From positions 23,116-87,115 of the forward strand of contig JAJDAT010000029.1 of the NCBI GenBank assembly GCA_029261715.1: 64,000 bases of DNA, in the 5' to 3' direction. Each line of letters starts with the position of its first letter. Position 1 is the stretch's first letter. The notes under the pieces were generated by a model. The model was not told the origin of the DNA, did no database searches, and saw only the letters and a program-made list of their open reading frames with translations. Of the stretch, positions 1 through 64,000 are shown one piece after another. The position numbers and the translations under genes were made by a program. The stretch comes from Nitrospinia bacterium. GTDB taxonomy: Bacteria > Nitrospinota > Nitrospinia > Nitrospinales > JAJDAT01.

Positions 1-1
1 C

Positions 2-121
2 AAGCAGGAGTGGAAGCAGACGCCGGCTGCCAAGCGAGCCCGCGCAGCACGCATCGTTCGGAGCCGCATGGAGGAGGAGCCGCGGGCGGATGGTCCGCAG
101 GCCCGGCGAGCGTCTTCGTGA
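2..121 (+). CDS. C-terminal end of an unknown protein (start outside window)
   Basis: This frame is open from the left edge and stops at the TGA at 119-121, giving 39 residues rich in Lys, Arg and Ala (it begins KQEWKQTPAAKRARAARIVR). No domain can be recognised in so short a tail. The stop overlaps the GTG start of the RusA gene in a GTGA junction (118-121). That coupling is the main reason to believe this is the end of a real upstream gene in the same operon. Confidence 0.55.
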   Translation, partial: KQEWKQTPAAKRARAARIVRSRMEEEPRADGPQARRASS

Positions 122-582
122 CTACGACCACGGGCCGGCTCAACATCGGCTTCATCGTCCCCGGCGTGCCCGTCCAGTGGGCGCGAGCTCGAGTCGACCC
201 GAGGCGGCGGACGCTCACGCGCAAGCTCTCGAGCGCAGCCTTCTTCACGCCGGACAAGCAGGCGAAGCGCATGGAGCTTGTCGCTCTCGCTGCCAAGTCT
301 GCCATGCGGGGTCGCGATCCGATCAAGGGACCGGTCGCTGCCGAGATGGTCTTCGTCTTCCCGCGGCCGAGGACCACGCGCGGACGGAAGACGCGGCCCG
401 GGCGGCAGCCGATGATCAAGGCCCCCGACCAGGCGAACCTCGAGAAGCTCGTCGAGGATGCGTGCAACGGCATCGTGTATCGAGATGACCGCCAGCTCTT
501 CTGTCGGCTCGGCGGAGCCAAGTGGTACGCGTCCGAAGATGAGGAGCCACACACCGAGGTGACATTCGTGGAGTGGACTTGA
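118..582 (+). CDS. rusA: RusA-family Holliday junction resolvase
   Basis: A 154-residue protein resembling RusA crossover-junction endodeoxyribonucleases, which cut four-way DNA junctions arising in recombination or before packaging. The N-terminus has the family's strand ending VPGVPVQWARAR. The catalytic region is seen as APDQANLEKLVEDACNG with D104, followed by YRDDRQ with D123 and D124, matching the family's acidic residues. An in-frame ATG at position 10 would add 36 low-complexity residues. I prefer GTG 118, because it overlaps the upstream stop as GTGA and places the conserved strand near the N-terminus. It fits with the RecT and YqaJ-type nuclease genes at the other end of the window. 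Confidence 0.88.
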   Translation: MTTTTGRLNIGFIVPGVPVQWARARVDPRRRTLTRKLSSAAFFTPDKQAKRMELVALAAKSAMRGRDPIKGPVAAEMVFVFPRPRTTRGRKTRPGRQPMIKAPDQANLEKLVEDACNGIVYRDDRQLFCRLGGAKWYASEDEEPHTEVTFVEWT

Positions 583-824
583 TGCCGCGAGTGAACGCGT
601 GGATCGAGCCGAGTGGACCGGTCCAGCCGCGCGTCCTGATGCTCGCCCTCGACGATCGCGGCGCCGTCATCGAATCCGCCCTGTGCATGCACGAGCCCGA
701 CGAGTGGGGGCAGATCGAAGTGCCCGACCGCTGGGACTGCGAGAACGGCAGGATCTTCCGCTTCCTTCGTGCCGTTCCGTACGGCGTCGCGCACTACCGC
801 GAGCAGCCGGTCCAGCCCGCCTGA
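582..824 (+). CDS. Hypothetical small phage protein
   Basis: An 80-residue protein beginning MPRVNAWIEPSG, with no recognisable domain. The start is the ATG at 582, which overlaps the RusA stop as TGATG, so translation is probably coupled. The sequence mixes short hydrophobic strands (VLMLALDD) with acidic turns and two Cys (ALCMHE, DCENG), suggesting a small beta-rich fold. It is followed by a terminator-like hairpin, so it may close the transcription unit that contains rusA. Confidence 0.6.
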   Translation: MPRVNAWIEPSGPVQPRVLMLALDDRGAVIESALCMHEPDEWGQIEVPDRWDCENGRIFRFLRAVPYGVAHYREQPVQPA

Positions 825-857
825 TTTCGCTGGCAATGCGCCATGCAGCTACGCTCC

Positions 858-882
858 GAACTGGACAGTTAGAGGCCAGTTC
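858..882 (+). terminator. Stem-loop, probable intrinsic terminator
   Basis: GAACTGG (858-864) and CCAGTTC (876-882) form a perfect 7-bp stem around an 11-nt loop, followed by TTTG. It lies in the gap after the 80-residue gene and just before the Shine-Dalgarno of the next gene. The U-tract is short, so termination may be partial. Confidence 0.5.
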
Positions 883-903
883 TTTGATAGGGAGCAGCAA
901 GGC

Positions 904-1038
904 ATGAGGAAGCCAGTGAGTCACTCGGCAATGGTGAAGTGGTTGAGGCAGCACCAAGGTGATCCGGTAGCGGATGCGATTCGCGCCGAGCTTCAACGGC
1001 TGAAGGATCGCGAGCGCGGAACGGCGAGGCAAATATGA
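904..1038 (+). CDS. Small hypothetical protein, 44 residues
   Basis: A short basic protein beginning MRKPVSHSAMVKWLRQHQGD and probably helical. The ATG at 904 is preceded by GGGAGC (890-895), an acceptable ribosome-binding site, and the stop overlaps the next ATG (1035) as ATGA. The heptad-like run ADAIRAELQRLKDRER suggests an amphipathic helix. No family recognised. An in-frame start 135 bp further upstream exists but would cross the terminator-like hairpin, so I reject it. Confidence 0.55.
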   Translation: MRKPVSHSAMVKWLRQHQGDPVADAIRAELQRLKDRERGTARQI

Positions 1039-3341
1039 GTCATCACGTTCACGACATCGCCACGCTTGGCGGCGACCGACCCAGCGTCTACGGCCTGCCG
1101 ATCCGCCGCGGCGTCATGCGCGAGACGGACGGGCTGCTTCTCGTGGAGGAGAACGGCGGCAAGAGAGCACCGGATTTCTCGATCGCGTCGCGGCACCACG
1201 GACCGGGCAACTGGGTAGGAGGCGTCACGCTCTACCTTCCGCCGATGGAGGCGCAGCGTCTCGAGGTTCACGTCGTCGAGCGCCAATGGGATATCGAGTC
1301 GTCGGCAGCGATCGTTCCGCGTCGGCGCTGGATCGAGGACATCGTCGGTGCGCGGGTCGTTGACTCCGACCACGGACCGCTGACTTGGAGCGTCGAGCGC
1401 ATCGGGCCGGACGACCCCGATCCGAAGCTCGAGAACACGCCGACGCACGACGGGCCGGCGATGACGCGCTGGGAGGCGCAGGGCTGGCTCCGGAACGCCA
1501 AGGGCGAGCCAATCGTCCTCGGCTGGGCCACGATCACGATCTGGGCGCACTCGCCACGGACTCCGCACGTCTACTTTCACCTTCGGAACCAGGCGCCGCG
1601 CGGCAAGAAGTGGGGCTCGCGTCTCATCGAGAGCATCGCCTTTGAGACGTTCCCCGGCTGGACGCTCGAGTTCGACGAGCTTTGGATCGCTGGATACAAG
1701 CAGTGGGGCTGGACGGCGCCGACGACGAGGCTCCAGGTCTTCCAGGCCGAATCCCCCGATCACCCTTTCATCATGGCTGAGGCCGACGGACTCCTCGTCG
1801 AGTTCATCCCCACCTACCGCGACGCGAATGCAGACGCGGCGGTGCCTCAGCCCTTCGCGGTGCTGAATGCGTGGGACCACTTCGGCTGGGGCTACTCCGA
1901 CGGCGCGATCCCGCCGCCCGAGGCGACGACCGGCGAGCCGCTGCCCGCGCGCCTCAAGCCGCTGTACGCGGATCGCTGCTACGGTATCAAAGCGAACGAG
2001 TCGTGGACCGCGGATCCTTCCGACATCTACGAGCTTCCGAGGATCTCGTCGCGCGCCGAGGACATGTGGCACCACCGAGCCGGCGCTCCGCACCGAAACG
2101 ACATGTGGGACGTCCCGTTCCTATGCCGTCCGAGCCGCGAGACCGCTGGCTACGTCGACGACCTCGTCCACTACGCCAAGAGCTTCTGCGAGCTCCCGCA
2201 CCAGACGACGATCCTCGACCCCGATACGGGCAAGATCGTGCCGTGGATCTTCAAGTGGGGCGACACCAAGGACGAGTACTCCAGCGGGCGCCCGAGCATC
2301 AGGCGCAACGCGAACGATCCCGACGAGGTCTCCTACGAGAACTCACCTCGCAGGTGGATGATCTGGGAAAACCCGGGCTCCAACATGACGCTCGACCGCG
2401 AGCACGCAGACCTCGCCTGTCTCGAACAGGCATGGCTGTGCACTGGCCAACCTGCCTTCCGGCGCTTCATCGAGTCGCGCCACTACATGACCGGCCTCGA
2501 GCCCGACGGAGCCGGCGTCGAGCCTGCGAGCTCGGAACGCATGCTCGCTTGGTACCTCCAGCACCACGAGGTCGCAGCACGTCTTTCGCCCGACGAGGGC
2601 GAGCGAAAGCGGCGCTTCGAGGTCGGTCTTCAGTGTCTGCGTACGAATCTCGACAAGGCCGGAACCGTCAGCGAGGGTGAGGGCAACTTCGTGCCCGCGC
2701 CGACCGTTGGCACGAAGCCGCTCCCGGTTATGTTCTCGCACGGAAACTACTCGGGCTGTGCGCCGTGGATGATGGCCTTCGAGTGGCAGTGCGGAATCCT
2801 CCCCATCATGGTCGCGCACGCGCAGTGGGGCGCGAGCCTGAAGGAGATCGACGTCTATCGCGAGGTCCTCGAGGCGACGGCGACCCTCTTCGCCTGGAAG
2901 ACCGCGTACTACGACGGTGCAGGCAAGCTCGCCGGGTACCTCTACAAGTGCCACCCCCACGGCGAGGAGACGATCAAGCGGCGCGGTGCCGTGTACTGGG
3001 GCGAAGGCAAGGGTCCGCACGGAAGCGGCATCGTCGGCGAAGCGTACCACCCGACCGAGGGTCGGATCTCGCTCGACGGATCGATGACCTGGATGGCCGG
3101 CTTCTGGGGCGCGATTGGTCGGTTTCTTCCCGAGACCTTCATGCCGCGCACACGAGCGATCGCGACCGAAATGGCGCGCACGCATCTCGAGTTCCTCCGG
3201 GATGTGAAACGGAAGACCTCGTTCCACCCCTACCGAGCGTCCGCCTGGAACCTGATTCGGAATCCGCAGCGACTCGCCGGTGCCGTCGACTTCCCCATCG
3301 CCAACCCCGCCGATTCCGGCGAAGGGGCCGGTGAGGAGTAG
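1035..3341 (+). CDS. Large protein, possibly carbohydrate-active (polysaccharide-lyase-like)
   Basis: A 768-residue protein with no signal peptide. The first half is beta-rich with many Trp and Tyr. The second half has helical segments such as REHADLACLEQAWLCTG, RRFIESRHYMTGLEP and PWMMAFEWQCGILPIMVAHA, whose spacing recalls an alpha/alpha toroid. The overall plan (beta N-domain, then a helical barrel with Trp-Glu-Asn and an Asp/His-rich centre) reminds me of exo-rhamnogalacturonan-lyase-like (YetA/PcRGLX) proteins, but this is inference from pattern only. The gene is translationally coupled to the 44-residue gene upstream (ATGA). Its place among nucleic-acid genes is odd for a virion enzyme. 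Confidence 0.6.
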   Translation: MSHHVHDIATLGGDRPSVYGLPIRRGVMRETDGLLLVEENGGKRAPDFSIASRHHGPGNWVGGVTLYLPPMEAQRLEVHVVERQWDIESSAAIVPRRRWIEDIVGARVVDSDHGPLTWSVERIGPDDPDPKLENTPTHDGPAMTRWEAQGWLRNAKGEPIVLGWATITIWAHSPRTPHVYFHLRNQAPRGKKWGSRLIESIAFETFPGWTLEFDELWIAGYKQWGWTAPTTRLQVFQAESPDHPFIMAEADGLLVEFIPTYRDANADAAVPQPFAVLNAWDHFGWGYSDGAIPPPEATTGEPLPARLKPLYADRCYGIKANESWTADPSDIYELPRISSRAEDMWHHRAGAPHRNDMWDVPFLCRPSRETAGYVDDLVHYAKSFCELPHQTTILDPDTGKIVPWIFKWGDTKDEYSSGRPSIRRNANDPDEVSYENSPRRWMIWENPGSNMTLDREHADLACLEQAWLCTGQPAFRRFIESRHYMTGLEPDGAGVEPASSERMLAWYLQHHEVAARLSPDEGERKRRFEVGLQCLRTNLDKAGTVSEGEGNFVPAPTVGTKPLPVMFSHGNYSGCAPWMMAFEWQCGILPIMVAHAQWGASLKEIDVYREVLEATATLFAWKTAYYDGAGKLAGYLYKCHPHGEETIKRRGAVYWGEGKGPHGSGIVGEAYHPTEGRISLDGSMTWMAGFWGAIGRFLPETFMPRTRAIATEMARTHLEFLRDVKRKTSFHPYRASAWNLIRNPQRLAGAVDFPIANPADSGEGAGEE

Positions 3342-3381
3342 GATCCTGAACGAAGTGGGACTCTCCTTTTTCCATGGGTAT

Positions 3382-3413
3382 GGGCGCCGCATTCCGGGAG
3401 GAAGCCGGCGCCC
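3382..3413 (+). terminator. Long stem-loop after the 768-residue gene
   Basis: GGGCGCCG (3382-3389) pairs perfectly with CGGCGCCC (3406-3413). The inner TTCC/GGAA (3392-3395, 3400-3403) pair again around a GGGA loop, and the hairpin is followed by GATTTCT. It sits 40 bases after the stop codon and just before AGGAGG of the next gene. Probable terminator or RNA-stability element. Confidence 0.45.
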
Positions 3414-3442
3414 GATTTCTCCCCCCGACTCAGGAGGGGCTG

Positions 3443-3577
3443 ATGCGGGCTTACGGATACCGGCGAGACGACTACGGACGCACGTGTCGTTGTTGCCGCA
3501 GGCAGGACACCAGGGAGGGCCGGCGCGCTGCGAAGAAGCGCGCGAGGCGCTCGGCGCTGGATCGGGAAGGCGTGTGA
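3443..3577 (+). CDS. Small Cys/Arg-rich protein, 44 residues
   Basis: A very basic short protein with a CRCC cluster (RTCRCCRRQDTREGRRAAKK) that could bind a metal or nucleic acid. The ATG at 3443 has a textbook AGGAGG (3432-3437) six bases upstream. A start 69 bp earlier in the same frame overlaps the hairpin and has no such site. The stop overlaps the next start as TGATG at 3575-3579. No family recognised. Confidence 0.55.
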   Translation: MRAYGYRRDDYGRTCRCCRRQDTREGRRAAKKRARRSALDREGV

Positions 3578-4272
3578 TGCACGATCCGTTGACCGTCGCT
3601 TTCGAGATCAAGAATCCATTCGCTCGCCGATACTCGTGGGGTAGGCGCTGGGTAGATCGACCGTCTCTGATCACGGTCTGGCATCGCGACCCAGAAAGCG
3701 ATGGCTCCGATGATTCGTGCGGGTGGTTTGGTCCAGGGCCTCCAGCCGAGCTGGTCGAGGCTTTGGCATCAGAGATCGTCACTCTCGCCAAAGAAGATGG
3801 CGAGAGTGCAATGGGTCTCCAACGGGACGCCGAGGGCGCTTTCTCCTGGTGGATTCTGTGGCTGCAACGGGCGTCGTTCCTCCACCGCGCCCGACCGCTC
3901 CCGTTGGCGGTAGTGGTCCAAGAGACCTACCACGCGAGCTTTCCAGGAAGCCGCGACGAGCTCGGTTTCTGCTCGGATGTCACGAGTCGCGAAGGAGCGC
4001 GAGAGGTGGCGGGTGTGATCGCCCGCGCGTACATGCGTCGAGTCCGCCCGTGGTGGCGGCACCCGCGCTGGCACTTCTGGCACTGGCGGATCCAGGTCCA
4101 CCCGTGGCAGCGGTTCATGCGGCGATTCGTGGAGAGGTGTGACCTCTGTGGCCAGCGTTTCAGGGGAGCCTCTGCGTTCACGAATTGGGACGGGGGCTCG
4201 AAGTGGTGCCAGGGTTGCGACGGATCAGTGGTGGCGAAGAACCCGGAGCTGCTTGAGAGGGAGGGCGCATGA
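3577..4272 (+). CDS. Hypothetical protein with C-terminal zinc ribbon
   Basis: A 231-residue protein. The first 180 residues are Trp- and Arg-rich (for example RVRPWWRHPRWHFWHWRIQV) with no recognised fold. The C-terminus has CDLCGQRF and KWCQGC, two CxxC pairs about 25 residues apart that form a typical zinc ribbon, suggesting nucleic-acid or protein contact. The ATG at 3577 overlaps the preceding stop (TGATG). The frame is open 297 bp upstream, but that stretch covers the preceding 44-residue gene. The stop overlaps the next gene (ATGATG). Confidence 0.65.
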   Translation: MHDPLTVAFEIKNPFARRYSWGRRWVDRPSLITVWHRDPESDGSDDSCGWFGPGPPAELVEALASEIVTLAKEDGESAMGLQRDAEGAFSWWILWLQRASFLHRARPLPLAVVVQETYHASFPGSRDELGFCSDVTSREGAREVAGVIARAYMRRVRPWWRHPRWHFWHWRIQVHPWQRFMRRFVERCDLCGQRFRGASAFTNWDGGSKWCQGCDGSVVAKNPELLEREGA

Positions 4273-4535
4273 TGGAGGACCGGGCCTGCGAGGTCTGCAA
4301 GGCGTTACAGCCGGCAAGTGACATGCTGGACGTGAGGGTTACCCGTGTCTCAACGGGTCGTCTGGAGTTCGTCCCTATCTGCTCGACGTGTCTCGGCATG
4401 ATCAGCCGGGATGTCCTTGACGAGTTGGCGCCGGGCGGTGCCGTGAAGACGGTCCAGGATCGCGAGGCGGAGCCGCTGCCGACTCCCGACCCGAGAGTCT
4501 CCTTCGACATGAACGACCCCAGTACCTGGTCCTGA
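4269..4535 (+). CDS. Small zinc-ribbon protein
   Basis: An 88-residue protein with CEVCKAL near the N-terminus and CSTCLGM about 30 residues later, a CxxC...CxxC zinc-binding pair, followed by a flexible acidic and Pro-rich tail. It probably binds nucleic acid or a partner protein. Either ATG 4269 or ATG 4272 could be used, and both overlap the upstream stop. It is one of several zinc ribbons in this segment (3577, 9081, 52857, 61823, 62056). Confidence 0.65.
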   Translation: MMEDRACEVCKALQPASDMLDVRVTRVSTGRLEFVPICSTCLGMISRDVLDELAPGGAVKTVQDREAEPLPTPDPRVSFDMNDPSTWS

Positions 4536-4552
4536 CATGGGAGGGGATGCTG

Positions 4553-4714
4553 ATGGACCCCGAAACTGCAGGCGCCATCGTCGCTCTCTCGATCGCGGGA
4601 GTTGGGCTCATCGCTTGGGCGGTGATCGCGTGGAAGGAGTACCGCAGGCGTCGACATCGACGCGTTGATCGACCAGGGATTCCGTTCGATGTCTGGAGGC
4701 GAAGGGATAGGTGA
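4553..4714 (+). CDS. Small single-span membrane protein, 53 residues
   Basis: The frame reads MDPETAGAIVALSIAGVGLI and continues with AWAVIAWKEY and a run of Arg/His. Residues 6-27 make one hydrophobic transmembrane helix, followed by a strongly positive cytoplasmic tail (YRRRRHRR), so the likely orientation is N-out/C-in. ATG 4553 is chosen because GGGAGGGG (4539-4546) lies six bases upstream. An ATG two codons earlier abuts that site. Function unknown; such proteins are often holin- or exclusion-related, but nothing here proves either. Confidence 0.6.
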   Translation: MDPETAGAIVALSIAGVGLIAWAVIAWKEYRRRRHRRVDRPGIPFDVWRRRDR

Positions 4715-4718
4715 AGCC

Positions 4719-5009
4719 ATGAAGACATGGATCGGCGGAATCGTCATCGAGGTCGGGCAGCCGGTCGACGGTAGGCAGCGCATCGTCACGGTCGAGAGAC
4801 TGCACGGTCGTCGCGGACTCGACATCTCCAACGCGACCGGCATATGGGTCGAGGAGCACCGGTACCGGATTGAAGTCGGAGACAAGCTCTTTTCGCAAGG
4901 CCGGTACGCGTATTGGACTTCGGTTCGGCTGGCGATCTCCCCGATTGTGCGGCTCAACACGATCGGTCGATCGTTCGCTGTGGAGGTAGCCGCCACCGTC
5001 GTGACCTGA
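4719..5009 (+). CDS. Hypothetical protein, 96 residues
   Basis: The protein begins MKTWIGGIVIEVGQPVDGRQ and is rich in alternating hydrophobic residues, consistent with a small beta-barrel. The ATG at 4719 lies four bases after the stop of the membrane protein gene, within the reach of the same ribosome. Two upstream in-frame starts overlap that gene and are less likely. No family or catalytic motif recognised. Confidence 0.55.
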   Translation: MKTWIGGIVIEVGQPVDGRQRIVTVERLHGRRGLDISNATGIWVEEHRYRIEVGDKLFSQGRYAYWTSVRLAISPIVRLNTIGRSFAVEVAATVVT

Positions 5010-5110
5010 CCCTCCCCGCAGTTTCTGCCTGGATAGGTTGCCGCCAAAGAGCGTGTATGCATACGGAGGGCCTTGGGGAGGGGCCACACGGGAGGCCAAA
5101 AGGAAACGCC

Positions 5111-5440
5111 ATGCGCATCGGACACAAAGACCGCTTCTACGTCGTCGTCGACCCCACGCCCGAGAGCGAGCTGGCCGACATCTTCTGCGCATGCGACTTT
5201 CACGATCTCGAGCTGCAGATCAAGGGCGGCCTCAGCCACGCGATGCGCCCGGCGATCTTCACCGATCGCGACGAGGCCGAGCGGGAGGCCGAGATAAGAC
5301 TCGCCGCCATGAAGGCAGTCGAGGTCCTGCTGGCGACGCCCGAGGCCAAGGCCGCGACGAAGCTCCAGCTCCTTGGTCCCGGCGGTGAGGTGGTCCTCGA
5401 CGTCGAGCTGCCCGGTGCGTCGGAGGCGAACCGTGCATGA
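5111..5440 (+). CDS. Hypothetical acidic protein, 109 residues
   Basis: The protein begins MRIGHKDRFYVVVDPTPESE and has an acidic helical middle (DRDEAEREAEIRLAAMKAVE). It contains two Cys (FCACDF) but no clear metal site. The ATG at 5111 has AGGAAA seven to twelve bases upstream. The frame is open for about 200 bp before it, but that region overlaps the end of the previous gene and lacks a good ribosome site. The next gene begins at a GTG within its last codons. Confidence 0.6.
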   Translation: MRIGHKDRFYVVVDPTPESELADIFCACDFHDLELQIKGGLSHAMRPAIFTDRDEAEREAEIRLAAMKAVEVLLATPEAKAATKLQLLGPGGEVVLDVELPGASEANRA

Positions 5441-5651
5441 ACCACGAGAGAGCGCGCCCGAGCCCATCAAGCCGCCGTGCCGGATGGCCGGCGAGGACGG
5501 AAACGTCTTTGCAATCATCTCACGTGTGCGCCGGGCACTGCGGAACGCCGGTCTCCACGAGAAGGCCGAGGAGTTCGTCGCGCGGGCGACTTCGTCAGGA
5601 TCCTACGACGAGGTGCTGGCTCTCTGTTTCGAGTTCGTAGAGATCGACTAG
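5433..5651 (+). CDS. Small conserved phage protein, 72 residues
   Basis: The core reads EDGNVFAIISRVRRALRNAG, then KAEEFVARATSSGSYDEVLA, and ends in an acidic EFVEID. I recognise this pattern (GNxFxIxxxVRRALRxAG, then a helix, then SYDxxLxxCxxxVE) from small uncharacterised proteins found in many phages, but know no function. Probably a compact helical protein. The GTG at 5433 overlaps the previous gene by 8 bp, and there is no ATG nearby in this frame with a ribosome site. A strong hairpin follows the stop. Confidence 0.7.
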   Translation: MHEPRESAPEPIKPPCRMAGEDGNVFAIISRVRRALRNAGLHEKAEEFVARATSSGSYDEVLALCFEFVEID

Positions 5652-5669
5652 CGTCTGATCGGCGCGGCA

Positions 5670-5701
5670 CCAGGGTTCGGGCCTGGCAACCCGGACCCTG
5701 G
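5670..5701 (+). terminator. Strong 12-bp stem-loop between two small genes
   Basis: CCAGGGTTCGGG (5670-5681) pairs with CCCGGACCCTGG (5690-5701) with one G-U, leaving an 8-base loop. It is not followed by a clear U-tract (CCCTCATCT), so it may be an RNA-processing or stability element rather than a terminator. The next gene's ribosome site, AAATAAAGGAAG, follows directly. Confidence 0.5.
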
Positions 5702-5728
5702 CCCTCATCTCAAATAAAGGAAGTGGCG

Positions 5729-6016
5729 ATGGGCGTTCTCGCAACGTGCGACATCTGCGGCTGCAAGGCCGAGATGGTCGGCAGCGGATGGGGGTCTCTC
5801 GAACCCCCGCATGGCTGGGCATTTCATGACGATCCGCTCAGCGGCTCGGCAGTCCTCCACAGCGAGGAGACGTTCTCCGGATTGGCGTGCGGCAGTTGTC
5901 ACACGCGCATCCGCGCGGCGTGCGACGCAGCGGCGTCCGAGGTGATCGCGGCCATCAGAATGGAGCGCGCGTCGGGAGGGGCACCAGATTCGGATGCGAG
6001 CCCGGGTCTCGGGTAG
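5729..6016 (+). CDS. Small Cys-rich protein, zinc-binding candidate
   Basis: A 95-residue protein with CDICGCKAEMVG at the N-terminus and CGSCHTRIRAACDA later, a CxxC...CxxC zinc-ribbon layout. A glycine/tryptophan-rich loop (SGWGSLEPPHGWAFHDD) lies between them. The C-terminal tail is flexible. The ATG at 5729 has a clear AAAGGAAG ribosome site 6 bases upstream. The gene directly precedes dnaN, separated by 40 bp, and is likely in the same operon. Confidence 0.65.
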   Translation: MGVLATCDICGCKAEMVGSGWGSLEPPHGWAFHDDPLSGSAVLHSEETFSGLACGSCHTRIRAACDAAASEVIAAIRMERASGGAPDSDASPGLG

Positions 6017-6056
6017 GGCTGTAGGCATCGCACAGCTAGTTCACAGGAGGGAACCG

Positions 6057-7166
6057 ATGCTTTTCACGTGCGCGCAAAGTCAGTTGGCTGACGGACTCGG
6101 AATCGCCTCGAAGGTGGTCGGGTCTCGGTCACCCAAGAAGATCCTGCAAGACGTCAAGATCGTCGCAGGCCCAGAAGGCCTTGAGATTCTCGCGACAGAT
6201 CTCGAGATCGCGATCCGGTTTCGGATCCCGCTCGTCGACGTCGACCGCCCCGGCGAGGTCGTCCTGCCGGCAAGCGAGGTTGAGCACATCGTCCGCGAGA
6301 TCGGTAGCGCGATGTCCGTGACGATGGAGTCGGGCGCGAGCCCCGCCGACGAGGCTCGCGTTGTAATCAGATTCGCTGAAGGGCACTTCGAGCTCCTCGG
6401 TGACGACCCCAAGGACTTTCCCGAGCTTCCGGGATGGATGGGCGGATCGGTCGCTATTCCCCGCGATACTCTGAACACGCTCATCGAGCGGACGGTCTTC
6501 GCGACAGCGCGCGAGAAGACTCGATACGCCATCAACGGTGTGCTCTTTGACCTTCAGCCTGGGAAGCTTCAGCTCGTCGGCACTGATGGTCGGCGCCTCG
6601 CCATGGCCGCCACCGAGATCGAGTACTCTGGGCAGCCCTCGAGAGCCATCGTCCCCACGCGCGCGCTCGAACAACTGCGGCGACTGATTGCTCTCGAGGA
6701 GGAGTCGGAGATCGCGCTGCAGTTCGGAGAGTCGCTCTTCTCAGTCAGCGCATCGCGCGCAGAGCTGGCAGCACGGATCGTGGAGGGCGAGTTCGCTCCG
6801 TACCAGCGGGTCATCCCCAATGGTTTCGAGCACCGGATCGAGTTCGACCGAGGGCAGCTTCTCGGTTGCGCCAAGCGAGCGGCAGTCATGGCTCCGCACG
6901 AGTCTCGAACCGTCCGCATGGAGTTTGGCAACGACCGAATCGTGTTCCGATCCTACTCGAGTGGCGTCGGGCAGTCGGAGGTGACGATGCCGGTGGAGTA
7001 CGCCGGCGAGCCTTTCGAGATCTCGCTCAATCCGGATTTCCTCATCGATGCTCTGAAGGTCGCAGACCGCGACAAGGTCGTCTTCGAAGCGACTGACTCA
7101 TCCAGGGCAGTCATGCTGCGGCTAGGCGATCGATTCGAGTACATCGTCATGCCAATCACGCAGTGA
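6057..7166 (+). CDS. dnaN: DNA polymerase III beta subunit (sliding clamp)
   Basis: A 369-residue protein of normal length for a bacterial beta clamp, with the three-domain pattern of DnaN. Landmarks include LEILATDLEIAIRFRIPL (about residues 40-60), the hallmark AINGVLFDLQPGKLQLVGTD followed by GRRLAMA (about 160-185), and the C-terminal EYIVMPI that ends the third domain. It would form a ring tethering a polymerase to DNA. The ATG at 6057 follows CAGGAGGGA (6044-6051). No DNA polymerase gene is visible in the window, so it may recruit the host replicase or act on a polymerase encoded outside. A clamp in a phage of this size is uncommon. Confidence 0.92.
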   Translation: MLFTCAQSQLADGLGIASKVVGSRSPKKILQDVKIVAGPEGLEILATDLEIAIRFRIPLVDVDRPGEVVLPASEVEHIVREIGSAMSVTMESGASPADEARVVIRFAEGHFELLGDDPKDFPELPGWMGGSVAIPRDTLNTLIERTVFATAREKTRYAINGVLFDLQPGKLQLVGTDGRRLAMAATEIEYSGQPSRAIVPTRALEQLRRLIALEEESEIALQFGESLFSVSASRAELAARIVEGEFAPYQRVIPNGFEHRIEFDRGQLLGCAKRAAVMAPHESRTVRMEFGNDRIVFRSYSSGVGQSEVTMPVEYAGEPFEISLNPDFLIDALKVADRDKVVFEATDSSRAVMLRLGDRFEYIVMPITQ

Positions 7167-7233
7167 CCGCCAGGATTTCAGGCTGCACGCGTTTGCAGAA
7201 TAGACTGCCAATCGCGTTTCAAATGCCTTGCCA

Positions 7234-7289
7234 GGGGGGAGGGCTTGATCTCGGTTCCCTCCTATTGTCCAAGCTCCTGCTCTCCCCCC
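7234..7289 (+). promoter_or_regulatory. Leader with two alternative stem-loops
   Basis: The 153-bp gap after dnaN contains GGGGGGAG (7234-7241), which can pair with CTCCCCCC (7282-7289), followed by GCTTT. The overlapping GGAGGG (7238-7243) can instead pair with CCCTCC (7257-7262). The two structures are mutually exclusive, as in attenuators. No convincing promoter was seen in the gap. The downstream gene has TGGAGG at 7306-7311 as its ribosome site. Confidence 0.35.
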
Positions 7290-7319
7290 GCTTTACTCGT
7301 TCCACTGGAGGAATGGATC

Positions 7320-7760
7320 ATGTTTGCACCAGGACAAACCGTGATTCTGACGACGGACGGCAATCGGCCGGTGACGATCGAGCGCAGCGTTGGAGGCGGC
7401 GACTTCATCGTCAGAACCCAGGATGGCCGCCGGTTCGCCGTCAACTCTCGTCAGCTCGTCGACCAGTCTGGAGCGACCCCTCAGCACCCAGGAGCCACGC
7501 TGAAGAGCGTCGAGTCGGGCGGGGGAAGCGAGAGCGAGGGTGATGACGCCGGGCAGGGATCCGGTGAGGAGCAACCCCTTGGCGGCGACGAGCGCACCGA
7601 GTCGGGCGGAGAGAGTGATTCGGGCAAGACCGAGAGCCCAGAACTCGTGCAGCTCAGAAACCAACTCGCGGCCGCCGAGTCCGTCTCTGACGAAGCGCTG
7701 GCCGCCAACCTCCGCGTGCGCATCGAGCGCCTCGAGGGCGAAGGAGGTGGACCGGCGTGA
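7320..7760 (+). CDS. Hypothetical protein with acidic linker and C-terminal helix
   Basis: A 146-residue protein. The N-terminal 55 residues (MFAPGQTVILTTDGNRPVTI...) look like a small beta-barrel. Residues 60-108 are a disordered Gly/Ser/Glu-rich linker, and the C-terminal 35 residues form an amphipathic helix (LVQLRNQLAAAESVSDEALA). The layout suggests an adaptor with a binding barrel and a coiled-coil tail. The ATG at 7320 lies 8 bases after TGGAGG. The stop overlaps the GTG of the methyltransferase gene (GTGA), indicating coupled expression. Confidence 0.6.
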   Translation: MFAPGQTVILTTDGNRPVTIERSVGGGDFIVRTQDGRRFAVNSRQLVDQSGATPQHPGATLKSVESGGGSESEGDDAGQGSGEEQPLGGDERTESGGESDSGKTESPELVQLRNQLAAAESVSDEALAANLRVRIERLEGEGGGPA

Positions 7761-9061
7761 AGGTCGAGACGGTTGCGATCTCCTCACTGCACGAGGACCC
7801 GGCCAACGCGCGCAAGCACGGGGATCGAAACATCGCGGCCATCAAGGCGTCGCTCGCGAGGTTCGAACAGCAACGGCCTATCGTCGTCGGACCGGGTGAC
7901 GTGGTTGTCGCGGGCAATGGGACGCTGCGCGCGGCTCGCGAGCTCGGCTGGGATCAGATCCAGATCGTCCGCACCGACCTCGAGGGGGTCGATCGAGTCG
8001 CCTTCGCCATCGCCGACAACAGGACTGCCGAGCTCGCTGAGTGGGACGACGAGGTCTTGGTGGCCGCTCTGCAGTCGCTGGCTGAAGACCCGACGTTCGA
8101 TCTCGAGGTGACCGGATTCGACGAGCTCGAGGTCGAGTCGCTCCTGTATGAGCACGGGCAGATCGACAGCGATGTCGTCGATCCGGGTCCAGAAGATCCT
8201 CCGGAGACGCCGGTGTCGAGGTCGGGCGATCTGTGGCTGCTCGGCGAGCACCGGATCCTCTGCGGCGACTCGACGTCTGCGGACGACATGGCTCGGCTCA
8301 TGGCGGATGACACTGCCGTGCTGCTCGCGACCGACCCGCCCTACCTCGTCGACTATGACGGCACCAACCATCCAGCCGAGCACCACAAGAAGGCGGGCCG
8401 GAAGGAGACGGCGGAAGGCAACGAGGTCGGCAACAAGCACTGGGATGCCTACGTCGATCCCGAGACGAGCGTCTCGTTCTTCGCAGACTTCCTGCGCGTC
8501 GCCCTCGCCCACTGCATCGACCGCGTGCCCGTCTATCAGTGGCACGCGACCAGACGCCAAGCGCTCGTCGAGCAGGCGTGGGAGGCAAACGGACTGCTGC
8601 TGCATCAGACGCTAATCTGGGTCAAGACCCGCGGCGTCCTGACGCGCTCGCACTACCTCTGGCAGCACGAGCCGTGCTTCTATGGATGGCCCAAGGGCAT
8701 GATGCCCGAGAAGGAACGGCGCCCGGCGACTGATGCGAAGACGGTCTGGGCGATCGAGGGGGACGCGCTCCAAGATGGTTCGCACCCGACGATCAAGCCT
8801 GTGGCCATCTTCGAGCGGCCAATCCATTTCCACACGCGTCCGGGCGAGGTGGTCCTCGAGCCGTTTTCAGGCTCGGGCACGCAGATCCTCGCGGCCGAGC
8901 GGCTCAAGCGTAGGTGTCGCGCCATGGAGATCTCGCCAGCCTTCGTGGACGTCGCCGTCAAGCGGTGGCAGAAGGCGACGGGCGTCGACGCCATCCTCGA
9001 GTCCTCGGGGCTGACCTTCTCCGACGTGGAGGCGGAGCGGTTACCTGCTGCTAGCCACTGA
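7757..9061 (+). CDS. ParB-like domain fused to DNA methyltransferase
   Basis: A 434-residue fusion. Residues 1-75 are a ParB/Srx-like N-domain (NARKHGDRNIAAIKASLARF..., then VVVAGNGTLRAARELGW). From about residue 150 follows an amino-methyltransferase of the beta type. Motif IV is DPPY (193-196), the SAM-binding motif I is EPFSGSGTQ (about 368-376), and motif IV precedes motif I. It would methylate adenine N6 or cytosine N4; the target site cannot be read from sequence. No cognate restriction gene is nearby, so it probably protects phage DNA or marks it for packaging or replication. The GTG start overlaps the previous stop. Confidence 0.88.
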   Translation: MKVETVAISSLHEDPANARKHGDRNIAAIKASLARFEQQRPIVVGPGDVVVAGNGTLRAARELGWDQIQIVRTDLEGVDRVAFAIADNRTAELAEWDDEVLVAALQSLAEDPTFDLEVTGFDELEVESLLYEHGQIDSDVVDPGPEDPPETPVSRSGDLWLLGEHRILCGDSTSADDMARLMADDTAVLLATDPPYLVDYDGTNHPAEHHKKAGRKETAEGNEVGNKHWDAYVDPETSVSFFADFLRVALAHCIDRVPVYQWHATRRQALVEQAWEANGLLLHQTLIWVKTRGVLTRSHYLWQHEPCFYGWPKGMMPEKERRPATDAKTVWAIEGDALQDGSHPTIKPVAIFERPIHFHTRPGEVVLEPFSGSGTQILAAERLKRRCRAMEISPAFVDVAVKRWQKATGVDAILESSGLTFSDVEAERLPAASH

Positions 9062-9080
9062 CTTTCTCGAGGCCGCTGCG

Positions 9081-9293
9081 ATGATCGATGGCGAAAACAT
9101 CTGTGAGTACTGCCGGCGAGTCACGCGGGGCGGCTATGTCGTCAAGGTCACGTTCAAGGATCGCGGCGTCGTGATGGTCTATCTGTGCGCTGGATGCAAG
9201 AACAGCCCGAGGAATTGCGCGAGCATCGCTGCCCACTCAGCACGGGACCCCAAGGGACCCCAGTACGACGAGGACCAGAGCCAGTGGGGATAG
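9081..9293 (+). CDS. Small zinc-ribbon protein, 70 residues
   Basis: CEYCRRVT at residue 8 and CAGCKNSPRNC about 30 residues later give a CxxC...CxxC zinc site around a central beta strand (YVVKVTFKDRGVVMVYL). It ends in an acidic tail. It lies between the methyltransferase and the small-terminase candidate. Function unknown; a nucleic-acid contact is plausible. Confidence 0.6.
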   Translation: MIDGENICEYCRRVTRGGYVVKVTFKDRGVVMVYLCAGCKNSPRNCASIAAHSARDPKGPQYDEDQSQWG

Positions 9294-9323
9294 CCATCTA
9301 CGGACTCTGGCGCTGGCGTCGCC

Positions 9324-9878
9324 ATGCCTCCTGATCGCAAGCGGGGAAAGATCCCGTGGGAGGAGATCCGCGCGAAGTTCGTCGGCGACCCCACGATCAG
9401 CCAGGCGGAGCTGGCACGTGAGTTCAACGTCAAGCCGCAGAACCTCAACCGCCGCGCGACCAAGGAGAACTGGGAGGCGGATCGGAGCGAGCACCAGGAA
9501 GCCATGCGGGCTCAGGTGATCGCCGACATCCAGGAGCTCAAGGGCGAGGTCGTGGTCTCGCAGTGTCTCGAGCTCCTCAAGGACCTGGCCGAATGCCGCA
9601 AGGCGATCATCGCTGGATTCCTCAAGGGGCTCGGCGGCGAAGCGGAAGACGTCGAGGTCATCGAGAGCGTGCGCGTCATCGGCGACGAGGACTCGCCTGC
9701 CAGCGGTGCGAAACAGCACAGGATTCGGGACGCGAAGCGGACGAAGCGTAAGATCCGGCCCGACGGGAGATTTGCGGAGATGCTGATCCGGACGGAAGCC
9801 GAGTTGATCCAGGCGCTGGCAGGGGTGGCCGGCGGCCATGGCGGAGCGCTGGTCGAGATTGCAATCGGAGGCGAGTAG
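9324..9878 (+). CDS. Putative terminase small subunit
   Basis: A 184-residue protein with an N-terminal helix-turn-helix (residues 12-50: IPWEEIRAKFVG, then ISQAELAREFNV, then NLNRRATKENW) like those of small terminases and other phage DNA-recognition subunits. A helical oligomerisation region and a Lys/Arg-rich C-terminal stretch follow. Its role would be to bind the packaging site and present DNA to the large subunit. It lies about 750 bp before the large terminase gene, which supports the call. Family membership was inferred from the fold pattern and position, not from a search. Confidence 0.6.
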   Translation: MPPDRKRGKIPWEEIRAKFVGDPTISQAELAREFNVKPQNLNRRATKENWEADRSEHQEAMRAQVIADIQELKGEVVVSQCLELLKDLAECRKAIIAGFLKGLGGEAEDVEVIESVRVIGDEDSPASGAKQHRIRDAKRTKRKIRPDGRFAEMLIRTEAELIQALAGVAGGHGGALVEIAIGGE

Positions 9879-9881
9879 CCC

Positions 9882-10136
9882 ATGAATTGGCGGCCGGTAG
9901 CGGAGGTGCCTCCCGGACCAGGGAGATTCTACATCGGCATGCGCGTCCTCGGTCGATTGATCATCTCGAGGCGGAACTGGGACGGTGAGAAGTGGGACAT
10001 GGAAGTCGGAGACACCATGTTCTGCTGGCTCTACGTCGACGTCATGGACGAGCGCGTCGAGGTCATCAGTTCCCCGGACGGGTCGCTGGGTTACTCCTTC
10101 CCCATCCCGAACATCCCGAAGGAGCTCCTGAGATGA
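9882..10136 (+). CDS. Hypothetical protein, 84 residues
   Basis: The protein begins MNWRPVAEVPPGPGRFYIGM. The WxPVAEVPP opening is reminiscent of small phage proteins of the DUF551 type, which are of unknown function, but the match is too short to be sure. It is Trp-rich and probably a beta-sandwich. The start lies three bases after the preceding stop, and its stop overlaps the next ATG (ATGA), so it belongs to the packaging operon. Confidence 0.55.
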   Translation: MNWRPVAEVPPGPGRFYIGMRVLGRLIISRRNWDGEKWDMEVGDTMFCWLYVDVMDERVEVISSPDGSLGYSFPIPNIPKELLR

Positions 10137-10669
10137 TGCGTTGGTCTGACCACGGCGGCGCTGTGTTCTCTGACTGCGGGCGGTATCGATACCTGCTCTG
10201 GCGAGATCTCAACGAGGCCCCGCTCTTCGTCGTCGAGCCGACGCGCGTCCTACTCTGGGTCATGCTCAACCCGTCGACTGCTGATGAGGTCGAGGAGGAC
10301 CCGACGATCCGGCGCTGCATCGCCTTCGGCCGGCATTGGGGGTTCCATCGTCTCGAGGTCTGCAATCTCTTCGGCCTGCGAGCGACCGACCCGTCCGCGA
10401 TGCTGATGGCGGACGACCCTCTCGGGCCTGAGAATGACACGCACCTCCACCTCGCGCTCGGGCGCGCCGAACGCGTTATCGTGGGATGGGGAACTCATGG
10501 CAACCACCTGGGCCGCGCGGACCTCTTCGCCGAGCGCTACGGAGCCATGGACCGACTCGAGTGCCTCGGCGTCAACAAGGCGGGATCGCCGAAGCACCCT
10601 CTCTACGTCTCGGGCGATACGGAGCCCAAGCCTTGGCCAAGTCCAAGTCAGAGCATCCCCAGCGCCTGA
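10133..10669 (+). CDS. DUF1643 family protein
   Basis: A 178-residue protein with clear DUF1643 signatures: RVLLWVMLNPSTADEVEEDP with TIRRCIAFGRHWGF (residues 38-65), then CNLFGLRATDPSAML, PLGPENDTH, VIVGWGTHG, and a terminal SPKHPLYV. The biochemical function of this family is not established. It is common in phages and mobile elements. The ATG at 10133 overlaps the previous stop (ATGA). The frame of the large terminase gene begins inside its 3' end. Confidence 0.85.
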   Translation: MMRWSDHGGAVFSDCGRYRYLLWRDLNEAPLFVVEPTRVLLWVMLNPSTADEVEEDPTIRRCIAFGRHWGFHRLEVCNLFGLRATDPSAMLMADDPLGPENDTHLHLALGRAERVIVGWGTHGNHLGRADLFAERYGAMDRLECLGVNKAGSPKHPLYVSGDTEPKPWPSPSQSIPSA

Positions 10670-12846
10670 GGATCCGAATCCCACCCGTCCATGCGCCATG
10701 GGTCGGATCCAGCTCGAAGCACGTCGCTCTCGAGCATGCTTCGCTCGACTGCAAGGCCCCTGAGACCGCGCTTGCCCTCGCGTTTGCCCTCGGCGGAACG
10801 GTGCTCTTGGTCTCGCAGCAGATCGAGTACCTCAAGCACCTCGCACGATCATGGCTCGATGGAACGCACGGGCCGCGCGCGGCAAAGCTCTCGGCAGGCA
10901 ATCTCCATGGATACCAGATCGGAAGATCGTGCGTCTGGATTGGTCCGGGCGAGATCGATCGAAAGCTCCTCCCGTTCTCGCGAGCCCGAGCGCTCATCGT
11001 CGCAGGAGCCAGCGAGGTGGCGACCTCTCCGATCGACTCCATGCGCAGATACGTCGATGGCCGAATCGTCGCAGTCGGTCGATTCGCGTACCGGGGTCAT
11101 TGGTTCTACGAGTTCGCTCGCGCGGAGCGCACAGAGCTCCACCGCATGACCGCCGAGCAGATCGTTGATGCTTTTCCGGATCAAGCGGCCCAAGTCTTCA
11201 GCGAGAGAGACGCCCGGTACCAGCGCGAGATGCTCCTCGAGGACGTGCCCGTTCGCGTGCAGCCGTTCTCGATCTTCTGCCGCGAGCGACTCCGCGTGCG
11301 GACAGACAAGCGCGTCGAGGTGCTTCACCCCTACCAGCAGGAGGTCGCGCTTCGAGAGCTCGGCGGGCAGCAGCGCGGGAACCGGGCGCTGATTGTCCCG
11401 CTCGTCGAATTCCCGATCCAGCGCAAGATCCGCGCTATGAAGCGGCTTGGACGCGCGCGTGGGTATTCGCGGTTCATCCTGCTCAAGTACCGCAGAGCCG
11501 GGGCGACGGTCTTCGAACAGGCGACGTCCTACGAGCTCTGCGTCCGGAACCCCGGGACCTACGCGGTCTCGCTGGCAGACACCGAGGACAAGGCCAAGCG
11601 CATCTTTGCCATCGCGAAGATGTTTCAGGAGCGGGACCCCAAGGCTCCTCGGCTGATCACCAAGAGCAAGACGGCGCTCGGCTTCGAGAATGGCAGCGTC
11701 TTCTTCACTGGCACGGGCGGCGGTAAGGGTGCCGGCCGCGGCGATCAGCTTCAGCGCGCGCACTGCTCCGAGGTGCCTTACTGGTGCCAGGGTCCCCGCC
11801 AAGTCCAGCGTGTCGAAGAGGCGATGACGGGTCTCCTCGAGGCGACAGGGCATGGCGAGGTCGTTGCCGAGGGCACTCCCAACGGGCGAGAGTGGTTCTA
11901 TCAGACCTGGCGCGAGGCGAAGTCCGGCCGGAGCGAGTGGTGGCCGATTTTCCTGCGATGGTTCGACGACCCCCTCAACTTCGAGCCCGAGGAGACCTTC
12001 GACCCAGGCGAGATCCAGGACACGCTCACGGCTCGCGAGAAGGACCTGATCGACGAGCACGATCTGTCCCTGGCGCAGGTGGCCTTTCGGAGGAGGAAGT
12101 GGCGCGAGCTCCCACGCCTCGCAGTCCAGGAGTATCCCGAGGACGACGAAACCGCGTTCATCACCAGCGGCACTTGCTATTTCGACGTGCCAACCGTCGT
12201 CGCTCTGCTCGAGGCGATGCCGGACTACCCGCGCAAGCACATCCCTGGCGGCTACGAGGTGCGATGGAAGGCGCCTGAGAAGGGACGCCAGTATGTCGCG
12301 GGATGCGACACCTCCGAGGGGCTGGCTGGCTGTGATCCGAACGGCGTCGGCATCCTCGACAAGAAGACCGGCGAGCAGGTCGCGGCCGTGCATGGCCTCT
12401 TCTCGCCCAAGGTCCTGGCCGAGCACGCGGTTCGGCTTTGCCGCGACTACAACGACGCCCTCCTCGGGGTGGAGCGCGAGAACCATGGCCATGCGGTATT
12501 GCTGAAGGTGCAGGAGCTCGGCTATCGCCGCTCGCATCACCACGGCGGGCCGCTCTACTACTTCGGAGCCACGGCGAAGAGCGCGAAACCGGGTTGGTCG
12601 ACGAACCGCCAGACGAGGCCGGTCATGATCGAGGATCTCGCTGAGGCCGTCGGCGAGGGCGCTATGATCGTGCGGGATCGGGACTTCCTCGGAGAGTGTC
12701 TGGCGTTTCGGCTGCAGAGCAACGGCAAGTTCGAGGCGGATCCGGGCGAGCACGATGACTCGGTCATGAAGTGGGCGGTCGCCTGGCAGATGCGCAAGCA
12801 CCGCAGGCGGAAGCCGAAGATCAGCTTTGGCCCTTCGCCGGTCTGA
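10633..12846 (+). CDS. terL: Terminase large subunit
   Basis: The packaging motor: an ATPase and nuclease of the Terminase_6 type. Counted from TTG 10633, the ATPase has a divergent P-loop LLKYRRAGAT (about 283-292), a Walker-B-like HCSEVPYW (about 375) and TPNGREWFY. The nuclease has D in AGCDTSEG (about 556), E in GVERENHG (about 611) and D in HDDSVMKW (about 706). The start is uncertain. There is no ATG in frame before residue 137 (11041), and the frame is open back to 10486. I chose TTG 10633 because it overlaps the DUF1643 gene modestly. About 200 residues precede the ATPase core, longer than usual. Confidence 0.85.
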   Translation: MAKSKSEHPQRLRIRIPPVHAPWVGSSSKHVALEHASLDCKAPETALALAFALGGTVLLVSQQIEYLKHLARSWLDGTHGPRAAKLSAGNLHGYQIGRSCVWIGPGEIDRKLLPFSRARALIVAGASEVATSPIDSMRRYVDGRIVAVGRFAYRGHWFYEFARAERTELHRMTAEQIVDAFPDQAAQVFSERDARYQREMLLEDVPVRVQPFSIFCRERLRVRTDKRVEVLHPYQQEVALRELGGQQRGNRALIVPLVEFPIQRKIRAMKRLGRARGYSRFILLKYRRAGATVFEQATSYELCVRNPGTYAVSLADTEDKAKRIFAIAKMFQERDPKAPRLITKSKTALGFENGSVFFTGTGGGKGAGRGDQLQRAHCSEVPYWCQGPRQVQRVEEAMTGLLEATGHGEVVAEGTPNGREWFYQTWREAKSGRSEWWPIFLRWFDDPLNFEPEETFDPGEIQDTLTAREKDLIDEHDLSLAQVAFRRRKWRELPRLAVQEYPEDDETAFITSGTCYFDVPTVVALLEAMPDYPRKHIPGGYEVRWKAPEKGRQYVAGCDTSEGLAGCDPNGVGILDKKTGEQVAAVHGLFSPKVLAEHAVRLCRDYNDALLGVERENHGHAVLLKVQELGYRRSHHHGGPLYYFGATAKSAKPGWSTNRQTRPVMIEDLAEAVGEGAMIVRDRDFLGECLAFRLQSNGKFEADPGEHDDSVMKWAVAWQMRKHRRRKPKISFGPSPV

Positions 12847-12854
12847 TGCCCGCT

Positions 12855-12883
12855 TTGACACCGAGCCAGGTCGTCGCTATCTT
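12855..12883 (+). promoter_or_regulatory. Sigma70-like promoter P1
   Basis: TTGACA (12855-12860), a 17-bp spacer and TATCTT (12878-12883) make a near-consensus promoter, starting nine bases after the terL stop. Transcription would begin near 12890 and almost immediately meet a strong terminator-like hairpin (12901-12935). The upstream flank GATGCCCGCTTTGACAC recurs at P2 (13652). Confidence 0.7.
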
Positions 12884-12900
12884 GCAGACACCAACGCACA

Positions 12901-12943
12901 GGGGGTACGTCGCAATCACTCGGTGGCGTGCCCCCGCTCTTTT
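12901..12943 (+). terminator. Strong intrinsic terminator just after P1
   Basis: GGGGGTACGTCGC (12901-12913) pairs along 13 bp with GTGGCGTGCCCCC (12923-12935), allowing three G-U pairs, around a 9-base loop, and is followed by GCTCTTTT. It could end terL transcription and also stop transcripts from P1 after about 50 bases, as an attenuator would. Confidence 0.7.
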
Positions 12944-13039
12944 GGGATGCGTCCTGCCTCATAGGAGGATTTGGAGCACGAGACCCGGCGGTGCTAGGCT
13001 GCGCGGAAACCTCCTCTCCCATCTCCAAGGAGCTTTCCG

Positions 13040-13321
13040 ATGACCACGACCGGCACCAAGAAGAAGCGGCGCCCCGGCCGGCCAGCCAAGAAGGCCTACT
13101 CGTTCGATTTGGCTCGGCGCGACTACCTGCAAGACTCCGAGCTTTCGCTCAATCAAGTCGCCGACAGATACGAGATTCCCAGGGTCTCGCTCGCTCGTAG
13201 GGCTCGGAAGGAGAGCTGGCAGGAGCTCCGCGGTGATGCCGGTCCGAAGACGGAGCCAGCGCCGCAGGCGTTTGTCGTTCTCGACGAGGAGGCGTTCTTC
13301 GAGAACGATGAGTGGTTCTGA
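13040..13321 (+). CDS. Small HTH protein with AT-hook-like N-terminus
   Basis: A 93-residue protein. The N-terminus KKKRRPGRPAKKAY contains an AT-hook-like RPGRP. Residues 27-65 form a helix-turn-helix (ARRDYLQD, LSLNQVADRYEIPRVSLARR). It resembles the HTH of the 184-residue small-terminase candidate at 9324, so either protein could be the true small terminase subunit, or this one may be a regulator. It has CCAAGGAGC upstream of ATG 13040 and follows promoter P1 and its terminator. It ends in an acidic tail. Confidence 0.65.
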   Translation: MTTTGTKKKRRPGRPAKKAYSFDLARRDYLQDSELSLNQVADRYEIPRVSLARRARKESWQELRGDAGPKTEPAPQAFVVLDEEAFFENDEWF

Positions 13322-13322
13322 G

Positions 13323-13655
13323 ATGAAGAGCGAACTTCGCATTGAAGGCGTGGTCGACGGCCGCGCCGTTGACGCTGCGTTCCAGCGATTGGCGCATGCG
13401 TTCGGCCAGATGGGCATCTCTTTCCGTGACGCGGCGGAAGCCATGAACAGCTTCGGGCGATCCGGGCGATCCTGGAATGAGCACGAGCTCGCTCCGCATC
13501 GTTCAGGGCGGGCCTTCCTCTTCCCGCTCGGAGAGCGTGCCGTCTCGAGTCGACGCTGGCTCAACGTCGGTCGGCATCAGCCCAAGTTCGCTTCGGGTGG
13601 GATCGTCCAGCGAGCGGCGACGTTCGCTGATCCAAACTCAAGATGCCCGATTTGA
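13323..13655 (+). CDS. Hypothetical protein, about 110 residues
   Basis: The ATG at 13323 follows the previous stop by one base. The first 45 residues (MKSELRIEGVVDGRAVDAAF...) look like a real amphipathic protein. The second half (Ser/Arg-rich, containing PKFASGGIV) is less convincing. Another frame is open from ATG 13477 across the same area. The stop lies inside the -35 box of promoter P2. Its position between the HTH gene and the portal suggests a small head-related protein. The true end is uncertain. Confidence 0.45.
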   Translation: MKSELRIEGVVDGRAVDAAFQRLAHAFGQMGISFRDAAEAMNSFGRSGRSWNEHELAPHRSGRAFLFPLGERAVSSRRWLNVGRHQPKFASGGIVQRAATFADPNSRCPI

Positions 13656-13679
13656 CACGGGCGCGATCCCTGGTATTTT
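13652..13679 (+). promoter_or_regulatory. Sigma70-like promoter P2, ahead of the portal gene
   Basis: TTGACA (13652-13657), a 16-bp spacer and TATTTT (13674-13679). The flank AGATGCCCGATTTGACAC is nearly identical to that of P1, so both probably share a regulator or simply descend from one duplicated promoter. It would drive the head and tail operon. Confidence 0.6.
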
Positions 13680-13701
13680 GATTCACATCGGCAGACGCGA
13701 T

Positions 13702-13723
13702 CTGCCGCGCACACCATCGGCGG
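13702..13723 (+). terminator. Leader stem-loop after P2
   Basis: CTGCCG (13702-13707) pairs with CGGCGG (13718-13723), one G-U, and is followed by TGCTCTTTG. An alternative hairpin CGGCAG/CTGCCG overlaps it upstream (13689-13707). With P1, this gives two promoter, short leader and hairpin modules. Possible attenuation, not certain. Confidence 0.4.
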
Positions 13724-13784
13724 TGCTCTTTGACCGTCACGCACCAGTGATTCAGATTCCCTCGCTTCCAGCGGGATCAGGTGC

Positions 13785-16700
13785 GTGGATCGTATCGCCG
13801 AAAAGAATCGCCTCTCCCCCATCTTTGGGCCAGACGGACAGCCACTCTCGCGGCTGAACGGATCCCGAAATGGGGTGGCCATCAAGAACCTGCTCGGCGG
13901 GTTCAGCGGCTACGTCCAGCAGCTCCTCGGCACGAGGCGTCCGCCTTTCATCCAGGCCAAGACGCCGTTCGAGTCTCACGCGTGGGTCTTCGCTGCGTCC
14001 ATGGCGATCGCAAACACTGCGAGCCAGGCACAGTTCCTCGTCTACCAGGAGACCGACGCCGAGCAACAGCGCCGCCGCGACGCTGCCGTCCGAGCGGGCC
14101 GGACGACGCGGGCGAGGGCCGGGGTGCATCGGCGCGCCTACGAGCGGCACCTCGCTGGCGCTCCCTCGCTCAAGCGCCTCTCGATGAAGGCTGCCGAGCC
14201 CGACTATGAGCACCCGATCTACGACCTGATCCGCCGGCCCAATCCCTACCAGGTCGGCGGCCAGCTCATGGCGCTGACCCATTTGTGGATGGCCATCCGC
14301 GGCGAGGCGTTCTGGGTACTCTCGGACGACGATGGCATGCCGGTGCCGCCGGGGCAGATGCCCACTCGGATCTGGCCGCTCTCCCCGGATTGCTTCAGCG
14401 AGCGCTACGCCAACGGCCGAGACGGCGAGATCGTCGGCTGGGAGATCGCGCTGCCTCGGTGGATGCCGGGGGCGCATCGCAAGAAGCTCAACGTCACGCT
14501 CGACGAAGTGATCCAGTTCAAATTCCCCGACCCTCGGAACCCGGCTCGCGGTCTCTCCCGCATCGGCGCAGCAGCCGCCGGCATCGAGCTCGACCTCTTA
14601 ATCAAGGTGCACGGTCGATCGCTCCTCGAGAAGCAAGCCGTGCCTCGCGGGATCATCGTCTACGAGAATGGCGTCCTCGAGGAAGAGGAAGAGGAGGAGT
14701 ATCGCGAGCGCTGGGAGGAGCAGCACGCGGGAGCCGAGAGGTCGGGCCGCATCGCCATCCTCAGCGGCGGCTTCAAGTACCAGTCGATCGCGCTCAGCCC
14801 GACGGACATGGGCCATCTCGAGCAGCTCGCGTGGGATCGCGACGAGGTGCTCGCGGTCATGGGCACTCCCAAGGCGGTGCTCGGCGTCACGGAGCAGCTC
14901 AACTACGCCACGCAGATTGGGCAGACCGCAAACTTCTGGGACCAGACTCTCCTGCCGCTCCTCCGACTCGAGGAGCAGACTCTCGACGCGACCATGTTCT
15001 TCGCGCAGACCGATCGCACGTTCGGCGCGTTCGATCTCTCTCAGATCGACGCGCTCCGGGTGGGTCTCGAGGAGAAAGCGAAGGCTGCGGATCAGTTCTG
15101 CGCGGAGCGGCTGCACATGCCTCCGCGCGTGGCCTACCAGATCGTCGGTCTTGATGTCCCCGAGTATGAGGGGGATGAGACGGCGCTCGTCTCCGCTCTG
15201 GCGACGCCTGTCCAGAGCATTCTCGAGGAGGACTCTCCTCCCTCCCCGAGCTCCGAGCCGGCGTCCTCGGACGACGAGCCCGTAGCGGCGGCCCGGGGCG
15301 GACGCTCGCCCCGCCCCGGGCCTGGCGCACCGGCCATCCACCGATCGCGCCACGACAAGGCGAAGAGCGTTTGGAAGCGCTTCATTGCGGTCCAGTCCCG
15401 CGTCGAGTCGCCGTTCCGCCGGCGCTACAAGAAGTGGGTGCGGCTCGAGCGCACCGGCACCCTCGAGCGATTCGACAAGGCTGTCGAGGACGCAAAGCGC
15501 CTCGCACGCATCAAGGCTGCGATCGACCTCACCGCCATCCTGCCCATCCTTGCGGAGTCGCGATCTGCGCTCCGCACACAGACGCGGCCCTTGCTGGCCA
15601 GCGCGATGCTCGAGACGTGGGACCTCACGCTCGACGAGATCCCGATTCCGACGTTCGCGATCGATGACGGGACCTTCGTTTCGTACTTCACCGAGCACGA
15701 GAACCTCTTCCTCGAGCACACGCCGCGCACCACGTTCGAGACACTGCGCACGTCACTGACCGCCGGTATCCAGAACGGGGAGACGGTGCAGCAGCTCCGC
15801 GTGCGGATCGGCGAGGTCTACGACCTGGGAGCATCGAGCCACAAGACATTGCTCGTCGCTCGCACAGAGACGGCCAGCTTCATGAACGGCGTGCGCGATC
15901 GCATGTTCGACGAGGCTGGATTCGAGAAGACGGATTGGCTCACCGCCGAGGACGAGAACGTCCGCGAAGACCACGTGAAGTTCGGTGAGCACGAGCCTGT
16001 GGCGCGAGGGACCAACTACCTCGCGCTCATCGGGAAGGAAGCCGAAGGCGTCCTGGAGTACCCAGGCGACCTGCGAGCGCCCATCGGGCAGAAGGCGAAC
16101 TGCTTCATCGCCGGAACGATGGTACAGGCAGGTGGCCTACTCCAGGGCTTCTCGCGGGAGTACAGCGGCCATGTGCTTGAGGTGACGCTCGCGTCCGGTA
16201 CGAGGTTCTCCGTCACCCCAAATCATCCGGTACTTGGGACACATGGATGGGTCGCCGCGAAGCTGCTTCGCCAGGGCGACTGCGTATTCCGCAGCACCGA
16301 CGGTGAACGGGTGTTGAGGCAGTTTCTGCCAGACGCAGATTACCGTCCAACCCCAATTGAGGAGCTTGCTCGTCCGCTCTCGATGCCGGCAGGAATTGCC
16401 CAAGGGATGCCCGAAGACTTCCACGGCGACGGGCGGGACGGTGATGTCCACGTTGTACGTCTCGATGGGGGTTTGGTGTCCGGGCAGTTCGCCCAAATCC
16501 CGGATCCACTCAAGAATCAGCTCCTCGCCGGTCCCGACCCACGTTTCGGCACATTGGACCGTACGCGCGCGTTGCCGGAGGCCGGGCTTCTTTCGCTTGG
16601 CGCCTCGGAGTGCATCGTTGGCGAAGGCCGCAAGGCGACTTCTCTCAGCGGCGGACGTCTGAGACATCCGCAAGAACATGGACTCGCTGCGGTTTCTCGG

Positions 16701-17063
16701 TCGAAGTCCGGCCTCGCGCAGGATTCGGCAAATCACATTGCGAGACACACCGAAGCTGCATGCCAGGTTCTTGACGGACCGGCCACTTTCAAATCCAAGC
16801 ACGACAGACTGCTCATCGACAGTGACACGCACCGGTCGACACCTGTCACCGACTATTCGGCGGGCGCGGTTCCCTCCAATGGCGTAGCGCTTCGCGACCG
16901 CCTTCAGGCTGAGCCCGGACTCGTAGTCCTTGATCAGGTTTTGAACGTCCGACTCCGTGAGTTTGCGGGGCCGGTTTTCAACCTCGAGACGATTCACGGC
17001 TTCTACCTCGCAAACAGTGTCGTTTCGAGCAACTGCCGGTGCGCCAGCACTCCGGCGAATTAG
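13785..17063 (+). CDS. Portal-MuF head morphogenesis fusion containing an intein
   Basis: A 1092-residue precursor. Residues 1-460 are an HK97-type portal (SHAWVFAASMAIANTASQAQ, HPIYDLIRRPNPYQ, MGTPKAVLG, NYATQIGQTANFW). A Pro/Ser-rich linker follows to about 515, then a MuF (SPP1 gp7-like) domain with ARTETASFMNGVRDRMFDEA and WLTAEDENVREDHVKF. The MuF metal-binding motif QKAN/CRC is interrupted by a 311-residue intein (773-1083), leaving only CRCASTPAN as C-extein. After splicing the product would be 781 residues. The portal forms the DNA gate of the capsid, and MuF joins head assembly. The GTG start at 13785 lacks a clear ribosome site. An antisense gene lies within the intein. Confidence 0.9.
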   Translation: MDRIAEKNRLSPIFGPDGQPLSRLNGSRNGVAIKNLLGGFSGYVQQLLGTRRPPFIQAKTPFESHAWVFAASMAIANTASQAQFLVYQETDAEQQRRRDAAVRAGRTTRARAGVHRRAYERHLAGAPSLKRLSMKAAEPDYEHPIYDLIRRPNPYQVGGQLMALTHLWMAIRGEAFWVLSDDDGMPVPPGQMPTRIWPLSPDCFSERYANGRDGEIVGWEIALPRWMPGAHRKKLNVTLDEVIQFKFPDPRNPARGLSRIGAAAAGIELDLLIKVHGRSLLEKQAVPRGIIVYENGVLEEEEEEEYRERWEEQHAGAERSGRIAILSGGFKYQSIALSPTDMGHLEQLAWDRDEVLAVMGTPKAVLGVTEQLNYATQIGQTANFWDQTLLPLLRLEEQTLDATMFFAQTDRTFGAFDLSQIDALRVGLEEKAKAADQFCAERLHMPPRVAYQIVGLDVPEYEGDETALVSALATPVQSILEEDSPPSPSSEPASSDDEPVAAARGGRSPRPGPGAPAIHRSRHDKAKSVWKRFIAVQSRVESPFRRRYKKWVRLERTGTLERFDKAVEDAKRLARIKAAIDLTAILPILAESRSALRTQTRPLLASAMLETWDLTLDEIPIPTFAIDDGTFVSYFTEHENLFLEHTPRTTFETLRTSLTAGIQNGETVQQLRVRIGEVYDLGASSHKTLLVARTETASFMNGVRDRMFDEAGFEKTDWLTAEDENVREDHVKFGEHEPVARGTNYLALIGKEAEGVLEYPGDLRAPIGQKANCFIAGTMVQAGGLLQGFSREYSGHVLEVTLASGTRFSVTPNHPVLGTHGWVAAKLLRQGDCVFRSTDGERVLRQFLPDADYRPTPIEELARPLSMPAGIAQGMPEDFHGDGRDGDVHVVRLDGGLVSGQFAQIPDPLKNQLLAGPDPRFGTLDRTRALPEAGLLSLGASECIVGEGRKATSLSGGRLRHPQEHGLAAVSRSKSGLAQDSANHIARHTEAACQVLDGPATFKSKHDRLLIDSDTHRSTPVTDYSAGAVPSNGVALRDRLQAEPGLVVLDQVLNVRLREFAGPVFNLETIHGFYLANSVVSSNCRCASTPAN
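16101..17033 (+). other. Intein within the MuF NCRC motif
   Basis: Intein residue 1 is Cys (CFIAGTMVQA, block A). Block B is VTPNHPVLGTHGW (T39, H42), and the block F/G region is AGPVFNLETIHGFYLAN followed by SVVSSN, then the +1 Cys of the extein. This Hint-fold layout, and insertion exactly between N and C of a conserved NCRC, are classic for inteins. The penultimate His of block G is Ser here, a natural variation known in some inteins that can slow splicing. Residues 100-170 carry PEDFHGDGRDGDVHVV. There is no LAGLIDADG nuclease in the sense frame; the nuclease appears to be on the other strand. Confidence 0.88.
16137..16997 (-). CDS. Putative homing endonuclease, antisense within the intein
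   Basis: 286 codons on the minus strand, lying wholly inside the intein and in register with its codons. Residues 12-50 and 57-100 are two helix-turn-helix units (LSLKAVAKRYAIGGNRARRI; SVKNLACSFGVSRNVICRIL) like those used for site recognition. Residues 155-262 resemble a Vsr/DUF559-type PD-(D/E)XK nuclease: GEELILEW, then YNVDITVPPVAVEVFG with D184 and E193, then RHRERTSKLLNWGWTVICVW, and a terminal KYRMIWGDGE. Start chosen: GTG at 16997, with GAGG 8 bases upstream. The frame is open further upstream, but only this part shows protein-like motifs. It would cut intein-free MuF alleles to spread the intein. Function is inferred. Confidence 0.75.
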   Translation of the reverse strand: MNRLEVENRPRKLTESDVQNLIKDYESGLSLKAVAKRYAIGGNRARRIVGDRCRPVRVTVDEQSVVLGFESGRSVKNLACSFGVSRNVICRILREAGLRPRNRSESMFLRMSQTSAAERSRLAAFANDALRGAKRKKPGLRQRARTVQCAETWVGTGEELILEWIRDLGELPGHQTPIETYNVDITVPPVAVEVFGHPLGNSCRHRERTSKLLNWGWTVICVWQKLPQHPFTVGAAEYAVALAKQLRGDPSMCPKYRMIWGDGEPRTGRERHLKHMAAVLPREALE

Positions 17064-17084
17064 AGCCGCGGAGGATAAGTACCA

Positions 17085-18299
17085 ATGCCCGACATCAACA
17101 AATTCAAGTCCGCCGTGGTCATCGAAGACCCAGCCGAGATCCGCCGGCACCTCGAGTCCGTGCGTGAGAAGGCCGGACGAGCCGGCGAGTTGCGCTCGGG
17201 TGGCCCGAAAGACGAGCACGTCGTCAGTGAGAAGCTCGTTGGCCAGGCAGTCCTCAAGCAGGACGTGCCCTCGGGCGAGGCGCTCCAGAGTCTCGCCGAT
17301 GCTGCCGGCATTCCGTGGCTGCCCGAGTACGAGGGGCGCGCGATCCCATACTGGGCGAGCGACGAGCGCGTCGACGGCATGGGCGACATCGTCAAACAGA
17401 ACTGGCACTTCGACGAGTTCGAGAAGAACCCGGTCATGCCGTACTCCCACCAGTGGAGTCAGCCGCCGGTGGCGAACGCCCTCGTCTACGAGGTCCGCGA
17501 CCGAAAGGACAAGGACTACAAGGGTCCCGCGCTCCACATCCTCGGCCTCTTCGCCCTCCGCGATCAGTGGGAGTGGGCCGACACCATCTTCCGACTCGTC
17601 AAGAGCGGCTTCCTCGTCGGCGGCAGCGTGGGCTTCTACTCCAAGAAGGTCATCCACATCGAGGACGAAGCGGAGCGATCCGAGCTCGGCCTGGGTCGAT
17701 GGGGCGTGATCCTCGACGAGAACCATCTCCTCGAGTTCAGCCCGACCACGCTCCCAGCTAATGCCGGCGCGCACACGGTCCTGAGCCGGGCCAAGAAGGA
17801 CGGCCTGCTCCTGCCCGGAGACTTCCAGCTCATCCGCGAGATCGATCGCGCCCGAATCGCGCACACCAGTCGCAGCAACGACGAGTGGCGCACGGCCGAC
17901 GACCACTGGCTGCAGCTCGCCAAGACTCTGTTCCCCGCTCAGCGCAAAGAGCTCGTTCCGCACAAAGAGCTCGATGAATCGATGATCGAAAAGACAGAAC
18001 CCGAGATCCCGGTCACCGAGGATCCGCGCTCTCTCGATGAGAAGGTCGATCGTGTCCTGACTCTGCTCGAAGACCTCATGGTCTCGCACGGAGTGCGACT
18101 CGATGACCTGCAGTCCGAAGTCGAGGAGCTCAAGCAGCTCCTGAGTCAGCGGGCCGAATCCCACACCGACATCGCCCCAGACGGCGACGACACCAGTGGC
18201 CTGGAGAGCGTGGGCGCCGATCGGCTCCGCGGACTTCTCTCCAAGCTGGAAGGACTCGGTACCGGCTCCGGGGCGCAAGCCACGGCTGCCACCAGCTGA
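17085..18299 (+). CDS. Prohead protease fused to scaffold-like C-terminus
   Basis: A 404-residue protein. Residues 80-270 match HK97-type prohead proteases: DERVDGMGDIV, NWHFDEFEKNPVMPYSHQWS with candidate catalytic H122, and SGFLVGGSVGFYSK with candidate nucleophile S181. Residues 300-400 are helical and acidic (LDEKVDRVLTLLEDLM, QSEVEELKQLLSQ), fitting a coiled-coil scaffolding tail that is removed on maturation. It lies between the portal and the major capsid gene, the usual order. GCGGAGGATAAG precedes ATG 17085. Confidence 0.85.
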   Translation: MPDINKFKSAVVIEDPAEIRRHLESVREKAGRAGELRSGGPKDEHVVSEKLVGQAVLKQDVPSGEALQSLADAAGIPWLPEYEGRAIPYWASDERVDGMGDIVKQNWHFDEFEKNPVMPYSHQWSQPPVANALVYEVRDRKDKDYKGPALHILGLFALRDQWEWADTIFRLVKSGFLVGGSVGFYSKKVIHIEDEAERSELGLGRWGVILDENHLLEFSPTTLPANAGAHTVLSRAKKDGLLLPGDFQLIREIDRARIAHTSRSNDEWRTADDHWLQLAKTLFPAQRKELVPHKELDESMIEKTEPEIPVTEDPRSLDEKVDRVLTLLEDLMVSHGVRLDDLQSEVEELKQLLSQRAESHTDIAPDGDDTSGLESVGADRLRGLLSKLEGLGTGSGAQATAATS

Positions 18300-18316
18300 A
18301 AAGACGGAGGATCGCC

Positions 18317-19750
18317 ATGCCTACGGCGACCGACCCCAAGGATCAGCAGAAGCTCGCGGCCGACATTCTGGAACGCCTCGATGACGTGCTGACCAACGAC
18401 TACCCCACGACCAAGGGCAAGCTCACGGCCCTCGAAGGCGCCGTCGAGGACCTCAAGGGTCTCGACATCAAGGGCACCCTCGAGGAGTACGACAAGCGCA
18501 TCGCCGCGCAGGACGCGGTGGCCAAGCGGATCAAGGCGTCCAAGGGCGGCCTCTACATCAGCGGCGTCGAGGACGAGCAGTTCAACCTCTGCCGTGCCCT
18601 CGTGGCCGTGCGCCATGGTCGCCGCAAGGCGGACTGGGAGCGCGTCGGCGCTTCCAAGGAGTTCGACATCCTCCGCCAGGTGCAGACGCGCTACGCGGAT
18701 CAGTACGAGTACATCAGTTCCAAGGGGCAGAACACGACCGAGGACGAGCTCGGCGGGTTTTTTGTGCCGGACCAGGTGATCCCCGAGGTCATTGGCGCCA
18801 TCTATCGCCGCTCCTCGCTCATCAATTTGAGCGGCGAGGGGGAGACCCGAGTCAGCGTGCTCGATGGCGTCACCGGAGGTAGCGCCACGCTGCCGAAGTT
18901 CCGCGGTGGCTGCATCGCGTACTGGATCGACGAGGAAGAGGAATACGCCGAGTCCTTCGTCAAGACCGGCCGCGTGACCGCCACGCCAAAGAAGCTGGGC
19001 ATCCTCGTCCAACTCACCAAGGAGATGGAGGAGCTCGGGTCCTACGGCTTCGACACGCTCCTGCGGCGTGACATGGAGGAGGCGGCCGGCCAGAAGGTCG
19101 ACTGGTCCCTCCTCTACGGCAAGGGCGGCAAGATGCCGCTCGGCGTCGCCAACACGATCGGCTCGAACAAGCCCGAGGATCGGGTTCGCGTCTTCAATGC
19201 CGTCACCGGCGAAGTCGTCGACCCGACGACCATCACCGACTGGGACCCGGGCGTTCTCAACTGGGACGGGCTGAGCAAGATGGAGCTGGCTTTCGAGGAG
19301 GACGATGTCGTCCTCGACGAGAGTCGCGCCATCGTCTCGAGCCCCCGATTCTGGCAGCGGTTGAAGACGCTCAAGACCGACAACTACTCGGCCCAGAGCA
19401 CCAATCAGCCCTACCTCATCGGTCCGCCCGTCATCTCCGACACTCGCCTCCGCGAGTTGCTCGGCACCGACTTTGCCAAGACCAACAACATCCCTTCCAA
19501 CGCTCTCGCGGGTGCAGGGATTGGTGGTCCGACGGACTCGACCGACGCGAAGAACTCGGACGTGTTCGATGGCAACTGGCGCGAGGTGATCTTCATCCGC
19601 TGGGCCGGTATCGGCATCGAGGACGACGGCGGCATCGGCATGGGCTTCACCAAGGACATCATGTACCAGAAGCTGCGCATGATGGCCGACGTGGTCGTCC
19701 GTCAGCCTCGGGCCATCATGGTCTGCCCGAACGCCAAGGTCCGCGACTGA
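18317..19750 (+). CDS. Major capsid protein, HK97 fold
   Basis: A 477-residue protein with the usual plan: an N-terminal coiled-coil delta-like segment (residues 10-75), then GGFFVPDQVIPEVIGAIYRR, which typically starts the mature HK97 fold. Later come TPKKLGILVQLTKEMEELGS and QKVDWSLLYGKGGKMPLGVA. The adjacent protease would remove the first 130-140 residues. It builds the icosahedral shell. CGGAGG precedes ATG 18317. A GC-rich hairpin follows the stop, which may raise mRNA stability for this highly expressed gene. Confidence 0.9.
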   Translation: MPTATDPKDQQKLAADILERLDDVLTNDYPTTKGKLTALEGAVEDLKGLDIKGTLEEYDKRIAAQDAVAKRIKASKGGLYISGVEDEQFNLCRALVAVRHGRRKADWERVGASKEFDILRQVQTRYADQYEYISSKGQNTTEDELGGFFVPDQVIPEVIGAIYRRSSLINLSGEGETRVSVLDGVTGGSATLPKFRGGCIAYWIDEEEEYAESFVKTGRVTATPKKLGILVQLTKEMEELGSYGFDTLLRRDMEEAAGQKVDWSLLYGKGGKMPLGVANTIGSNKPEDRVRVFNAVTGEVVDPTTITDWDPGVLNWDGLSKMELAFEEDDVVLDESRAIVSSPRFWQRLKTLKTDNYSAQSTNQPYLIGPPVISDTRLRELLGTDFAKTNNIPSNALAGAGIGGPTDSTDAKNSDVFDGNWREVIFIRWAGIGIEDDGGIGMGFTKDIMYQKLRMMADVVVRQPRAIMVCPNAKVRD

Positions 19751-19767
19751 GTCACCGTCCCAAGCTC

Positions 19768-19787
19768 GGGGCGGTGAGAGCCGCCCC
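19768..19787 (+). terminator. GC stem-loop after the capsid gene
   Basis: GGGGCGG (19768-19774) pairs perfectly with CCGCCCC (19781-19787) around TGAGAG. There is no U-tract. It is likely a stability or partial-termination element between capsid and the next gene. Confidence 0.45.
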
Positions 19788-19823
19788 TCCAACAGAAGAC
19801 TCTCATTCCCTTGGAGGGATGTC

Positions 19824-20297
19824 ATGCATACGAACTTCTTTCACGCGGTCAAGGCGGGGGTCGCGATCCCCGCTCAGTCGCTGACCAGTGCGGCGGCGAC
19901 CGACATGGTGGCCGTCTCGGAGCCCTGGCGGATCGGTCGCCAGATCACGTTCATCCTCGTTGGCGGTGCCATTGCCAGCAGCGGGCAACTCGCTGTGGCC
20001 GTGCAGGGTTTGCTGCGCGCCGACGGCACGACCTGGGAGGCGCTCAAGCAGAAGGACGGCACGACCGCTCTCGTCTTCCCGGCCGCCAAGCTGGGTGACA
20101 CCGATGAGATCGAGAAGGGCCTCCTGATGGGGACCCTCCCTCTCTCGCGCATCGACAACGAGACCTACAAGGCGATCCGGATCGTGCCGACGGAGTCCGG
20201 CGGTGGCGCCTCTCTGATCTCTGCCGCCTACGTCATCTCGGACCTCGTTGCCGAAGCGTCCGGCCAGACGGACGAGCTCTTCTCCCTCGTTTTCTGA
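19824..20297 (+). CDS. Putative head decoration/structural protein
   Basis: A 157-residue, beta-rich protein lacking Cys, starting MHTNFFHAVKAGVAIPAQSL. It has alternating strands (QITFILVGGAIASSGQLAVA, KAIRIVPTESGGG), typical of small virion proteins. Position directly after the major capsid protein and the strong ribosome site TTGGAGGG suggest an abundant head protein, possibly decoration. No family recognised, so the role is inferred from synteny. Confidence 0.6.
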   Translation: MHTNFFHAVKAGVAIPAQSLTSAAATDMVAVSEPWRIGRQITFILVGGAIASSGQLAVAVQGLLRADGTTWEALKQKDGTTALVFPAAKLGDTDEIEKGLLMGTLPLSRIDNETYKAIRIVPTESGGGASLISAAYVISDLVAEASGQTDELFSLVF

Positions 20298-20313
20298 GCC
20301 GAGGTCCTGACCG

Positions 20314-20469
20314 ATGAGCGATGGCCCGCGGGATACCACACCAGGGGATCCGCCTCAGGATCCTCCTGCCACTCACCCAAGGCAGCAGCCATGGGCCGTG
20401 GTTCGGTTGCGGACCCCGCGGGCCAACGTCCGCCTGAAGCATCGGAGGCGCCGTAGCCATGGACGTTGA
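20314..20469 (+). CDS. Small Pro/Arg-rich protein, 51 residues
   Basis: The reading frame starts at ATG 20314 and stops at 20467-20469, overlapping the next gene's start by 11 bp. It starts MSDGPRDTTPGDPPQDPPAT and ends in an Arg-rich tail (HRRRRSHGR). It is disordered by composition. It could be a genuine small basic protein, or the space may merely be leader sequence. The only support is its ATG, the overlap and the lack of any other explanation for the 160-bp gap. Confidence 0.35.
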   Translation: MSDGPRDTTPGDPPQDPPATHPRQQPWAVVRLRTPRANVRLKHRRRRSHGR

Positions 20470-20830
20470 CCGAGAGGACGTACTCGTACTCGTGCAGGGA
20501 AGCGCGCGGCCGTTCGAGCTGCGGTTCTTGGATGAGCACGACAACTCCGAGGACCTCTCGAACGTCGCTGCCGCGACGCTCCGCATCGTGGGCGACCCGT
20601 CCGACCCCGGCGGCACCGAGATCCTGAGCCGCTCCACGGCAGCCAGCAACCTCTCGATCGACTCCGCAGAGTCCAAGATCGTGGGCACCCTCGAGCAAGC
20701 CGAAGCCGACGCGCTGCCCACCGGCATCTTCATCGCCGCCGCTTCCGTCCAGTTCGCGGGCGGCAGCGAGTGGCACGACACCGACCCCATCCACTGCGTC
20801 ATCACGCCAGCGATTGCGAGTCACCCGTGA
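20459..20830 (+). CDS. Hypothetical virion protein with Ig-like pattern
   Basis: A 123-residue protein beginning MDVDREDVLVLVQGSARPFE. The strands FELRFLDE, AATLRIVGDP and GIFIAAASVQFAGG recall beta-sandwich domains at the start of phage baseplate or neck proteins (BppU-like). No catalytic residues. The start at 20459 overlaps the preceding small frame, and its stop overlaps the next GTG (GTGA). It is part of the head-tail joining cluster. Confidence 0.6.
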   Translation: MDVDREDVLVLVQGSARPFELRFLDEHDNSEDLSNVAAATLRIVGDPSDPGGTEILSRSTAASNLSIDSAESKIVGTLEQAEADALPTGIFIAAASVQFAGGSEWHDTDPIHCVITPAIASHP

Positions 20831-21381
20831 TCCCACTCTCCGATCTCAGAGAACGGCTCGAATTGCAGCCCCGCGACGATCAGCGTCTCGTGGGCCTGCG
20901 CGATGCCGTCGTCGGGCTCTGGGAGCAGGAGACCGGGCGGCCTTGGCTGCGGCGCGAGGACTACGTGCAGACGATCCGGCCGCGCGACTACACGCGGAAG
21001 ATCTGGCTTGCGCTGCGGCCGGTCGAGAGCGTGACGAAGGTCGAGGAGATCCTCTCGGGAAGCGACTGGACCGAGCTGGATTCTGAGGGCTGGCTCTTCG
21101 TCGAGCCGACCATCGAGAAGCTCTCGAGCTACTTTCGCCGGCTCGTGCGCGTCACGTACACAGGTGGCGTCGTGGCTGAGCCCGAAGACGCCGAAGCGAA
21201 GACGCCGGCAGACATCCGAGAGGCTCTGATCCTGCAGGCGCGCTACCTCGTCGATCGCCACAGCGGCGAGAATGCCATCCTGCGCAGCAAGGCCTTTGAG
21301 AAGGGCTCGACGTCCTTCCTCTCGGCCGACCTCCACCCGCTCTTCAAGAAGACCGCGCAACTGCATGCGAGGAGGGGCTGA
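20827..21381 (+). CDS. Head-tail connector protein (gp6-like)
   Basis: A 184-residue protein whose opening (IPLSDLRERLELQPRDDQRL, then LRDAVVGLWEQETGRPWLRR) is characteristic of HK97 gp6-like connector proteins, which form a ring under the portal. The middle (SVTKVEEILSGSDWTELDSE, GWLFVEP) and the C-terminal helix (IREALILQARYLVDRHSG) match the usual plan. The GTG at 20827 overlaps the previous stop. The next gene overlaps in TGATG. Confidence 0.78.
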   Translation: MIPLSDLRERLELQPRDDQRLVGLRDAVVGLWEQETGRPWLRREDYVQTIRPRDYTRKIWLALRPVESVTKVEEILSGSDWTELDSEGWLFVEPTIEKLSSYFRRLVRVTYTGGVVAEPEDAEAKTPADIREALILQARYLVDRHSGENAILRSKAFEKGSTSFLSADLHPLFKKTAQLHARRG

Positions 21382-22103
21382 TGGCTGGCGGCGTCACCAT
21401 CCGGCTCGACACTCGCTCGCGGCGGGTCATCGAAGAGCTCATCGCTCGATTCGACGAGGACGCGATTCGTCGGGCGGTTCTCCGATTCTTCCAGCGCGAG
21501 GCGCTCCGAATCGCCGGCTTCATCACGCGCGAGTACCTGAGCGGCCAGAGGCTGAAGCGTCGGACCGGGTCACTGGCCCGCAGCATCGTCGGCGACGCGC
21601 AGACGATCAACGGACTGCCGGCATTCCGAGTGGGCGTGCTGCGCGGCCCAGCCCTCAAGTATGCGGGCATTCAGGAGTACGGGACCAAGAGCGCGGATCC
21701 CGAGAGCCCGTATCCCGACATCGTGCCCAAGAAGGCCAAGGCGCTCGCCCAGCCTGTGGGGCCGGCGCTGACGCCTGCGGGAGTGCCGCGCTACAAGAGC
21801 GCCCGCGACTACCCCTACGAGCTCAAGTTCATCCCCTTCCGCCGCGGCATCTCTCGAGGAGGTGTCTCCAGCGACAAGAGTCAGACCGGCATCGGCGGCC
21901 TCTACGAGGCGCGCTCGCTCAGGAAGGACGCGAGCGGCGAGGTCGACATCGAGAAGGCCAAGCTCGTCTACCTGCTCCTCGGCAAGGTCATCCTCCAGCC
22001 CAAGCGGTTCTTGCGCGATGGCTGGCAGAAGTCTGCTCCGCAGTTCGCGGCCAACCTGCTCGAGTTCCTCGTCGACTATCTCGAAGGGAACATCGCAGCA
22101 TGA
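21381..22103 (+). CDS. HK97 gp10-like tail completion protein
   Basis: A 240-residue protein with the family pattern EYLSGQRLKRRTGSLARSIV, then FRVGVLRGPALKYAGIQEYG, then IVPKKAKALAQPV, seen in gp10-like proteins that close the neck or tail end. It has a longer C-terminal half than typical, ending FLRDGWQKSAPQFAANLLEF. ATG 21381 overlaps the connector stop, and its stop overlaps the next ATG (22100). Confidence 0.75.
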   Translation: MAGGVTIRLDTRSRRVIEELIARFDEDAIRRAVLRFFQREALRIAGFITREYLSGQRLKRRTGSLARSIVGDAQTINGLPAFRVGVLRGPALKYAGIQEYGTKSADPESPYPDIVPKKAKALAQPVGPALTPAGVPRYKSARDYPYELKFIPFRRGISRGGVSSDKSQTGIGGLYEARSLRKDASGEVDIEKAKLVYLLLGKVILQPKRFLRDGWQKSAPQFAANLLEFLVDYLEGNIAA

Positions 22104-22555
22104 GCCATGAAGCAGCAGATCCCCTCGAGGTCTTCTTGGACCGAGCCTCATCGCTCGCGCGACAGGTTCGCAACGGCCGATACCACGTGCGTCGAGGCGC
22201 CGTCAATTGGGCCGCGTGGCCCTTCGAGCGGTACCGTAGCGCGTGGTCGATCCTCTGCGACAGCACGACTCTCCTCGGTGATTCCGACGAGGCGGGCTTC
22301 AACGTTGCCGCCATCAGCTTCGAGATCTTCGCCAAGGGGGATACCGACAAGGACGATTTCGGGATCGACGACAATCTCATGGGCGAGTTCCGAGCAGATG
22401 CCCGGCTTGTCCTCCGACACCTACTCGAGCAGACGCTCCCCAATGGGGATCCCGTCGTCACGAAGCTCGAACGCAACAGCGCCAGTGCCACCGAGGCCCT
22501 CGACTCAGAGCGCGGTCTCCAAGGCCTGATCGTCAGCTTCGTGATTGGATATTGA
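22100..22555 (+). CDS. Putative tail terminator/minor tail protein
   Basis: A 151-residue protein with a helical N-terminus (PLEVFLDRASSLARQVRNGR) and a mixed alpha/beta middle (FNVAAISFEIFAKGDTDKDD). Position between the gp10-like protein and the tail tube is where tail terminator (gpU-like) proteins normally lie. It overlaps the preceding gene by ATGA. Called by synteny only; no motif confirms it. Confidence 0.6.
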   Translation: MSHEAADPLEVFLDRASSLARQVRNGRYHVRRGAVNWAAWPFERYRSAWSILCDSTTLLGDSDEAGFNVAAISFEIFAKGDTDKDDFGIDDNLMGEFRADARLVLRHLLEQTLPNGDPVVTKLERNSASATEALDSERGLQGLIVSFVIGY

Positions 22556-22567
22556 GGAGGCCGAACC

Positions 22568-23647
22568 ATGGCCGTCGTCGGAGCACAAGATTTTTGGGTC
22601 ACCGGTTCGCGCTTCTACTTTCAGCGCGACGCCATCGATTCGGTCGAACAACCTTGGGTCGATCTCGGAACGATCAAGCCGGCCAACCTGCAACAGGCGA
22701 TCGACAAGATCGAGCTCGAGGACAGTGACGGAGGCATTCGGCGCATCGTCGACGAGGCCGTCACCAAGATCAACGAGTCCTACGACATCGAGTGCAACAA
22801 CCTCAGCCCGCGCAACCGGGCGTTGCTCATGCTCTCGACCGACCCCGAGGACTTCGCCCAGTCGGCGGCCGAGTCCGACGTGCAGCACTACGCCCACGTC
22901 GGGTCCCTGCTTTCGATTAAGGCGGCGGACAACACTCAGCTCTTCAAGCTGGCAGCGGTCGCCGGTGTCTACAGCGGAAGCCTGGCGGATCTCGTCCTCA
23001 CGGACATCGTCAAGGCGACGAAGACGCTGACGGTCAGCACGGATCCAGCTGCGGTCTCGCCGGGTGACCCGGTCATCGTCAAGTCGACGGGTTTGACGAC
23101 CGTCGCCAACTCCCGCACCTACACAGTGGCCAGCATCAGTGGCTCGGGACCGAGCTGGGACATCGTCGTCGAAGAGGCGCCCGCTGCCGACGAGTCGTCG
23201 GTCACGGGCGAAGTCTCTCACGGTGCTGGCGTCCTTCTTCAGGCCGCTCCGGGCGAGACCAGCGACTTCGCCGGAAGCGAAGACTGGAAGCTCGTGAGCC
23301 TGGACCGTGGCTTCATCAAGTTCAACGAGGCGTCCTCCAACTTCACTGCCGCCGGCAACCTGCAGGTGATCTACACGACCGCTGCCGTGACCGGAAAGCG
23401 TCTGCTCAAGCCGCAGTCTGCGCAGGGAGAGATCAAGGGCAAGGCCCAGCTCTTCTACGGCCGTGGCAACAACAAGCAGCAGACGGTGCGCGAGGCGAAC
23501 GTCTCGATCACGCCGAGCGCCACCAACCTCTCCGACGAGAACTACTCGTCCATGACGTTGACGGTGCGCGTCATCAGTGACCTCACGCAGTCGACTCCGG
23601 CCGGCCGCATGATCGACATCCATGGGGCGCTTCCGACCCTGTCCTGA
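22568..23647 (+). CDS. Major tail tube protein
   Basis: A 359-residue protein beginning MAVVGAQDFWVTGSRFYFQR. It has the tail-tube plan of a beta-sandwich core (VDLGTIKPANLQQAIDKIEL, then YDIECNNLSPRNRALLMLST) and an extra Ig-like middle (about 150-230: ATKTLTVSTDPAAVSPGDPV). It ends in an ordinary tube-like strand set (IKGKAQLFYGRGNNKQQTV). GGAGG precedes the ATG, and a GC hairpin follows, both fitting high expression. Confidence 0.78.
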   Translation: MAVVGAQDFWVTGSRFYFQRDAIDSVEQPWVDLGTIKPANLQQAIDKIELEDSDGGIRRIVDEAVTKINESYDIECNNLSPRNRALLMLSTDPEDFAQSAAESDVQHYAHVGSLLSIKAADNTQLFKLAAVAGVYSGSLADLVLTDIVKATKTLTVSTDPAAVSPGDPVIVKSTGLTTVANSRTYTVASISGSGPSWDIVVEEAPAADESSVTGEVSHGAGVLLQAAPGETSDFAGSEDWKLVSLDRGFIKFNEASSNFTAAGNLQVIYTTAAVTGKRLLKPQSAQGEIKGKAQLFYGRGNNKQQTVREANVSITPSATNLSDENYSSMTLTVRVISDLTQSTPAGRMIDIHGALPTLS

Positions 23648-23656
23648 TCACTCACC

Positions 23657-23674
23657 GGGGGCGGCAACGCCCCC
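23657..23674 (+). terminator. GC stem-loop after tail tube gene
   Basis: GGGGGCG (23657-23663), loop GCAA (a stable GNRA tetraloop), CGCCCCC (23668-23674), followed by TCTTA. A compact, stable hairpin of the kind seen after the capsid gene. Partial terminator or mRNA stabiliser. Confidence 0.55.
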
Positions 23675-23689
23675 TCTTAGGAGACCCAC

Positions 23690-24163
23690 GTGGCAGCAAA
23701 CAACGACACCGAGAGGCGCGCGCTCGCACCCGGGCGCGAGGTCCCGCTCAAGGACCTCGGCATCACGGCTACTGTCTACCCCGTCGGATTCACTCAGATC
23801 CGGCGGTTCGGGGCGACGTTCGGCAAAGCGGCGGGAGTCCTCTCTCGCCACCCCGACGCCGATCAGGCGCAGCTCTTCAGCATCGTCTTCGCCACGATGA
23901 CCGACGAGGTGCTCGATCTCGTCGCAGCGTGCGTCAAGCTTTCGAACACCGACGTGACGATGGATGACCTCGCTCACTGGCATGTGGCCGAGATCGCAGA
24001 GGCGTGGTGGGAGGAGAGCTTTGGTGACCCAAACCGATTCAGCGTGTGGACGAATCTGATCCAGAGGATGGGGCAGACGTTCACGCGCGATCCGAAGTTC
24101 TCGATCAAGGGGATGTTCTCCAAGCTCTCGTCTCCGCCGGACACTCTCTCCAAGAAATCCTGA
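23690..24163 (+). CDS. Tail assembly chaperone (gpG-like)
   Basis: A 157-residue protein: variable N-terminus, then TQIRRFGATFGKAAGVLSRH, a long helix LFSIVFATMTDEVLDLVAAC and VAEIAEAWWEESF. This size, helical content and position (tail tube, chaperone, tape measure) fit the gpG role of coating the tape measure protein. The GTG at 23690 has TTAGGAG nearby. The next frame (-1) overlaps its end, as in programmed-frameshift gpG/gpGT pairs. Confidence 0.7.
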   Translation: MAANNDTERRALAPGREVPLKDLGITATVYPVGFTQIRRFGATFGKAAGVLSRHPDADQAQLFSIVFATMTDEVLDLVAACVKLSNTDVTMDDLAHWHVAEIAEAWWEESFGDPNRFSVWTNLIQRMGQTFTRDPKFSIKGMFSKLSSPPDTLSKKS

Positions 24164-24429
24164 ACACCAGACAAGAGGGCCTCGGGCTCCCATACCCGGG
24201 CTGGTCGCTTCCGCAGTTTGAATTCCTCTCGCAAGCCGCCCTCCGACACCTCGCGCGACACCGCGCCACCTCGATCGAGAGCATCTCGCTCGCCGTGGCT
24301 GCAGCGCTGGACACCAAGGCCAACAGGTCAATGACGCGCGAGGTCCGCAGGCTGCGAGGGTTACATGCCCGAGGAGAGAGTATCGATTCTGGTCCAGATG
24401 AGGGACCAGATTTCGAAGCCCCTCACTGA
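24046..24429 (+). CDS. Frame -1 partner of the tail assembly chaperone (gpT-like)
   Basis: An open frame in -1 register to the chaperone gene. The meaningful part begins near the chaperone stop (LQEILNTRQEGLGLPYPGWS, then PQFEFLSQAALRHLARHRAT) and ends inside the start of the tape measure gene. It has its own possible starts, but in related tails it is made by ribosomal frameshift. I see no classic slippery heptamer. AAGGGGA (around 24110) and CCAAGAAA (24155) are weak candidates. Expression mode therefore uncertain. Confidence 0.55.
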   Translation: MDESDPEDGADVHARSEVLDQGDVLQALVSAGHSLQEILNTRQEGLGLPYPGWSLPQFEFLSQAALRHLARHRATSIESISLAVAAALDTKANRSMTREVRRLRGLHARGESIDSGPDEGPDFEAPH

Positions 24430-27400
24430 TTCGCAGAAGCGGCTGAAGGAGTTTCAGACGCGGGTCGATGCAGTCAACAGACGCATCAGCCCGCTGGCCA
24501 AGAACGTCGCAGGTCTAGCCGCGGCCTTCCTAGGATTTGCTGCTGCGCGACGAGCTGTCACCGACATCGTCGCCTTCGAGCAGGGTCTCGTCGGCGTCGC
24601 CAAGACGGCGAATCTGACCGACTCCGAGATGAAGGCGCTCGGGGACGACATCCTGGCGCTCGCGCAGAAAACGCCGGTCGCTGTCACCGAGCTCCTCTCG
24701 ATCGCACAAGCAGCCGGCCAGCTCGGCATTCAGGGCAGGGAGAACCTGCTCAAGTTCACGGACACCGTCGCCCGGCTGGGCGTGGCCAGTGATCTCGCAG
24801 GCGAGGAAGCCGCGACAGTGCTCGCGCGGCTGCTCACGGTCACCGGTGAGTCCGTCCAGTCCGTCGACAAGTTGGCGTCGGTCTTCGTCGCGCTCGGAAA
24901 CAACTTCGCTGCGACGGAGCGCGAGATCGCGCTGACCGCGACCCAGGTGGCGCAGGCAGGCGCGGTCTTCGGTATCACGTCGGCCGAGGCCGCTGCGTTT
25001 GGCGCCGCTCTCCGCCAGCTCGGCGTGCGGGCAGAGCTCTCGGGCAACACGATCGGCAAGTCCTTCCGTGCAATCGATGCGGCCGTACGAGGGTCTGGGA
25101 CTCAGCTCGCAGAGATCGCGCAGATCACGGGAAGGACGGCGGACGAGTTCGCGCGCACGTTCCAGGAATCTCCCGTTCGAGGGCTGCAGATCTTTCTCGA
25201 GGGCTTGGGGCAGGTCGTGGCTCGCGGCGAAAGCGTCGCGCCAGTCCTGGAGCGCATTGGCCTCTCGGGTGACGAGGTCAACAAGGTCATCCCCACGCTC
25301 GCGAAGAACTCTGATGTGCTGGCAAAGGCTTTCCTCCAGGCAGGCATCGAGTCGGAAGGTTTCGGCAAGACCCTCGAGCGAGTGTTTCGTTCAGCAGAGG
25401 CCGCCGTCGAGCAGTCCGGCGATCGGCTTGCAGAGGTCGCCGAGCTTGCTGGCCAGACATCGGAAGCCTTCACGAGCTCGTTTCGGGCAACTCCCACGCA
25501 GGCAATCGTCGATCTTGTGTCTGGGCTGGCCCGGGTCGCCGCGGAAGGTGGCGAGGCAGCCGAAGGCCTGAAAGAGCTCGGGCTCTCCTCAGACGATCTC
25601 GAGCGAGTGCTGCCGCGTCTTGCGTCGAACACGGACGCGCTCTCAAAGGTCCTTGAAAGCGCTGGCGGAAACATCGCCGGGCTTGGTAACGCTCTCCTGA
25701 CCGAATCAGAGCGAGGCTTCCAGACATTCGGGTCGGACATCGAGCGACTCAAGAACTCGCTCTTCTCGCTCAACGTAGCGCTCGGGGAATCGGGTGCGAA
25801 GGGCGAGGCGCAGGGGTTCATCGGAGTCCTCGCGCAGGCGATCGCGATCCTTGCCGGTGTCAATGGAGCACTCGGCAAGGCCAGCGGTGCGGCCTTGGGA
25901 TTGGCACGAACCATTCGTGCCGTAGCCCTCGCTGCCGCTGCCTTTGTAGCGGGCAAGATCCTCGGGTTCCTTCTGCAGCTCGCAAGCCTCCTTCGTAGCG
26001 CCGCGGCTGCCGTCGGCCTGCTGACCACTGCCATTCGCGCGAATCCGATCGGCCTCTTCGCTTCGGCACTCGCTGTCATCATCGGATCGATTGCCTTCTT
26101 CACATCGGAGGCGACGGAGGCTGCTGCCGCGCAGGAGCGGCTCAACGACGAGATGGATCGCTTCCGCGTTCTGCAGGAGCGCATTCGAGGCATCCCCACT
26201 GCAAAGCGCGCGGCCGAGCGCACAGAGACGCTTGAGGACGACATACGGGCTCGAAACAACGAGCTCCTCCAACTCGAAGATCGACTCACCGCCATTCAGG
26301 CGCAGCTTGACCGCGAAGGTCCGCAGGCTGTATTGGGTCCGCAAGAGCGGCAGATCCTCGTCGATCTCGAGCTGATTCCACAGGTCCCCGAAGGCATCCA
26401 GTCGGATCTCCTCAAGAACGTCGAGCCCAGAATCCGCGAGCTTCTGACGCGGATCACGCCCGACAACCTGATCCCCATCACTGTCGAGGACGCGCTCGGT
26501 CGCATCGCCTCTCGCATCGGAGATCTCCGCACCGAGATCGACGCCCTCCAGCAGAGAGCCGCAGGCACACCCGAGGACGTGGCTGCTCCGACGGAGCTCG
26601 AGGCTCAACTCGCTCGCCGCCGAGAGGACCTCGTCCGTCTCAACCGTGAGCTTGGGGAGATCCAGCGTCGCGCCAAGACTGCGGGCGACACGTTTGGCGA
26701 CATCCTCACGCGCGAGCGCACCGAGCTCTTGGCGGCGCTGGGCGTGGACATCCCGGTCGTCGAAGTACCCGTTGCCATCGACGTGCAGAACGAGCAGCTC
26801 GTTGGGGCCATCGGCCAGCGCGCAAGCGAGCTGCGCGGTGAGATCATAGCTCTCGACCACGAAATCCGGCGCCTCGCTGACGCGGAGAAGTTCGCACCTT
26901 TCCTGGATTCACTCGATCAGCAAATCGCTCTCGTTGGGGCGGTCACCGAAGCGGAGAAGCGCAGGCTCACGGCAGAGCAGCAGGCGCGAGACTTTGCACG
27001 GGACCAAGGATTCAGCGACGAGCAGACGCGCAGACTGCTCGATTTGCTCCAAGAGAGAATCCTGCTTCTCGACGAGGCCACGCAGAAGTCGGGTGCGTTG
27101 ACGGACTCGGAGAAGCTCCGCGACTCCCTGCGACGTGGCTTCTTCTCACTCGTCACGCAGGTCGACGCAGAAGTCACGTCGCTGCAGGACGAGATCGACA
27201 CCATCGGTCTCGACGAGGATGCGCGGGAAGCAGCTCTCGCCGTTCGGGAAGCGGAACGACTGGCACGACTCGCGTCAGCGGACGCCAGCAAAGAAGAAAG
27301 CGACGCGATCAATGACGCGCTCGACTCCTTCAAGAAGGATGTCGAGGCGCGACGTCGCCTGCGAGCGGGCGATCGGGTTAGCCAGCGCGAGGCGGATGTC

Positions 27401-28372
27401 ACCGCGGACATTCGTGACGAGACCGCTGCCTTCTCCGAAGCGCAGCGGATCATCCAGCAGTACGGCCTCCAGATCCGCGACGTCGACTCCGCGCTCTCGA
27501 TCGCAAGACTGACGATCGCCCAGCACAACGACCTGGTGCTCCGGGGCGCAGAGAACGTCGACGCCAAGACGGAAGCGTACCGACGGCAGTTGATCGAGCT
27601 CGAAAAGCTCATCGTGAAGGAAGAGCGCCGGACCCCACAGGATCAGCGCAACCTTCGCAGCCGGCAGGTTCTCGACCAAGGTCCTGGCGACGTCATCGGC
27701 GGCGCAGGCGCAGAGCTCCAGGACTTCGCGAATCAGGCAGCGGACCTGGAGAACGTCGGGAGGAACATCGCCGGCACGTTCGTGAATGCGTTCCAGCAGA
27801 TCTCACTCGCGATCGCGGGCGTGGACACGAACTGGCGCGAGTTCGCGCGCAACTTCCTCGCGCAGATCGCGGCGATCATCTTGCAGGCGATCGTGGCCAG
27901 GGCCGTCCTCTCAGCCATCGGCTTCAACTCGGGCGGCGCTGTACCGGATACAGGGGCTGTCCCAATTGAGAGGGCCGAAGGCGGATCGATTCCTGGCCCC
28001 GACGTGCAGCGCGACGTCGTCCCGGCCCTGCTCACTCCTCGCGAGTGGGTCATCCAGCGCGGCTCCGCCCTGTACTACGGCGACCGGCTCATGTCCGCCA
28101 TCAACCAGCGCCTGATTCCCAAAGAGGCGCTCCTCCGGGCGATCACCGGACCCGTCTCCCAGGTCCATCCGGTCAGCGTGCAGTACCAGTCCGGTGGTCC
28201 GGCCCGGCGCGCGGACCCGAATTTCGGTGAGAGCTTTCAACCCGTGTACCTTCCCAACGACGAGCAGACCGGCGAGCGCATGATCCGCGGTGGGATGTCG
28301 AGGCCGCTGCTTCGATTCCTCAGCGACCACGGCTTCCGGCCTGCCAGTGGCAGCGATAGGCGCAGGAGATAG
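24365..28372 (+). CDS. Tape measure protein
   Basis: A 1335-residue protein that sets tail length. The N-terminal 230 residues match the TP901-type core (FEQGLVGVAKTANLTDSEMK, LSIAQAAGQLGIQGRENLLK). Residues 231-432 hold two copies of a roughly 100-residue block. Hydrophobic segments lie between about 485 and 580 (AVALAAAAFVAGKILGFLLQ; GLFASALAVIIGSIAFF). A long coiled-coil follows, and the C-terminus is glycine-rich (GFNSGGAVPDTGAVPIERAE). By the usual roughly 1.5 angstrom per residue, the tail would be near 200 nm. ATG 24365 overlaps the chaperone frame. Confidence 0.9.
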   Translation: MPEERVSILVQMRDQISKPLTDSQKRLKEFQTRVDAVNRRISPLAKNVAGLAAAFLGFAAARRAVTDIVAFEQGLVGVAKTANLTDSEMKALGDDILALAQKTPVAVTELLSIAQAAGQLGIQGRENLLKFTDTVARLGVASDLAGEEAATVLARLLTVTGESVQSVDKLASVFVALGNNFAATEREIALTATQVAQAGAVFGITSAEAAAFGAALRQLGVRAELSGNTIGKSFRAIDAAVRGSGTQLAEIAQITGRTADEFARTFQESPVRGLQIFLEGLGQVVARGESVAPVLERIGLSGDEVNKVIPTLAKNSDVLAKAFLQAGIESEGFGKTLERVFRSAEAAVEQSGDRLAEVAELAGQTSEAFTSSFRATPTQAIVDLVSGLARVAAEGGEAAEGLKELGLSSDDLERVLPRLASNTDALSKVLESAGGNIAGLGNALLTESERGFQTFGSDIERLKNSLFSLNVALGESGAKGEAQGFIGVLAQAIAILAGVNGALGKASGAALGLARTIRAVALAAAAFVAGKILGFLLQLASLLRSAAAAVGLLTTAIRANPIGLFASALAVIIGSIAFFTSEATEAAAAQERLNDEMDRFRVLQERIRGIPTAKRAAERTETLEDDIRARNNELLQLEDRLTAIQAQLDREGPQAVLGPQERQILVDLELIPQVPEGIQSDLLKNVEPRIRELLTRITPDNLIPITVEDALGRIASRIGDLRTEIDALQQRAAGTPEDVAAPTELEAQLARRREDLVRLNRELGEIQRRAKTAGDTFGDILTRERTELLAALGVDIPVVEVPVAIDVQNEQLVGAIGQRASELRGEIIALDHEIRRLADAEKFAPFLDSLDQQIALVGAVTEAEKRRLTAEQQARDFARDQGFSDEQTRRLLDLLQERILLLDEATQKSGALTDSEKLRDSLRRGFFSLVTQVDAEVTSLQDEIDTIGLDEDAREAALAVREAERLARLASADASKEESDAINDALDSFKKDVEARRRLRAGDRVSQREADVTADIRDETAAFSEAQRIIQQYGLQIRDVDSALSIARLTIAQHNDLVLRGAENVDAKTEAYRRQLIELEKLIVKEERRTPQDQRNLRSRQVLDQGPGDVIGGAGAELQDFANQAADLENVGRNIAGTFVNAFQQISLAIAGVDTNWREFARNFLAQIAAIILQAIVARAVLSAIGFNSGGAVPDTGAVPIERAEGGSIPGPDVQRDVVPALLTPREWVIQRGSALYYGDRLMSAINQRLIPKEALLRAITGPVSQVHPVSVQYQSGGPARRADPNFGESFQPVYLPNDEQTGERMIRGGMSRPLLRFLSDHGFRPASGSDRRRR
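25055..25660 (+). repeat. Internal duplication in tape measure protein
   Basis: Residues about 231-333 (GKSFRAIDAAVRGSGTQLAE, AQITGRTADEFARTFQESPV) align with 334-432 (GKTLERVFRSAEAAVEQSGD, AELAGQTSEAFTSSFRATPT). Each ends in a similar segment (VNKVIPTLAKNSDVLAKAFL and LERVLPRLASNTDALSKVLE). The DNA has diverged, so this is an old duplication. Confidence 0.75.
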
Positions 28373-28376
28373 ACGA

Positions 28377-29423
28377 ATGGCTCTGAAATGGTTCGAAGGC
28401 TTCGAGCGTCGGAAGAATTCGACTGCCCTAGCTCAGGCTTACTCGCAGCTCACCTTCGGGGACAGCACGTTCCAGACGGGACGGCTGCAAGGCAGCTCGT
28501 TGCGCAATCTCGGCACGACGGGCTTGACGGTCACGACGCCGGCATTCACGGCTCAGCAGGTGTGGATCGTGGGCCTGGCGTACCGCCGCGACGACACCGA
28601 TGTCACGAACAAGAGTGTGATCTCGATGTTCGATGGCGCGTCGAATCGGCAGATCGACGTCGCCACCTTCGTCTCCGCAGGGAAGCTCAAGTTCCAAGTG
28701 TGGACGGACTCGAGCGGAGGCAGTAGCTCGTGGACCGCTTCGGGCGAGTTCGAGCTTGGCCAGTGGTACTACGTCGAGTTCAAGGCCACGATCGCGCCCG
28801 GCACCTCGGGCAGCTTCGAGCTCCGTGTCAACAGCACGACGGCGCTCACTCAGTCCAGCGTCAACACCGCGAACGCAGCCACGACGCAGGCTGACCGGGT
28901 GCGCTTCCTGTGCACCGGCTCCGCTTCCAACGGCATCTCTCTCGACGACATCTACGTCTGCGACAACCAGGGAGCGATTCGAAACGACTTCCTGGGCGAC
29001 GTCGTCATCGAGGGGCTCTCGCCGACGGCGGAAGGCGCGACCATCCAGTGGACACCACTCACGGGCACGGACAACTCGGCGATGGTCGACGACACAGACG
29101 GGCCGGACGGCGACGACAGCTACGTGTCGACGGCTGCCAACGGCATCACCGACACGCACGTGTTCGAGGATCTGGGCTTCATCACGGGCAACGTGCTCGG
29201 GGTGATGGTCGCGTACAACGCGCGCATTCTGAGCAGCGGATCGAGAACCCTCAAGGCCATCGCCCGGACGGGTGGAACGGACTTCGAGGGGGCGAACAAC
29301 GTGCTCGGATCCACGGGGTATGTCGAGCTCAACCACATCTTCGAGCAGAACCCCAATACGACGGCCGACTGGACCGTGTCCGACATCAATGGCGCCGAGT
29401 TCGGGTACAAGGCTGTCGCCTAA
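28377..29423 (+). CDS. Lectin-like tail protein A (LamG/ConA-type)
   Basis: A 348-residue protein starting MALKWFEGFERRKNSTALAQ. The middle, VWIVGLAYRRDDTD, EFELGQWYYVEFKATIA and SFELRVNSTTALTQS, is the pattern of a concanavalin/LamG-like beta-sandwich, followed by ISLDDIYVCDNQGAIRNDFL. Residues 215-348 form a second all-beta domain. It probably binds surface sugars. It is a paralogue of the next gene. No catalytic site seen. GCAGGAGATA precedes the ATG. Confidence 0.75.
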   Translation: MALKWFEGFERRKNSTALAQAYSQLTFGDSTFQTGRLQGSSLRNLGTTGLTVTTPAFTAQQVWIVGLAYRRDDTDVTNKSVISMFDGASNRQIDVATFVSAGKLKFQVWTDSSGGSSSWTASGEFELGQWYYVEFKATIAPGTSGSFELRVNSTTALTQSSVNTANAATTQADRVRFLCTGSASNGISLDDIYVCDNQGAIRNDFLGDVVIEGLSPTAEGATIQWTPLTGTDNSAMVDDTDGPDGDDSYVSTAANGITDTHVFEDLGFITGNVLGVMVAYNARILSSGSRTLKAIARTGGTDFEGANNVLGSTGYVELNHIFEQNPNTTADWTVSDINGAEFGYKAVA

Positions 29424-29444
29424 GGGCGGATAGGAGCGAATCAA

Positions 29445-30482
29445 ATGGCATGGAAGTGGATCGAGGGCTTCGAGGTTCGCAAGAACACAACGGCCCTCCA
29501 GCAAGGCTACGATGTGGTTTCCGGGACTCCGTCCATCGTCACAGGCCGCCTGCATGGCAGTGGCCTGCAGTGCCCAAACTCCTCGCAGGTTCACCTGACC
29601 AAGATCTTCTCGTCGCAAACGACGTGGATCGTCGGTCTCGCCTTCAAGCGCGAGAACGGCGGGAACACTGACGGGCTCATCGAGCTCCTCTCGGGTGCCA
29701 CCGCCGACGAGATCGCGGTCTTCACGACCGCTGCCAACAACGAGCTCATGGTCGCTGTGGGCGGGCCAACGGGCACTACCTACGTCACGTCTATCGGACT
29801 GCAGGACGATACGTGGTACTTCGTCGAGTTCAAGGTGACCGTCAACGCCACCACTGGGTCGTTCGAGCTTCGCGTCAACGGAACAACGGTCCTGAGTCAG
29901 ACGGGAATCAACACGTCCGACACGGGCGCGAACGCGGCCGACCGCGTGCGGATCTATGCAGCGAACACCGGAGGCACGGCCGGCAACGCGACCATTGACG
30001 ATTGCTACATCCTGGACGGCACAGGAGCCGCCTACAACGACTTCCTCGGCGATGGTGTGGCCGAGGGGCTGCTGCCGACAGGCGCAGGAAACAGCTCTCA
30101 GTGGTCCAAGTTCCCGGGTTCCGGGGAGGCGAACTGGCAGAACGTCGACGATGCGTCGGGTCCTGACAACGACTCCACGTACAACCACACCGCATCGACG
30201 GGCGTGAAGGACACCTATGTCTTCGCTGACCTGGGCTTCATCACGGGGAACGTGCTCGGCGTGCAGCTCAACTGGAATGCTCGCATCGCCACCAGTGGGT
30301 CTCGAACGCTCAGGCCCATCGTGAGGCACTCGGGCGCCGACTACGCGGGGTCGAACCAGAACCTGACGAGCACGAGCTACCTCCAGCAGCACCAGGTGCT
30401 GGGGACCAACCCCGGCACCGGCAGCGCCTGGACTGTCTCGGACATCAACAACGCGGAGTTCGGCCTCGAAGCGGTGGCATAA
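29445..30482 (+). CDS. Lectin-like tail protein B, paralogue of A
   Basis: A 345-residue protein starting MAWKWIEGFEVRKNTTALQQ. It shares with A the segments TTWIVGLAFKRENGG, DTWYFVEFKVTVNATTGSFE, LRVNGTTVLSQTGINTS, ATIDDCYILDGTGAAYNDFL and the C-terminal FADLGFITGNVLGVQLNWNA. The two proteins keep the same length and domain order but differ widely in the loops, as expected for duplicated receptor-binding proteins. It follows gene A by 21 bp with AGGAGC as ribosome site. Confidence 0.75.
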   Translation: MAWKWIEGFEVRKNTTALQQGYDVVSGTPSIVTGRLHGSGLQCPNSSQVHLTKIFSSQTTWIVGLAFKRENGGNTDGLIELLSGATADEIAVFTTAANNELMVAVGGPTGTTYVTSIGLQDDTWYFVEFKVTVNATTGSFELRVNGTTVLSQTGINTSDTGANAADRVRIYAANTGGTAGNATIDDCYILDGTGAAYNDFLGDGVAEGLLPTGAGNSSQWSKFPGSGEANWQNVDDASGPDNDSTYNHTASTGVKDTYVFADLGFITGNVLGVQLNWNARIATSGSRTLRPIVRHSGADYAGSNQNLTSTSYLQQHQVLGTNPGTGSAWTVSDINNAEFGLEAVA

Positions 30483-30504
30483 CGGCCGGCTCATTCGATC
30501 ACGT

Positions 30505-30538
30505 CGGGCGGCCTACCGCGCATGGGTAGGACCGCCCG
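30505..30538 (+). terminator. Long GC stem-loop after lectin-like gene B
   Basis: CGGGCGG (30505-30511) pairs with CCGCCCG (30532-30538). The inner CTACC (30513-30517) pairs with GGTAG (30525-30529), with small bulges. There is no U-tract. It separates the lectin-like pair from the repeat-rich giant gene. Confidence 0.5.
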
Positions 30539-30559
30539 GCCCAACTTGGGTGCCGACCA

Positions 30560-33500
30560 GTGCCGCAGGCTCTCGTCCCAGATGCAACGCTCGCAAACCT
30601 GAACAGCTCGTGGACCGCCACGGGCGCAGCGTCGTTGCACGAGTGTACCGACGACACGATTGCAGGCGCGAACGACAACGCCGACTACGCGCTCGGTCCG
30701 TCGCAGCGCAGCATCGGTTACTACATGTTCCTGCGGCTGTCGAACCCTGGGGTGACGCCGGACCCGAGCGGCACCTATAAGATCCGAGCCCGCGCTCGCC
30801 GCAACTCGGGGCTGGTCGTTCTAGATCTGCGTGTCGAGCTTCGGAGCGGCAACGGAGCCACGCTCTACGCCGCGCTCGACATGACGAACATTGGTGGTGC
30901 GTACGCGACCCAGGAGTACACGCTCTCAGGCTCTGAGGTCTCGGGCATCTCCGACCTCGACGACCTCGGATTCCTGGTGTTCGCGTCGGGCACAGGCAAC
31001 TTCAGCGGCGTTCGCCTCACCGCCCTCGAGTTCCAGGTCCCAGACGCTGCGCCGCCGTCACTCGAGCTCACCCGGCTCGGAGCGGAAGCGTTCTCTGGAC
31101 TCGAGGCGCGTCTCGTCACACGCTCGCACGTCGAAGTGCTCGGCGCGTTGCCGACACCTTTCGTAACGCGCGGCTTGGTCGAGGTCCTCGGCGGCGTGCC
31201 GGAGCCCTTTATCAGCAGGTCCTTCGCGGAGATCCTTGGGGCGATCGCAACGCCCAGGGTTAGCCGGGCTCATGCAGAGATCCTGGCTGCCCATGCCGAG
31301 CCACGAGTGACGCGAGCCGGCGTCGAGGCGATCGCGCAGTGGAGCGCGCCACGATTCACCAAGCTCGGACTCGAGGTCTACTCTGACCTCGGGGATTCCC
31401 CAAGCGCCTACCTCTCTCGCGTGATCGGAGAGGTGATCGCAGGTCGGCGCGACGCTCATGTCTCGCGCGTCCTGGGCGAGACCATCGCGCAGTGGAGCGC
31501 GCCACGCTTTACCCGGCTCGGGCTCGAAGTCTATTCGGAGCTCGGGGACACGCCGGAGGCCTACGTTTCCAGGGCCTACGGAGAGATCCTGGCAGGCCGC
31601 CGAGACGCCCACGTCTCGAGGGCCTTTGGCGAGGCGATCGCGCAGTGGAGTGAGCCACGCTTCACGAGGACCGGCGTGGAGGTCTACGCGGAGACGCCGC
31701 CCTCAGGGATTGGGGTCACGCGAAACCTCGCGGAGGTCTTGGCTGGTCGCGCTGCGCCACGGCTGACGAGGAACTTCGCTGAGGTCCTTGCCGAGTACTC
31801 GGTCAGCCCGGGAGTGACCGCGGAAGTGACGCGCTTCGCATCCGAGATCTACGCCCAGCGGCAGCAGATGCAGGGCACGGTCTACCACCGCATCAAGTCG
31901 GGCGCGACCGAGTCCTTCATGGACAGCTTCGGCAACAACTGGGACGCGGACCGCGACTACTCGACGAGCGACGCCTTTGAAACGACCGACTCGATTTCAG
32001 GGACGACGGATCCCGAGCTCTACCAGGACGAGCGCTACGCGGGCACCTGGAACTACACGCTGAGCGTGCCCAACGGCGACTACACGATCCGATGCCACTT
32101 CGCCGAGATCTTCTGGACGTCCAGCGGCCAGCGGGTCTTCGACGTCCTGGTCAATGGAGATCTGGTCGAAGACGACCTCGACATCTTCGCAGAGGTCGGC
32201 CACGACGCCGCTCTCGTTCGGGAGTACGCAGGGACAGCGACCGGCGGGACGGGGCTGCAGATCACGTTCGTCGCCTCTGTCGATACCGCCAAGTGCTCGG
32301 CGATCGAGGTGATCGGGCAGGGCATGCCCGGCGACTCTGCCCTCTTCACGCGGGCTGGCCTCGAGGTCTTTGGGTACTCGAGCGCGATGGATGGGCAGAG
32401 ACTCTCGCGGTACGGGGCCGAGGTCTACGCGGAAGCCGAGTACCCCATGCGACTGACCCGGACCTATGGAGAGGTCCTTTCGGGACGCGCAGACCCCAGG
32501 CTGACGCGGGTATTCGCCGAGGCGATCAGCGCGATTGCTGAGCTCGACGATGTCTTCTTCACGCGAGCAGGGATCGAGGTCTTCTCTCAGATTCAGGCCG
32601 GCGGGGTCGTGGCCCACCACCGAATCAATTCAGGTGGCGGCGCCTACACGGACACGCTTGGCCAGGACTGGGACGCGGACCGTGACTTCGTCGGTGTCTC
32701 GGACGCGTTCTCCACCGCCGACCCGATCTCGGGAACGGAAGACGACACGATCTACCAGACGGAGCGCTACGGGATCGGTGGCGCGCTTTGGGGCTACGAG
32801 CTCGATGTGCCCAACGGCACGTATCGCCTGCGCATTCACGAGGCCGAGCTCTTCTGGGAATCCAACGGGCAGAGGGTCTTCGACGTCGAGGTCAATGGGA
32901 CGCCGATCGAGACGGGCATCGACATTCACGCAGAGGTCGGTCACGACGCAGCTCTCGTTCGGGAGTACGAGGTCACCGTCTCTGGCGGGATCGGTCTCTC
33001 TGTCTACTTTCGCGCTCAGGTCGACAGCGGCAAATGCGCGGGCATCGAAGTCCTCGAGGACGTCCTGCTCCCGAACGTCGAAGCGACTCGATTCGCGGCC
33101 GAGACGTGGGGGCAGCAGGGCTCCACGTACCTGACGCGCGTGGGCGCGGAAGCGATCGCGAGCGCCATCCAGGACACGGCCTTGCTGACCCGGGTCGGGG
33201 CGGAGGCCATCGCCGAGAATCCGAACCTCATCCGTCTCTCGCGGACGATCGCGGAGGTTGTGGCTCAGAACCCTGTCTACGCATATGCGAGTCGGCTCTT
33301 CGCCGAAGTCGCCTCGCGCGGCAAGGTGCCAACGCACCTGTCGCGGTTCGCCGCCGAGATCTTCGGGTTCCGCGTCGAGGGGGATCTTCGATCGACTCGG
33401 TTCAATGCCGAGGTCTTTGGGTCGAAGCCAACACCTAGCCGGCTGTCTCGGTTCTGCGTCGAGGCGTTTGCTCAGTGGATCCAGAACAACGACAGCGTCC

Positions 33501-35647
33501 GCGCCACCCGCGTCGGTGCCGAGATCTTCGCGCGGATCTTCGGTCAGACGCCGTTCACGCCACTCGAGCTCGAGGCGAGCGATCTGTTCATCGCGAACTG
33601 GCGCGACGGCGTCACCATCGATTCCACGTGGTCGACCGACATTACGCTGGCCGACAAGTCAGGCGCGGAGGAGCGAACCGGCCTCATCGATCGGCCTTAC
33701 CGCATCGAAGAGGTGACGCTGACTGGCCTCGACAAAGACCAGACCAATCGACTGGTCACACTGGCGAACCGGCATGGCGAGGGCAGGTTGCCGGCGCCGA
33801 TATACTGCGATCACTCCCGGGTGACGGCCCCTTCGGGCGGCACCGTGATCTTCTGCGACACCCAGCACCGCCGCTTCTTTGGCGGTGGGCGCATCCTCAT
33901 TCACGGATGGACACGCACGGATGGAAGGCTCCGGCCTGCCGGCGCCGAGTACGCATTCATCGATCAGGTCACGCCGACTGCTCTCGTCCTGCAGGAGCCT
34001 CTGACCAAGGTCTTCGATCGAGGCGACCGAGTGTTTCCAGCGATCGATGCCGAGGTCAATCTCGCGCAGGACGTCGCTGTCCACACGGACGTTGTTCATG
34101 AGATGCGACTGCGCATTCACGAGGTGATCGGGCAGTCTGCGTTGCCTTCGACGGTGGTGGATGGCAATCCCCCGAACGCTCCAATCCACGACGGGTTCCC
34201 TGTCCTGGTCGCCCCCGTGGACTGGTCCGTCCAGGTCTACGTCAGAGCGGCTCGCGAAGGTGATCAGAACGAGCTGGGCCGCGGTGTAATCAGCAAGCTT
34301 CGCGGCGACCGGCCGCGCATGGAGTACGCGGCGCAGTACCAGGCGCTGCTGCGGTCTCAGTCCTGGCGCCTCCTGGAGTTCTTCGACTCGAGGCGCGGCC
34401 GCGTGGAGCCGTTCTGGTTTGTGGCGCATGGCTCCATCTGGCAGCCGATCGCGGTGGGCCGGTTCCACATCGACGTCATCCCCGTGACAACCGAGCTCGT
34501 GCACCAGCAGAAGTTCTTTCGGTACGTGGCGCTCTCGCTCCGAGACTCGGGCACCGTCTACCTCCGGGCCATCGATGAGCTCCGCGAGCTGGACGCCGAC
34601 ACCTGGCGCATTGAGTTCGCTTCGCCGCTGCCGACGATCTCTCTCGCCAACGTACGCAGAGTCACGTCGGGTCACTTCGTGCGCTTCACATCCGACACTC
34701 TTCGAGAGCGATGGAGTGATGACGAGAAGGTCGCTGTGTCGCTGGGCATGATCGATCTCCACGAAGAGACGGAGGTGTCCATCCCGATCGCCGATCAGCC
34801 GGACGACATCGCGGGCATCGGAGAGATCGGAGGCCTTTACCTTTGGCTCGAGGCCAGCAAGGGAGCCTTCAATGGAACGGTGAGTGGAGCTCGAGGCACG
34901 AACTACCCGACGCCCTCCAACCGGTACATCACGGCGTGGGACGATGCTCGCCATGATCCGGATCGAAACACCTCGAGTGACCCGTGTGCCTTCGGCCAGG
35001 ATCCCGACCTCACGCGGTCGCCCAAGACGTGGGAGTTCCCGTCTCCGACGACGAATGCTGGCAGGCGGGCCGCCTACTCGAAGACGACGGATCCGTTCAC
35101 GGAGACCCGTCTCTTCTTGATGGACGGGAACACTCACGTCGATCATTCACCGGGCAAGGGGCTGAACTCGCCCTACTGGAGTAACGCCGATGGCATGACC
35201 CTGTTCTGGTGCGGAGCGCTCCAGGGCAAGAGCACTGGAGTCTCATTCATCCGTTCGAAGGGTTCGCACGACTGGAACTTCACAGACCTCAAGCTCTACG
35301 CCACCAAGGGCGTCGACGTCCCCGCGCAGTGGGCTAGCTACCCAGACGTCTCCGAGTACAGCGGCGTTCAGATCCTGGTCGCCCGGTGGGGTCCAACGAT
35401 TCCACCTGTCGTGTACCAGAATGGGAACGTCATCGGGCAGGCAGTGGTCACGCCCCCTCAGCTCGACTCCGCCTACGACGAGCCGTCGGCCAACGAGCCA
35501 TCGGCGATCGTGGTGGCGGAGCTCGGCGAAGGCAGCTGGACGAATGCGTTCCTGATCTTCCGACGCGGCCTGAACCCTGACGAGATCGACGTGGTGGGAC
35601 GTCAACTCGCTAGCACCTACGGCACCCAATGGAGCGATCTGACATGA
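30560..35647 (+). CDS. Giant repeat protein with two malectin-like domains and tail-protein C-terminus
   Basis: 1695 residues. In order: an N-terminal beta domain (1-165); thirty copies of a motif like xTRxGxEVx, in runs of 16, 5 and 9; two malectin-like domains (about 441-590 and 685-835) with DSFGNNWDADRDYSTSDAFE and VPNGDYTIRCHFAEIFW in the first and DTLGQDWDADRDFVGVSDAF in the second. From about 1000 comes a distal-tail-like region (IDRPYRIEEVTLTGLDKDQT), and finally a LamG-like domain (GLYLWLEASKGAFNGTVSG; NADGMTLFWCGALQG). Malectin and LamG folds bind carbohydrate, so this looks like a baseplate or fibre adhesin. The GTG at 30560 is used; no ATG lies near. Confidence 0.75.
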   Translation: MPQALVPDATLANLNSSWTATGAASLHECTDDTIAGANDNADYALGPSQRSIGYYMFLRLSNPGVTPDPSGTYKIRARARRNSGLVVLDLRVELRSGNGATLYAALDMTNIGGAYATQEYTLSGSEVSGISDLDDLGFLVFASGTGNFSGVRLTALEFQVPDAAPPSLELTRLGAEAFSGLEARLVTRSHVEVLGALPTPFVTRGLVEVLGGVPEPFISRSFAEILGAIATPRVSRAHAEILAAHAEPRVTRAGVEAIAQWSAPRFTKLGLEVYSDLGDSPSAYLSRVIGEVIAGRRDAHVSRVLGETIAQWSAPRFTRLGLEVYSELGDTPEAYVSRAYGEILAGRRDAHVSRAFGEAIAQWSEPRFTRTGVEVYAETPPSGIGVTRNLAEVLAGRAAPRLTRNFAEVLAEYSVSPGVTAEVTRFASEIYAQRQQMQGTVYHRIKSGATESFMDSFGNNWDADRDYSTSDAFETTDSISGTTDPELYQDERYAGTWNYTLSVPNGDYTIRCHFAEIFWTSSGQRVFDVLVNGDLVEDDLDIFAEVGHDAALVREYAGTATGGTGLQITFVASVDTAKCSAIEVIGQGMPGDSALFTRAGLEVFGYSSAMDGQRLSRYGAEVYAEAEYPMRLTRTYGEVLSGRADPRLTRVFAEAISAIAELDDVFFTRAGIEVFSQIQAGGVVAHHRINSGGGAYTDTLGQDWDADRDFVGVSDAFSTADPISGTEDDTIYQTERYGIGGALWGYELDVPNGTYRLRIHEAELFWESNGQRVFDVEVNGTPIETGIDIHAEVGHDAALVREYEVTVSGGIGLSVYFRAQVDSGKCAGIEVLEDVLLPNVEATRFAAETWGQQGSTYLTRVGAEAIASAIQDTALLTRVGAEAIAENPNLIRLSRTIAEVVAQNPVYAYASRLFAEVASRGKVPTHLSRFAAEIFGFRVEGDLRSTRFNAEVFGSKPTPSRLSRFCVEAFAQWIQNNDSVRATRVGAEIFARIFGQTPFTPLELEASDLFIANWRDGVTIDSTWSTDITLADKSGAEERTGLIDRPYRIEEVTLTGLDKDQTNRLVTLANRHGEGRLPAPIYCDHSRVTAPSGGTVIFCDTQHRRFFGGGRILIHGWTRTDGRLRPAGAEYAFIDQVTPTALVLQEPLTKVFDRGDRVFPAIDAEVNLAQDVAVHTDVVHEMRLRIHEVIGQSALPSTVVDGNPPNAPIHDGFPVLVAPVDWSVQVYVRAAREGDQNELGRGVISKLRGDRPRMEYAAQYQALLRSQSWRLLEFFDSRRGRVEPFWFVAHGSIWQPIAVGRFHIDVIPVTTELVHQQKFFRYVALSLRDSGTVYLRAIDELRELDADTWRIEFASPLPTISLANVRRVTSGHFVRFTSDTLRERWSDDEKVAVSLGMIDLHEETEVSIPIADQPDDIAGIGEIGGLYLWLEASKGAFNGTVSGARGTNYPTPSNRYITAWDDARHDPDRNTSSDPCAFGQDPDLTRSPKTWEFPSPTTNAGRRAAYSKTTDPFTETRLFLMDGNTHVDHSPGKGLNSPYWSNADGMTLFWCGALQGKSTGVSFIRSKGSHDWNFTDLKLYATKGVDVPAQWASYPDVSEYSGVQILVARWGPTIPPVVYQNGNVIGQAVVTPPQLDSAYDEPSANEPSAIVVAELGEGSWTNAFLIFRRGLNPDEIDVVGRQLASTYGTQWSDLT
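31066..33543 (+). repeat. Thirty copies of a short [TS]R-x-x-x-E-[VI] protein repeat
   Basis: Examples are LTRLGAEAF, VTRSHVEVL, ISRSFAEIL, FTRLGLEVY, LSRFAAEIF and ATRVGAEIF. Units are usually 16-25 residues apart. Two larger blocks (IAQWSAPRFT and AGRRDAHVSR) recur almost unchanged, showing recent duplication. Malectin-like domains interrupt the series near 31880-32330 and 32615-33060. The same motif appears three times in the fibre gene at 39942. Confidence 0.8.
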
Positions 35648-36480
35648 CAGATGACCCGAGATCGCGATCGACGAAGCAGGGATTGATCCTGGTCGAGTTT
35701 GCCCACGGCGCTCTCGCCCCCGACGGCCCCTACTTCGAGCGCTACACCGACTACACATCCGACGTTGTCGACGAGCACGGCATCCGGTGGAAGTCGGTTC
35801 CCGAGATGCTCATCGAGCTCGCCGAGAACACGGGCGTCTTCGAAGAAGGGCCAACGAAGATCCAGACGGTGCGGAAGGACACGTTCCTCGACCGCATCTC
35901 CAACGGTCAGCCGCATGCCAAAACGCATGTGATGATCCTCGAGCGGACTTTGGCAACCCCCTACCGCAAGCAGCAGGCTCGGTTCATGGGGCTGATCGAG
36001 ACGACGCGTCGCAATGTGGCGGGTGTCGAAGACGCGATCGAGATCAACTGCCGAACCGACAAAGACCTCGAGATGAATCGGTCCATGGGGACCATGGCCA
36101 CAGAGTTCTGCGACAACCGATTCGGCGACGGGGTCTGTGGTGTTCCACTGACGCTGGACACGGGGACCGTGATTCAGGTGCAGGGGCACCGTTTGCGTAT
36201 CGTGGGACTGAATCCTGCGCCGCGGCAGCACTGGTATGTAGGCGGCTACGTCGAGCACAGAGGGTTGCGCATCAAGATCAAGAGCAACGCCCAAGGCGGC
36301 GATTACTTCCTGCTCGTCCGGCCCGTGCCGGTCTGGTGGAAGGACCAGCAGGTCACCGTGGTCAACGGCTGCCGAAAGACGATCTTCGCATGCAGAGAGT
36401 ACGAGAACGAAAGCCAGTTCAAGGGGATCGGGATCGGAATGCCGACCCACAACCCGAACTTCGAGCAGCCGACGGCATGA
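35644..36480 (+). CDS. Tail hub/baseplate protein (DUF2163-like)
   Basis: A 278-residue protein. The C-terminal 90 residues show the Cys-rich pattern of DUF2163/BR0599 tail proteins: KIKSNAQGGDYFLLVRPVPV, QQVTVVNGCRKTIFACREYE and NESQFKGIGIG. The middle holds CDNRFGDGVCGVPL. These proteins sit at the tail tip next to the NlpC/P60 peptidase and hub, exactly the order found here. ATG 35644 overlaps the giant gene's stop; an upstream ATG (35629) is less favoured. Confidence 0.75.
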   Translation: MTDDPRSRSTKQGLILVEFAHGALAPDGPYFERYTDYTSDVVDEHGIRWKSVPEMLIELAENTGVFEEGPTKIQTVRKDTFLDRISNGQPHAKTHVMILERTLATPYRKQQARFMGLIETTRRNVAGVEDAIEINCRTDKDLEMNRSMGTMATEFCDNRFGDGVCGVPLTLDTGTVIQVQGHRLRIVGLNPAPRQHWYVGGYVEHRGLRIKIKSNAQGGDYFLLVRPVPVWWKDQQVTVVNGCRKTIFACREYENESQFKGIGIGMPTHNPNFEQPTA

Positions 36481-36893
36481 TGCTGACGCGCATTCTCGAG
36501 AGTTGGCGCGGCACGGCCTTTCGCAAGGGGCCTGCGATCAAGGGCGTGTCCGCTGGCTGCGTTGGCTTCGTTCTGTGCGTGCTCGCCGAGCTACGCGCGG
36601 AGCCTATTCCGAACCTGCCGTTCGAAAGCGAGTGGGACTTGCCGGAGGATCCGCGGCTCGTCCGTGAGTGCCTGCGCCTGGCTCGGGTTCGATCGACGCT
36701 CCCGCCCTGGCGGCCGGCGGACGTTCTCTTGGTCTCCCGAGAGGGACGCCCCCGCTCAGGGCATCTGTTCATTGTCGATTCGGATCCGCGAGCAGTGTGG
36801 CACGTCGGTGTCGGAGGAGTCTCGAGGGTGGCTCTCGCTGGAATCTGTGACGCTCGGCAACAAGTAGTCGCTGCGTGGAGGCCAGACCTGTGA
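36477..36893 (+). CDS. Tail-associated NlpC/P60-like peptidase
   Basis: A 138-residue protein. WRGTAFRKGPAIKGVSAGCV contains the family's WxGTxF and a catalytic Cys candidate (C28), where the usual VDC is SAGC. RPRSGHLFIVDSD supplies the candidate His (H96). Such enzymes cut peptidoglycan stem peptides and help the tail tip cross the wall. Starts ATG 36477 and ATG 36480 overlap the previous stop. The GTG of the hub gene overlaps its own stop. Confidence 0.78.
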   Translation: MMLTRILESWRGTAFRKGPAIKGVSAGCVGFVLCVLAELRAEPIPNLPFESEWDLPEDPRLVRECLRLARVRSTLPPWRPADVLLVSREGRPRSGHLFIVDSDPRAVWHVGVGGVSRVALAGICDARQQVVAAWRPDL

Positions 36894-39583
36894 TCATCGC
36901 TGAGGTCGAGGTCCTTCGCGCGGATCCCGTGTCGATCGGGATCTCGATTGCGCTATCGGTAGCGTTAAGCCTTGCCGCGAAGGCGCTCGCAACGAGACAG
37001 AAGTCGAAGAGCCAGCGCATTGATGACAGCCCGACCACGCTCTCTGTGCGTGGGTCTTGGTTACCCTATCTCGTGGGGAGGCACAGATTAGGCGTCATCT
37101 TCGGCTGGGCCGGTCCCCGGCGATTCGGGCAAATCGGTGGGACCATCTACGCTGTCGAGGATGGCTGGCATCAACTATGCGTAGGCCCGGCATTCCGGCT
37201 TCACGCGATTCGATCTCAAGGGAAAGTAATCTGGAAGGGGCCGATCAGCAGGGACACGCATCCATCCGGCACGAAGATCGACATCTTTGGTGAGGGCTCC
37301 TTCACAATCTACTGGGGCGAGATCGATCAGCCCATCGAACCGCGCCTAGCGTCTGGAATGGGTGTCGCTTCAAGATGGCCCTATGTCTGCTACGTGTACT
37401 GGGAGGGACGATTCCTTGGGCCAGCGGCTGCGATTGGTCCGGGTGCAACTTGGGCACTGCTCGACTACGACATCGAAGTGAGGCCACTCCCCAGTGTGGA
37501 AATCGTAGGCAGTGGCCCCTGGTATCCCCAGACGTTGGAGCTGAACCGGGACGAGAGTTGGTCCATCAATCTGGTCGACCCTGCGAACTCTCGAATTAGG
37601 CTCAGCGTCGGAGGTCGCGACGCTCGAGACTTCATCAAGAACTTTGCCTACGTCGAAGGCAGTCTTGCTATCGCCGACGGCAAGTATCGCGTGACGAGCG
37701 TTGGGGCACCGTTCAAGTTCTCCGAAGCCACGATGCAGTACGTCTACTTAGATGCTGAGATGCAAAGCGGGGGCTCGGGTGGCTTCGTGTTTAGCTTCTT
37801 TGAAGATGAGGACGACGGCGCGAATCCCGCGCACCTCATCTGGCAGCTCATGTTCTCGCCCAAGCCACACGGGCTGGGCCTCGACACGTCTCGCTACATC
37901 CTTTCTTCGCTCGAGCGGATCGGCGTGGATGCGGATAGAGAGCGCCTGCCCTCTCATGTTCTCATCGAAGAGGGCGAGGAGATGCGATCGATCCTCGCTC
38001 TCATCATGCAAGACCTGGGGTGCTATCTGACGTTTGACTACGACCAGCGGAAGTTCCGATTCGTCATGATCCGTGAACCCGAGGACCAGACGGTCTCGCC
38101 TGTACCCGACAACGCGGTTATTCCGCCCATTCCAGAAGTGGAGACTCTGCACGCGCCGGGACCGATTGACCGGCCGGTCTTCACGTATCGCGATCGAACC
38201 CGCAGTTTTCGAGGGGATCCGATTCCAATCGATGACGATGCGCGCGCGAGCTCGGAAGGGTCGCCTCGGACAACGGAGATCGAGCTGACAATCGCTCGCG
38301 ACAGGCGTACGGCATCCATCATCGCAAATCGACGATCACAGGAGGAACTCGGGAGAGGTGCCTCTTACACTGTGCACCTCTCCAGGAACGCAAGGGACTT
38401 TCTTCCAGGTGCTGTGTTCGTCCTACCCGACAGGTTGGGTATGCCGGGATCGCTTAGGGTGGCCGCTGTCAAGCCTGTGCCGTTCAGCTCCAAGACTCTC
38501 GTTCGATGTCATGGCGATTTCTACGGATTGACGTCGGACGACATCATCGACGACGACGAGGGTGGCGGCGACGGCGTCACCGAGCCGGAGGCGGACCTTG
38601 TCGTGCGACCGATCGAGCTTTCTGCATTCTTGTCGCCGGGCGAGGAGACTCTGGTCGTTGCGCGAGTCCGGGCAAACGATGCGACGCCATTGGCTGACAT
38701 CCACCTGTCTCCGGACGACGAAGTCTATCGACAAGTCGAGACCGAGTTCAGCGTCGCAGCAGGCGGAGCTCTGCTGAACGACTTCTCCAGCTCCCAGGAC
38801 TACATCCTGGAATCCGGCCCCGAGTTCTCGCCCATCGGACCGCAGCTCGACATCGACAGCGTCGAGGATCTCCGAGGCGACTTGGTCTCTTGGCGCTCGG
38901 GGCGCCAGGTCGCGCTGATCGGCAACGAGCTCTTCTTCGTCCGCAACATCACGTCCGTGAGTCAGGATGTCTACCGGCTCGACGGTCTGATTCGCGCTCG
39001 ATATGACACTGTCCCACAGACGCATCGCAGCGGTGACCGGATCTTGATCTTCATTCTGTCGAGCTTGTCCCGAATCGACGATCCGCTGTTGGCTCCCAAC
39101 GCAGCGGTTTTTCTCAAGAGCCAACCATCTACCTACCGTCCGCTTCCGCTGGAAGACGTAGCTTCTGTCCAGTTCGTTGTCCTTGGGCGTGGCGTCGTGC
39201 CAATGCTGCCGTCCGGCCTGCACTCGGCGGTGCACGCCGGCCGGTTCAACGCCTTCCCTTCGGGCGGAGACGTCGAGCTCGCATGGGCTTACCGGTCGCA
39301 TCGGGGCCTGACGAACCGGACGGGTGCGGGCATGCAGGGGTTTGGACAAGCCACCGGGCAAACGGATCCCGACGGCACATTCTCCCTGTCCATGCTGACT
39401 GGGCAGGGTGGCATTGTCCGAACGGTCACGGGCCTGAGCGAGCCGCGGTACAGCTACAGCAACGCGGACATGGTGTCTGATTTCGGCAGCGAGCCGTCGT
39501 CGTTTACGGTCTCTCTGCGACAGACCTTTGCCGGCTACACGACGGCCCCAACGATTGCCGTGATCGAGAAGGTGGATCCATGA
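36890..39583 (+). CDS. Central tail hub/host-specificity protein
   Basis: An 897-residue protein. After a short hydrophobic N-terminus (VSIGISIALSVALSLAAKAL), residues 40-200 (YLVGRHRLGVIFGWAGPRRF; YAVEDGWHQLCVGPAFRLHA; DIFGEGSFTIYWGE) are typical of putative phage tail proteins of the Phage-tail_3/gp13 group. The central part (LIWQLMFSPKPHGLGLDTSR, MRSILALIMQDLGCYLTFDY) matches hub domains that close the tail. The C-terminal 200 residues are beta-rich. GTG 36890 overlaps the peptidase stop. Codon use in 36900-38500 looks less GC-biased than in its neighbours (several TTA, CTA, ATA), which may mean later acquisition. Confidence 0.8.
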   Translation: MIIAEVEVLRADPVSIGISIALSVALSLAAKALATRQKSKSQRIDDSPTTLSVRGSWLPYLVGRHRLGVIFGWAGPRRFGQIGGTIYAVEDGWHQLCVGPAFRLHAIRSQGKVIWKGPISRDTHPSGTKIDIFGEGSFTIYWGEIDQPIEPRLASGMGVASRWPYVCYVYWEGRFLGPAAAIGPGATWALLDYDIEVRPLPSVEIVGSGPWYPQTLELNRDESWSINLVDPANSRIRLSVGGRDARDFIKNFAYVEGSLAIADGKYRVTSVGAPFKFSEATMQYVYLDAEMQSGGSGGFVFSFFEDEDDGANPAHLIWQLMFSPKPHGLGLDTSRYILSSLERIGVDADRERLPSHVLIEEGEEMRSILALIMQDLGCYLTFDYDQRKFRFVMIREPEDQTVSPVPDNAVIPPIPEVETLHAPGPIDRPVFTYRDRTRSFRGDPIPIDDDARASSEGSPRTTEIELTIARDRRTASIIANRRSQEELGRGASYTVHLSRNARDFLPGAVFVLPDRLGMPGSLRVAAVKPVPFSSKTLVRCHGDFYGLTSDDIIDDDEGGGDGVTEPEADLVVRPIELSAFLSPGEETLVVARVRANDATPLADIHLSPDDEVYRQVETEFSVAAGGALLNDFSSSQDYILESGPEFSPIGPQLDIDSVEDLRGDLVSWRSGRQVALIGNELFFVRNITSVSQDVYRLDGLIRARYDTVPQTHRSGDRILIFILSSLSRIDDPLLAPNAAVFLKSQPSTYRPLPLEDVASVQFVVLGRGVVPMLPSGLHSAVHAGRFNAFPSGGDVELAWAYRSHRGLTNRTGAGMQGFGQATGQTDPDGTFSLSMLTGQGGIVRTVTGLSEPRYSYSNADMVSDFGSEPSSFTVSLRQTFAGYTTAPTIAVIEKVDP

Positions 39584-39942
39584 GTCGCCCGACCATTCAG
39601 TTCCAGCCCGTCAACCACGGTGACGAAAACTGGGACGTTCCCCTCGTTGCGAACTTCGCGCTGCTGCAGTCGGTCTTCTCGGGGCCGCTGCCGATGGGGC
39701 TCGAGTACGCCAACCCAGCCGCGCTGCCTGCGGCGAGTGCCTACGACGGGTGCGTCGGCGTCGCTCAGGACCCGATCTCAGGTTGGCAGCTCGTGCTCTC
39801 AGACGGGACGAGCTGGCACTACATCGGTCGCCAAGCCAGTCCGCACGAGGACACGACCGCCAACAACGTCCCCGACCTCGTCGCACACTTCAACGGGCTC
39901 CTCGCCAAGCTGCGAGCTGCCGGGATCATGGCGAGTAGCTGA
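39580..39942 (+). CDS. Short tail-fibre N-domain protein
   Basis: A 120-residue protein: MSRPTIQFQPVNHGDENWDV, then GWQLVLSDGTSWHYIGRQAS and VPDLVAHFNGLLAKLRAAGI. It has the same plan as the first 115 residues of the fibre gene that follows (SKWLYLSDGTAWRRIGRQAA). I read it as a free-standing copy of the fibre attachment domain, perhaps an adaptor joining the fibre to the tail hub. It overlaps the hub gene by ATGA and shares its last base with the next start (TGATG). Confidence 0.65.
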   Translation: MSRPTIQFQPVNHGDENWDVPLVANFALLQSVFSGPLPMGLEYANPAALPAASAYDGCVGVAQDPISGWQLVLSDGTSWHYIGRQASPHEDTTANNVPDLVAHFNGLLAKLRAAGIMASS

Positions 39943-42900
39943 TGGGTGATCGGCCGGAGTTCGAGTTCAAGACGCCGCCACAGAAGGGGCACGAGAGTTG
40001 GGACGCGAACGCGCTCTCGAGCTTGAGCTCGATCTTCCGCGTCCTGGGCCTCGGTCCGTGGCCGGTCGTCCTCTACGACACCGTTGCATCCCTGCCCCCG
40101 CCCAACACAGTGGATCGGTGCTGCGCAGTCGTGGGCGTGGGCACCTCCAAGTGGCTGTACCTCTCCGACGGCACCGCCTGGCGGAGGATCGGTCGGCAGG
40201 CAGCCTTCCAGCCCGACTCGACAGCGACCACGATCGCTGGGTTTCGAGACGACCTGAACCTCCTGCTCGAGAACCTTCGAACTTCGGAGTGGATGGAGGG
40301 GAGTGACCCAGGCGACCCAGACTCGAAGCGGTTCACCCGCTTCGCCGCAGAGGTATGGGCCAAGGTGAGCCTGGTGGCTCCCGCTCGGTCCTCCCGGATG
40401 GGCGGCGAGGTCTACGCCCTCTCGCCTCCGACATTCGTCTCCGCGGAGCTCACGCGGCAGGCCATCGAGATCTATGGCAGGTATCAGGCGCCAGCGGCCA
40501 ACACCTTCAACTTCCCGCGCGTCATGTCCGGCTTCCTTCTGCCGTACGGTGAGAGCTCGAGCTGGTCGAATGGCGCGCGTTGGGAAACGAACGGGGCCAA
40601 CGCGGGCATGGTCTGCTGGCGCTTCGACTTTGGCGGACCCTGGGTATCCAAGCTCAAGTCGGAGTATCCCGACCGCCTCGCCATGGCGACGACGGCGAAG
40701 CTGATGCCCTCCGACGGTTCGCTGCCAGGGACGCACAACGATTGGTACCTCAGAAGCCCATCGGGTGCAGCCCGGCGCATCGGCGCCGATACCGTCCAGT
40801 TCAACGCGACGTCGGCCGACCGAGTTCTCCTCCTCGACCCTCGTGGCCGGTCGCCTGTCTCCCTGATCTCGTCTGCACAGTTCCTGGCTCGCGAGGTCTG
40901 CGACACGATGGCTCCGCAGACGAACCCTTGGGACGGGGTCCTCCATGATTGGTTCTGGGACAACCCGACGTGGGAGTACCAGAACATCGACTACGACCGC
41001 AACGCAGTCGCCGACACCGTCCCGGTCATCCAGGCCAAGTACCAGGAAGACCGGGTCAACTACTGGGTCGCCATGCGCGCCCGATTCATTGAGCTTTCGG
41101 GCCGCGAGCCGTACCTCGGATACCAGCCGGGTGGCATCTCCGCCTTCTACCTGCGTCCCAACGTTTCGATGGTGATCGCTGAAGGTTGGTACTGGAACCC
41201 GGTCTGGTGGCAACTCTTCTCCAACATGCGCAATCTGGCGCAAGCGCAGTACGGTCTGCCGAAGACGCTCGGCATGGGATTCACGAACGTGCTGGAGGGC
41301 GGCGAGGCCGAGGAGAACAACTTCACGCCCATCGACGACGACGTGACGTTTCGAAACAGCGAGCCCGACCACCCGGACTTCCCTCCGAACTTCGGTGCGC
41401 TGCGGAAGCAGAACCTTCGGAATCGGATGCACTCCTTCGGGTTCATCCGGTTCACGACGACCTTCTGCCTGCTCTCCGACGCATGGGTGCAGAACGACAT
41501 CGGCGGCCATGGCTACGCGGTCCCCTACGACGAGTACAAGTCCGACCTGGGCCAACCCATCAGCGAGGTTTGGCGGATCGCCAAGGGGCCGGTGAGCCCG
41601 AACCGGAACCCGAACGAGGATCCGACGTGGCCGTACAACGGCTCAGGCGAGAGCAATCTCTACGGCGCCATCTTCATCCGCTTCTTCGAGCGCGGCGCCG
41701 TCATCCACTACGCCCCGCGAAACTACCTCATGACCACGGTCGAGGTGTCGAGCGCCGACCTCGATGCTGCATGGTCAGCGCTCGGTCTCGGCGGCTCGAG
41801 GCCAGCCCACTACCGATTCATCGGCACCCAGGCTCCTGTCTCCATCTGGGTCGGTGCCTGCCAGGATCGCGCCGACAATGGAGGCGTGTGGGGCCGCGAG
41901 ACACAGGGCACGTGGACGCCGACGACGAAGAGCTCGTGGGCTGCGGGCGGCGTCGACAACAGCCTCGGCGTCCTGGGCCAGCAGGCCTACTACAAGAGCG
42001 GGACAGGCGGAGGCAACTGGCTGCGCTTCCACTTCCGCTGCGACCGGACGGATGACTACGACGTCTTCGTCAAGCATCCCTACCAGGGGCTTCCGCGCAA
42101 CCCTGCCTACCTCGTGAGCACATGGGCCGGCTCGCCGCTCGCAACGGACGCCCGCTATACGGTGCAGCACGACGACGGCGGTGGCACGCCGACGACCACG
42201 CCCGTCACGGGCATCAACCTCCGCGACCCGCAGCGCGGCCACAAGCTGGGGCGCTTTCCCTTCGTTGCGGGCCAGAGCTACTACGTCGAACTCTCTGATC
42301 TAGCCAACGGCGTGGTCATCGCCGACGGCCTCTATCTGCAGGCTGTGAATGCGCGCCACAACGATGGCACCGAGCTCACCGCACAGGCGATGTTCGGGGG
42401 CGTCGGTTCGCTTCGAGAGTACAACCCTCTCGGCGACGGCAGCGCGAACTGGACGAAGGTGATCGTGGGCGACGGGATCGTTCTCAAGACGGCGCAGAGC
42501 TTCCGGTCGCTGGCCGGCGGCATCGTCGGATGCTTCCCGTGCCATGACACGACACCGGGGACGAACCACAAGGAGTGCGAGTACACCGGCGCCTGGACGA
42601 GCACGGCCGATGCCTCGCACATGCAGGACAACGCGCCCACGCTCCCCGGTCCGATCCAGAACGACAACCCGTACTACTCGCAGACCGTCTGGAACGCTGA
42701 GGTCGATGGCATCGACAGCTTCGGCTACCGATCGATCGCTGCCGGGACGTCGGGCGCCAAGGCCTCCTACCAGTATCGCGTGACTGTTGCGGGCACCTAT
42801 GTCGTTCAGGAGTGGCACGGATGGGTCGGCAAGACGAAGAGCGGCGCCGAGTGCTCGAGCGTGCCGTGGGATCTCAAGGTCAACGATGTCTCGCAGTTCA

Positions 42901-43061
42901 CGGGCGCCGTGAACCAGGCCGTTGGCGAGGGTCGATGGAACAACGTCGCCACACTCCTGAGCCTCAGCGTCGGCGACGAGGTAGAGTTCATTCTCGACGC
43001 AGCAGGCGCGAGCGGAGGCACGACGGTGATCTCGGACGCTGTGAGGTTCCTGCTGATATGA
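39942..43061 (+). CDS. Tail fibre with hydrolase-like core and golvesin-like ends
   Basis: 1039 residues. Residues 1-110 form the attachment domain shared with the previous protein, and 125-175 contain three TRxxxE repeats like those of the giant gene. Residues 185-590 form a Trp/Asp-rich region (GVLHDWFWDNPTWEYQNIDY; PYLGYQPGGISAFYLRPNVS; VIAEGWYWNPVWWQLF) reminiscent of glycosyl-hydrolase-like TIM barrels of the GHL15 kind. The remaining 430 residues contain two golvesin-like beta domains, each ending in a VIADGLYLQ- or VISDAVRFLL-type strand. Probably a receptor-degrading fibre. The enzymatic role is inferred. Confidence 0.7.
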   Translation: MGDRPEFEFKTPPQKGHESWDANALSSLSSIFRVLGLGPWPVVLYDTVASLPPPNTVDRCCAVVGVGTSKWLYLSDGTAWRRIGRQAAFQPDSTATTIAGFRDDLNLLLENLRTSEWMEGSDPGDPDSKRFTRFAAEVWAKVSLVAPARSSRMGGEVYALSPPTFVSAELTRQAIEIYGRYQAPAANTFNFPRVMSGFLLPYGESSSWSNGARWETNGANAGMVCWRFDFGGPWVSKLKSEYPDRLAMATTAKLMPSDGSLPGTHNDWYLRSPSGAARRIGADTVQFNATSADRVLLLDPRGRSPVSLISSAQFLAREVCDTMAPQTNPWDGVLHDWFWDNPTWEYQNIDYDRNAVADTVPVIQAKYQEDRVNYWVAMRARFIELSGREPYLGYQPGGISAFYLRPNVSMVIAEGWYWNPVWWQLFSNMRNLAQAQYGLPKTLGMGFTNVLEGGEAEENNFTPIDDDVTFRNSEPDHPDFPPNFGALRKQNLRNRMHSFGFIRFTTTFCLLSDAWVQNDIGGHGYAVPYDEYKSDLGQPISEVWRIAKGPVSPNRNPNEDPTWPYNGSGESNLYGAIFIRFFERGAVIHYAPRNYLMTTVEVSSADLDAAWSALGLGGSRPAHYRFIGTQAPVSIWVGACQDRADNGGVWGRETQGTWTPTTKSSWAAGGVDNSLGVLGQQAYYKSGTGGGNWLRFHFRCDRTDDYDVFVKHPYQGLPRNPAYLVSTWAGSPLATDARYTVQHDDGGGTPTTTPVTGINLRDPQRGHKLGRFPFVAGQSYYVELSDLANGVVIADGLYLQAVNARHNDGTELTAQAMFGGVGSLREYNPLGDGSANWTKVIVGDGIVLKTAQSFRSLAGGIVGCFPCHDTTPGTNHKECEYTGAWTSTADASHMQDNAPTLPGPIQNDNPYYSQTVWNAEVDGIDSFGYRSIAAGTSGAKASYQYRVTVAGTYVVQEWHGWVGKTKSGAECSSVPWDLKVNDVSQFTGAVNQAVGEGRWNNVATLLSLSVGDEVEFILDAAGASGGTTVISDAVRFLLI

Positions 43062-43408
43062 CGATGGAAGATTCCAAGACCATGCGCCCTCGCGTATTCC
43101 TCCCCAAGATGCCCCTCCGGCACGGCATGGAGGGGCTCTCGGAGTTCGGCGATGTCGTGTTTCTGCTCAAGGATCAGGTGGGGAATCCCTGCAACCGGGC
43201 AGAGAGAATCCTCGAGCAACTCGCGACTGGGCTCGACAATAACCGATATGTGCCAGGCGTCGACTTGCTCGGCATCGTCGGCCCGCAGATCGAGCTGATC
43301 CTGCTCACGCTCGTCGCGGCGAAGCGCCCTGGTCGCGTTCGACTCGTTGTGTTCGACCCTATGCGCAAGCGCCTCGTTGAGCGGTCTCTGAGCATCGAAA
43401 AGGACTGA
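43058..43408 (+). CDS. Hypothetical protein, 116 residues
   Basis: Begins MTMEDSKTMRPRVFLPKMPL. It contains a helix (ERILEQLATGLDNNRYVPGV) and a strand-rich end (GRVRLVVFDPMRKRLVER). No motif recognised. The ATG at 43058 overlaps the fibre stop (ATGA), so it belongs to the tail operon and may be its last gene. A short hairpin follows. Confidence 0.6.
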   Translation: MTMEDSKTMRPRVFLPKMPLRHGMEGLSEFGDVVFLLKDQVGNPCNRAERILEQLATGLDNNRYVPGVDLLGIVGPQIELILLTLVAAKRPGRVRLVVFDPMRKRLVERSLSIEKD

Positions 43409-43416
43409 CACCACTC

Positions 43417-43432
43417 CCCCGACCTCTCGGGG
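43417..43432 (+). terminator. Short stem-loop at the end of the tail operon
   Basis: CCCCGA (43417-43422), loop CCTC, TCGGGG (43427-43432). It lies nine bases after the stop in a 170-bp gap. There is no U-tract; it probably marks the end of the structural operon. I see no clear promoter in the remaining gap. Confidence 0.4.
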
Positions 43433-43582
43433 CCGACACCTCCGAAGTGACACCGATCTGGCGATCGTGATTCAACGCGCGGGGAAGCTCGAGAGAATCC
43501 ATCCTCGGGAGAGAAGCGCACCGCCGCCAAGGGGCGCCGGCGGGACGAGTCAGTACCAAAAGCTCCGGCGAAGGCTTTGATC

Positions 43583-44032
43583 ATGCCGAGTGCATTCTTC
43601 CCAGCGACGCCGACGGTCGTCTTCTTCTCGGGTACTAGGAAGAAGCACAGTCAGAAGCACCCGCGATTGATTTCAGCCTCCGGTGGCGCTGACAGCCCCG
43701 AGGAAGCAGTGTCGGACAGCATCGGAAAGTCATCGGCCAATTGGGGGAAGCACTTCGGAGTGTTCCTCTCCGCGATCGCCGTCATGGTGACGCTCTGGAT
43801 CACGTTCGTGAAGCCTTCGGTTCTCGCAGAGTCCGACTCTCGAGCTCAGATCATCGTAGAGAAGGCTCTCCGCGTCTCCGAGGAGCTGAGGCGCGAACAG
43901 GTTGAGCAGATTCGAAGGTCGATCGATCGTATTACCGCGCGGCTCGACCGGGTAGATTCGACTCTGTCGTCGGAGCTGCGTGCGATGAGCACGGCTGTCG
44001 ACTCATTGAGCAAAGAGCTGCGAAGGAAGTAA
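43583..44032 (+). CDS. Single-span membrane protein with coiled-coil tail
   Basis: 149 residues from ATG 43583 (GAAGG 8 bases upstream). A later GTG (43709), with GAGGAA just before it, would give a 107-residue form lacking the basic N-terminus. A transmembrane helix (HFGVFLSAIAVMVTLWITFV) is followed by a coiled coil (SEELRREQVEQIRRSIDRIT, ARLDRVDSTL). Location between tail and holin candidates suggests a lysis or exclusion accessory, but function is unknown. Confidence 0.6.
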   Translation: MPSAFFPATPTVVFFSGTRKKHSQKHPRLISASGGADSPEEAVSDSIGKSSANWGKHFGVFLSAIAVMVTLWITFVKPSVLAESDSRAQIIVEKALRVSEELRREQVEQIRRSIDRITARLDRVDSTLSSELRAMSTAVDSLSKELRRK

Positions 44033-44036
44033 CGCA

Positions 44037-44465
44037 ATGCCAGAACCAGATCCGTGCGCCTGCATCGCAGAGATTGTCAGCCAAGGACTCGTCGCCTCGG
44101 ACTGGCCCGAGTGCATGACGACACACACATTCGTACTCTCTAACCCAGTCAAAGGCCGGTGCGACCATGGCGAGGACTGCCCGGGGGAGGGCAAGTCGAA
44201 GCTCGCGTGCCGATTCACGTTCACATGGGAGGTCTCCGGCTCTTGCGCGGGCCTTGGGTTCTCGATCTTCGAAAGAGACGCTGAGTCGAGCGACGAGTGG
44301 GATGACATCGGAGTCGACACGACCGTGTACGCGAACCATGCCGGCAGCATGGCGATTCGCCCGAAATGCGGGAAGGAGCGGAAGGTCGTGCTCTATCAGT
44401 TGCTCGACACCCTCTGGGAGGGAGTGGTCCGCTGCAACAACTGCGTCGCGCTCGGACAGGGGTAG
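44037..44465 (+). CDS. Cys-rich hypothetical protein, 142 residues
   Basis: Contains about ten Cys: DPCACIAE, WPECMTTH, KGRCDHGEDCPG, LACRFTFT, RPKCGKER and VRCNNCVA. The pattern could hold structural zinc or disulphides. No signal peptide is visible, so cytoplasmic zinc binding is more likely. The ATG at 44037 comes five bases after the previous stop, with GAAGGAAG upstream. Confidence 0.6.
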   Translation: MPEPDPCACIAEIVSQGLVASDWPECMTTHTFVLSNPVKGRCDHGEDCPGEGKSKLACRFTFTWEVSGSCAGLGFSIFERDAESSDEWDDIGVDTTVYANHAGSMAIRPKCGKERKVVLYQLLDTLWEGVVRCNNCVALGQG

Positions 44466-44471
44466 ACGAGA

Positions 44472-45080
44472 GTGAGCGCCCCGGACCCTGCGAAACGAAA
44501 CGGATCGAGCGAGAAGGTCACGCGCCTGGAGGCCAGCCACCAGGGGCTGCTGGTCTCGTTCGAGGAGTTTCGGTCCGAGGTCCGGGGCCAGCTCACCAGG
44601 ATCAGCGAAAGCTTGGCGTCGTCGTCCCGGACGGACTGGCGCACGTTCGTCGGCATTGTCGCTGTCGTCATGACGCTGATCTTCGGCGTCGGCGGAGCGG
44701 CCGTCGCATGGGTGTCGAGCAATGTCTCTCAGCTCGACGTCGTTCTGCAGCGCGAGATGAGGCTACTCGACCAGGACACCCACTCGCGCCTCGTCTCGCT
44801 ACGGGAGTACGCGACGCGCCTCGACTCTGAGCTCGAGTCGCGGAAGTCTCACATCCTCGACGTTCAGATCCTCAAAGCGGGCCGTTCCGCGATCGTCGAC
44901 CGGCTCACGAAGGTTGAGTCGGATCTGATCTCCTGGCGACGGTGGTCGCGCGACGACCACGAGAGGACCGTCGCCCCAGTGCTCGACAGGATGGAGTCTC
45001 GGCTCGACGAGATCGAGTCGGCGCTGGCGGTGCTTCAAGCATTTCGCGAGCGCGTTGTCGATGTCGAGGATGGGAAGTGA
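44472..45080 (+). CDS. Membrane protein with flanking coiled coils
   Basis: 202 residues. It has an N-terminal helix (RLEASHQGLLVSFEEFRSEV), a transmembrane segment (FVGIVAVVMTLIFGVGGAAV) and a long coiled-coil C-terminus (TRLDSELESRKSHILDVQIL, DRMESRLDEIESALAVLQAF). The organisation parallels the 43583 gene, hinting at a common role such as lysis control or a membrane anchor. GTG 44472 is used and the stop overlaps the holin candidate (TGATG). Confidence 0.65.
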   Translation: MSAPDPAKRNGSSEKVTRLEASHQGLLVSFEEFRSEVRGQLTRISESLASSSRTDWRTFVGIVAVVMTLIFGVGGAAVAWVSSNVSQLDVVLQREMRLLDQDTHSRLVSLREYATRLDSELESRKSHILDVQILKAGRSAIVDRLTKVESDLISWRRWSRDDHERTVAPVLDRMESRLDEIESALAVLQAFRERVVDVEDGK

Positions 45081-45268
45081 TGCCACCGATCCGAAAGAAG
45101 TTGACCGTCTTCGTCGCGGTCGTCGCCCTCATGCTGCTCGACTCGTGGTTCGACCTCGGTCTAGGAGAGGAGCACCGGCGAGGCATCATGATCCTCGCCG
45201 TGACTTATCTGATCGGTCAGGGCATCGCGGACGCGGGCAAGGGAAGCCAGGGCAACGGCTCTCCCTGA
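45080..45268 (+). CDS. Putative holin, two transmembrane segments
   Basis: A 62-residue protein with a positively charged start (MPPIRKKL), first span TVFVAVVALMLLDSWFDL, short charged loop GEEHRRG and second span IMILAVTYLIGQGIADAG. Size, topology and position after the tail genes fit a small holin that would permeabilise the inner membrane. No adjacent endolysin is seen. The start overlaps the preceding stop. Confidence 0.6.
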   Translation: MPPIRKKLTVFVAVVALMLLDSWFDLGLGEEHRRGIMILAVTYLIGQGIADAGKGSQGNGSP

Positions 45269-45301
45269 TTTCGCTTGAGCGCCGCTCCCCCGGCATCCTC
45301 C

Positions 45302-45337
45302 GAGGCGTCAGGCCGCACTCGTCGCGGCCTCCGCCTT
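45302..45337 (+). terminator. Intrinsic terminator candidate
   Basis: AGGCCGC (45310-45316) pairs with GCGGCCT (45324-45330). The outer GAGGC (45302-45306) and GCCTT (45333-45337) extend the stem across a small internal loop. It is followed by TCGCT. It lies between the holin candidate and the lipoprotein gene. Confidence 0.5.
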
Positions 45338-45355
45338 TCGCTAGGAGGATGAGCC

Positions 45356-45679
45356 ATGAAGCTCGCGAGAATCGGACTGCCGTGCGCGCTGGTGCTGCTG
45401 ACGCTGACGACCGGATGCGTTGGCACTCCGCCGGCCGATCAGGACGGGCCGTCGATCGACCCCCGGCTCTTCGCTATGATGCTCCGCGAGGTCGACGCCA
45501 TCATCGACCAGAAGCTCGACATCGGCGAAGTGCTCTCGAGGACCGAGCTGCAGATGATCGTCCAGGAGGTCGTCGAGGCGCAGCTCGTGGGCACTCCGTA
45601 CGAGGGGCAGGGATACGGGGAGCTGGTCGTGGCGATCATTGATGTCGTGGGTGGGCGGCTGGTTCGAGAGGGCGAGTGA
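45356..45679 (+). CDS. Small phage lipoprotein
   Basis: A 107-residue protein with a classic lipoprotein signal: MKLARIGLPCALVLLTLTTG with lipidation Cys at C21 (lipobox LTTGC). The mature part is acidic and helical (RLFAMMLREVDAIIDQKLDI). AGGAGGATGAGCC gives a strong ribosome site. It might be an outer-membrane spanin or superinfection-exclusion lipoprotein; nothing distinguishes these. A lipobox supports a diderm host. Confidence 0.72.
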   Translation: MKLARIGLPCALVLLTLTTGCVGTPPADQDGPSIDPRLFAMMLREVDAIIDQKLDIGEVLSRTELQMIVQEVVEAQLVGTPYEGQGYGELVVAIIDVVGGRLVREGE

Positions 45680-45697
45680 GGTAGGGAGTCAAGCGGG

Positions 45698-46048
45698 TTG
45701 AAGGAGATCACCAGTCAGCACGTCGAGACGGAATTCTGGGCGCTAGTCTCGTGGGTGGAGAATTGCCGCGAGGCTTCCGTGGCCTGTCCGGATCCGTTGG
45801 GCGAGATCGCGCTCGTCACCCTGGGCGGTCGAGACATCGCTGCTGCCTTGAGGCGATTGAAACAAGAGGCTGATCGCGTCGCCGTTTTCGAGCGGGCGTG
45901 GGAGAAACTCCGCGCTTGGCTCGAGGAGCCCGAGACCGTCGGTCAGCTCACGGGCTACGGGAGCGCCGGCGCGGGGATGCTCGCGAGTCTCATGCGCCAA
46001 TCGATGGACGAGCTGGATCCCAGAGAGGGTGGCCCTGGCCCACCTTAG
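45698..46048 (+). CDS. Hypothetical protein, 116 residues
   Basis: Starts at TTG 45698, with AGGGAG 9 bases upstream (no earlier ATG in frame). Helical with Trp/Glu-rich segments (VETEFWALVSWVENCREAS; AWEKLRAWLEEPETVG) and a Gly/Ala-rich C-terminus that could be a weak membrane contact (GYGSAGAGMLASLM). Function unknown. Confidence 0.5.
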   Translation: MKEITSQHVETEFWALVSWVENCREASVACPDPLGEIALVTLGGRDIAAALRRLKQEADRVAVFERAWEKLRAWLEEPETVGQLTGYGSAGAGMLASLMRQSMDELDPREGGPGPP

Positions 46049-46171
46049 CCCGAAGGCAGCGCCGGCACGCCATCAGGCGTGAAGCTCGGGAGCCAGAGCC
46101 GGCCGGAAGTGTACCAGCTCGAGCGGTTCGCGGTGACGAAGACCGTTCCCTGATTGCGGAGGCTTTGAAAG

Positions 46172-46480
46172 ATGAGCGACCAGTCGATTCCGGACGCCCT
46201 CGATGAGCTGGCGGAGAAGATGCTGGTGCCGGGAGCTTGGGTCGTCGACCGGTCCACTTTGAGCGACAGCACCGTGCTCAGAGGGGAGGTGGGCAGGGCG
46301 AGCATGCTGCTGAACGCTGCCGCTGCTCAGCTTCGAGAGCGGAGCAAGGTCTACGTCCTTACTTGCGAAGGCGACTCGCGCGCATTCTCGACAGAAGGCG
46401 CACTAGAAGTCGAACTACAATCCCTCGTAGATCGTGGGGCTCGGTTCACGGTTCAAGTCGTCGTGATCGATTCGCAGTAG
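46172..46480 (+). CDS. Hypothetical protein, 102 residues
   Basis: Begins MSDQSIPDALDELAEKMLVP. The rest (LRGEVGRASMLLNAAAAQLR, KVYVLTCEGDSRAFSTEGAL, ARFTVQVVVIDSQ) alternates helices and strands, consistent with a small alpha/beta domain. It is the last plus-strand gene before the minus-strand island and converges with the next gene, overlapping 35 bp at the 3' ends. Confidence 0.55.
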   Translation: MSDQSIPDALDELAEKMLVPGAWVVDRSTLSDSTVLRGEVGRASMLLNAAAAQLRERSKVYVLTCEGDSRAFSTEGALEVELQSLVDRGARFTVQVVVIDSQ

Positions 46481-47168
46481 GGGTCACCTTGTATCCCATG
46501 CCTGTCATGATGTCATCGACCAGCCAATTCCAGTCGTCGTCGAGTGGGCAGCAGTTGAAGCGTGCGTCGCAGAGCAAGTTCAGGAGGTCCACCGCCGGCT
46601 TGTAGTCCGGAGGGTGTTTCTTTTGAGATGGGAGCGCCGGACCAAGGCATGTCGCAAGAAAACACCGGGTCAGCTCCTGAGCGACAGCTCTGTCAACGAA
46701 CGACCATCGAATGATCACCTCGAACCCTGACAGCACAAACGGATCCCTGTCAGCATCCTCCAGGTTTCGCGCAATGCTCGACTTTTCCCCCAGCCGCAAC
46801 AACAGCTCGAGGTCATCCCTCTTCTGCTGAAGCCGAGTCTGCTCTTTCAGCAGCGTATTCTGAGCAGCAAGCTCGGCTTGCTGGCGTTCGAGGGCGAGAG
46901 CCTGCTCTTTTGCGATCTGCGTCGTCAGACGGAGATCCTCCTGTTGTTGAAGCAGGGCACAGAAGAAGAGGATCGTTCCGGCGATGCCAGCGCCGGCGGC
47001 GATGAAGGCTGCGTAGAGATCGCCATATTCTCCGAGCCGGGCAGGTCCCTCGGGATCCACGAGCCAGTAGATCGGGAACGGGATCGCGAGGCCGAAGACC
47101 AGGACCGAGGCGGCGGAAATTATCCCGACGCGGATTTTCTTCGGCTCTCTTCGCAGCCATCCAAACAT
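46446..47168 (-). CDS. Membrane protein with coiled coil, putAbiC-like
   Basis: A 240-residue protein. Two membrane spans (IISAASVLVFGLAIPFPIYW and AFIAAGAGIAGTILFFCALL) are followed by a coiled coil (QQQEDLRLTTQIAKEQALAL, ERQQAELAAQNTLLKEQ) and a cytosolic domain ending WNWLVDDIMTGMGYKVT. The membrane, coiled-coil and helical-domain plan recalls proteins annotated as putative phage abortive-infection (putAbiC) proteins. ATG 47168 is favoured over the GTGs just upstream. It is divergent to the 47197 gene. Confidence 0.65.
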   Translation of the reverse strand: MFGWLRREPKKIRVGIISAASVLVFGLAIPFPIYWLVDPEGPARLGEYGDLYAAFIAAGAGIAGTILFFCALLQQQEDLRLTTQIAKEQALALERQQAELAAQNTLLKEQTRLQQKRDDLELLLRLGEKSSIARNLEDADRDPFVLSGFEVIIRWSFVDRAVAQELTRCFLATCLGPALPSQKKHPPDYKPAVDLLNLLCDARFNCCPLDDDWNWLVDDIMTGMGYKVTPTANRSRRLEP

Positions 47169-47196
47169 CGCACCTCTCACCACATGGCGGTACTGC

Positions 47197-47739
47197 GTGA
47201 CCCCACCTCCAGCCCGGACAACGGTCGGGCCACAGGGTACAAGGCCCTTCCTTCGGAGAGAAGCCGCGACGGATTTCGACGATCGCTGGATCGTTGCCAG
47301 ACTGCGGAGAGAGGGGCACGCGCCTCTCGCCTTCGTGGACGTTCTCGAGGAGCTCCTGATGAGTCAGATGGTCACGCTGAAGCCCAACCCCGACTACCCG
47401 GCGGATCGCTGGTGGATCGACGCGCGCAAGGCCGCTGGCCGTCGGCCGGACGGGGCTCGAGTCTGCTGTCCCGAGAGTGTCGAGGAAGCTCTTTTCTCTC
47501 CGGGAGGACCGCGCGAAGTGACGGTTTCCGCGGAGGACGCGGGCATCTTCGAGGCTTGGGCAGCCCGGTTCCCGGGCTGGATCGATGGCTCGATGCCACA
47601 GCAGCCAGCAGTCTTGCGTGAGGAGCCAGCGCTTCTCGAGCCGAGCATCTACGAGGACTTCGCCGACTCGGATGAGAAAGCAACGGCGATGGACGTTGAC
47701 CCCAGGAATCTGCCGGCGACTCAAAGACCTGAGCTGTAG
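47197..47739 (+). CDS. Hypothetical protein, 180 residues
   Basis: Frame from GTG 47197, the only long plus-strand frame in the island. The central part (AATDFDDRWIVARLRREGHA, PLAFVDVLEELLMSQMVTLK, PNPDYPADRWWIDARKAA) looks protein-like. The ends are low complexity. Its 3' end overlaps the minus-strand 47721 gene by 19 bp. A shadow of an antisense gene is unlikely because the opposite frame has no coherent motifs. Function unknown. Confidence 0.5.
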   Translation: MTPPPARTTVGPQGTRPFLRREAATDFDDRWIVARLRREGHAPLAFVDVLEELLMSQMVTLKPNPDYPADRWWIDARKAAGRRPDGARVCCPESVEEALFSPGGPREVTVSAEDAGIFEAWAARFPGWIDGSMPQQPAVLREEPALLEPSIYEDFADSDEKATAMDVDPRNLPATQRPEL

Positions 47740-48080
47740 GTCTCCAGGACAGTTCGGATCTCCACAGAGGAGACGTTCCCGGCGGTGATAAGTTCCTTCA
47801 TCCTTACGGCGTATCCCTCGAGGTTGAGGATGAAGTCGTTGATCTTGAGAAGCGTGGGTACAACGCTCGTGATCGGGTGCGAGAAGCTGTTGTAGTAGCC
47901 GTCTTCGTCGATGCAGAAGAGGAATATGAAGAGGGCAGCTTCAAAGAGTAGGTCCCTGGATGCTCCGCTATCAGCTCGGTAGTCGGGAAGCCCGAGCTCC
48001 ATGTACGTTTGGCGAAGAGAGCGATCACCTTCGAAGGAAGCTTGTACCAGGGAGACGATCTGGGTTTTCGGGAGAGCCAT
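47721..48080 (-). CDS. Hypothetical protein, partner of the 48097 gene
   Basis: A 119-residue helical protein: MALPKTQIVSLVQASFEGDR, LRQTYMELGLPDYRA, FEAALFIFLFCIDEDGYYNS. It has a lower GC content than the phage core. It begins 16 bp after the stop of the 48097 gene, so both form a two-gene minus-strand operon. With an antitoxin-like neighbour, it could be the toxin, but it shows no recognisable catalytic motif. Confidence 0.65.
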   Translation of the reverse strand: MALPKTQIVSLVQASFEGDRSLRQTYMELGLPDYRADSGASRDLLFEAALFIFLFCIDEDGYYNSFSHPITSVVPTLLKINDFILNLEGYAVRMKELITAGNVSSVEIRTVLETYSSGL

Positions 48081-48096
48081 TGAGCTTGTTGAGCCT

Positions 48097-48696
48097 CTAA
48101 TCGTCGAAGGCGTTTCGTAGCTTGCTCCCGAAGTCGTCCATGAGCTCCTTCGCTTCGTCGATTCTCTTCATCTTCTGATCGACGGTTTCCTCTTCTGGGC
48201 CGAGAAGGTCGAGGTAGATGTTCATCTCTCGGCCATTCGTCCCAGCTCGCTCCCAAGCAGCGGAGTAAGAGTGAGACCACTCGCTCGCGTCTCTCGATGT
48301 CATGCCAAAGAACGTAACGCTCGCCTTCTGGATCGCTTTCCGCTCTTCGCGATTGAGCCACAGCTCAACAAAACGTCTCGCGTCGGGGAGTCTTGACTCC
48401 GGCACTCTGAACGAAATCGGGTTGTACTCAAAAGCGTCACCGTCGCTCCGGCTCTTGAGCAAACATGCGTCTTCGAGCCGTGCGAGTAGCTCGTTGCCAT
48501 CTTCGGGACCTGGCCCCTGCGGCAGCCGTATGATCGGATGCTCTGAGAGCGAGAACCCGCCCTCTTTCATTGTCAGAAGATGAGCGAGCCAAAAGGCCTT
48601 CCACAGGGTGGTCTTTCGTGGCCAAAACCCGTCTTGGCATAGGATTATGTCCAAGATGACGGCTTCTGCCTTCCTCTTGTCGGCGTCGAGACTCAC
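48097..48696 (-). CDS. Hypothetical protein, possibly Panacea/SocA-like
   Basis: A 199-residue protein. The N-terminal half (KRKAEAVILDIILCQDGF, TTLWKAFWLAHLLTMKEGGF, IIRLPQGPGPEDGNELLARL) follows the helix-rich Panacea (DUF4065/SocA) pattern in which a GP-x-x follows a helical bundle; such domains act as antitoxins. The C-terminal half is charged and helical. Upstream of 48696 is 213 bp of non-coding DNA. Assignment is tentative, and no toxin of a known class lies beside it. Confidence 0.6.
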   Translation of the reverse strand: MSLDADKRKAEAVILDIILCQDGFWPRKTTLWKAFWLAHLLTMKEGGFSLSEHPIIRLPQGPGPEDGNELLARLEDACLLKSRSDGDAFEYNPISFRVPESRLPDARRFVELWLNREERKAIQKASVTFFGMTSRDASEWSHSYSAAWERAGTNGREMNIYLDLLGPEEETVDQKMKRIDEAKELMDDFGSKLRNAFDD

Positions 48697-48843
48697 TGAA
48701 ACTCCGTTGGATATCTACCGGGAGACCCCATAACAGAGTCGGATATCGAACACGCATTCTCAAGTGGTGAGCCAAAATCGAAGTATCAACTCGACGTCCC
48801 GACGCGCTGCAAGCGGACACGAAAACCCAGATTTCTTTTGTCC

Positions 48844-48857
48844 CCCGGTCGACCGGG
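48844..48857. terminator. Perfect 14-bp palindrome between convergent units
   Basis: CCCGGTCGACCGGG is self-complementary and lies 50 bases beyond the stop of the DUF433 gene, followed on the minus strand by GGGGGACAAAAG. It could terminate the minus-strand operon or bind a dimeric protein. Apart from this, nothing clear is seen in 48697-48909; a promoter for the 48097 gene is expected there. Confidence 0.35.
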
Positions 48858-48909
48858 CAGCGTCTAGTCTTCCAGCCCTGGAGGGGTCCCCCAGCACGCC
48901 TCTCCGGGG

Positions 48910-49344
48910 CTATCCAGGAGGTGGGTTCTCGGAGAAATCCCTCGCCTCCTCGATCGCCAACATCGAGCAGCCGAACTCCTCGGCAAGCTCCTCCGCCGCG
49001 TCACCGCCCAGAAGCCGACCGGCGACAACCGAGACCCGGACCCGGGCGCGATCGAGGATCGGGGACCCAAAGCACCGCGTCGGATCCACGACGATCTCTT
49101 GAGGCATGGAGCTAGCGTCGCCTCCTGTGGGTGGTCGGGAGAAGGGGAAGAGGCGGCACGCGATCCCGTTCTCGAACTCGACTCGATCCCGGATCGCGTA
49201 GATCTGGATGTGCGCGTCGACCAGATCGAGGAAGCTCAACAAGCCTCGCCGCGGGCGCAGCGCGCGACGCGACACCCTCAGGATTCGAGCCGCCTCCGAT
49301 ACGGAGTAGTTGGGGATGTGGCGGCGGTCCATGGTGCGGGTCAT
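48910..49344 (-). CDS. DUF433 antitoxin-like protein with HTH
   Basis: A 144-residue protein. Residues 10-30 (NYSVSEAARILRVSRRALR) are a MerR-like helix-turn-helix. The C-terminal half (PQEIVVDPTRCFGSPILDRA, VVAGRLLGGDAAEELAEEFG, SMLAIEEARDF) is a DUF433 domain, common in antitoxins paired with PIN-like (DUF5615) toxins. No such toxin follows, so it may be orphaned or partner another protein. ATG 49344 overlaps the preceding gene's stop (ATGA). Confidence 0.75.
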   Translation of the reverse strand: MTRTMDRRHIPNYSVSEAARILRVSRRALRPRRGLLSFLDLVDAHIQIYAIRDRVEFENGIACRLFPFSRPPTGGDASSMPQEIVVDPTRCFGSPILDRARVRVSVVAGRLLGGDAAEELAEEFGCSMLAIEEARDFSENPPPG

Positions 49345-49562
49345 AGCAGGTCGCACTTCGCGCTTCTCCTGGGGCGGTACGGCTCAGGCTCACGTCCCAT
49401 GTGAAGGTCGGTTCTCGCTCGCCGGCGAGCAGAGCGCTCGCGGCGGTTGGCGAGGAAGTGCGCGCTCAGCGAGTCCCAGATCTCGAAGAACTTCGGACTC
49501 AGGAACCGCTGCTTCTTCCGCTGCCGAACGTGGCGTGGTGCATCTTTCCAGGTGCGACTCAC
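49341..49562 (-). CDS. Small Arg-rich protein, 73 residues
   Basis: GTG start at 49562. The sequence runs FLSPKFFEIWDSLSAHFL, an Arg-rich stretch, and DLHMGREPEPYRPRRSAKCD at the end. I have seen the terminal GxEPEPYRPRxSAxWD pattern in small uncharacterised bacterial proteins. It starts 8 bp after the HicA stop and overlaps the DUF433 gene, so it lies in the middle of the island operon. Function unknown. Confidence 0.6.
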   Translation of the reverse strand: MSRTWKDAPRHVRQRKKQRFLSPKFFEIWDSLSAHFLANRRERSARRRARTDLHMGREPEPYRPRRSAKCDLL

Positions 49563-49569
49563 CTGTCCG

Positions 49570-49785
49570 TCACCTCAGCCCAGCGTCTTTCAGGAGCCGC
49601 AGGAGCAGCCCCTTCTTCAGGGACTTGTTGCCGTGCATCGGAATGACGATCAGCTCGGCCTTGCCTGGGTGCTTCATGACACACGAGTGACCGGTCTGCT
49701 TCTTGGATCGAATTTGTTCCCACCCCGCCTTTTCAAGGAGCTTCCGAAGCTCCTTGCCGGAGAGGGAGGGAATATCAGATCCCAT
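49570..49785 (-). CDS. hicA: HicA-like mRNA interferase toxin
   Basis: A 71-residue protein matching the HicA/YcfA family: LSGKELRKLLEKAGWEQIRS, then TGHSCVMKHPGKAELIVIPM, then HGNKSLKKGLLLRLLKDAGL. The double-stranded-RNA-binding-like fold cuts mRNA using the conserved His of GSH, here TGH. In this island it follows the antitoxin gene by 29 bp. ATG 49785 is preferred over a TTG four codons upstream. Length is normal for HicA. Confidence 0.88.
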   Translation of the reverse strand: MGSDIPSLSGKELRKLLEKAGWEQIRSKKQTGHSCVMKHPGKAELIVIPMHGNKSLKKGLLLRLLKDAGLR

Positions 49786-49814
49786 AGGTATGGCCAAAAA
49801 GCAGCAGAGCTAGA

Positions 49815-50300
49815 TCACGCCCGCGATGAAGGGCTCACGGTAATCCACTGGATTCGACTGGCGTCATCGCCTTCGAAGAATCTCGCCTCGTCGAGCCAAG
49901 GCACCCTTCTCCCGAGCTCGGAGTAGGTCGCCAGCGCAGTAAGCAGGGAGCTTTTGAAGGACTCGATCGCGTCACGGGTCGAGTCGCCCTCTCCGACGAC
50001 GCCCTTCAAGAAGGGGCAGTATGCGATTCTGGAAGGCACTTCCTCGTCTTCGTCGGTAGAAACGACAAGCGGCACACGAAGGAGTTTTGCATCATCTTCG
50101 AGCTGCGCTTCTTTCAAGAGATGGCGAGAGAGGACTTCTTGGGCGATCGCTAGGCGGCACACGACCCAGTGAGTGATCAACCCGATCCTTGCGCCGGGCT
50201 GCGTGGTTACGCGTCCTTCGATGCCGAACACCAAGACCTCCGGATCTGCCGGATCTTCCGGAGCTTCGATCACGGCTTGGTTGGAAACCCACTCATTCAT
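49815..50300 (-). CDS. hicB: HicB-like antitoxin
   Basis: A 161-residue protein. The C-terminal 75 residues carry the HicB degenerate RNase-H-like pattern: RIAYCPFLKGVVGEGDSTRD, AIESFKSSLLTALATYSELG, RRVPW. The N-terminal 75 residues (ARIGLITHWVVCRLAIAQEV) are an extra domain not typical of HicB, perhaps for DNA binding. It would neutralise HicA and repress the shared promoter. ATG 50300 lies inside the end of the preceding gene, overlapping 8 bp. Confidence 0.8.
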   Translation of the reverse strand: MNEWVSNQAVIEAPEDPADPEVLVFGIEGRVTTQPGARIGLITHWVVCRLAIAQEVLSRHLLKEAQLEDDAKLLRVPLVVSTDEDEEVPSRIAYCPFLKGVVGEGDSTRDAIESFKSSLLTALATYSELGRRVPWLDEARFFEGDDASRIQWITVSPSSRA

Positions 50301-50718
50301 CGGACTTCTCCAGCTTTGAAACAATGAAGTTGGTGGCGCCGATGGGGATACCGTTCGCCAAGACTTCAATCGAATGCTTCCCCTCCACTTCAAAGGCCAC
50401 GGGTTTCAGCTCAAACACGATCTCAACAACATCGGTGGGGCTCGGGAACTCTACGGTCCCACCGATCTCGATCACAGGGACCGCCGCTTCGTGAGACAGC
50501 GAGATCAGCCGGACGGAGAGCTTGTACTTCCCATGTCCTCCGGTCAGCTGAACGAAGATCGTCAGTTGTTGGAGTGTCGTGGGGATCTGCCGGCAAAGGA
50601 CCCGGTTGAACAGCCCGATGAGCGACTTCTTGTTCGTCCGCCTGTCTTCGATCACACCGTCACAGACGATGATCGCCGAGCAAGTCGGACTCGGTAGTTG
50701 TGACTTCGACGCGCTCAC
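50293..50718 (-). CDS. DUF6941-like protein, first gene of the TA operon
   Basis: A 141-residue protein with SAIIVCDGVIEDRRTNKKSL, IGLFNRVL, IFVQLTGGHGKYKLSVRLIS and VEIVFELKPVAFEVEGKHSI, a pattern I associate with the uncharacterised DUF6941 family (beta-sandwich). GTG 50718 is chosen; the frame is open to 50772 but without a better start. It directly precedes hicB and is driven by the promoter at 50857. It may be an unusual accessory of the toxin-antitoxin unit. Confidence 0.65.
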   Translation of the reverse strand: MSASKSQLPSPTCSAIIVCDGVIEDRRTNKKSLIGLFNRVLCRQIPTTLQQLTIFVQLTGGHGKYKLSVRLISLSHEAAVPVIEIGGTVEFPSPTDVVEIVFELKPVAFEVEGKHSIEVLANGIPIGATNFIVSKLEKSDE

Positions 50719-50827
50719 AAGCTGAGATCTCCGATCGGGGTGTTCCCGTACCCTCTTCGACACGTGTCCCACACACGCGTTAGGCCCACGCTGCGATCGT
50801 TGGGATGGAGCGGCTTGAACTTCAAAA

Positions 50828-50857
50828 AGTATACTTCAAGAAAACGGGACTTGTCAA
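50828..50857 (-). promoter_or_regulatory. Consensus sigma70 promoter for the TA operon
   Basis: On the minus strand, TTGACA (50857-50852), an 18-bp spacer and TATACT (50833-50828). The -10 lies in the palindrome AAGTATACTT (50827-50836). It is the best promoter match in the window. It would transcribe the DUF6941-like gene, hicB, hicA, the Arg-rich gene and the DUF433 gene. The rest of the 362-bp gap (50719-51080) shows no gene. Confidence 0.8.
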
Positions 50858-50863
50858 CAAGTC
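50848..50863. promoter_or_regulatory. Operator palindrome over the -35 box
   Basis: GACTTGT-CA-ACAAGTC is a perfect 7+2+7 inverted repeat covering the -35 hexamer. Together with AAGTATACTT at the -10, it is a good candidate for autorepression by HicB or the HicBA complex. Confidence 0.65.
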
Positions 50864-51061
50864 ATGACTCTAAGTGCTGCGTTGCTAGAAGTATACGCCG
50901 ACTCGCCGCCCACCACGAAACCCCCGCAACCCCCTCGAAATCCTCATCGATGTGACGCGGAAGCGCGTGGATCATGGTTGAGGGCCGTCACCGCAGCCAC
51001 GCTCCAGACGCAGCTCGAGCCAGGCTTCGAACGCGATGCGCCAGTGCCGGCCCACCCTCCA

Positions 51062-51074
51062 ATCGGTCACCGAT
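51062..51074. promoter_or_regulatory. Perfect 13-bp inverted repeat
   Basis: ATCGGT-C-ACCGAT lies seven bases beyond the 3' end of the 51081 gene. It could be a protein-binding site or a weak terminator hairpin for the membrane-protein operon. Nothing else supports a choice. Confidence 0.3.
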
Positions 51075-51080
51075 CTCCGG

Positions 51081-51644
51081 TCAGTCCTCCTCGAACTTGA
51101 TCTCCTCGAGGCGCCAAGTGACGCCGGTCGGCTTTCGCTCCTGCAGCATCGTGAGCTTGAAGCGTGACAGAATCATTGCCCCGAATCCGTTCTGGGACTC
51201 AACGGCGCCCTCGACCATCCATCTGCGCTTGGCCTCGGGGAGCGAGCGAAACGCTTTGTGGCGATCCCACCACACCTGCCTCTCGGGTTCCTGGTAGTAG
51301 GCATCGAGCCCTGCCTTCGCGTCCTCTTCTTGGGCGAAGCTGATGTTGATTGGAGGCGCTACGCTTACAGAGCGTCTCCCCTTCAAGTAAGCGATTTGGT
51401 TCTCATCTGGAAGCGCCGGGAAGATCGCGCTCGATGGCGACCGCAGACTGTCACGGATGAACTCTTTGGCAGCCTCCCACGCAGATTCGCGCAGGATCTG
51501 CTCCTTGGACCGCGGGCTTCTCGCGTTGCGCTTCGCGGACGTCAGGTAATCGTATGGGTCCCCGACGATACCGATGACCAGGCTGATCAAGCTTAGCCCT
51601 GCGAGCACGAAGCAGATGCGTCGGACCGTGCGCTCACTCGGCAT
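51081..51644 (-). CDS. Membrane-anchored hypothetical protein
   Basis: 187 residues from ATG 51644: MPSERTVRRICFVLAGLSLI with one transmembrane span (about 10-30), then a cytosolic or periplasmic domain (KEQILRESAWEAAKEFIRDS; QVWWDRHKAFRSLPEAKRRW; KLTMLQERKPTGVTWRLEEI). Its first residues MPSER equal those of the upstream neighbour, suggesting a common leader origin. It overlaps that gene by 11 bp. Function unknown; part of a three-gene membrane operon. Confidence 0.65.
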   Translation of the reverse strand: MPSERTVRRICFVLAGLSLISLVIGIVGDPYDYLTSAKRNARSPRSKEQILRESAWEAAKEFIRDSLRSPSSAIFPALPDENQIAYLKGRRSVSVAPPINISFAQEEDAKAGLDAYYQEPERQVWWDRHKAFRSLPEAKRRWMVEGAVESQNGFGAMILSRFKLTMLQERKPTGVTWRLEEIKFEED

Positions 51645-51831
51645 CGGTGTAATCCGTCGCGACAGCCATCCGCTCAAGCGCGGTCGGGTTCCAAGCGGGA
51701 GTGGTCCGCTCCGTGGTTTCGACTTCAGGCGGCGATGGCCCGCTGGATGCGACGAGGTAAGTGAGGAAGCCACAGATCCCGAGAAGTAGGCAGGTGCCTG
51801 CGATAACGTTCTCAGCTCGTTCACTTGGCAT
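51634..51831 (-). CDS. Small single-span membrane protein, 65 residues
   Basis: MPSERAENVIAGTCLLLGIC starts a span running to about residue 29, followed by an acidic/Thr-rich tail (PPEVETTERTTPAWNPTALE). It is the middle gene of the operon: 9 bp after the 51841 gene and overlapping the 51081 gene. No family recognised. Confidence 0.6.
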   Translation of the reverse strand: MPSERAENVIAGTCLLLGICGFLTYLVASSGPSPPEVETTERTTPAWNPTALERMAVATDYTDAE

Positions 51832-51840
51832 CGCTTCTCC

Positions 51841-52323
51841 TCATCTGGGCCGGTATAGCGATTTGCTCTCGACCCACACGTATCGATCCCTGTACACGCC
51901 CTCGAGCACCTGGACCTCGGCAATGCCTGACTCTGGATCAGCTTGAAGCAATCGAACTCGGGTCTTCCGATCTGGTCTGATGAGGAGGCCAGAGTCTTCC
52001 AGTTTCGAGACGCCGAGGTGATCACCTGCGCGCGTGAGTACGATCATGCGCTTCACCGCTGGCATCGAGGTGCCAACGAAGAGCCCTCGCCACTGGTACA
52101 TGTTGTCTTCGTAGAGTTGGAGCTCCGTAAGATCCTTCTCGATCTTTTTGCGATGCTCCGATTCTCGCTCCAGCCTTGCTTCGCGTTCAGGCTCAGACTC
52201 TGTGCAGCTTGACCAAGCGTAGAGGAACAGCCCTCCTGTGAGGAGGACTGTGATGATCGCGACGGTGCAAGACGTGCTGTCGAGTTGCTGCGGCGATTCG
52301 GGTGGCGTGGCTTCCGTTGTCAT
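51841..52323 (-). CDS. Membrane protein with coiled coil and SH3-like domain
   Basis: 160 residues. The hydrophobic span TVAIITVLLTGGLFLYAW is followed by a charged helix (SEPEREARLERESEHRKKIE) and a beta-rich C-terminus (RMIVLTRAGDHLGVSKLEDS, VQVLEGVYRDRYVWVESKSL) resembling a small SH3-like barrel. It is the first gene of the membrane operon and is divergent from the early operon. Upstream, CTTAGCCTAAG (52329-52339 area) is an 11-bp palindrome that may regulate it. Function unknown. Confidence 0.65.
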   Translation of the reverse strand: MTTEATPPESPQQLDSTSCTVAIITVLLTGGLFLYAWSSCTESEPEREARLERESEHRKKIEKDLTELQLYEDNMYQWRGLFVGTSMPAVKRMIVLTRAGDHLGVSKLEDSGLLIRPDRKTRVRLLQADPESGIAEVQVLEGVYRDRYVWVESKSLYRPR

Positions 52324-52420
52324 ATTCTTAGCCTAAGGAATAAGACCTCCCCACCATTCCCCCTCGCTATCCTCCTACCCGGGGACCTCAAGCCGCAAGA
52401 GGAAAAATCCGATTGAGTCG

Positions 52421-52448
52421 TTGACTTAGCAAGTTAGCGAGTTATCAT
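52421..52448 (+). promoter_or_regulatory. Promoter of the early operon, with direct repeats
   Basis: TTGACT (52421-52426), a 16-bp spacer and TATCAT (52443-52448). The spacer consists of TTAGCAAG and TTAGCGAG, two near-identical 8-mers followed by TTA, a possible operator for an activator or repressor. The first gene (52513) follows with AAAGGA as ribosome site. The divergent gene starts 98 bp to the left. Confidence 0.65.
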
Positions 52449-52512
52449 CCGGTTGTGTCGAGCGAGTAGTGCCGCTTTCGACGAGCGAGAAAATCCAAAA
52501 GGAACTCCTCCC

Positions 52513-52860
52513 ATGACGACGAACGTCCTTCGTCCGACCGGCCCCCCTTCTCAGCCAATCGTCCTGGCCAACGATCCCGATCTCCGGATCTCGGGCCAGC
52601 CTGTCCACGCTTGCGGCGACCGCCTGCAGATCGACTGGCGCGTCTGGATCGCGCCGTCCTCCGACCTGATCGACCGACCGGGCGACGCGATCGCTCAGCA
52701 GGTCTGGGACGCAACCGCGCGTGTCGTCGCGCCGGTAATGCGGGCGATCCCGACCTCCGACTCTCGCGACGAGTCCGGCTGCCGCGCCCTCACTATGCAG
52801 ATCTTCTACCGGCGGACGCCTGAGGCTGTCGCCCGAGCGCGTGATTGGGACCTCCGATGA
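52513..52860 (+). CDS. First gene of the early operon, hypothetical
   Basis: 115 residues starting MTTNVLRPTGPPSQPIVLAN. It has beta strands (DRLQIDWRVWIAPSSDL) and a helix (AIAQQVWDATARVVAPVMRA). No motif recognised. Proteins read first from an early promoter often take over host functions, but that is only a general inference. It overlaps the next gene by ATGA. Confidence 0.6.
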   Translation: MTTNVLRPTGPPSQPIVLANDPDLRISGQPVHACGDRLQIDWRVWIAPSSDLIDRPGDAIAQQVWDATARVVAPVMRAIPTSDSRDESGCRALTMQIFYRRTPEAVARARDWDLR

Positions 52861-53675
52861 CTGCCGCGCAGAATGCTGTGCGGCTGCGCAAGGGAGCCTG
52901 CGTTGTCTGCAGGGCACCCGATCGGTCTCTCATCGGGATCTTCGGCGGCCCCGAGTGCGAGCTTCGAGGCGTCTGTGAGGCCTGCCGCGAGTACGCCGAG
53001 TGCCGCATCTGTGGATCGCTGGACGCCGACCCTCGCACGCTGGTCCTACCGGAAGAGGGTCGACCCGAGGCGGGCATCCCGCCGGGCGAGAGCTCGATCA
53101 CGGTCTGTCGCACGTGTTTCCGGGGAGAGGGCGAGATGAAGACTACCCAATCCGAGCCGATCGTGATCTGGGAGGACGCCGACGAGAACTACCACCGCCG
53201 CGCGGTGCTGGTCGGCGATGAGGTCCACTTCCAGCATCCATTGACCCGGAGCGACGAATGGGTCGACCTCTCCGAGATCGACCCGGACGAGGAGAGTGAA
53301 GAGCTCCGGCGGCTTGCTGCTTCGCTGCACGAGCGCGCTACCGAGGCCGAGCAGGCTGCCGGGCAGGGCCGTCTGAGGCTATGGGGACGAGTCAAGGCTC
53401 TCGAACGACGCATCGAGCTCCAGGGCGCCCACGAGCGCCGATCCTCTCGCCGCTGGAAGTCCGCCGTCCAACACCTGATCGACCTCGTCTCGCATGCAGA
53501 GGTGGACGACCCGGCGCGGAGGGAGGCGGCGGAGTTCCTGAAGGCAGAGGTCGACTACCACGCCGACTGCCCGACCTGCCGGAGCAGCCACGGCAAGTTC
53601 GGGCCGCGTCACAGGGCGAGCGCTGCCTGCGAAAGCGGGAGGCGGTCTCACTGCTCGTGCGATCGATGCTTCTGA
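52857..53675 (+). CDS. Multi-zinc-cluster protein
   Basis: A 272-residue protein. Seven Cys motifs are visible: CVVCRAPD, CEACREY, CRICGSL and CRTCFRG in the first 90 residues, and CPTCRSS plus CSCDRC at the C-terminus. A helical, charged middle (EELRRLAASLHERATEAEQA; VKALERRIELQG) separates them. Several zinc sites on either side of a coiled coil suggest a nucleic-acid or protein scaffold. ATG 52857 overlaps the previous stop. Function unknown. Confidence 0.65.
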   Translation: MTAAQNAVRLRKGACVVCRAPDRSLIGIFGGPECELRGVCEACREYAECRICGSLDADPRTLVLPEEGRPEAGIPPGESSITVCRTCFRGEGEMKTTQSEPIVIWEDADENYHRRAVLVGDEVHFQHPLTRSDEWVDLSEIDPDEESEELRRLAASLHERATEAEQAAGQGRLRLWGRVKALERRIELQGAHERRSSRRWKSAVQHLIDLVSHAEVDDPARREAAEFLKAEVDYHADCPTCRSSHGKFGPRHRASAACESGRRSHCSCDRCF

Positions 53676-53687
53676 GGAGGGCGCGCG

Positions 53688-54035
53688 ATGATGAGCGAAC
53701 AAGAGAGAGCGGCCGTCGGTCGCCTGCTGGCATCGACTCACGTGACCGAGCTGCGCTGCGCGCTCGAGCCGGCGCGTCAGTTCCTCCTCACTGACGACGA
53801 GCGCGAGACGTGGGCCGCGATCCGCGAGATCGAGAGGCGCGTCGAGGAGTTCGACGCACATGAGTATGGCCGGAAGGTCTGGCGTCACCGCGTCCTGACC
53901 GGCGACTGGGTGTCGAACATCGGCGGACAGCCCGGACCGCTCCGGTCGACTGCTGACGAGCGCCGAATCAGGGCTGAGTCGATCTCGCGCGAGCTCTTGC
54001 GAGCGATGGCGCGACAGGAAGGCGGTGCAGAATGA
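53688..54035 (+). CDS. Hypothetical helical protein, 115 residues
   Basis: The protein runs MMSEQERAAVGRLLASTHVT, DDERETWAAIREIERRVEEF, RIRAESISRELLRAMARQEG, all predicted helices with alternating charge. The C-terminus ends in GGAE, close to the EGGA end shared by other early genes. It starts 12 bp after the preceding stop with GAGGAGGGCGCGCG. No family recognised. Confidence 0.6.
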   Translation: MMSEQERAAVGRLLASTHVTELRCALEPARQFLLTDDERETWAAIREIERRVEEFDAHEYGRKVWRHRVLTGDWVSNIGGQPGPLRSTADERRIRAESISRELLRAMARQEGGAE

Positions 54036-54304
54036 GGATGGAGCGTACGTCTTTCGATCGCGCCGGCGAGGAGGCGCATCGGCAAAGCCAGATGGAAGAC
54101 GAAGTCAGGGCCGATCTGGTCGAGGAGTTCGGGGCAGAGAACGTCGGCGAGTGCGTCGACGAGGTCCGCATCGACGATGAGCCCGGGTACGCACGCGAGG
54201 CGCTCGTGTTTCTGGTCCGATGCGAGAAGCGCCCTCGCGACGCCCGCGGATCGATGGGCGCGATCGACCTCGAGGACGGCCATTGGTGGGAGGTGGCGCG
54301 ATGA
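54032..54304 (+). CDS. Hypothetical protein, 90 residues
   Basis: Starts MRMERTSFDRAGEEAHRQSQ. The centre is acidic (EDEVRADLVEEFGAENVGEC) and the C-terminus aromatic (DGHWWEVAR). The start overlaps the previous stop and its own stop overlaps the next ATG. No function recognised. Confidence 0.55.
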   Translation: MRMERTSFDRAGEEAHRQSQMEDEVRADLVEEFGAENVGECVDEVRIDDEPGYAREALVFLVRCEKRPRDARGSMGAIDLEDGHWWEVAR

Positions 54305-54435
54305 GCGAGCACCCGCTGTACGACCTGCTCCGCGAGTCCGCGGAGCGGAAGAGGGATCCACGCGTGAGCCCGCTGGCAGTCGTCCTGACCTTCGTCGCGC
54401 TGTACCTGCTGCTGCTCCTGTGGGGTCTGTTCTGA
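54301..54435 (+). CDS. Small C-tail-anchored membrane protein, 44 residues
   Basis: MSEHPLYDLLRESAERKRDP is a charged cytosolic helix, followed by the single span LAVVLTFVALYLLLLLWGLF at the very C-terminus, a tail-anchored layout. ATG 54301 overlaps the preceding stop (ATGA). Membrane proteins this small in early operons sometimes modulate host processes; no evidence here. Confidence 0.6.
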   Translation: MSEHPLYDLLRESAERKRDPRVSPLAVVLTFVALYLLLLLWGLF

Positions 54436-54461
54436 GGAATGAGAAAAGGAGACTGACTCAA

Positions 54462-55946
54462 ATGACACCGTCCATTCGAATCGTCCGCGCGAAGTTCTTC
54501 GATGTCGTTGGATTCGATGAGTTTGAGGTCCGCCCAGGGAACGTGTGCGTTGCATCGGGTGGCAACGCGATGAACAAGACCAACTTCCTCCGCTGCATTC
54601 GAGCGGCATTCGGAGGAGGCCACGACGCAGAGATCCTGCGCCACGGCGCGAAGGAGGGCCAGATCGTCCTCGAGCTCTCGAACGGCTACAGCCTCGAGAC
54701 GCGGGTCCGTCCCGACAAGACGGACCGCGTCCTCAAAGACGAAACAGGCACGCGCCTCTCGAAGCCGATGACTCGCTTGCAGAAGTGGATCGAAGCCACC
54801 ACGCTGAACCCGATAGAGCTCCTCCACGCGAGCAAGTCCGAACGCGTCAAGCTCCTGGCTCGAGCTCTGCCCTTCGACGTCGACATCGATCGCATCGTCG
54901 AGGCCGCTGGCGGCGAGCCTTGTCCTGGACCCAAGGGCTCCGTCTCCGGCATCGAGCTCCTCGCACACGCGGAGGAGCACTACTTCGCCGCGCGCCGCGG
55001 GCAGAAGCAGGTGCGTGACGAGCTCAGGAAGACCGAAGCGAACCTCGCCAGGTCGGTGGCGGATGCCCCGAACACGGACGAGCTCACCGAGCGCAGAGAG
55101 GAAGTCCGCGCTCGCCTGCAATCGCTCCGCGCGAATCGTGAGCGCGACACGAGCGAGGCGAAGGCAGGATCCGAGAAGGCCCTCGCTGAGGTGGCGGCTC
55201 AAGTCGAGCGCGAGCTGTCGCAGATTCGTTCGGAGCACGGCGGGGACATCGGCAGCGCGCAGCAGGAGAAAGCCGAGAAGCTCGCGGACTTCGCCGAGCG
55301 CATCCGTGAGATCGAGCGCGAGCGCGATGCCTTCAAGGCGAAGTGTGACGACCGCATCCGTGCGATCGAGAAGCAGAGGGACGAACGCCTCCGCGCAGTC
55401 GAGGAGACCGCCGAAGAGGAGCGCGAGGCGATCCGCCAGCAGTACGCCAAGCGCCAGGAAGGGGCTGCCGCCCAGTACACGACGCCGATCGAAGAGGCTG
55501 CCGCTGAAGAGTCTCGGATCGATGAGCAACTCCGTGACGCGCACCGGCTCGAGGGAGTGCGGTCGACGCTCGACGATACGCGGACGAAGCTCGAGCAAGC
55601 GGACGCCCGCGTCAATCGCCTCGACACCGCCGTGAGCGCGGTGCGGAAGCTCCGAGTGGAGCTCATGGCGGATCTCCCGATCAAGGATCTCGAGGTGCGG
55701 GACGGCGAGCTCTGGTACGCCGGCACGCGCTGGGACCTGCTCGAAGAGAGTCGCCAGGTGATGCTCGCGGTCGACATCGCTGCACAACTCGCGGGAGAGA
55801 TCGGCGTGATTGTGGCGGACGGGCTCGAGTGCCTGGACGCTGGGAGATTCCGCCAGTTCTGCGAGGCCGTCGAGAGCAAGGGGCTCCAACTCATCGGCAC
55901 GCGGGTGAGTGATTCCAACGAGCTTGAGTTCGTCGGTAGCGAGTAA
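54462..55946 (+). CDS. SMC/RecF-like AAA ATPase with divergent P-loop
   Basis: 494 residues. The N-lobe shows IRIVRAKFFDVVGFDEFEVR and a P-loop reading GGNAMNKTN (33-41), where the usual GKS/GKT has Asn before Lys. A long coiled coil spans about 160-400 (REEVRARLQSLRANRERDTS; RIREIERERDAFKAKCDDRI). The C-lobe has GVIVADGLECLD (448-459) as Walker B. This is the architecture of RecF/SbcC/RecN-type repair ATPases that act on DNA ends. It is likely part of the recombination system with RecT and the YqaJ nuclease. AAAAGGAG precedes ATG 54462. Confidence 0.8.
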   Translation: MTPSIRIVRAKFFDVVGFDEFEVRPGNVCVASGGNAMNKTNFLRCIRAAFGGGHDAEILRHGAKEGQIVLELSNGYSLETRVRPDKTDRVLKDETGTRLSKPMTRLQKWIEATTLNPIELLHASKSERVKLLARALPFDVDIDRIVEAAGGEPCPGPKGSVSGIELLAHAEEHYFAARRGQKQVRDELRKTEANLARSVADAPNTDELTERREEVRARLQSLRANRERDTSEAKAGSEKALAEVAAQVERELSQIRSEHGGDIGSAQQEKAEKLADFAERIREIERERDAFKAKCDDRIRAIEKQRDERLRAVEETAEEEREAIRQQYAKRQEGAAAQYTTPIEEAAAEESRIDEQLRDAHRLEGVRSTLDDTRTKLEQADARVNRLDTAVSAVRKLRVELMADLPIKDLEVRDGELWYAGTRWDLLEESRQVMLAVDIAAQLAGEIGVIVADGLECLDAGRFRQFCEAVESKGLQLIGTRVSDSNELEFVGSE

Positions 55947-56001
55947 AGAGGGACGCGGACGACCGATCGGCCGCGATCATAGGAAACAGAGGAGGTGATC
56001 G

Positions 56002-56457
56002 ATGAGTGAGCTACCAATCGGCGACCCGAAGGCGATGGCGGACTGGCTCGATGATGTGGCGCCCGAGAATTCTGTCGGGCAGGACGTGCTCGGACCCGTT
56101 GCTGCGATGCTGCGTCGGCTCGCCAAGGACAACGAAGAGCTGATATTCGACTCGCGCTGCTGTGCGACGTTCGACATTGACTCGAAGACGTGGCGGTGTG
56201 TTCTTGGTCACGGGCACGAGGGCAACCATCTCGTCGACAAGCTGCGTTATTACAGTTATGGAGAGACCGTCGCGGAAGGTGAGGGACGCTTCGACCCGAA
56301 TACCCGCCCCGACCACGAGATCGTCGCGGAGATCGCTGGGCGGATCTGGGCGGCCGATCAAGGGGCAGGCACCAGCAGCTCGATCGAGGTCTGCGTCAAT
56401 GACGCCCGAGGCATCCTCTCCGAAGCTCGCCGCCAGTGCGCGGAAGGCGGTGCGTGA
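56002..56457 (+). CDS. Early protein with shared C-terminal module (copy 1)
   Basis: A 151-residue protein: PKAMADWLDDVAPENSVGQD, a Cys-rich centre (RCCATFDIDSKTWRCVLGHG), and a C-terminal module HEIVAEIAGRIWAADQGAGT followed by VCVNDARGILSEARRQCAEG. That last module recurs in the next protein. The start has GGAGGTGATCG. The stop overlaps the next ATG in a GGTGCGTGATG junction. Function unknown. Confidence 0.6.
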   Translation: MSELPIGDPKAMADWLDDVAPENSVGQDVLGPVAAMLRRLAKDNEELIFDSRCCATFDIDSKTWRCVLGHGHEGNHLVDKLRYYSYGETVAEGEGRFDPNTRPDHEIVAEIAGRIWAADQGAGTSSSIEVCVNDARGILSEARRQCAEGGA

Positions 56458-56768
56458 TGGAAGGCAACGCTCACCGGTGCCCAAGTTGTGATGCCGATCT
56501 GAGCATCCTGCGAGCGACTCTCTTTGATCGTCGGGACATTATCGCAGCCACCGCTTCAGGGGTCGAGTCTGGGCTGGAAGCCGGCCTTGAAGGCGTGCGC
56601 GTCGCTGCACGGCGCCCCGAGTGGGAGATCGTCGCGGAGATGGCCGAGAGGATCTTCGCCAACTGGGTCGACAACGAGGTGGACGATCCAACGTATGCGG
56701 CAGCGGTGAAGGAGGCGCGCGAAATCATCGTCCTGGCGAAGCGCGAGTGTACGGAAGGGGGTGCGTGA
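56457..56768 (+). CDS. Early protein with shared C-terminal module (copy 2)
   Basis: A 103-residue protein. It opens with a CPSCDADLS zinc-knuckle pair, followed by a helical stretch and the module WEIVAEMAERIFANWVDNEV, then KEAREIIVLAKRECTEGGA, clearly homologous to the previous protein's C-terminus. The module begins (H/W)EIVAE and ends EGGA. ATG 56457 overlaps the previous stop. Function unknown. Confidence 0.6.
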   Translation: MEGNAHRCPSCDADLSILRATLFDRRDIIAATASGVESGLEAGLEGVRVAARRPEWEIVAEMAERIFANWVDNEVDDPTYAAAVKEAREIIVLAKRECTEGGA

Positions 56769-57253
56769 TGAGTGGAAAGCGGACGCAACAGGAGATCGTC
56801 GAGCGCATCGAGGCAGTCAAGGATGCCGACTTCTTCGGTGTCATGAGCGGCGACTTGCTCAGCTATCTCGACTTCGAGCATGCTCGGGCGTACCTCGTCG
56901 AGGGCGCAACTGCCGATCAATGGCGCGAAGCCTGCGAAGCAGACGGTGTGAAAACGCCCGATCAGCGAATCCGGGATTACATGCCTTTCGCCTGGGAGAA
57001 GGCCAACAACTGTCGAGGTCTCTCGGCGAGCCGAACGATTGACCACATGCGGGCGTGGCTCTGGCTCGATGGCGTCGAATGGTTCGACGAGATCACGAGA
57101 TACTCGCACTACGGGAAGCCGCAGCTCGTGCGCATCTGCGAGCACTACGGAATCGACTGGCAGTCGCTCGACGACGGATCTTGGCGGCAGTCGGAGATGG
57201 ACAACGAAGTCCCCGCTAGCGAAGTGCTCGGTCGACAGGGGGGCGGTGCGTGA
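56768..57253 (+). CDS. Hypothetical protein, 161 residues
   Basis: Starts MSGKRTQQEIVERIEAVKDA. It contains FFGVMSGDLLSYLDFEHARA, YLVEGATADQWREACEADGV and TIDHMRAWLWLDGVEWFDEI, a Trp-rich helical sequence that I recognise loosely from small phage early proteins without a name. It ends RQGGGA. Both ends overlap neighbours in the GGTGCGTGATG junction. Confidence 0.6.
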   Translation: MSGKRTQQEIVERIEAVKDADFFGVMSGDLLSYLDFEHARAYLVEGATADQWREACEADGVKTPDQRIRDYMPFAWEKANNCRGLSASRTIDHMRAWLWLDGVEWFDEITRYSHYGKPQLVRICEHYGIDWQSLDDGSWRQSEMDNEVPASEVLGRQGGGA

Positions 57254-57609
57254 TGAGCGAGCGAGTCCACCTGACGCAGCGCCGGATGCTCTGGTCGATC
57301 TTCTGTGCGCCGAAGGGCGCTACCGAGGATGCGATCGCTGAGGAGGTAGCTGCGACCGATCACCTGCCCTGGGCCGGCTCGGACTTGGTCCGATCGAGGC
57401 TCTTCGGCGGGTTCGCATGCGACGACGATCCGGCGCGCGTTCATGTGGTTCACGCTGCGGGCGAATACTCGTACCTGGAACACGCGATCAATGAGCCGTT
57501 GACAGCAGAAGAGCGTGAGAGGGTTTGGCGGGAGATCCTCGAGGGCAACGCGGGCAAGGCTGCGCTCTGCTCCGGTCCGTTCGCGGATGATAGGCCGGGG
57601 GACGAATGA
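57253..57609 (+). CDS. Hypothetical protein, 118 residues
   Basis: The protein begins MSERVHLTQRRMLWSIFCAP and continues with an acidic body (EDAIAEEVAATDHLPWAGSD; EYSYLEHAINEPLTAEERER). No motif recognised. ATG 57253 (TGATG with the prior stop) is used; a GTG lies three bases before it. The stop overlaps the next ATG. Confidence 0.55.
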   Translation: MSERVHLTQRRMLWSIFCAPKGATEDAIAEEVAATDHLPWAGSDLVRSRLFGGFACDDDPARVHVVHAAGEYSYLEHAINEPLTAEERERVWREILEGNAGKAALCSGPFADDRPGDE

Positions 57610-58067
57610 GCACGCAAGGGCTCCTCTTTGACGTCGAACCGAGCCGGAGCACAGAGCTCACGTTCGAGGAGCTGATGGCGCGTCCGGTCACGTGGTACAG
57701 CGGCGTGCCCGATACGTCGGAGGCTTTCGCCTACGTGGTTCTGATCCGATCGCCGTTCGACCCCGAACGGCTCAGACGCAGCGAACAGCGCAAGCTCGGA
57801 CGAGGCTTTGAAGCGTGGCGCGAAGACCTGAGGGGCGACCCGCGAGCTTGGGCCGCGAAGTTTGTCCGGCTTCTCCGAGACGGTCAGTCGCGGACGTTCA
57901 ATCGGCTCGTCCTCGATGCGACCGGCCGGCTCTACACGGCGGATACGGCCTCCGGAAAGGCTCCCGAACGCGGGCTCTGGCTGGCGGTCGAGAAGGGCCT
58001 GCTCTGGTGGGCACACCTAGACGATGGCGCGACGTGGTTCGCACAGCGGATCGGTAGAAGCGGATGA
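57606..58067 (+). CDS. Hypothetical protein, 153 residues
   Basis: Starts MSTQGLLFDVEPSRSTELTF. The GLLFD opening resembles clamp- or polymerase-binding peptides (Q-x-x-L-F), and also appears as GMLFDLP in the 60307 protein and GQLF at the end of the 62496 protein, so these may be beta-clamp-binding motifs. The rest is mixed alpha/beta (PVTWYSGVPDTSEAFAYVVL; GLWLAVEKGLLWWAHLDDGA). It is the last gene before the structured element. Confidence 0.55.
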   Translation: MSTQGLLFDVEPSRSTELTFEELMARPVTWYSGVPDTSEAFAYVVLIRSPFDPERLRRSEQRKLGRGFEAWREDLRGDPRAWAAKFVRLLRDGQSRTFNRLVLDATGRLYTADTASGKAPERGLWLAVEKGLLWWAHLDDGATWFAQRIGRSG

Positions 58068-58075
58068 GATATGAG

Positions 58076-58165
58076 ACACGCCTGGCTCGCCGAGTTTGGC
58101 GACTCACCGGGTCGGGGCGACAAATAAAGGAAAGCGCCCCGACCCAGCTTGCGAGCCAGGCGTGT
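58076..58165 (+). ncRNA. Structured 90-nt element with three-way-junction potential
   Basis: ACACGCCTGGCTCGC (58076-58090) pairs perfectly over 15 bp with GCGAGCCAGGCGTGT (58151-58165). Inside lie GAGT-TTGGCG-ACTC (58092-58105) and GGGTCGGGGCG/CGCCCCGACCC (58109-58119 with 58135-58145, 11 bp). The inner loop holds CAAATAAAGGAAAG, a ribosome-site-like sequence also found before the 5729 gene. It is followed by GTTTCT. It could be a terminator, a small RNA or a regulated leader. It begins nine bases after the preceding stop. Confidence 0.6.
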
Positions 58166-58206
58166 GTTTCTAGGTACCAAGCTAGTAATTCGGCAGGTGG
58201 GCCACG

Positions 58207-58428
58207 ATGAAAAAGACATCGAAGACAGGCGGGCAGAGGATCGTCCAGGTGAGCTTTCGCGTGCCAGGGGACCTGGCCACGGAGATCAAGATCACCGCCG
58301 CGGCTCTCGGCGTCTCCGCCCAGGAGTACATCCGCAAGGCGGTCGAAGATCATCTGGACCGCGATGGGGCCAAGGTCCGGGCTGCCGTTCAACGGGGGAG
58401 AAAATCACGAGCAGGGAAGGGCGAGTGA
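58207..58428 (+). CDS. Ribbon-helix-helix protein 1
   Basis: A 73-residue protein. RIVQVSFRVPGDLATEIKIT gives the beta strand and first helix, and LGVSAQEYIRKAVEDHLDRD the second helix of an Arc/CopG-like ribbon-helix-helix DNA-binding fold. The C-terminus is basic. It probably dimerises and represses early or lysogeny promoters. The next gene is a paralogue. No strong ribosome site (GGTGGGCCACG). Confidence 0.75.
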   Translation: MKKTSKTGGQRIVQVSFRVPGDLATEIKITAAALGVSAQEYIRKAVEDHLDRDGAKVRAAVQRGRKSRAGKGE

Positions 58429-58485
58429 CTTTGGGGAGGGTGGAAGGTTTTTTGGCAGTCGAGACTTGATCGCGCCGTGCTCGCC

Positions 58486-58513
58486 TTGTAGCTTCCTTGG
58501 TGGAGGGTAGAAT
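58486..58513 (+). promoter_or_regulatory. Possible promoter before ribbon-helix-helix protein 2
   Basis: TTGTAG (58486-58491), 16 bp, TAGAAT (58508-58513). The -10 is good and the -35 weak. Position directly upstream of ATG 58536 supports it, and there is a short AT-rich stretch (GCTAACAATTGAG) at the expected start. Confidence 0.35.
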
Positions 58514-58535
58514 GCTAACAATTGAGAGGAGCGAC

Positions 58536-58739
58536 ATGTCCGGGCGGAAGATGGTCCAAATCGGCATCCGACTGCCAGAGGACGTGGTTCGACAGCTCAA
58601 AGTGACGGCTGCTGCGAAGGACATGAAGCTTCAAGAATACGTCTGCATGGCCGTAGAGGATCATCTGGCGCGAGACGCTTCAGATGTTGAAGCGTCGGTC
58701 AAGCTCAGGAAGAAGAAGTCGAGAAGCCGGAGTAAGTGA
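58536..58739 (+). CDS. Ribbon-helix-helix protein 2, paralogue
   Basis: A 67-residue protein. KMVQIGIRLPEDVVRQLKVT and KDMKLQEYVCMAVEDHLARD align with protein 1 (QVSFRVPGDLATEIKIT, EYIRKAVEDHLDRD). The tail is very basic (KLRKKKSRSRSK). ATG 58536 has GAGAGGAG ahead. Two similar small regulators in tandem could form a switch controlling the integrase or lysogeny. Roles inferred. Confidence 0.75.
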   Translation: MSGRKMVQIGIRLPEDVVRQLKVTAAAKDMKLQEYVCMAVEDHLARDASDVEASVKLRKKKSRSRSK

Positions 58740-58744
58740 CACCC

Positions 58745-58774
58745 GCCGGGCGGGAGTTAGTAGCTCTGCCCGGC
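58745..58774 (+). terminator. Stem-loop after ribbon-helix-helix protein 2
   Basis: GCCGGGC (58745-58751) and GCCCGGC (58768-58774) form a perfect 7-bp stem with a 16-base loop. There is no clean U-tract; a terminator or boundary element. Confidence 0.5.
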
Positions 58775-58850
58775 CCAGAGACCAAAAGGAAGTAAGCTCC
58801 AGTGCCGGTTCCGGCGAGTGTCGGAATGCCTTGTGTGCGGGGAGAAAACC

Positions 58851-58894
58851 CCGCCGCCGAGCAGCTAGTCCGCAAAACTTTTGCTCGACGGCGG
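58851..58894. other. Imperfect inverted repeat upstream of integrase, candidate attachment core
   Basis: CCGCCGCCGAGCA (58851-58863) and TGCTCGACGGCGG (58882-58894) are inverted copies with one mismatch, separated by 18 bases (gctagtccgcaaaacttt). Such a layout fits a tyrosine-recombinase core, but could also be an RNA hairpin. The 500-bp stretch 58740-59239 holds no certain gene. The integrase frame is open through it, and GTG 58913, with AAAGGAA, would add a hydrophobic leader (AAVGALAMALLAG). Confidence 0.35.
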
Positions 58895-59239
58895 AGAAGA
58901 AAGGAAACTCTAGTGGGACACCCTGCTACCGCCAAATGGCGAAGGCGAGCTCGTCGGCTCGCAGCAGTGGGCGCGCTCGCGATGGCGCTGCTCGCTGGCG
59001 ATGTGCAAGGCGTCGAAGCCAATGTGGCTGAATGTCTTGTGATGGGTGATCGTTCCTTCAAGGAGGAGCTTGCGACTTCTTCCTTGTTGGAGAAGCAGTC
59101 ACCACCACCGATCGACTTGACGGGCGGACCGCTTTCGATAGCCTGGGGCATTCACACCTCTCGCTCGTGTCGCTCTCAATTGACGCAGCAACTGTTGAAC
59201 CTACTACACCGGGGCGATGGGGGGGGCGGAGGTGCTCTC

Positions 59240-60301
59240 GTGGAAACCCCTCGTTACCGGCAGAATGCTGCCGGGCAGGCCATCGTGCGCCTGCACGGAA
59301 CTGACATCGTCCTCGGTCCTTATGGGTCTCGAGACTCCTACCTCGAGTATCGGCGCATCGTCGCAGAGTGGCGTAGCGGAGTCACGCAAGCTCCCGAGGA
59401 GCTGACGATCTCCGAGCTAGCGGATCGATTCGAGGCGTGGGCGAGGGCGCACTACAGCAGGACGAAGGAGCCGGAGAAGATCGACTTCTCCCTTCGCGTG
59501 GTCCGCCAGCTCTATGGGCATCGCCCGGTCGAGAGCTTTGACGTCAACGCCTTGCGCGTTGTCCGGGATCAGTTCGTGCGTGCCGGCAATGCCCGCAGCA
59601 CGGTCAACATGCGGGTCAATGTGATTCGCAGGTTGTTCTGCTGGGCAGAGTCGCATGGGTTGGCTCCTCGCGGTACCAAAGAGAACCTCGACTCGCTGGC
59701 GGCTTTGAAGCGAGGGCGATCCAACGCGGTGGAGACGGAACGCGTTCGACCGGTCTCTCGGGATGACGTCGCTCGAACGCTGCCGCACCTCTCCCGAGTC
59801 GTTGGTGACATGGTCCGCCTGCAGCTCCGAACTGGGATGCGACCAGGAGAGGTGGTCGTGATCCGATCTCTCGACATCCACAACACAGCCGATCGCGTTT
59901 GGATGTACTTGCCACTGGCGCACAAGACTTCGCACCTGGGGCGGCGCCGAGAGATCTGGATTGGACCCCGGTCGCAGCGCGTGATTCGGAAGTACATTGC
60001 GCTTGCCAGCTCGCCGTCGGAGTTCTTGTTCCGACCCGAGTTGGCGCCGCGGGCTCGCGTGTATGGCAACTGCTATAGCGTCGCCTCCTACCGAAGAGCC
60101 ATCAAGCGCGCGGCTGCGAATGCACAGGTTCCCATCTGGTCACCGAATCGATTGAGGCACACGGCCGCGACCGAATTGCGGCGGCTGTATGGGATCGAAG
60201 CGGCGCGCACGGTGCTTGGGCATTCCACGGCATCGACGACCGAAATCTACGCGGAGACCAACCGCGATCGCGCGATCGAGATCGCGGACGAGCGGGGTTG
60301 A
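59240..60301 (+). CDS. int: Tyrosine recombinase (integrase)
   Basis: 353 residues from GTG 59240 (GGAGG 7 bases upstream). The N-terminal arm-type region is PRYRQNAAGQAIVRLHG. The core-binding domain spans residues 55-150. Catalytic residues: R201 (LRTGMRPGEV), K229 (LAHKTSH), R306 (SPNRLRHTAATELRR), H328 (LGHSTAS) and nucleophile Y337 (EIYAE). The first His of the HxxR box is Asn (N303), a variant that I recall from Planctomycete-type integrases. It would mediate integration and excision of the phage. The frame is open 438 bp upstream, without evidence for translation. Confidence 0.9.
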   Translation: METPRYRQNAAGQAIVRLHGTDIVLGPYGSRDSYLEYRRIVAEWRSGVTQAPEELTISELADRFEAWARAHYSRTKEPEKIDFSLRVVRQLYGHRPVESFDVNALRVVRDQFVRAGNARSTVNMRVNVIRRLFCWAESHGLAPRGTKENLDSLAALKRGRSNAVETERVRPVSRDDVARTLPHLSRVVGDMVRLQLRTGMRPGEVVVIRSLDIHNTADRVWMYLPLAHKTSHLGRRREIWIGPRSQRVIRKYIALASSPSEFLFRPELAPRARVYGNCYSVASYRRAIKRAAANAQVPIWSPNRLRHTAATELRRLYGIEAARTVLGHSTASTTEIYAETNRDRAIEIADERG

Positions 60302-60306
60302 GTGTC

Positions 60307-60783
60307 ATGTCAACCGCACTCTCGACTGAGCTCGGAGTCTGTCCGGAGGCACCGATGATGGAAGAACAGCATCAGCCCGATCCTGAGCAGGGAATGCTCT
60401 TCGATCTTCCAGGCGAGGTCGAGCAGCAGCGCAAGGTCAAGATCCACCGAGCGAAGCTCCGTCAGTTGCGATCGGACTTCGAGAAGCTTCGGAGTCTCGC
60501 GCGCCGGCGGGACGAAACTCTGGCGCGGTCACTCGAGACTGGGCATGGCATCGAGCACGCGTTGGCGCTCGTCCGCGCGCTGTTCGATCGCTGCGTTCGA
60601 ATCGAGGAGGACCTCGACGATTTCGAGCGATGGCTCGGTGCCGACTATCGTGCACTACAGAGGAAGATTCGCGACGAGGTCGAGTGCGGCGATAGGCACC
60701 GATCCCACCTGGCCAACGATGGACTCGACCTTGCCCGAAGAGTCGAGCGGCTGGCTCGTGACGTGACGGGAGGCGGTGCATGA
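60307..60783 (+). CDS. Hypothetical coiled-coil protein with GMLFDLP motif
   Basis: 158 residues from ATG 60307. QGMLFDLPGEVEQQRKVKIH contains a clamp-binding-like QxxLF element, followed by long helices (LRQLRSDFEKLRSLARRRDE; HALALVRALFDRCVRIEEDL) and a GGGA end. It follows integrase by five bases and overlaps the YqaJ nuclease start (ATGA). A role in recombination or replication is plausible from context only. Confidence 0.6.
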   Translation: MSTALSTELGVCPEAPMMEEQHQPDPEQGMLFDLPGEVEQQRKVKIHRAKLRQLRSDFEKLRSLARRRDETLARSLETGHGIEHALALVRALFDRCVRIEEDLDDFERWLGADYRALQRKIRDEVECGDRHRSHLANDGLDLARRVERLARDVTGGGA

Positions 60784-61826
60784 CGACAGCAGCCCCGACC
60801 ACCCTGCGCTGTGCTGCGACGGACGGCGCGATCCACGAGGTTCCGATCCGGGCGAAGGTTTTGGACTTCGGTGACGACCGCGATGCCTGGGTCGAGGCGC
60901 GCCGGGGATTCATCGGGAGCTCGGACATCTGGTCGATCGTCAGCGGTTCCAAGCTCTACGACACCTGGTGCTCAAAGGTCCACCCGGATCTCTGCGAGCC
61001 ATTCCCGGAGCTGAGCGGTCGCTTTGGCCATTGGAACGAGCCAGGCATCGCTCAGTGGCACGCGGAAAAGACCGGCGATCTTGTCGTTGACCCTGGCGAC
61101 CACGTGATCCTCGTCCATCCTGAAATCCCTTACCTCGCTGCCACGGTCGATCGGTTCGCTTTCCACAAAGGGATGTGGACGGACCTCGAGCTCAAGACCG
61201 CGGGCTCGTGGGCGAAGCACGAGGACGAGCGCAACGTTGGCTACTCGGGCTGGGAGGAGCGCGCGCCGTACGCGCACGCGATGCAGGTCCTCGAACAGAT
61301 GGAGGTGACCGGTCTCGAGCTCGGCCAACTCCACGGGATCATCCTGACGTTCCCTGCGGAGTGGAAGCTCTGGCCGATCGAGCCGAACGAGCGCTTCCGC
61401 GACCTGATGTTCGAGCGGTGTCAGACCTTCTGGGAGCGGCACGTCCTCCGCGACATCCCGCCACCCGTGCACGCCGATGACAAGAGCGCCGATCGAGTCC
61501 TCAACCTACTCGGCAGACCGGTTCCGGGTCGGACCTATGTGCTGCCGAGCTCGATGCGCCGCCTCGGTGAAGCGTGGGATCGCAACGTGCGCAGGCTCAA
61601 GCGCGCAGAGCGGATCGTGGACACGATCAAGCACAGGGTGAAGCGAGCGGCGATCGTGCGCGAAGAGGACGGGTCACCTGTGCGCGGCGAGGACGGGAAG
61701 ATCGAGCGGGCCGAGGTCCTGCGCATCGAGGAGGTCGGCCCGATCAACGGATGGACGTGGAAGCCAACGCGGAGCGGGTCGTCGCAGTTCCGCCGGAAGA
61801 AGCCAAGTGAAGGAGCGAGGGCATGA
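60780..61826 (+). CDS. YqaJ-type viral recombinase/exonuclease
   Basis: A 348-residue protein with the YqaJ nuclease pattern: RRGFIGSSDIWSIVSGSKLY, then FGHWNEPGIAQWHAEKTG (E87), PYLAATVDRFAF (D124) and WTDLELKTAGSW (E137, K139), the PD-(D/E)XK core that resects DNA 5' ends. The C-terminal 100 residues are helical and basic. Together with RecT (62819), it forms a phage annealing-recombination pair. It overlaps both neighbours (ATGA). Confidence 0.88.
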   Translation: MTTAAPTTLRCAATDGAIHEVPIRAKVLDFGDDRDAWVEARRGFIGSSDIWSIVSGSKLYDTWCSKVHPDLCEPFPELSGRFGHWNEPGIAQWHAEKTGDLVVDPGDHVILVHPEIPYLAATVDRFAFHKGMWTDLELKTAGSWAKHEDERNVGYSGWEERAPYAHAMQVLEQMEVTGLELGQLHGIILTFPAEWKLWPIEPNERFRDLMFERCQTFWERHVLRDIPPPVHADDKSADRVLNLLGRPVPGRTYVLPSSMRRLGEAWDRNVRRLKRAERIVDTIKHRVKRAAIVREEDGSPVRGEDGKIERAEVLRIEEVGPINGWTWKPTRSGSSQFRRKKPSEGARA

Positions 61827-62059
61827 GTGTGCCGCTCAAAGGCGATCGCATCAGAGTCCAAATGCAGGACGTGAATCGGTCGTTCGAGGTCACGGTCACG
61901 GGCGACGGACAGTGCCGGAGCTGCGGGTCGATCTTGATCTGGACGCGCACGAACACGGGCAAAGCGATGCCGGTCAATGCGCGGCCGGACCGAACCAGCG
62001 GTCTCTTCGTCAGCCACTTTGCGACTTGCGAGAACGCGGACGATTGGAGGAGGCGATGA
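61823..62059 (+). CDS. Small zinc-binding protein (CxxCG...C), copy 1
   Basis: A 78-residue protein. FEVTVTGDGQCRSCGSILIW contains CxxC, followed by TNTGKAMPVNARPDRTSGLF and FVSHFATCENAD, which supplies a third Cys and a His. The motif (CRxCGSxIxW, then GKxxPxx, then HFxTC) recurs in the next protein and is known in small phage proteins of unknown role. Nucleic-acid binding is plausible. Confidence 0.68.
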   Translation: MSVPLKGDRIRVQMQDVNRSFEVTVTGDGQCRSCGSILIWTRTNTGKAMPVNARPDRTSGLFVSHFATCENADDWRRR

Positions 62060-62499
62060 CGACTTCCGATCTCATCAGTCAGCTCGAGCGCGTCGCGCGC
62101 GAATGCGAGAACGCCGAGATCATGACATCGACTGTGTCTCGGCGCGTTGGCGACGTGATCAAGTTCCGGATGATGGCGGTCCGCGCACTCGTGAGTGCCG
62201 AGATCGCAAACCTCCGCGGGATCCACGACCGACAGCCGGGCGGACAGCCGCAGCCGCAACAGCAGGCCGGAGCGGCCGCAGGAAAGAGCACAGCCGAGAC
62301 GGTGATGGTCGTCGGACCGAAGGGGCAGTTTCAGTGCGAGCTCTCGGGCGAGGGCAAGTGCCGCGAGTGTGGCAGCCCGATCTATTGGGGCCATACGAGC
62401 AATGGCAAGAGCGTTCCGCTTCAACCGCAGCCGAACGCGTCGGGAGCGTACTCGACCCACTTCCAAACGCAGTGCGCAGAGAGGAGGGGGAAGGGATGA
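62056..62499 (+). CDS. Zinc-binding protein (copy 2) with N-terminal helix
   Basis: A 147-residue protein. The N-terminal helix (DLISQLERVARECENAEIMT) and Pro/Gln linker (GGQPQPQQQAGAAAG) precede the same metal module as copy 1: FQCELSGEGKCRECGSPIYW, then GKSVPLQPQP and YSTHFQTQC. ATG 62056 overlaps copy 1's stop. The two modules probably arose by duplication. Confidence 0.68.
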   Translation: MTTSDLISQLERVARECENAEIMTSTVSRRVGDVIKFRMMAVRALVSAEIANLRGIHDRQPGGQPQPQQQAGAAAGKSTAETVMVVGPKGQFQCELSGEGKCRECGSPIYWGHTSNGKSVPLQPQPNASGAYSTHFQTQCAERRGKG

Positions 62500-62807
62500 G
62501 CGAACGCCTCGCCCGCCACTCCGATCCTGGCACGAGCCACGAGGCAGCAGCCAGCATCCGCCCGAAGCTCAGCAACTTGCAGGCGCGAACACTGACCCTG
62601 GTCGCAGCGTGGCCGGATCACACGGCGACGGAGCTCTCGAAGAAGGCGGGCACGGGAGACCCTCGCGTTCACAACCGAAGACTCACTGAGCTCCGACGCG
62701 CCGGGCGCATCGTCATCTCGGGCTCGCGCAAGTGCGAGGTCACCGGGCGGCGAGCCAGCACATACAGAATCCCGGCGTCGACGCCGACGCAGGGTCAACT
62801 CTTTTGA
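62496..62807 (+). CDS. Winged-helix protein ending in a possible clamp-binding motif
   Basis: A 103-residue protein. HSDPGTSHEAAASIRPKLSN is a pattern common in small phage HTH proteins, followed by a winged helix (TLTLVAAWPDHTATELSKKA; VHNRRLTELRRAGRIVISGS). It ends TPTQGQLF, where QGQLF could bind a beta clamp. It may regulate the recombination genes or act at DNA ends. It overlaps the previous gene. Confidence 0.7.
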   Translation: MSERLARHSDPGTSHEAAASIRPKLSNLQARTLTLVAAWPDHTATELSKKAGTGDPRVHNRRLTELRRAGRIVISGSRKCEVTGRRASTYRIPASTPTQGQLF

Positions 62808-62818
62808 GGAGACACTCA

Positions 62819-64000
62819 ATGACTCAGCAGCAAGCGCCGGGCGACCAGCGCAACCTTCCAGCAGCCAATGACCCGGCTGGGAAGTTCTCGATGGCGCTCA
62901 GCGAAGGCCACGTAGTGGCTCAGGTCAAGCGAGCGCTGTCCGGCGTCATGGACCTGAAGAAGTTCATGACGACGACGCTCACCGAGTTCCGAGCCAACGA
63001 GCTCTTGCAGAAGTGCGACGTGCAGAGCGTGGTGCTCTCGGTGGTGCGCGCGGCGCAGATCGGACTCGACACAGATCGATCGCTGGGGCAGGTCGCATTC
63101 GTTCCGCGCTGGAACAAGCACCGCGACGGGCAGAACCGAGGCGGCTACGAGTGCACGCTCCAGATCATGTACGGCGGCATGATCACACTCGCCACCGAGG
63201 CGCAAGTGTTCGAAGACGTTGTCACGGGACACGTCTATCCGGACGACGAGTTCGACTTCGCCCTCGGCACTCAGCCATTCATCCGGCACACGCCGGCGGA
63301 GGTGCGACACTCGGACAAGGACGACTGGACCTACGTCTACGCCATCGGCTTCATGCCGAGCGGGCGATGCAAGTTCAAGGTCATGTCGAGGCAAGAGGTC
63401 GAGGACCATCGCGACCGATTCGCGCCGCGCAAGAAGGACGGATCGCTCGCCTATACGCCTTGGGTGACGGACCTTCGATCGATGGGCGAGAAGTCTTGCA
63501 TCCGTCTGATGTGGAAGACGGTGGCGAAGCCACGGAACAACGCGATCGCCGATCGCATGCGGCGCGCTGTCGAGTTCGACGAAGCTCCTTCGCAGCGAAT
63601 CGAGGACGACGAGCCTCCGAGTCAGAAGCGCGTCATCGACAAGGGCCAAGACATTGGCGACCAGCTCGCCGACATCTTCGGCGAGGAGCCCTCGGGCAGT
63701 CGACGAATCATCGACGTGCCCGCTCAAGCTGCGCCCGAGTCAGCGGCTGTTGAGTCGCCAAAACAAGAGGCTCCGAAGGCGAAGCCTGCGGCTCAACCAG
63801 AGCCCGCGCCTCAGCAACAGGCACCCACGCCTGCAGCGCCCGCGCCCGCCCCCGCTGCTCCAGCAGCCGCTCCTGCGCCCGCCCCGACTCCCACTCCCAC
63901 TCCCACTCCCACTCCCACTCCCACTCCCACTCCCACTCCCACTCCCACTCCCACTCCCACTCCCACTCCCACTCCCACTCCCACTCCCACTCCCACTCCC
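62819..64000 (+). CDS. recT: RecT-family recombinase (3' end beyond window)
   Basis: At least 394 codons without a stop. Residues 20-230 match RecT annealing proteins: HVVAQVKRALSGVMDLKKFM, ELLQKCDVQSVVLSVVRAAQ, IGLDTDRSLGQVAFVPRWNK, QIMYGGMITLATEA and CKFKVMSRQEVEDHRDRFAP. The C-terminal tail is disordered: acidic, then Pro/Ala-rich, then a (Pro-Thr)n run reaching the window's edge. RecT anneals single strands produced by the YqaJ nuclease. ATG 62819 has TTTTGAGGAGAC ahead. Confidence 0.88.
   Translation, partial: MTQQQAPGDQRNLPAANDPAGKFSMALSEGHVVAQVKRALSGVMDLKKFMTTTLTEFRANELLQKCDVQSVVLSVVRAAQIGLDTDRSLGQVAFVPRWNKHRDGQNRGGYECTLQIMYGGMITLATEAQVFEDVVTGHVYPDDEFDFALGTQPFIRHTPAEVRHSDKDDWTYVYAIGFMPSGRCKFKVMSRQEVEDHRDRFAPRKKDGSLAYTPWVTDLRSMGEKSCIRLMWKTVAKPRNNAIADRMRRAVEFDEAPSQRIEDDEPPSQKRVIDKGQDIGDQLADIFGEEPSGSRRIIDVPAQAAPESAAVESPKQEAPKAKPAAQPEPAPQQQAPTPAAPAPAPAAPAAAPAPAPTPTPTPTPTPTPTPTPTPTPTPTPTPTPTPTPTPTPTP
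63887..64000. repeat. Hexanucleotide tandem repeat (ACTCCC)19+
   Basis: Nineteen perfect copies of ACTCCC fill 63887-64000 and continue to the window end. In frame they encode alternating Thr and Pro at the RecT C-terminus. Because the unit is six bases, copy-number change would alter tail length but not frame. The run may also cause assembly breaks. Confidence 0.9.

What the first reader, a model, noticed from the sequence alone, without database searches (positions are those of the whole stretch)
16137..16997. Homing endonuclease-like gene encoded antisense inside the intein that houses it
Inteins that move usually carry their nuclease in the same reading frame. Here the minus strand of the intein encodes 286 codons with two helix-turn-helix units and a Vsr/DUF559-like nuclease core (D184, E193), starting at GTG with a good ribosome site and ending inside block A/B of the intein. 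Every codon is the exact complement of an intein codon. If real, one DNA segment encodes a protein-splicing domain on one strand and its mobility nuclease on the other. I know of no described example, but could not search.
Basis: partly seen in the sequence, partly recalled or inferred. Interest (0 to 1): 0.96.

Follow-up and report, generated by a model that had tools for sequence, protein, structure and literature searches.

The report
Intein with its nuclease gene antisense
In a phage head gene, and in 148 other distinct sequences, the DNA of a predicted self-splicing protein segment (an intein) also carries, on its opposite strand and in the same codons, a conserved gene for a predicted DNA-cutting enzyme that would likely spread the intein.

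Summary
The 286-codon minus-strand frame (16137-16997) lies wholly inside a 311-aa intein (16101-17033) of a portal-MuF fusion gene, in exact codon-complement register. In 149 of 149 distinct sequences examined (window included) this nuclease domain lies antisense to an open frame. Each frame is conserved beyond what the other forces, and codon-position changes show nuclease coding in the linker and dual coding around block B. The minus-strand model resembles Vsr, a DUF559-type protein and homing endonuclease I-Bth0305I; the plus-strand model is a Hint fold with a disordered linker. Biased codons in intein block F spell the nuclease's ribosome site and ATG; 42 of 81 testable relatives carry a sigma-70-type promoter inside the intein's last codons. 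An exact empty allele exists. The window's own copy has lost the family ATG, the promoter match and part of one active-site loop, so its activity is uncertain. Splicing, cutting and homing are inferred. One unread 2025 preprint may overlap.

The parts
13785..17063 (+). Host gene: portal-MuF head protein fusion, 1092 codons, interrupted by the intein
   Evidence: Phage_portal 8.5e-51, Phage_Mu_F, Intein_splicing; PHROG portal and head matches
16101..17033 (+). Intein, 311 aa, Cys1 to Asn311, followed by Cys (CRC)
   Evidence: Junctions; PF14890 5.1e-5; Hint model
16137..16997 (-). Antisense gene for the predicted Vsr-like homing endonuclease, 286 codons plus stop
16101..16307 (+). N-terminal splicing part of the intein (residues 1-69), including block B TPNH
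   Evidence: Intein-frame excess conservation; pLDDT mostly above 80
16170..16307 (.). Doubly constrained zone: intein residues 24-69 opposite nuclease residues 231-276
   Evidence: Excess in both frames; equal change at plus codon positions 1 and 3
16437..16967 (+). Linker of the intein (residues 113-289): predicted disordered on the plus strand, nuclease core edge and HTH units on the minus strand
   Evidence: pLDDT under 50 at 123-259; most change at plus position 1
16968..17033 (+). C-terminal splicing part (residues 290-311)
   Evidence: Intein-frame excess +0.27
16839..16955 (-). First helix-turn-helix unit (nuclease residues 15-53)
   Evidence: HTH_7 2.2e-4 at residues 9-40; helices
16713..16814 (-). 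Second helix-turn-helix unit (nuclease residues 62-95)
   Evidence: HTH_58 0.0013 at residues 64-103; helices
16212..16544 (-). Vsr-like nuclease core (residues 152-262); E158 at 16524-16526, D184 at 16446-16448, E193 at 16419-16421, H197 at 16407-16409
   Evidence: in 85 aligned domains D184 85, E193 84, E158 82, H197 74
17005..17009 (-). GAGGT, ribosome-site-like, 7 nt before the GTG start at 16995-16997
16971..16973 (-). Place of the family ATG, here CGG (block F His is Pro); the family-type GAGGT is still present upstream at 16981-16985
   Evidence: Alignment, sequence
17000..17028 (-). Place of the family promoter: here TCGAAA-17-TAGAAG, 8 of 12

Best explanation
The minus-strand frame belongs to a conserved gene family for a predicted Vsr-like homing endonuclease, written codon-for-codon antisense inside a predicted intein of a phage portal-MuF gene, and this nuclease would spread the intein by cutting intein-free MuF genes. 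SHOWN by sequence: the register, the separate constraint on the two frames, the two folds as models, the codon-encoded ribosome site and start, a consensus promoter inside the intein in many relatives, an exact insertion with an empty allele. INFERRED: the intein splices itself out of the head protein; the antisense gene is transcribed from within the intein, so the nuclease can be made without the late head-gene transcript; it binds the conserved MuF site (PN|CRC), cuts alleles lacking the intein, and repair copies the intein in. Between the splicing blocks the DNA is read mainly as nuclease on one strand and as a tolerated disordered loop on the other. The window's own copy would need the upstream GTG and another promoter, and may be decaying.
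Against: No transcript, protein, cleavage or splicing data. No promoter in the consensus scans of Snoke (L013) or the window. Promoter much rarer in the second set: 8 of 61. Window copy: family ATG and promoter match lost, GGxW loop lost. In 11 of 85 domains the aligned H197 is another residue. One pair has the N-extein more alike than the intein (L047/L058). Foldseek alone gave no PDB match at E 0.001 or better. No empty allele was found for the window's own phage. Target site of the nuclease not tested.
Confidence: 0.88

Rival explanations
1. The antisense frame is a by-product: a conserved intein in GC-rich DNA leaves its other strand open, and antisense similarity only mirrors intein conservation.
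For: In the window the frame is open stop-to-stop for 727 codons; antisense of any conserved protein looks conserved.
Against: The nuclease frame exceeds what intein residues force at all zones but residues 1-23; open at GC 0.37-0.70 and 0.36-0.71; relatives and folds of known nucleases; codon-position pattern.
Confidence: 0.03
2. The minus strand is a real nuclease gene and the plus-strand intein is dead, merely left open.
For: The linker has little intein-frame constraint of its own.
Against: Splicing ends conserved beyond nuclease demand (+0.17 to +0.27); Cys1, H42 and N311 invariant in 45 rows; the host gene continues in frame, and exact empty alleles exist.
Confidence: 0.03
3. The family is as described, but the window's own nuclease copy is a decaying relic.
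For: Family ATG lost, promoter match 8 of 12, GGxW loop lost.
Against: Frame intact; E158, D184, E193 and H197 kept; a GTG with GAGGT 7 nt upstream; Gordonia copies also have altered loops.
Confidence: 0.4
4. The antisense gene is a DNA-binding regulator or defence nuclease that hitched a ride, not the homing enzyme.
For: Two HTH units; Vsr/DUF559 cores also occur in other nucleases; no target test.
Against: Placed inside the intein in every member examined; gene ends inside the intein in 62 of 68; presence/absence at one exact site; I-Bth0305I, a homing endonuclease, among the nearest folds.
Confidence: 0.06

Closest known systems
Inteins with an in-frame homing endonuclease (PI-PkoII, PI-MtuI and kin; entries met)
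   Same: Hint splicing domain, insertion at a conserved site, empty allele, a predicted mobility nuclease between the splicing blocks
   Different: Nuclease on the opposite strand as a separate gene; no sense nuclease domain in Pfam for 45 of 45 rows
Vsr-like (EDxHD) homing endonuclease I-Bth0305I (3r3p)
   Different: Two N-terminal HTH units in the window (one in many relatives); encoded antisense in an intein. That I-Bth0305I is intron-associated is taken from the PDB molecule name
Antisense homing endonuclease genes in nuclear group I introns (PMC9548176, passages seen)
   Same: Nuclease gene on the strand opposite to its mobile host element
   Different: Host element is a self-splicing RNA and the nuclease gene is a large insertion in a peripheral segment; His-Cys family; here two proteins share codons
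ShiLan-type hidden HNH insertions in phage methylases (PMC11855218; abstract, passages, sections 6, 18, 19 and part 1 of the references seen)
   Same: Nuclease hidden in another frame of an insertion that stays open in the host frame; GTG start
   Different: No splicing domain found there, HNH family, out of frame; the passages do not mention antisense
[quoted passage not shown] only the reference entry was seen)
   Same: Covers actinobacteriophage inteins and is cited in PMC11855218 for overlapping frames; may include the Gordonia MuF inteins found here
   Different: Unknown: the text could not be read

Membership tests
Intein (Hint, Cys1 class) | Splicing residues: Cys1, block B T-x-N-H, terminal Asn, Cys+1 | tested here: met
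   Window C1, TPNH at 39-42, N311, next residue Cys; C1, H42, N311 invariant in 45 rows
Intein (Hint, Cys1 class) | Sequence and fold match | tested here: met
Intein (Hint, Cys1 class) | Exact insertion with an intact empty allele | tested here: met
   Snoke against fEg-Eco19 and K1ind2; not found for the window's own phage
Intein (Hint, Cys1 class) | Protein splicing activity | not testable with these tools
   Needs an experiment
Intein with in-frame homing endonuclease | Nuclease domain in the intein's own reading frame | tested here: not met
   Pfam finds no nuclease in 45 of 45 intein rows; the linker model is disordered
Vsr-like (EDxHD) homing endonuclease | Vsr-like core fold | tested here: met
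Vsr-like (EDxHD) homing endonuclease | Acidic and His active-site residues | tested here: inconclusive
   E158 82, D184 85, E193 84, H197 74 of 85; correspondence to the published active site is recalled, not tested; the window loop is 3 residues shorter
Vsr-like (EDxHD) homing endonuclease | Cuts the allele that lacks the element | not testable with these tools
   Needs an experiment
ShiLan-type hidden HNH insertion | HNH nuclease and no splicing domain | tested here: not met
   Vsr-like core and a splicing domain
Antisense endonuclease gene of a group I intron | Host element is a group I intron | tested here: not met
   Host element is an intein read in frame with MuF; no RNA-family search was run

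The most novel reading that the evidence does not exclude
A widespread class of phage inteins carries its homing endonuclease as a self-contained antisense gene: nuclease, ribosome site and start codon, and in many members a sigma-70 promoter, are all written on the opposite strand of the splicing codons. The element brings its own expression unit to any MuF gene it enters and makes its nuclease independently of the late gene that hosts it.
Probability: 0.85. Interest if true: 0.93.

Novelty: new variant of a known kind. Interest (0 to 1): 0.88.

Why it matters
Inteins and homing endonucleases are well known, but as one polypeptide. Here two unrelated folds appear to share one DNA segment over most of an intein, in 149 distinct sequences, so one can map which codons serve splicing, which serve the nuclease and which serve both. 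It is an unusually clean natural case of antisense dual coding with regulatory signals inside coding motifs. Of the 20 annotated stretches fetched that carry it, none lists the whole antisense gene and one lists a partial antisense ORF, so gene callers miss it. It offers a testable answer to how a selfish nuclease lodged in a late structural gene could be expressed at another time.

Tried and rejected
Chance open frame: rejected for the family, though openness alone says little in the window. Dead intein: rejected. Sense-strand nuclease: none found. PDB search with P0001 alone gave only ribonuclease A-like matches of no weight. Consensus promoter scans of L013 and the window found none; the in-intein promoter came only from looking at the same place across relatives, after seeing it in the data, and one search is the test on new sequences. 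Terminator-like stems after the gene: 0 of 84 against 1.0 in shuffles. No match to the Snoke intein in the E. coli genomes at near identity. The scan with P0018 found no relative. One search lists stops in 49 of 85 read-through envelopes; these must lie outside model positions 65-250, which one open frame spans in 85 of 85. Four of the 72 loci (L028, L076, L086, L103) have junctions misplaced by my regular expression; they stayed in that test and were dropped. The statistics treat loci as independent; relatedness was addressed only by clusters, by pairs using each locus once and by the near-zero zones. Ten paper searches listed no paper on an antisense nuclease in an intein; the library lacks most subscription papers and all bioRxiv preprints, and most listed papers were seen as listings only.
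Full report
OBSERVATION. The minus-strand frame 16137-16997 encodes 286 codons from a GTG with GAGGT 7 nt upstream. It lies in the host ORF 13785-17063, a portal-MuF fusion, in exact codon-complement register. The intein runs from Cys at 16101 to the Asn ending at 17033, so the frame is wholly inside it. Openness alone is weak evidence here, since this frame is open stop-to-stop for 727 codons.

RELATIVES. A protein search gave 19 relatives among 2256 candidates. tblastn of phage records gave 118 records, one place each, 86 of them covering at least 80% of the query; the 60 listed include head morphogenesis and minor capsid genes of Gordonia, Klebsiella, Salmonella and other phages. A profile scan of viral contigs found 322 relatives, of which the best 80 were kept; one of genome contigs gave 5. 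In 109 of 109 sequences held then (108 loci, one being the window's own genome, plus the window) the nuclease domain is fully covered by an open frame on the other strand in the same register. These reduce to 85 distinct domains. The opposite frame shows intein blocks in most by eye, and a simple pattern found both junctions in 72 of 85. Four later scans (one without relatives) gave 106 loci and 64 further distinct domains: 64 of 64 antisense to an open frame, 64 of 64 with an intein N or C block opposite (63 and 62), and 60 of 64 spanning model 65-250 in one frame (the other four were not examined further). Exteins: 48 of 67 given match Phage_Mu_F, 11 Phage_min_cap2 and 2 VG15 (67 of the first 85).

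THE REVERSE QUESTION. An intein-frame query found 334 relatives, of which 80 were kept; 80 of 80 carry a whole antisense nuclease, but the pattern lies opposite the nuclease active site. A query built from the N-terminal block alone gave 57 loci: 51 with a whole nuclease, 3 cut at contig ends, 1 partial (L380, whose intein frame is also broken), and 2 inteins of other genes with no nuclease and 11 and 3 antisense stops.

BOTH FRAMES ARE SELECTED. Holding the residues of one frame and redrawing synonymous codons gives the conservation the other frame would show by default. On 72 loci the nuclease frame has identity 0.355 against 0.195, the intein frame 0.302 against 0.206, each measured on the alignment built from the other frame. 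The nuclease-frame excess is +0.08 to +0.28 along the gene, +0.05 at intein residues 290-311 and about zero at 1-23. The intein-frame excess is +0.17 to +0.27 at residues 1-69 and 290-311, +0.14 at 94-112, about zero at 134-156 and 180-223, and +0.04 to +0.05 elsewhere. Relatedness could inflate such numbers; the near-zero zones show it does so little. In 21 pairs using each locus once, differences per codon at plus positions 1, 2 and 3 are 0.221, 0.180, 0.437 in exteins (pairs with at least 40% identity there), 0.447, 0.233, 0.310 in the linker and 0.331, 0.131, 0.331 at residues 24-69.

START SIGNALS AND PROMOTER. In 58 of 85 loci block F reads like HVYDLQ near the nuclease start. Its His is CAT in 56 of 58 (expected 25.0 from own exteins), so the other strand reads ATG; its Leu is CTC in 50 of 54 (expected 11.3), which gives GGAG; GGAGG occurs in 33 of 58 against a mean of 7.1 and maximum of 14 in 500 recodings. 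In 49 representatives at 70% identity CTC is 43 and CAT 47. In the new set CAT is 41 of 46 (expected 19.0) and CTC 34 of 41 Leu (expected 8.5). Upstream, still inside the intein, 42 of 81 testable loci carry a TTGACA/TATAAT-type promoter at 10 or more of 12 (60 recodings: mean 3.6, maximum 7; other strand 0), and 20 of 81 are perfect (mean 0.1, maximum 1); 41 of the 42 share one of two offsets. In clusters: 37 of 71 and 17 of 71. In the second set at the fixed place it is much rarer but still enriched: 8 of 61 against 0.48, maximum 3. Some others, such as Snoke, have an extended -10. The nuclease stop lies inside the intein in 62 of 68.

MOBILITY. Snoke carries an exact 816-nt insertion at HPN|CRS that fEg-Eco19 (flanks 95.6 and 89.3% identical) and K1ind2 lack; the Snoke announcement already noted the K1ind2 difference (PMC6776784, passages). 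L008 and L009 share 99.5% of intein bases but 57.6% of N-extein bases; L013 and L025 95.7 and 65.5%. The intein is the more alike part in 14 of 15 pairs, which were partly chosen for alike inteins; L047/L058 is the exception. No empty allele was found for the window's phage: its nearest portal relatives share about 20-30% identity.

THE WINDOW COPY. Its block F His is Pro, so the family ATG reads CGG; the promoter place scores 8 of 12; the active-site loop lacks GGxW, as in 13 others of 85, while E158, D184, E193 and H197 remain. It may start at the GTG 24 nt upstream, or be decaying; I put the chance of decay near 0.4.

MECHANISM. Shown: architecture, constraint, signals, insertion. Inferred: splicing, transcription, cutting and homing. 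An antisense gene with its own signals would free the nuclease from the late timing of the head gene; that idea is untested.

KNOWN WORK. Antisense endonuclease genes are known in group I introns (PMC9548176, passages), and a hidden out-of-frame HNH insertion in a phage methylase (PMC11855218; abstract, passages, sections 6, 18, 19, part of the references). MuF inteins of Salmonella and E. coli phages were noted without an antisense gene in the passages seen (PMC6776784, PMC8425127, PMC11162368). The ten searches named under Tried and rejected listed no antisense nuclease in an intein. A preprint on actinobacteriophage inteins with 'non-canonical architecture' is cited in PMC11855218 but could not be read; it is the main risk to novelty.

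Noticed in passing
L030:3500-4274 (host frame opposite): The same antisense nuclease lies opposite an intein whose N-terminal block looks different and longer (IRPGDRVLT type), as if splicing module and nuclease had been exchanged.
   Followed up: no
L017:2970-3687: The intein sits at another place of the head gene (before CTIDGKTRPSH rather than before CRC), so the family seems to have more than one target site.
   Followed up: no
L029 and L108, intein N-ends: No Cys is seen at the first intein position in the printed context; these may splice by another route or be inactive.
   Followed up: no
window 16380-16436 (intein residues 94-112): The intein-frame motif HGDG, opposite the nuclease active site, is conserved beyond what the nuclease residues force (+0.14), although it lies outside the known splicing blocks. 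Unexplained.
   Followed up: partly
L127:800-1852 (coordinates on the minus strand): In phage vB-Eco-KMB36 the nuclease profile matches in two pieces with model positions 107-134 missing.
   Followed up: no
L380 around 1639-2716: Intein frame broken soon after block B while the antisense nuclease match is partial: a frameshift, real or from assembly.
   Followed up: no
L144 and L145 (window genome, contigs C47 and C26): Two further intein-splicing matches in open frames of 2497 and 3737 codons in the same genome.
   Followed up: no
window 13785-17063: Portal and MuF head proteins are fused in one ORF here, whereas in several annotated relatives they are neighbouring genes.
   Followed up: no
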